DNA from: Prevotellaceae bacterium
GTDB taxonomy: Bacteria > Bacteroidota > Bacteroidia > Bacteroidales > UBA932
Direction: 5' to 3'
DNA length: 11,589 nucleotides
Assembly (NCBI GenBank): GCA_031257455.1
Contig: JAIROQ010000097.1
Coordinates: 1 to 11,589, forward strand
This document shows positions 1 through 11,589 of this stretch, in pieces. Position 1 is the stretch's first letter. Each line of letters begins with the position of its first letter. The notes under the pieces were generated by a model. The model was not told where the DNA came from, did no database searches, and saw only the letters and a list, made by a program, of their open reading frames with translations. The translations under genes and the position numbers were made by a program.

Positions 1-356
1 TCGCCGCCGCAGAGGCTTATGGGGAAGTCGTTCCCGAAGCCATCGTGGAATTGCCGTCTTCCCTTTTTGAGGTAGAGGGTAAGCTGGAAGCGGGTTTATT
101 AACGGTCGGCAATATATTGACCATGACCGACTCGGACGGTAACCGCCTGAACGGCGTCATTGACGAAGTGCGTCATGACACGGTAGTAATGAATTTCAAT
201 CATCCACTGGCGGGGGAAGAGCTTTCTTTCAAAGGTACGATAGTCGCCGTGCGCGAAGCCACTACGGATGAATTGCTGCACGGGCTGTATGGCGAGAAAA
301 ACGCCGGCTGCAACTGCGACTGCCATTCCCAAGACTGCAGTAGTTGTAAGTCATAA
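1..356 (+). CDS. SlyD-like FKBP-type peptidyl-prolyl cis-trans isomerase, 3' part
   Basis: The gene enters from the left edge; the reading frame is open from base 3, so 117 residues remain and the true start lies outside the window. The GTG at 45 is internal. The visible protein begins with AEAYGEVVPEAIV, matching the SlyD/FKBP segment AYGE...VP, and continues through an insert-in-flap-like region to NFNHPLAGEELSFKGTIVAVREAT, the conserved C-terminal strand of SlyD-type FKBPs. It ends in a Cys/His-rich tail (CNCDCHSQDCSSC), resembling the metal-binding tail of SlyD. Family members are cytosolic prolyl isomerases and chaperones, and some bind nickel. The last codons (AAG TCA TAA) lie within a 7-bp tandem array (AGTTGTA, AGTCATA, AGTCG), so the repeat supplies the stop codon. 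It converges with the HAD hydrolase gene. The family is clear; whether the metal tail is functional is inferred. Confidence 0.9.
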   Translation, partial: AAAEAYGEVVPEAIVELPSSLFEVEGKLEAGLLTVGNILTMTDSDGNRLNGVIDEVRHDTVVMNFNHPLAGEELSFKGTIVAVREATTDELLHGLYGEKNAGCNCDCHSQDCSSCKS

Positions 357-409
357 GTCGCGGCAGGCGCATTGTTTAAGGTTTAAGGTTTAAGGTTTAA
401 GGTTTGAGG
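342..409. repeat. Composite heptad repeat between slyD-like and HAD genes
   Basis: Two 7-bp arrays flank a GC-rich spacer. The left one (342-360) reads AGTTGTA AGTCATA AGTCG. The spacer is GCGGCAGGCGCATTG-like (about 360-374). The right one (375-409) has four TTTAAGG units and one TTTGAGG. The slyD-like stop codon (354-356) is in the left array and the HAD stop codon (397-399, minus strand) is in the right one, so both convergent genes end inside the repeat. The same two families, with a related spacer (CGACAAGCGCACTG), recur at 9731-9853, there with the TTTAAGG family inverted. Confidence 0.9.
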
Positions 410-1032
410 TTTTCAGCCAACTCATAATTCAGGAAATTGGGAATAATGGTATCAACGTATGGGGAAAGCGCTTCTGCCGGAAGGGTGGTGGAAAGACCAA
501 TCACTTTCATGCCGGCTTTTTTCCCGGCGGTGATGCCGGCTATAGAATCTTCGAACACTATACACGCTTCCGGCGATACGCGGAGTTCTCCGGCGGCCAG
601 CAGGTAGCACATCGGGTCGGGTTTGCTGCGGGTAATTTTGTCGGCCGTGATGAGGGCGTCAAAGGTATTTTGCAAATTCATTCTCTGCAGGGCGACTTTC
701 ATTTTTTCGTCCGGCGAACTGGTAACTACCGCTATTTTGTAGCCCTGCGACTTAAAGCGGGTTATCGCTTCGCGTGCGCCGGGAATGAACGTGTAATTCA
801 TTTGCCGTTCATAGCGCCGGTGTTCTTCTATGATTTTTTCCCGTTCCGCCGGCAGGCAGTTTCCAAAATATTTTTCCATGATAGCCGTCAGCGTAGCGCC
901 TTTGATAAGGGCGACAAAATTTTCCTGTAAATGATATTTCGCCGCCAACCGGTCGAAAAACAAGTCGTATTGCGGCTCCGTATCGGCAATCACGCCATCA
1001 AAGTCAAAGAGAATAGCTGTAAACCGGTTCAT
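397..1032 (-). CDS. HAD-superfamily hydrolase (beta-phosphoglucomutase/phosphatase-like, subfamily IA)
   Basis: A 211-residue cytosolic enzyme with all four HAD motifs. Motif I is DFDGVIAD at residues 10-17 (nucleophile D10, acid/base D12). Motif II is VVTSS around 102-106. Motif III is the lysine K137 in SKPDP. Motif IV is VFEDS, with E161 and D162. Residues 18-90 form the helical cap typical of beta-phosphoglucomutase and phosphoglycolate phosphatase relatives. The motifs show phosphoryl-transfer chemistry on a small phosphorylated metabolite; the substrate cannot be read from the sequence. The gene starts 31 bp downstream of gmk with no terminator between, so co-transcription with gmk is likely. 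Its C-terminus (NLKP) and stop are encoded inside a TTTAAGG-family heptad array (CCTCAAA CCTTAAA on the coding strand). The last residues may therefore be repeat-derived rather than conserved. Confidence 0.93.
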   Translation of the reverse strand: MNRFTAILFDFDGVIADTEPQYDLFFDRLAAKYHLQENFVALIKGATLTAIMEKYFGNCLPAEREKIIEEHRRYERQMNYTFIPGAREAITRFKSQGYKIAVVTSSPDEKMKVALQRMNLQNTFDALITADKITRSKPDPMCYLLAAGELRVSPEACIVFEDSIAGITAGKKAGMKVIGLSTTLPAEALSPYVDTIIPNFLNYELAENLKP

Positions 1033-1063
1033 GTAGAATTTTCAGGTTAAAATTGTTTTTTCA

Positions 1064-1696
1064 TTACTTCTTTTCCTTTTGCAAAAATTCCGCGACCAAT
1101 GTTTCCGCTTCTTTCAACGTTTTTTCCAAGTGGTCGTTTATAATTATTTTGTCGAATTGCGGCGCGCAGGAAAGTTCTTCCTTTGCTTTCCGCAAGCGGC
1201 GTTCAATGGCTTCGGGGGTATCGGTGTTGCGGTTTTGTAACCGTTCGCGCAATACATCCACAGAGGGCGGTTGTACAAACACGGCCAACGCCCGGTTGCC
1301 TAATGTTCGTTTTATATTCAAGCCTCCTTTCACGTCCACGTCACATAGCAATACCCGGCCTTTTCCCCAAACCCGTTCGGCTTCGCTTTTTGTTGTCCCG
1401 TAATAGTTTCCGGCATAGACTTCTTCCCATTCCAAAAATTCATTGCGGGCGATTTTTTCGCGGAATGCTTCGGGCGTCATAAAATAATAATCCATGCCGT
1501 CTTTTTCATTCCCGCGCGGCGCACGGCTTGTAGCCGATATGGAAAATTCAAGCGCCGGAAATTTTCCCAACAAATGGTGGACAATCGTTGTTTTTCCCGC
1601 ACCGGACGGCGCGGAGAAAATGAGTACTTTCCCTTTGCTGTCAAGGGAAGCGTCAAAGCATTTTTGCCGGATGGTATTTTCCTTTTTGCGTATCAT
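1064..1696 (-). CDS. gmk: Guanylate kinase
   Basis: Guanylate kinase converts GMP and ATP to GDP and ADP in cytosolic purine nucleotide synthesis. The 210-residue protein has a P-loop (APSGAGKTT, residues 29-37). The GMP-binding stretch SATSRAPRGNEKDGMDYYF lies at 54-72, EEVYAGNYYGT at 91-101, and the lid arginines in ERRLRKAKEEL at 165-175. About 22 residues precede the first beta-strand (VLIFSAP), more than in most bacterial Gmk proteins. No other ATG, GTG or TTG lies in frame before the P-loop, so the ATG ending at 1696 is the only reasonable start. That ATG is only about 8 bases beyond the gapA terminator T-tract, and I see no TAnnTTTG box for it in the preceding intergenic bases. Transcription may come from read-through of gapA. 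The HAD gene follows in the same direction. Confidence 0.97.
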   Translation of the reverse strand: MIRKKENTIRQKCFDASLDSKGKVLIFSAPSGAGKTTIVHHLLGKFPALEFSISATSRAPRGNEKDGMDYYFMTPEAFREKIARNEFLEWEEVYAGNYYGTTKSEAERVWGKGRVLLCDVDVKGGLNIKRTLGNRALAVFVQPPSVDVLRERLQNRNTDTPEAIERRLRKAKEELSCAPQFDKIIINDHLEKTLKEAETLVAEFLQKEKK

Positions 1697-1704
1697 AGTC
1701 TATT

Positions 1705-1735
1705 AAAAAACCCGCCCCGATAAGAGGCGGGGTTT
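1705..1735 (-). terminator. Intrinsic terminator after gapA, abutting gmk
   Basis: On the minus strand CCCGCC (1731-1726) pairs with GGCGGG (1716-1711) across a 9-base loop. Outer A-T pairs beyond a one-base bulge extend the stem, and six T residues (1710-1705) follow. This is a strong rho-independent terminator shape for gapA. Because A residues also lie on the other side it could act in both directions. The T-tract ends 8 bases before the gmk start codon, so it may also act as an attenuator of gmk. Confidence 0.85.
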
Positions 1736-1779
1736 CTTATCCCTGTTACTGCATCCTTTTACAAGGAATACAGGTTGGT

Positions 1780-2805
<1,026 letters not shown>

Positions 2806-2828
2806 TTAAACTTTATTTTTGAAGTGGA

Positions 2829-2860
2829 CAAAGGTAGCATTTTTTTTAATTTCCAGCAAA
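2829..2860 (-). promoter_or_regulatory. Bacteroidetes-type promoter of gapA
   Basis: Read on the minus strand, a TTTG box (2860-2857) is followed after 20 bases by TACCTTTG (2836-2829). This matches the -33 TTTG and -7 TAnnTTTG consensus of the Bacteroidetes primary sigma factor. Transcription would start near 2822, leaving a leader of about 35 bases before the gapA ATG. Confidence 0.85.
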
Positions 2861-2870
2861 TAAAATCATC

Positions 2871-2885
2871 ACCGGAAAATCCGGT
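2871..2885. promoter_or_regulatory. Palindrome just upstream of the gapA promoter
   Basis: ACCGGA AAA TCCGGT is a perfect 6-bp inverted repeat with a 3-base centre. It begins 10 bases upstream of the gapA -33 box, a position where activators or repressors commonly bind. No T-tract follows on either strand, which argues against a terminator. The binding protein, if any, is unknown. Confidence 0.4.
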
Positions 2886-2916
2886 AACCTGATAATACAA
2901 GACTACCTCCGGCATT

Positions 2917-2942
2917 AAAAAAGCGGTAAGTTTATTTACCAC
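2917..2942 (-). terminator. Intrinsic terminator overlapping the stop codon of the small HTH gene
   Basis: On the minus strand GTGGTAA (2942-2936) pairs with TTACCGC (2929-2923) across a 6-base loop, with one G-T pair, and six T residues follow (2922-2917). The TAA stop codon (2938-2936) is itself part of the left stem arm, so terminating ribosomes would sit on the hairpin. It separates this gene from gapA. Confidence 0.8.
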
Positions 2943-3199
2943 TTAATATGATTTTCTTCCAAAATTTTTTTCGCAAGGTTCAATATGGTCGCATCATCGA
3001 ACAGCACTATACCGCCGCCGGGACCTTGCTCATAGTGCAGGCCGGACGACTTGCCGCGTTCAAAATCATTGCCGCCAAAATAATTGCGGATAGTATCTAC
3101 GGAGGTATTCAGTAATTCCGCAATACGGTGTGTACTTCCGGTCGGCAGTGCGTCTTTGATGCGACGCAGCTCATTAAATGTGATTGTTGCTCCTTCCAT
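2936..3199 (-). CDS. Small helix-turn-helix DNA-binding protein
   Basis: An 87-residue soluble protein. Residues about 21-42 (STHRIAELLNTSVDTIRNYFGG) read as a helix-turn-helix: a helix, a turn at NTS, and a recognition helix DTIRNYF. The middle (residues 43-66) is glycine-rich and basic, and the C-terminus (ATILNLAKKILEEN) is helical. Similar short DNA-binding proteins are, as I recall, common in Bacteroidales, but I know of no assigned function. It could be a transcription regulator or a nucleoid-associated factor. It lies between nfeD and gapA on the same strand, 66 bp after nfeD, and has its own terminator. An 11-bp palindrome TTAACGGTTAA (3210-3220) lies just upstream of its start and could be an autoregulatory site. 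I see no good TAnnTTTG promoter directly ahead of it. Confidence 0.75.
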   Translation of the reverse strand: MEGATITFNELRRIKDALPTGSTHRIAELLNTSVDTIRNYFGGNDFERGKSSGLHYEQGPGGGIVLFDDATILNLAKKILEENHIKW

Positions 3200-3265
3200 G
3201 GTTTTAAAATTAACGGTTAAAATAAATTTTAAAGTAAAACTTTATTCCGAATAATAAATTATTTT

Positions 3266-4645
3266 TTAATCCTTCACAGCGCAATACAGTTGCCCTGTTT
3301 CATAGTGCGTGATAACGACTATGGTGTTTTTTTCAATCATTCCGTGTTCGGCTATGGCGTCATACATTTCGCCGTCCACTTCAATTTTGCCGGATGGCCG
3401 CAACGAAGTGCAAGCCCTGCCCATCTGCCCGACCAATGCTTCCAGACCGGCCGGTACGCCTACATAACCGGTCGTTCCCGAAAGGTCTGTTTTCAATGCA
3501 ATTCTTCCAAACATTTTTGTATGATATATTTTTTTTGACAAATAAATACCGCCCGCAATGCCGCCAAACATGCCCGCCGATACAATAAATAAAGGTTGGG
3601 CAAGCGGACTTAAATCCCATCTTTCCGGCGCAGAAAATAAATTATTGTCAATCATAGCCAGCGCCAAACCCGCTATACATAACAGAATGCCGGAGATGCC
3701 GGCAACGCCGAAACCCGGAATAACAAAAATTTCCAACCCCACTAAAACCAGTCCCGCCACAAACAGCAGCAATTCCCAATAGTCCGCCAATCCTTCCAGA
3801 TAGAGGGGGGCAAAGTAAAGCAAGGTCGCCGTTACCGCCACCGCCAACGGAAATCCGATGCCCGGCGACTGCAATTCAAAATAAATCCCGCCGATGATGC
3901 ACATCAGCAAAAGCCCTTGCAGCAGGGGGTTCATAAGAAATAAAATAATCCTGTCCAACCACGAAGGACGATACTCTTTTATTTCGGCAGGAGCAATTCC
4001 CGCCAATGACAATACTTCGTTAATACTTTCCGCTTTCCCTTCGCTGTAGCCGGAAGCATACGCTTCATCAGCCGTAAAGGTGAGTACTTTGGCGCTGTCG
4101 ATTAAGCCGGGTACTACCACGCGCGGATCTACCATAGCTTCGGCAATCAGCGGGTCGCGGCGCCAGACTTCCACCGTGTCGCGCCCTTGCAGGATTTTCC
4201 GCTTGCCGTGCATTTCTGCGGTGGATCGCATCATTGAGCGCATGAATGACTGGTATTTGTCGGGCAATGCTTCGCCGGTTTGATTGACTACCGTGGCTGC
4301 GCCGATGCTTCCGCCGCCGCGTATGTAGATGCTGTCGCATGCCAGCGCTATCAGCGCACCCGCCGAAGCGGCTTCGTTGTCGATAAACGCCAACACCGGA
4401 ATGCCGCAGTACAAAAGGGCAGTGCGGATACTGTCGGCTGCCGCCAATTCGCCTCCATAGGTATTCAAATGCAATAAAACATAGTCGCTGTTCCATTGGC
4501 GCGCTTCCTGTAATCCTTTATTGATAATACGCACAGCAGGCGCATCGATGTCCTGCTGAAGATGTATGACGTAAACCACTTTATTTTCCGCATAACTTAA
4601 CGCAGCTGTAAACAGGAAGACAAGGAGAAAAAAACTACGGCGCAT
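3266..4645 (-). CDS. NfeD-family membrane-bound serine protease (ClpP-class), long form
   Basis: The 459-residue protein has a signal peptide (residues 1-19, ending SYA) and a ClpP/SppA-like protease domain (about 23-215). It then has a cluster of four to five hydrophobic segments (about 231-375) and a C-terminal OB-fold NfeD domain (about 385-457). The candidate nucleophile is S94 in EAASAGA, in the usual ASAG context. The likely general-base lysine is K130 in LPDKYQSFMRSMMR. IAEAMVDPRV (168-177) is a hallmark of this family. Long NfeD proteins are periplasmic-facing proteases that usually act with stomatin/SPFH proteins and can cleave the stomatin C-terminus. No stomatin gene is adjacent here. 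A Bacteroidetes promoter lies directly upstream. The family assignment is firm; the substrate is unknown. Confidence 0.94.
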   Translation of the reverse strand: MRRSFFLLVFLFTAALSYAENKVVYVIHLQQDIDAPAVRIINKGLQEARQWNSDYVLLHLNTYGGELAAADSIRTALLYCGIPVLAFIDNEAASAGALIALACDSIYIRGGGSIGAATVVNQTGEALPDKYQSFMRSMMRSTAEMHGKRKILQGRDTVEVWRRDPLIAEAMVDPRVVVPGLIDSAKVLTFTADEAYASGYSEGKAESINEVLSLAGIAPAEIKEYRPSWLDRIILFLMNPLLQGLLLMCIIGGIYFELQSPGIGFPLAVAVTATLLYFAPLYLEGLADYWELLLFVAGLVLVGLEIFVIPGFGVAGISGILLCIAGLALAMIDNNLFSAPERWDLSPLAQPLFIVSAGMFGGIAGGIYLSKKIYHTKMFGRIALKTDLSGTTGYVGVPAGLEALVGQMGRACTSLRPSGKIEVDGEMYDAIAEHGMIEKNTIVVITHYETGQLYCAVKD

Positions 4646-4667
4646 TATCTTTGAAAAGTATTTTTCC

Positions 4668-4698
4668 CAAAGTTAGGAAAATTTATTGATACTACGAA
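4668..4698 (-). promoter_or_regulatory. Probable promoter of the nfeD-type gene
   Basis: On the minus strand TAACTTTG (4675-4668) fits the -7 box TAnnTTTG. TTCG (4698-4695), one mismatch from TTTG, stands 19 bases upstream. The -7 box ends 22 bases before the ATG, so the mRNA leader would be only about 15 bases. Confidence 0.65.
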
Positions 4699-4710
4699 TT
4701 TTTATCGAGG

Positions 4711-4745
4711 CATTAGAATTTGTGTGCAACACACCAATTCTAATG
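4711..4745. repeat. Long hairpin in the nfeD/fabG divergent region
   Basis: CATTAGAATT (4711-4720) and AATTCTAATG (4736-4745) are exact reverse complements. Inside them GTGTG (4722-4726) pairs with CACAC (4730-4734) around CAA, with one T/C mismatch between the two stems. This gives 15 of 16 paired positions and a 3-base loop. No T-tract follows on either strand, and no transposase is near. It could be an operator, a relic of a small element, or an RNA structure. Confidence 0.6.
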
Positions 4746-4810
4746 TCCCCCCTGAACAAAGTTAAAAACCGTCCGCGAAGGCTCGGTAGCGCAATGGAAA
4801 CGCAGGCGTT

Positions 4811-4850
4811 CTTCACGCTTTACGCTTTACTCTTTACGCTTCACCTTTAA
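4811..4850. repeat. ACGCTTT-family heptad array upstream of fabG
   Basis: Degenerate 7-bp units (CACGCTT, TACGCTT, TACTCTT, TACGCTT, CACCTTT) end 12 bases before the fabG -7 box, so the array occupies the place of the -33 region. Confidence 0.7.
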
Positions 4851-4861
4851 CTTTTTTTTTA

Positions 4862-4869
4862 TACCTTTG
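4862..4869 (+). promoter_or_regulatory. -7 box of the fabG promoter
   Basis: TACCTTTG matches TAnnTTTG exactly and lies 31 bases before the fabG ATG. No TTTG stands 19-21 bases upstream; that position is inside the ACGCTTT heptad array. The -33 element is therefore weak or replaced. Confidence 0.65.
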
Positions 4870-4900
4870 TCCTGTTATAATTTTAAAAACGAATGAATAT

Positions 4901-5647
4901 ATGAAATTATTAGAAGGAAAAACGGCCATTGTTACCGGCGCCGCGCGCGGAATTGGCAAAGCGGTAGCCTTACGTCTGGCGCAGGAAGGCTGTGCCATTG
5001 CATTCACCGATTTGGCCATTGACGAGAATGCGAAAAAAACCGAATCGGAACTGCTGGCATTGGGCGTAAAAGCAATAGGCTATGCCTCGAATGCCGCGAA
5101 ATTCACCGAAACGCAACAAGTGGTCGATACGATAGTAAAAGATTTTGGGCGGATAGACATTTTAATTAACAATGCCGGCATCACGCGTGACGGGCTGCTG
5201 CTGCGCATGAGCGAGGAACAGTGGGATGCGGTAATTACCGTGAACCTGAAATCGGCGTTCAACTTCACGCGCGCCGTAGCGCCGGTGATGGTGCGCCAGC
5301 GGTCGGGAAGTATCGTCAACATGAGTTCCGTAGTAGGCGTATCGGGCAATGCGGCGCAAGCCAACTATGCGGCTTCCAAAGCCGGCATGATAGGGCTGGC
5401 CAAATCGGTTGCCAAAGAATTGGGGTCGCGCGGTATCCGTTGCAATGCCATTGCGCCGGGCTTCATCATCACCGAAATGACGCACCAACTGTCCGATGAA
5501 ATTCGCGAAAAATGGATGGAAACAATTCCCCTGCGCCGCGGCGGTACGCCGGAAGATGTGGCAAATGTCGCACTCTTCCTTGCCTCCGACCTCTCGGCAT
5601 ACGTCAGCGGACAGGTAATACCCGTCTGCGGCGGAATGAACGCTTGA
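4901..5647 (+). CDS. fabG: 3-oxoacyl-[acyl-carrier-protein] reductase
   Basis: A 248-residue short-chain dehydrogenase that reduces 3-oxoacyl-ACP to 3-hydroxyacyl-ACP in type II fatty acid synthesis. The nucleotide-binding motif TGAARGIG is at residues 12-19 and NNAG at 90-93. The catalytic tetrad is N115, S143, Y156 and K160 (YAASK). The segment PGFIITEMT and the C-terminal YVSGQVIPVCGGMNA are typical FabG. The length is normal and the start follows an A/T-rich leader (TATATG). D37 follows the second beta-strand, where many NADPH-dependent FabG proteins have a small residue, so cofactor preference cannot be taken for granted; as I recall, other Bacteroidales FabG proteins share this. No other fatty-acid genes are adjacent. 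The stop codon is 3 bases before an ATTTACAG array. Confidence 0.95.
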   Translation: MKLLEGKTAIVTGAARGIGKAVALRLAQEGCAIAFTDLAIDENAKKTESELLALGVKAIGYASNAAKFTETQQVVDTIVKDFGRIDILINNAGITRDGLLLRMSEEQWDAVITVNLKSAFNFTRAVAPVMVRQRSGSIVNMSSVVGVSGNAAQANYAASKAGMIGLAKSVAKELGSRGIRCNAIAPGFIITEMTHQLSDEIREKWMETIPLRRGGTPEDVANVALFLASDLSAYVSGQVIPVCGGMNA

Positions 5648-5650
5648 GGA

Positions 5651-5811
5651 ATTTACAGATTTACAGATTTACGGATTTACAGATTTGGCTGACGCCACGA
5701 ACAGTGAACAGTGAACAGTGAATAGTGAATAGTGAACAATAGGCTGACGCGCCAGCCCATCAGAAATTAGAAATCAAAAATTAGAAATCAGAAATCAAAA
5801 ATTAGAAATAA
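5651..5811. repeat. Composite repeat between fabG and the DUF6340-like gene
   Basis: Five modules follow one another. An ATTTACAG octad array of 4.5 copies lies at 5651-5686. Hinge GGCTGACGCC follows at 5687-5696. AGTGAAC heptads (about five units, some AGTGAAT) span 5701-5738. The near-palindromic hinge GGCTGACGCGCCAGCC is at 5742-5757. Seven GAAATYA/AAAATTA heptads lie at 5763-5811. The last unit shares its final A with the ATG at 5811. The stretch 5674-5715 is identical to 7008-7049 (42 bases), so this locus and the one before the lipoprotein gene derive from one composite. Confidence 0.92.
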
Positions 5812-6791
5812 TGAAAAGACTTACGACTATATTCGTCCTTTTGCTGTGGGCGGTGGCAGCAACGGCGGCAGATGATTATCGCGTGGTATCGCTGCAGGTG
5901 TTAAAGCCGGCCCGGCAACCGGTGGAATTTACGGGTCGTACGCCGGCTATCTACGCCATGCTGTATGTTACGGATACCAACGGCGAGCGGCATACTTTCC
6001 GCAACGATAGCCTGCATACCGTTGAAGCGGCCATCGGTATCAAGGAAACGCTGGAGGAATTTGAAGCGCTGGCCGACTATGACGTGCCGGTATATAATTT
6101 TTACGCCTTTTGCGCAGACACAACCGCCTGTGCCGACCACATCGAAGTCATCACGGATAACGATTTGCTCATCCTCGTAAAAAATATTACCGTAACGCCG
6201 TTCCAGCAAGTCGAGCGGCGTTATACGGACAGTTACGGCGACTATTTTTATGCAGGAAGTTATGCGGTTTACACGGCCGCCTTTGCAGTGTACGACACGA
6301 TTACCCATACCTATTCCCATACGGAAACCCTGTCGGATACGCTGATGTGGGACAAAAACACCCTGAATACGGAACAGGCGCTGGCCGAACTGCCCTCGAC
6401 TGCGGAAGCCGCACAATTCGCCGCTGCCGAAGCAGGGAAATTATATGCCCGCCGGTTAGCGCCCTATTGGCTCACGGTACAACGTTTCTTCTTCGTGCCG
6501 TCCTATAAGGATTTGCAACAGGCGGCGACCCACGCTGAAAACTCCGAATGGAATGAAGCCATGAAAATCTGGGAACAGTATGCCGGACACAATAACCGCA
6601 AAACCGCTGCACAATCGGCATTCAATATGGCGCTGGCGTGCGAAGTCAATGGCGACTATGAACTCGCGCTGGAATGGTTGCAGTATGCCGAAAAATTATA
6701 TCCTGTCAAAGAAATTGCCGGATACCGTACTATCCTTCAACGGCGGCTCAACGAAAGCGCGAATTTGGAAAAACAGTTGCAGGATTTATAA
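5811..6791 (+). CDS. Secreted TPR-containing protein, DUF6340-like
   Basis: A 326-residue protein with a Sec signal peptide (residues 1-20, MKRLTTIFVLLLWAVAATAA) and no lipobox cysteine, so probably periplasmic. Residues 23-190 form a mixed beta-rich region with no catalytic motif that I recognise. EAGKLYARRLAPYWLTVQRFFF (about 207-228) resembles the conserved segment of the Bacteroidales DUF6340 family. Residues 232-315 read as two to three TPR-like helical pairs (AENSEWNEAMKIWEQY, AAQSAFNMALACEVNGDYELALEWLQYAEKLYP), implying protein-protein contacts. The function is unknown. Its ATG is formed at the edge of a heptad array, so the whole leader is repeat DNA. No TAnnTTTG promoter is visible upstream. 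The promoter of the following tRNA gene overlaps its 3' end. Confidence 0.8.
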   Translation: MKRLTTIFVLLLWAVAATAADDYRVVSLQVLKPARQPVEFTGRTPAIYAMLYVTDTNGERHTFRNDSLHTVEAAIGIKETLEEFEALADYDVPVYNFYAFCADTTACADHIEVITDNDLLILVKNITVTPFQQVERRYTDSYGDYFYAGSYAVYTAAFAVYDTITHTYSHTETLSDTLMWDKNTLNTEQALAELPSTAEAAQFAAAEAGKLYARRLAPYWLTVQRFFFVPSYKDLQQAATHAENSEWNEAMKIWEQYAGHNNRKTAAQSAFNMALACEVNGDYELALEWLQYAEKLYPVKEIAGYRTILQRRLNESANLEKQLQDL

Positions 6792-6807
6792 AAATTCAAT
6801 ACCTTTG
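6776..6807 (+). promoter_or_regulatory. Promoter of tRNA-Thr, overlapping the end of the upstream gene
   Basis: TACCTTTG (6800-6807) is an exact -7 box, and GTTG (6776-6779), one mismatch from TTTG, stands 20 bases upstream. The -33 box lies inside the last codons of the DUF6340-like gene. The -7 box ends 13 bases before the mature tRNA 5' end, leaving a very short 5' leader. Confidence 0.75.
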
Positions 6808-6820
6808 CAGCCCTTTTATT

Positions 6821-6892
6821 GCCTCCTTAGCTCAGCGGTAGAGCAGCTCATTCGTAATGAGCAGGTCGTCGGTTCAAATCCGATGGGAGGCT
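6821..6892 (+). tRNA. tRNA-Thr (anticodon CGT)
   Basis: The 72-base sequence folds as a cloverleaf. The acceptor stem is GCCTCCT with GGGAGGC (one G-T pair), and the D arm contains AGCTCAGCGGTAGAGC. The anticodon stem is GCTCA/TGAGC around loop TTCGTAA, giving anticodon CGT for threonine codon ACG. The T arm is GTCGG-TTCAAAT-CCGAT. The discriminator is T and CCA is not encoded. The 3' trailer runs straight into a heptad array and then an intrinsic terminator. Confidence 0.96.
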
Positions 6893-6896
6893 CGGA

Positions 6897-6945
6897 GAAT
6901 TAGGAATTAGAAATTAGAAATTAGGAATTAAGAATCAGGAATTAA
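6897..6945. repeat. Seven-copy AAATTAG heptad array after tRNA-Thr
   Basis: Seven uninterrupted 7-bp units: GAATTAG twice, AAATTAG twice, GAATTAA, GAATCAG, GAATTAA. They fill the interval between the tRNA and its terminator hairpin, so they should be present in the tRNA precursor's 3' trailer. Confidence 0.95.
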
Positions 6946-6975
6946 AGAGGCTTTGCGGGATGCAGAGCTTTTTTT
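6944..6975 (+). terminator. Intrinsic terminator of the tRNA-Thr transcript
   Basis: GCTTTGC (6950-6956) pairs with GCAGAGC (6962-6968), with one G-T pair and loop GGGAT, followed by seven T residues (6969-6975). Upstream A-rich bases can extend the stem into the T-tract. Confidence 0.85.
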
Positions 6976-6992
6976 AATGTAAGGGAATACGG

Positions 6993-7136
6993 ATTTATAG
7001 ATTTACAGATTTACAGATTTGGCTGACGCCACGAACAGTGAACAGTGAATAGTGAACAGTGTGCCGGCGCCAGCCCTATTCAAAATTCAAAATTGCCGGC
7101 GCGTCAGCAAATCAGAAATTAGAAATCAGAAATTAT
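6993..7136. repeat. Composite repeat upstream of the lipoprotein gene
   Basis: The modules in order are ATTTACAG octads (6993-7020), hinge GGCTGACGCC (7021-7030), AGTGAAC heptads (7034-7060), hinge GCCGGCGCCAGCC (7063-7075), ATTCAAA heptads (7078-7094), hinge GCCGGCGCGTCAGC (7095-7108), and AAATCAG/AAATTAG heptads (7109-7136). The final unit, AAATTAT, contributes the first two bases of the ATG at 7135. Compared with the locus at 5651-5811 it has an extra ATTCAAA module and hinge. Confidence 0.92.
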
Positions 7137-8289
7137 GACTAAAAAAAACTTTCAACTTTCAACTTTCAATTTTCAATTAAAAATCCTGCTTGTCTTGCTG
7201 CTGTTCTTTTCCTGCCGTTCGCCGGAGAGGAAGGGGGAAGCGGGTTTTGAGACATACTACCAGCCCGCGCACGCCAACGGGTTTTATCTGGAAAAAAAAG
7301 ACGACAACAAACTGCTGCATGTCTTCAATCCCTGGCAGGGGGCGGAAAATATGGAGTTATTATATCACCTGCGCCCGCGCGAAAGATTTCATGATACGCT
7401 GCCGGTAAATTGTATTCCGGTGCCGGTGCGGCGTGCCGTATGTTTGTCCACTTCGCACGTGGCTTTTATTGACTGCATCGGGCAAACCCCTACGATTGCC
7501 GGCGTCTCGGGCGCGGGCTACATCACCAACCCTGCTATCCTTGAACGCATAGCCGCCGGCGAAGTGCGGGATGTGGGATACGAAACGTTGCTCTCTTACG
7601 AAACCATCGTCTCCCTGCAACCTGACGTGGTCTTCGCCTACGGCATCCATGACGAAATGGCGGCCGTTACCGGCAAGCTGAACGAAATGGGCATACGGGT
7701 GGTATATTTAGCCGACTATTTGGAAGAAACCGTACTGGGAAAAGCGGAATATATGGTAGCCGTAGCGGCATTTTTCCAACAGGAAGACGCCGCTATTGAC
7801 CGGTTTGCGGGCATCGTGCGCAACTACGAAGCCATCGCGGCGAAAGTACGCGCCGCCGCGCCGCCCAAAGTGATAATGAACGCCCCCTGGCGCGACACAT
7901 GGTATATGCCCGGCGCAGACAACTACATGAACAAATTAATTACCGATGCCGGCGCACAAATCATCGGGTTACGCAGCGGGCGCAACAGTACGCCGCTGAG
8001 TCTGGAAAGCGCCTACATTTACGCCATGCAAGCCGCCTACTGGCTACACCCCAACGCTTACCGCACCCTGCATGAACTGGAAACCGCCGACCCCCGCTTT
8101 GCCCGCACGCCGGCATTTATGACAAAAAAAATATACAACAACACCCGCCGCCTTACGCCCGGCGGCGGCAGCGACTTCTGGGAGTCAGGAGTGGTGTATC
8201 CCGATGTGGTGTTGAAAGATTTGGTACGCATCTTTCATCCCGACATTTTTCCGGAACATGAATTAGTTTACTATGAACAATTGCTGTAA
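7135..8289 (+). CDS. ABC-transporter substrate-binding lipoprotein, BtuF/FepB-like (iron complex or cobalamin)
   Basis: The 384-residue protein has a lipoprotein signal peptide: hydrophobic ILLVLLLFF, then the lipobox FFS-C27, so it should be lipid-anchored. Residues about 98-375 fit the periplasmic-binding fold of the iron-siderophore/cobalamin class (Peripla_BP_2). Landmarks are RRAVCLSTSHVAFIDCIG (N-lobe start), DVGYETLLSYETIVSLQPDVVFAYG (strand and helix of the ligand cleft) and AAPPKVIMNAPWRDTWYMPGADNYMNKLITDAGA (C-lobe). Permease and ATPase genes are not in the window, so the ligand is uncertain. Residues 5-15 (NFQLSTFNFQL) are encoded by a 7-bp tandem array starting exactly at codon 5. 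ATG 7135 is the only start that keeps a signal peptide. The 3' end overlaps the queA-type gene by 17 bases. No promoter is recognised between the tRNA terminator and the ATG. Confidence 0.88.
   Translation: MTKKNFQLSTFNFQLKILLVLLLFFSCRSPERKGEAGFETYYQPAHANGFYLEKKDDNKLLHVFNPWQGAENMELLYHLRPRERFHDTLPVNCIPVPVRRAVCLSTSHVAFIDCIGQTPTIAGVSGAGYITNPAILERIAAGEVRDVGYETLLSYETIVSLQPDVVFAYGIHDEMAAVTGKLNEMGIRVVYLADYLEETVLGKAEYMVAVAAFFQQEDAAIDRFAGIVRNYEAIAAKVRAAAPPKVIMNAPWRDTWYMPGADNYMNKLITDAGAQIIGLRSGRNSTPLSLESAYIYAMQAAYWLHPNAYRTLHELETADPRFARTPAFMTKKIYNNTRRLTPGGGSDFWESGVVYPDVVLKDLVRIFHPDIFPEHELVYYEQLL
7147..7181 (+). repeat. AACTTTC heptad array inside the lipoprotein signal peptide
   Basis: Three exact AACTTTC units, then AATTTTC and AATTAAA, translated as NFQLSTF followed by NFQL. 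A 7-bp unit repeats its reading every 21 bases, giving a seven-residue peptide period. The unit contains no stop triplet in any of the three sense frames. Its reverse complement (GTTGAAA) contains TGA and forms the array at the end of the neighbouring queA-type gene. Confidence 0.93.
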
Positions 8290-9487
8290 ACCGCTGCCGG
8301 AAATACCCGATATCCGAATAGCCGACTATGATTATCCCCTGCCTGACGAACGCATTGCCCGGTTTCCAGCGGCACAGCGCGACCGGGCAAAACTCTTGAC
8401 ATACGCCGCCGGAAATATCGGACACACGGTATTTACGGAACTGCCGGCATTGCTGCCGCCCCATTCATTACTCGTATTTAACGAAACGAAAGTCATTCCG
8501 GCACGGTTGCTTTTCCGAAAAGATACCGGCGCTGTCATAGAAATATTTTGCCTGGAACCGTTATTGCCCGCCGGCTACGAAGCCTGCTTTGCCGCTACGG
8601 AATCATGCGAATGGCGCTGTCTGGCCGGCCACAGCAAGCGTTGGAAAAGCGGACGGCTATACCTTTCCTTCGGGGAATATGTCCTGTCGGCTGAATGGCT
8701 GGAAAAGCAGACCGGCAGCGTGCGGGTGCGGTTTGCGTGGAACGGAAACGCTTCGTTTGCGCAAGTTCTGGAGCAGTGCGGCCAGACCCCTCTCCCACCC
8801 TATTTGAAACGCGATGCGCTGCCGGAAGATACAGTGCGCTATCAAACGATATATGCCCGTTACAACGGCTCGGTGGCCGCGCCTACTGCCGGGCTGCACT
8901 TTTCGCCGGCCGTACTCGGCGAACTGGCGCAACGCGGCATTGCGTCCGAAACCCTGACCCTGCACGTAGGCGCGGGAACATTCCGCCCCGTTAAATCGGA
9001 AACCATTGCCGCGCATGTCATGCACGGCGAGCCGTTCACCGTCAGCCGCCGCGCACTGCAAAACATACTGGCGCATACAGGCAATATCATTGCCGTAGGA
9101 ACTACCGCTACCCGCGCGCTGGAAAGCCTTTACTTTCTGGGGGTGCAATGCCTGCACGGGCAACCGCCGGAAGCAGTAGCCCAATGGGAACCCTACCGCG
9201 CCGCGTACCATGCCGCCCCGCAGGAAGCATTACAGGCGCTATTGCAATACATGGAAAATAATCAATTGGAGAACCTGCACGCCGTTACCCGACTACTCAT
9301 TGCCCCGCCCTACCCTTTCAGGACAGTCAGCGGGATGGTGACCAACTTCCACCAGCCCCAAAGCACGCTGCTACTATTGGTCAGCGCATTCATCGGCGAA
9401 GACTGGCGGCGCGTATATCGCTATGCCCTGCAAAATGATTTCCGGTTTTTAAGCTACGGCGACAGCTCGTACTTAATTAAAAGTTGA
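8273..9487 (+). CDS. queA: QueA-type S-adenosylmethionine:tRNA ribosyltransferase-isomerase
   Basis: The enzyme class transfers and isomerises the ribosyl group of SAM onto 7-aminomethyl-7-deazaguanine in tRNA to make epoxyqueuosine. The protein has 404 residues. Landmarks are ADYDYPLPDERIARFP (18-32), LLVFNETKVIPARL (66-79), RYQTIYARYNGSVAAPTAGLHF (189-210), LHVGAGTFRPV (229-239), AHVMHGEPF (247-255), GTTATRALESL (276-286) and TNFHQPQSTLLLLVSAF (357-373). It is longer than the roughly 350-residue canonical enzyme and reads NFHQP where canonical QueA has NFHLP. As I recall, Bacteroidales often carry a second, longer QueA-like protein, and this may be that form, so its exact reaction is less certain than its family. 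The start at 8273 overlaps the lipoprotein gene by 17 bases; no other ATG, GTG or TTG precedes the conserved region. The stop codon lies in a GTTGAAA heptad array. Confidence 0.9.
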   Translation: MNNCCKPLPEIPDIRIADYDYPLPDERIARFPAAQRDRAKLLTYAAGNIGHTVFTELPALLPPHSLLVFNETKVIPARLLFRKDTGAVIEIFCLEPLLPAGYEACFAATESCEWRCLAGHSKRWKSGRLYLSFGEYVLSAEWLEKQTGSVRVRFAWNGNASFAQVLEQCGQTPLPPYLKRDALPEDTVRYQTIYARYNGSVAAPTAGLHFSPAVLGELAQRGIASETLTLHVGAGTFRPVKSETIAAHVMHGEPFTVSRRALQNILAHTGNIIAVGTTATRALESLYFLGVQCLHGQPPEAVAQWEPYRAAYHAAPQEALQALLQYMENNQLENLHAVTRLLIAPPYPFRTVSGMVTNFHQPQSTLLLLVSAFIGEDWRRVYRYALQNDFRFLSYGDSSYLIKS

Positions 9488-9595
9488 AAATTGAAAATTG
9501 GGCTGGCGCGTCAGCAACTCATAATTTTTTATTTCTGATTTCTAATTTCTGATTTGCTGGCGCGCCAGCCTATTCAACATTCAAAATTCAAAATT
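9476..9595. repeat. Composite repeat at the end of the queA-type gene
   Basis: Heptads ATTAAAA GTTGAAA ATTGAAA ATTG (9476-9500) contain the stop codon TGA (9485-9487). Hinge GGCTGGCGCGTCAGC (9501-9515) follows. TTTCTGA/TTTCTAA heptads (9531-9555) are the inverted form of the AAATTAG family at 5763 and 7109. The perfect 14-bp palindrome GCTGGCGCGCCAGC is at 9556-9569, and ATTCAAA heptads end the block (9571-9595). The order is largely that of 7063-7136 with modules rearranged and inverted. Confidence 0.9.
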
Positions 9596-9727
9596 AACGC
9601 GGAGCGGAGCGAAGTCGAGGAATCTCCTGCTACGCCCCACAGTCTGACCTAAGCTGCTTGCGTTTTGGAGCAGATTTCTCCACGCGCCCGCTCGTCCCTC
9701 GCGGGCTTGGTCGAAATGACGGCGTTG
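9596..9727. repeat. GC-rich inverted-repeat module in the queA-pepD gap
   Basis: This is the non-tandem part of the 420-bp gene-free interval 9488-9907. GAGGAATCT (about 9617-9625) is matched in inverted form by AGATTTCTC (9672-9680) with one mismatch. GCCCGC (9686-9691) and GCGGGC (9701-9706) form a 6-bp stem. The edges read GCGAAGTCGAGG and TTGGTCGAAATGACG. It looks like an imperfect long palindrome of the kind dispersed in bacterial genomes. I see no promoter, start codon with coding context, or T-tract in it. Whether it has other copies in the genome is not visible here. Confidence 0.5.
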
Positions 9728-9730
9728 TTT

Positions 9731-9853
9731 AGTCGTAAGTCATAAGTCATTAGTCGTAAGTCGTAAGTCACGACAAGCGCACTGCTGCAAATTGCAACCT
9801 CAAACCTTAAACTTTAAACTTTAAACCTTAAACTTTATTCTTTATTCTTTTTT
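9731..9853. repeat. Composite heptad repeat upstream of pepD
   Basis: AGTCGTA/AGTCATA heptads of about 5.7 copies (9731-9770) are followed by spacer CGACAAGCGCACTG (9771-9784). After a short stretch come eight heptads from 9798 to 9853: CCTCAAA, CCTTAAA, CTTTAAA twice, CCTTAAA, CTTTATT twice, CTTTTTT. The last unit overlaps the pepD -33 box (9851-9854). It is a relative of the locus at 342-409, with the second array in opposite orientation. Confidence 0.92.
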
Positions 9854-9881
9854 GTAAAAAGTATATCTTTTCGTATCTTTG
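9851..9881 (+). promoter_or_regulatory. Bacteroidetes-type promoter of pepD
   Basis: TTTG (9851-9854), 19 bases, then TATCTTTG (9874-9881): an exact match to the -33/-7 consensus. Transcription would start near 9888, about 20 bases before the ATG. The -33 box is built partly from the final unit of the CTTTATT/CTTTTTT heptad array. Confidence 0.88.
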
Positions 9882-9907
9882 TTATGTATCCTTAAAAATG
9901 TACGATA

Positions 9908-11350
9908 ATGAAAACACTGACTCCCTCCCTTGTATTTGCCTATTTCATGGAGATATGCCGGGTGCCGCGCCCGTCTAAACATGAAGAAAAAATCATTGCT
10001 TACCTGCTCCGCTTTGCAGACAGCCATTGCCTGCCCGCCCGCCGGGACGAGGCCGGAAATGTATTGATAACAAAAGCGGCTACTGCCGGCATGGAAAAAA
10101 AACCGGTTGTCATACTGCAAAGCCACGTGGATATGGTTTGCGAAAAAAATGCCGGCACGGAGCATGATTTTTTCAAAGACGCCATCCAGCCTTATATTGA
10201 CGGCGACTGGATAAAGGCGCGCGGTACTACGCTCGGCGCAGATTGCGGTATTGGCGTGGCGGCGCAGTTGGCCTTGCTTGCCTCCGAAGAGGTGTCGCAT
10301 GGTCCGCTGGAATGCCTCTTCACGGTGGATGAAGAAACCGGCCTTTCCGGCGCTGCGGCCTTGAAGCCGGGCTTTTTGTCCGGCAATATTCTGCTGAACC
10401 TCGACTCCGAAGACGAAGGCGAATTGTTTATCGGCTGTGCCGGCGGCATAGATACGACCGCTACTTTCACCTGCCAGCCCGAACGGCCGCCGGAAGGAGC
10501 GGTTGCTTTTACCGCCGCCATCAGCGGTCTTGCCGGCGGCCATAGCGGGGACGACATCAATAAGCGCCGCGCCAATTCCAATAAACTGCTGGCTCGTTTC
10601 CTCTGGCAGGCGCAGCAGCAATGCGCCATCCGTTTAGCGCATTTTTCCGGCGGCAACCTGCACAATGCTATTCCGCGCGAAGCCGTAGCCGTATTTACGG
10701 TGGACGAAAAAGCAACCGGTGTTTTGCAACAACTGTTTGCGCAACATGCCGGCGAAATCGAGAACGAATGGAAAGCCGCAGAGCCCCACCTCGAACAGAC
10801 GTTGAAAAAAACCGCATTGCCGGCGCACGTCATCGACCAGCATACGCAGCGGCATCTGCTGAATGCGCTCTACGCTTGTCCGAACGGCGTGATGGCCATG
10901 AGCCACACGATAGACAACCTTGTGGAAACATCCACCAATCTGGCATCGGTGAAATGCACGGAAGACCATAAAATCATTGTCGCAACCAGCCAGCGCAGCG
11001 CTGTCGAAAGCGCCAAGCGCGATATGGCGCGTATGGTCGAAATCGTTTTTGCGGAAGCCGGCGCAACGGTTACGCATGGCGATGGCTATCCGGGCTGGAC
11101 GCCCCGTCCCGACTCGGCGATTTTACAAACAACCGTTCAGGCCTACCGCACCCTGTTCCACACAGAGCCGAAAGTAAAAGCCGTCCATGCCGGACTGGAA
11201 TGCGGCCTGTTCCTCGAAAAGTACCCGCACCTGGATATGGTATCCTTTGGCCCCACCATTCGCGGCATGCACTCGCCGGACGAACGGCTGGACATAAAAA
11301 GCGTGCAAAAATTCTGGGATTTGCTGGTAGAAGTCTTGCGGAAAGTATGA
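9908..11350 (+). CDS. pepD: Aminoacyl-histidine dipeptidase / cytosolic non-specific dipeptidase (peptidase M20)
   Basis: A 480-residue cytosolic metallopeptidase that cleaves dipeptides of broad specificity, full length for PepD. The di-zinc centre is readable. H73 lies in LQSHVDM, with D75 as the usual supporting residue. The bridging D112 is in TTLGADCGIG. The catalytic glutamate E142 and ligand E143 are in FTVDEETGL. D166 is in LNLDSED and H455 in GMHSPDER. The segment ELFIGCAGGID (172-182) is typical of PepD. The lid/dimerisation domain occupies about residues 205-385. The gene has its own promoter. Its stop codon TGA (11348-11350) is part of an AGTATGA heptad array, and a bidirectional terminator follows. 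The neighbours give no functional link. Confidence 0.96.
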   Translation: MKTLTPSLVFAYFMEICRVPRPSKHEEKIIAYLLRFADSHCLPARRDEAGNVLITKAATAGMEKKPVVILQSHVDMVCEKNAGTEHDFFKDAIQPYIDGDWIKARGTTLGADCGIGVAAQLALLASEEVSHGPLECLFTVDEETGLSGAAALKPGFLSGNILLNLDSEDEGELFIGCAGGIDTTATFTCQPERPPEGAVAFTAAISGLAGGHSGDDINKRRANSNKLLARFLWQAQQQCAIRLAHFSGGNLHNAIPREAVAVFTVDEKATGVLQQLFAQHAGEIENEWKAAEPHLEQTLKKTALPAHVIDQHTQRHLLNALYACPNGVMAMSHTIDNLVETSTNLASVKCTEDHKIIVATSQRSAVESAKRDMARMVEIVFAEAGATVTHGDGYPGWTPRPDSAILQTTVQAYRTLFHTEPKVKAVHAGLECGLFLEKYPHLDMVSFGPTIRGMHSPDERLDIKSVQKFWDLLVEVLRKV

Positions 11351-11396
11351 GGTATGAAGTATGAAGTATGAGGTATGAGTTGGCTGGCGCCGGCGT
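11344..11396. repeat. AGTATGA heptad array and GC hinge at the end of pepD
   Basis: Five uninterrupted units (AGTATGA, GGTATGA, AGTATGA twice, GGTATGA; 11344-11378) are followed by the hinge GGCTGGCGCCGGCG (11382-11395). The first unit contributes the pepD stop codon TGA. Degenerate TTACGCT-like units follow to about 11418. Confidence 0.92.
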
Positions 11397-11430
11397 ACTT
11401 TACACATTACGCTTTACCAAATAAAAATAA

Positions 11431-11462
11431 AAAAATTCAAAGGCATACCCCTTTGAATTTTT
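11431..11462. terminator. Bidirectional intrinsic terminator between pepD and the right-edge gene
   Basis: AAAAATTCAAAGG (11431-11443) and CCTTTGAATTTTT (11450-11462) form a perfect 13-bp stem with a 6-base loop, A-rich on one side and T-rich on the other. It can therefore end transcripts from both convergent genes. The right arm contains the last unit of the AAAGATTT octad array. Confidence 0.85.
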
Positions 11463-11486
11463 AAATTTTTAAATCTTTAAATCTTT
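11455..11486. repeat. AAAGATTT octad array at the end of the right-edge gene
   Basis: Read on the minus strand there are four 8-bp units: AAAGATTT twice, AAAAATTT and AAAAATTC. The first unit begins with the last base of that gene's TAA stop codon, and the last unit forms an arm of the terminator hairpin. Confidence 0.85.
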
Positions 11487-11589
11487 TATTGCGTTGCTTC
11501 GTCCAGAATTTTGGAATAACGTTCAAAGTCTGCCAGCATTTCGGGCGATTGTTCGCGGAAACGGTAGCAAATATTTTTCAGGAATTGCA
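11486..11589 (-). CDS. 3' end of an unidentified protein gene
   Basis: The minus strand is open from the right edge to TAA at 11488-11486, giving 33 C-terminal residues, including CYRFREQSPEMLADF and ending ERYSKILDEATQ. The sequence is hydrophilic and probably helical. I do not recognise the family from so short a piece. It counts as coding because the codon use resembles the neighbours, the other two minus-strand frames are closed, and a convergent terminator lies just downstream. Its stop codon abuts an octad array. Confidence 0.65.
   Translation of the reverse strand, partial: QFLKNICYRFREQSPEMLADFERYSKILDEATQ

Follow-up and report, generated by a model that had tools for sequence, protein, structure and literature searches.

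Tandem 7- and 8-bp repeats overrunning gene ends in a Prevotellaceae genome: a stop-codon association that looks like a by-product of gene tolerance

For the STRR of filamentous cyanobacteria and for long simple sequence repeats (Mazel 1990, Mrazek 2007), heptanucleotide units reportedly predominate among the long repeats. The repeats described here, from another taxon, likewise consist of dispersed, mostly intergenic 7-bp head-to-tail units far above chance, with period 8 present as well. Heptamers at stop codons have been known since 2015, from the Beggiatoaceae and from Xanthomonas and Nostoc. Direct repeats of TAACTGA occur in the Beggiatoaceae, some cyanobacteria, and five Bacteroidetes (MacGregor 2015, PMC4679880). 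They are mostly intergenic, forward arrays carry stops in three frames, 13 sets lie over the stop codon of the upstream gene, and one set in the Bacteroidetes lies just past a stop codon; within genes the stop-free orientation is found, and the author remarks that protein ends tolerate repeats (PMC4679880). The GGGAATC and GGGGA(C/T)T heptamers of Xanthomonas and Nostoc are strongly biased to positions near or over stop codons, are scarce between divergent genes, and vary among close relatives (Rehm et al. 2015, PMC4692102). In view of these two papers, the statement in an earlier note on this DNA that no such stop-codon association was known in Bacteroidetes was too strong.

The present repeats share with the TAACTGA system heptamer arrays that are mostly intergenic, sometimes over stops, and in stop-free orientation within genes. 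That system has one unit, mostly just upstream of starts, whereas here there are 82 families of 7 to 9 bp, GC linkers, and more arrays over stops than over starts, and the C termini were compared with those of relatives. TAACTGA itself was absent among 60 of 66 unit families listed. With the Xanthomonas and Nostoc repeats they share heptamers mostly outside genes and near or over stop codons; those repeats are G-rich, quadruplex-forming, of one unit type, and with a strand preference, whereas the present ones are mostly A+T-rich and of many kinds, and GGGAATC-like G-tract units were not matched among families that average 31% G+C. A review (PMC2229807) describes REP/MITE-type elements as dispersed and mostly intergenic, with some fused to gene ends, and remarks that open reading frames hardly ever contain the 155-bp Neisseria element, which carries stops in every frame. 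Such elements are fixed, with defined ends and a transposase, none of which was identified for the repeats studied here. Among the literature matches listed, none concerned this genus.

In the window (the whole stretch of 11,589 nucleotides that was analyzed), arrays were detected with TRF and listed at a score of at least 30. Its arrays and linkers are as follows.

347..360, plus strand: two copies of TAAGTC(A/G) around the slyD stop (354-356), from sequence; weak, not listed by TRF
357..373, no strand: GC-rich linker-like spacer GTCGCGGCAGGCGCATT ahead of the next array, from sequence; resemblance to linkers judged by eye
374..412, minus strand: 7-bp array (GTTTAAG on the plus strand) covering the final 16 bases of the HAD gene with its stop (397-399); TRF score 71
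5651..5686, plus strand: 8-bp array ATTTACAG, 3 bases past the fabG stop, no sense stop; TRF and sequence
5687..5698, no strand: GC linker GGCTGACGCCAC joining two arrays; sequence, linker motif
5699..5738, plus strand: 7-bp array GAACAGT; TRF
5742..5758, no strand: GC linker GGCTGACGCGCCAGCCC; sequence, linker motif
5759..5809, plus strand: 7-bp array AAATCAG/AAATTAG, reaching the next start codon (5811); TRF
6897..6944, plus strand: 7-bp array downstream of the tRNA-Thr gene (6821-6893); TRF
6988..7135, plus strand: 8-bp and 7-bp arrays with GC linkers; TRF and sequence
7147..7176, plus strand: 7-bp array AACTTTC within the start of the periplasmic-binding-protein gene (7135-8289), sense strand stop-free; TRF
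9475..9500, plus strand: 7-bp array AATTGAA across the queA stop (9485-9487); TRF score 38, relatives compared
9501..9595, no strand: mosaic of GGCTGGCGCGTCAGC (9501-9515), an array (9531-9555), GCTGGCGCGCCAGCC (9556-9570), and an array (9572-9595); sequence and TRF
9731..9850, no strand: 7-bp arrays AGTCATA, AACCTTA, and CTTTATT ahead of pepD; TRF
11345..11379, plus strand: 7-bp array GTATGAG across the pepD stop (11348-11350), with GGCTGGCGCCGGC (11382-11394) after it; TRF, relatives compared
11452..11488, minus strand: 8-bp array across the stop of the right-edge gene (11486-11488); TRF score 51

The earlier note had placed five of the twelve stops of the window in arrays or touching them. 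TRF bore this out for four (HAD, queA, pepD, and the right-edge gene), and the count becomes five of twelve if the weak two-copy repeat at slyD is included. The slyD unit matches a common genome family (AAGTCGT, 22 arrays), the nearest TRF-listed array starts at 374, and the SlyD C terminus is one residue longer than in four relatives. The note was correct that five different unit families occur at the five stops and that fabG, with its stop at 5647, ends 3 bases before an array. Across the window, a tRNA was the sole Rfam match at gathering scores.

Arrays of period 7 or 8 are real and above chance in this genome (G000), where 379 of them occur in 597 kb. At a score of at least 40, TRF returned 241 period-7 and 146 period-8 rows in 597,245 bp, whereas a single first-order Markov shuffle gave 42 rows over all periods; among 40 of those 42 listed, none had period 7, 8, or 9. 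Entirely outside called genes were 320 of 398 arrays. The 82 unit families (period 7 to 9) carry a stop on both strands in 30 cases, on one strand in 36, and on neither in 16. The argument that every reading frame is closed by a stop-containing unit of 7 or 8 bp thus holds arithmetically for the stop-bearing strand and for that strand only. Templated synthesis with wobble was also considered as a source of the arrays and was dropped because transitions and transversions within 304 arrays numbered 388 and 252, an ordinary ratio.

The favored explanation, to which we assign a probability of roughly 0.7, is that dispersed intergenic 7- and 8-bp repeats overrun gene ends and that most of the pattern at stops follows from reading-frame arithmetic and purifying selection. 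The repeats belong to dozens of unit families, many arrays being connected by GC-rich linkers some 10 to 30 bp long, and would add DNA to intergenic spaces after a recent expansion within a single lineage of the genus. At a 3' end, an array may run into the gene up to the last residues that matter. Since neither 7 nor 8 is divisible by 3, an array with a sense stop would close the gene within about three units, and the new stop would land inside the array, leaving an array-coded tail. At 5' ends and in gene interiors, only arrays that lack a sense stop, whether by unit or by orientation, would survive. We infer that most of the pattern comes from purifying selection and not from a benefit of the stops, and the arrays probably spread by slippage and site-to-site copying.

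Arrays overlapped 57 of 370 stop codons but only 7 of 370 start codons in G000. In tandem gaps the array lay nearer the stop side in 53 of 75, so most are not simply located just upstream of starts. A role at transcript ends or starts, in stability, termination, or translation, has been put forward for TAACTGA in Beggiatoaceae and might be expected here from the arrays that lie over or within 10 nt of the start in 29 of 370 genes; the many unrelated units in both orientations, and the orthologous sites that have another unit or no array, make such a regulatory role quite improbable. All four arrays near N termini lacked a sense stop, although two of those units are stop-free on both strands and hence uninformative on orientation, and the four period-7 arrays within genes lacked one as well.

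The earlier note had also suggested that arrays are favored at gene ends as fail-safe terminators, i.e., frame-independent stops kept to catch frameshifted or read-through ribosomes. Arrays with stops on the sense strand only outnumbered those with antisense-only stops 18:1 over the stop codon, an orientation dictated by the reading frame because the genetic code forces it at overlapped stops. Beyond this forced overlap there was no clear preference for in-frame stops, the ratios being 8:4 at 0 to 30 nt downstream and 7:10 further away (small numbers). Among the first arrays 0 to 30 nt downstream, 11 of 32 had no sense stop, including, by sequence, ATTTACAG past fabG. Arrays clear of both genes had a mean relative position from the stop of 0.491 (n = 55), i.e., mid-gap, although for 20 of these 55 nonoverlapping blocks the position was in the stop-proximal fifth of the gap. 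Moreover, sister species with few arrays manage without them. The selected terminators are therefore improbable, although proximity to stops exceeds random placement and individual genes can be read in their favor. In a pepD relative (L228), the gene runs 27 residues beyond the G000 end and stops inside what by eye is an AGTTGAA-like stretch, one natural case. Another gene, presumably Pfk-like, has CMGD or CLGD as its last residues in G005 and G006, whereas in G000 it ends four residues later, within an array.

When genome-wide distances from arrays to stops were compared with shuffled placement, as the earlier note had proposed, the outcome was divided. At 10 nt or less from a stop there were 71 array edges, where the null gave 44.9 on average and at most 59 in 2,000 runs; stop overlaps, at 49 versus 32.8, stayed below the null maximum of 51. 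The 25-bp intrusion allowed in that null was our own choice. Edges with 1 to 3 bases inside the gene end numbered 14 versus 3.3 under a simple overrun model (KS P = 0.018). Part of the excess at stops is thus unaccounted for, and attraction to gene ends or selection there may contribute to it. A striking stop-codon association can come largely from frame arithmetic and purifying selection.

The suggestion that arrays grow into genes up to conserved residues was supported by comparison with orthologs. Of 38 ortholog pairs in which the gene has an array at its stop, 28 showed at least 3 unaligned C-terminal residues, versus 19 of 100 control pairs. Array-ended tails were shorter than those of relatives in 19 of the 38 pairs, longer in 14, and equal in 5; tails are replaced, not regularly shortened. 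A previous comparison, in which 13 array pairs and 98 controls aligned by another method did not differ clearly, was superseded by the 38-pair set, which has more pairs and a single alignment method. At the end of QueA, sister species carry different repeat units just past the conserved core, and three further gene ends also have different units in sister species; the three genes are presumably Dxr-, UvrA-, and AspS-like. QueA in other families of the order has tails of 3 to 4 residues and no array, which indicates that short tails need no array. Two further genes speak against the favored explanation: the PepD C terminus is about the same in array-free relatives, and an LptG-like gene ends in IAPK in four of four genomes. 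For HAD, the relatives' loci compared yielded no ortholog. Where the same gene is found with and without an array in sister species, a natural experiment is provided on how noncoding repeats rewrite protein ends. For annotation, a C-terminal peptide that several proteins share, RYEL for example, can stem from repeat coding and not from homology.

What this genus adds to the heptamer systems known at stop codons is dozens of units, GC-rich edge linkers, lineage-specific expansion, and C-terminal rewriting. Array density in sampled stretches of four genomes formed a gradient, at 642 per Mb in G000, 434 in G001, 142 in G005, and 46 in G006. The gap between fabG and the DUF6340 gene measures 163 bp in G000 versus 52 bp in G005, where there is no TRF array and short array-like stretches are visible. 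The motif GCTGRCGC was found in 116 of 777 array flanks versus 17 of 4,926 background windows, at 0 to 4 nt from the array edge in 104 of the 116. A 24-bp linker (up to 3 mismatches) has 86 copies in G000, 8 in G007, 5 in G002, 3 in G004, and 1 in G001, and the remaining 35 genomes searched had none. The presence of these linkers at the edges of arrays suggests a route of dispersal for which we found no name. The enriched motif and the linker copies are what would be seen if array-linker-array mosaics were copied as units in the manner of REP/MITE elements, with the GC linker recognized and gene ends as tolerated landing sites. This is possible but unlikely, for the linkers join many different units, G005 has arrays yet no match to the 24-bp linker (up to 3 mismatches), and an unsystematic look at a few syntenic gaps found no fixed ends or target duplication. 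More doubtful still is a single dispersing system of arrays and linkers, in which one copying activity would lay many-unit arrays, make GCTGRCGC-type junctions, swap families at gene ends, and rewrite C termini.

Mobility genes did not clearly follow the arrays either. The Y1 transposase is present in one copy each in G000 and G002 and was not found in G001, G005, or G007; in these incomplete genomes its copies do not appear to track the arrays. RVT_1 was matched in G001, G002, G005, and G007, whereas G000, G003, G004, G006, and G008 gave no match; the G002 protein is group-II-intron-RT-like, below the cutoff of that model. RVT_1 was rejected as a driver, being unmatched in G000, the most array-rich of the TRF-sampled genomes (80% complete).

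The G000 assembly comprises 225 contigs, and an array lay within 150 bp of 30 of 161 contig ends versus 7.2% of interior windows, as might be seen if the arrays were an artifact of a fragmented metagenome bin. Such an origin is very improbable, as arrays are present in bins G000, G001, G005, and G007, many of them contig-internal and in frame with conserved genes.

The assembly of the source genome (G000; 80% complete, with 225 contigs totaling 1,586,482 bp), of which the window is one entire contig (C176), was surveyed for head-to-tail tandem repeat arrays in the window plus 80 further stretches, 597,245 bp in all, including 8,252 N. In this DNA, 389 genes were called with a purpose-written, simple codon-usage caller, whose stops are more reliable than its starts and which may have overlooked small genes. 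At a score of at least 40, the TRF rows numbered 241 for period 7, 146 for period 8 and 19 for period 9, but periods 5 and 6 had a single row each. A single run on Markov-shuffled sequence gave 42 rows over all periods, with none of period 7, 8 or 9 among the 40 of these listed by period. The non-overlapping set comprised 379 arrays of period 7 or 8 in 66 unit families.

When period 9 was included (398 arrays), 320 arrays were entirely intergenic, 64 were partly genic and 14 lay within genes. Arrays overlapped 57 of 370 stop codons versus 7 of 370 start codons; of the 75 array-bearing tandem gaps, 53 had the array nearer to the stop and 22 nearer to the start, and the frequency of array edges peaked from -10 to +10 nt around the end of the stop codon. 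For the placement tests, the null displaced every block within the gap in which it lies (2000 runs; 25-bp intrusion permitted on each side), and only the 49 of the 57 overlapped stops that sit in gaps between two called genes were used. These 49 overlaps compared with a null mean of 32.8 (maximum, 51), and 71 array edges lay within 10 nt of a stop versus 44.9 (maximum, 59). Start overlaps numbered 7 versus a null mean of 21.3 (minimum, 11), and 27 array edges lay within 10 nt of a start versus 30.1. Blocks touching neither gene were centered near mid-gap (mean relative position, 0.491; n = 55), with 20 of the 55 in the stop-nearest fifth; in tandem gaps the mean was 0.487 (n = 37; counts by fifths, 13, 3, 3, 9 and 9). 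Together, these results indicated that the association of arrays with stops is genuine, that a good part of it is due to the filling of short gaps by arrays, which are tolerated at stops but not at starts, and that a moderate surplus at stops is left over.

The observation of arrays at stops in the window was real, and its first description was mostly accurate. A frame-independent stop at gene ends is not a new idea, since two reports precede it. According to MacGregor (2015, PMC4679880), forward TAACTGA repeats create stops in all frames, 13 sets overlap the stop of the upstream gene and five Bacteroidetes are listed; Rehm et al. (2015, PMC4692102) describe heptamer repeats in Xanthomonas and Nostoc that lie close to stop codons or over them. 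As far as the literature searched shows, what is added here is the multifamily, linker-joined form and the C-terminal comparison.

Stop triplets occurred on both strands in 30 of 82 unit families, on one strand in 36 and on neither in 16. Since base-shuffled versions of the same units were similar (23.2, 44.6 and 14.2, respectively), the stop content of the units is not much above the expectation from base composition. Random intergenic k-mers carried fewer stops (both strands, 14.6%; one, 39.5%; none, 45.9%), but their G+C content was higher (41% versus 31% for the units). The ratio of sense-only to antisense-only stops was 18:1 for arrays overlapping a gene end, as the code forces, 8:4 at 0 to 30 nt downstream and 7:10 farther away. 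All four arrays within the first 90 nt of genes lacked a sense stop, and two of those units were stop-free on both strands. Among eight arrays deeper within genes, the four of period 7 also lacked a sense stop; two of the four period-9 units contained a stop triplet, which can stay out of frame at that period. TGA was somewhat commoner at arrays (TAA, 30; TGA, 17; TAG, 10) than elsewhere (188, 57 and 68).

Overlaps at gene ends were compared with a model in which an array begins anywhere in a gene end and its sequence determines how far away the first in-frame stop lies. From 4 nt up, observed overlaps matched this model only roughly; overlaps of 1 to 3 nt were overrepresented (14 versus 3.3 modeled; KS P = 0.018), and overrun is therefore mixed with arrays that merely abut the stop.

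Gene ends were then compared with those of three relatives (G001, G005 and G006). The pairs came from the sampled stretches and, by targeting, from 22 array-ended genes (52 ends) chosen from the 34 longest of 45; because these were hand-picked, the array set is a nonrandom sample. Proteins of fewer than 120 residues, identities below 50%, alignments starting beyond residue 25 and gene ends whose stretch contained no stop were excluded. An initial comparison by a different alignment method (13 array versus 98 control pairs) gave no clear difference. In the larger set, aligned by a single method, 28 of the 38 array pairs (from 27 genes) had at least three unaligned C-terminal residues in the G000 protein, versus 19 of the 100 control pairs (from 81 genes) (Fisher P = 3.4e-9, with pairs from one gene being nonindependent; P below 0.002 for each relative taken singly). 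Array tails were shorter in 19 pairs, longer in 14 and equal in 5; control tails, 20, 20 and 60.

Individual genes, several of which we take to be Dxr-, UvrA-, AspS-, Pfk- and LptG-like, with their repeat units judged by eye, illustrated this pattern. The Dxr-like protein ended in QAREIVMRYEL within a TATGAGG-type array in G000, in MARERGIKN within an AATTAAG-type array in G005 and in MAREV ahead of a GC palindrome in G001; in G006 the end was longer, with array-like sequence after the stop. The unit at the UvrA- and AspS-like genes differed between G000 and G001, with none evident in G005, and the Pfk-like protein ended in CMGD or CLGD in G005 and G006 versus CMGDFFEV in G000. QueA terminated shortly past FRFLSYGDSS in all genomes compared; its stop lay inside an AATTGAA-type array in G000 (degenerate in G002) and a GTTTAAG-type array in G001, tails were longer with no array evident in G003 to G006 and G008, and tails of 3 to 4 residues also occurred without arrays in other families of the order. 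SlyD ended in CSSCKS in G000, CSACH in G002, CSSCH in G001, CSTCR in G005 and CCNCN in G006. As counter-cases, the pepD C terminus was about unchanged versus array-free relatives, and the LptG-like gene ended in IAPK in all four genomes. In one pepD relative (L228), the customary stop was absent and 27 extra residues preceded an end in an array-like stretch, which is a natural case of an array acting as a catch stop.

We consider it likely (probability of about 0.70) that spreading repeats overrun tolerant gene ends and that the stops are an arithmetical consequence. Selection of arrays as fail-safe stops appears improbable; the 20 of 55 blocks that lie near stops, together with the first C-terminal comparison, shift a little weight to it from overrun.

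Syntenic gaps with G000 arrays had a median of 159 bp, compared with a G005 median of 52 bp (n = 5), and of 171 bp, compared with a G001 median of 138 bp (n = 7; two shorter in G000); only two were comparable with G006. Array-free gaps were similar in size (median pairs, 33 and 24, 15 and 15, and 38.5 and 51). Four of the seven G001 gaps also bore arrays, none sharing a unit family with G000; by eye, two gene ends had a unit common to both (AATGGAG and GCAGTAG). Neighboring arrays (162 pairs at most 60 bp apart) were separated by short GC-rich linkers, with a mean G+C content of 0.61 for linkers of 5 to 40 bp. In the window these are as follows.

5687-5698, 5742-5758, 9501-9515, 9556-9570 and 11382-11394: GC-rich, often palindromic linkers (GCTGACGC and GCTGGCGCGCCAGC types) at array edges

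The motif GCTGRCGC occurred in 116 of 777 array flanks versus 17 of 4926 background windows, 0 to 4 nt from the array edge in 104 of the 116. A 24-bp linker form (at most 3 mismatches) had 86 matches in G000 and was present in 5 of 40 genomes, all of the genus, with no match in G005.

The spread of units and linkers is the most interesting question raised by the arrays. Array density in sampled stretches was 642 per Mb for G000, 434 for G001, 142 for G005 and 46 for G006; the G006 rows had no period-7 specificity. At up to 2 mismatches, three copies of AAGTCGT matched 129 times in G000, 226 in G007, 9 in G001, 3 in G002, 6 in G005 and 0 in G003, G004, G006 and G008; among the other 31 genomes G025 alone was positive (10 matches), and the reversed control matched twice, both in G039. 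Of 119 genomes of the order, 11 had matches to three copies of GAACAGT at the same tolerance, including G060 (63 matches) and G062 (16), which belong to other families and had 0 matches to the reversed pattern; that control matched 13 times in G045 and once in G092.

Arrays lay within 150 bp of 30 of 161 G000 contig ends (81 records) versus 7.2% of interior windows, and therefore arrays probably break the assembly. The N terminus of the periplasmic-binding-protein gene (window 7135-7176), FQLSTFNFQL, is encoded by a stop-free AACTTTC array, and the start of the DUF6340 gene appeared array-like by eye in G001 and G005. RVT_1 was found in the array-bearing G001, G002, G005 and G007 and not in G000 (80% complete), G003, G004, G006 or G008. 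The G002 reverse transcriptase was group-II-RT-like, with a score below the cutoff. Reverse transcriptases of 378 residues from G002 and G007 (L303:1396-2532 and L304:988-2124) were alike by eye, and their neighboring ORFs differed.
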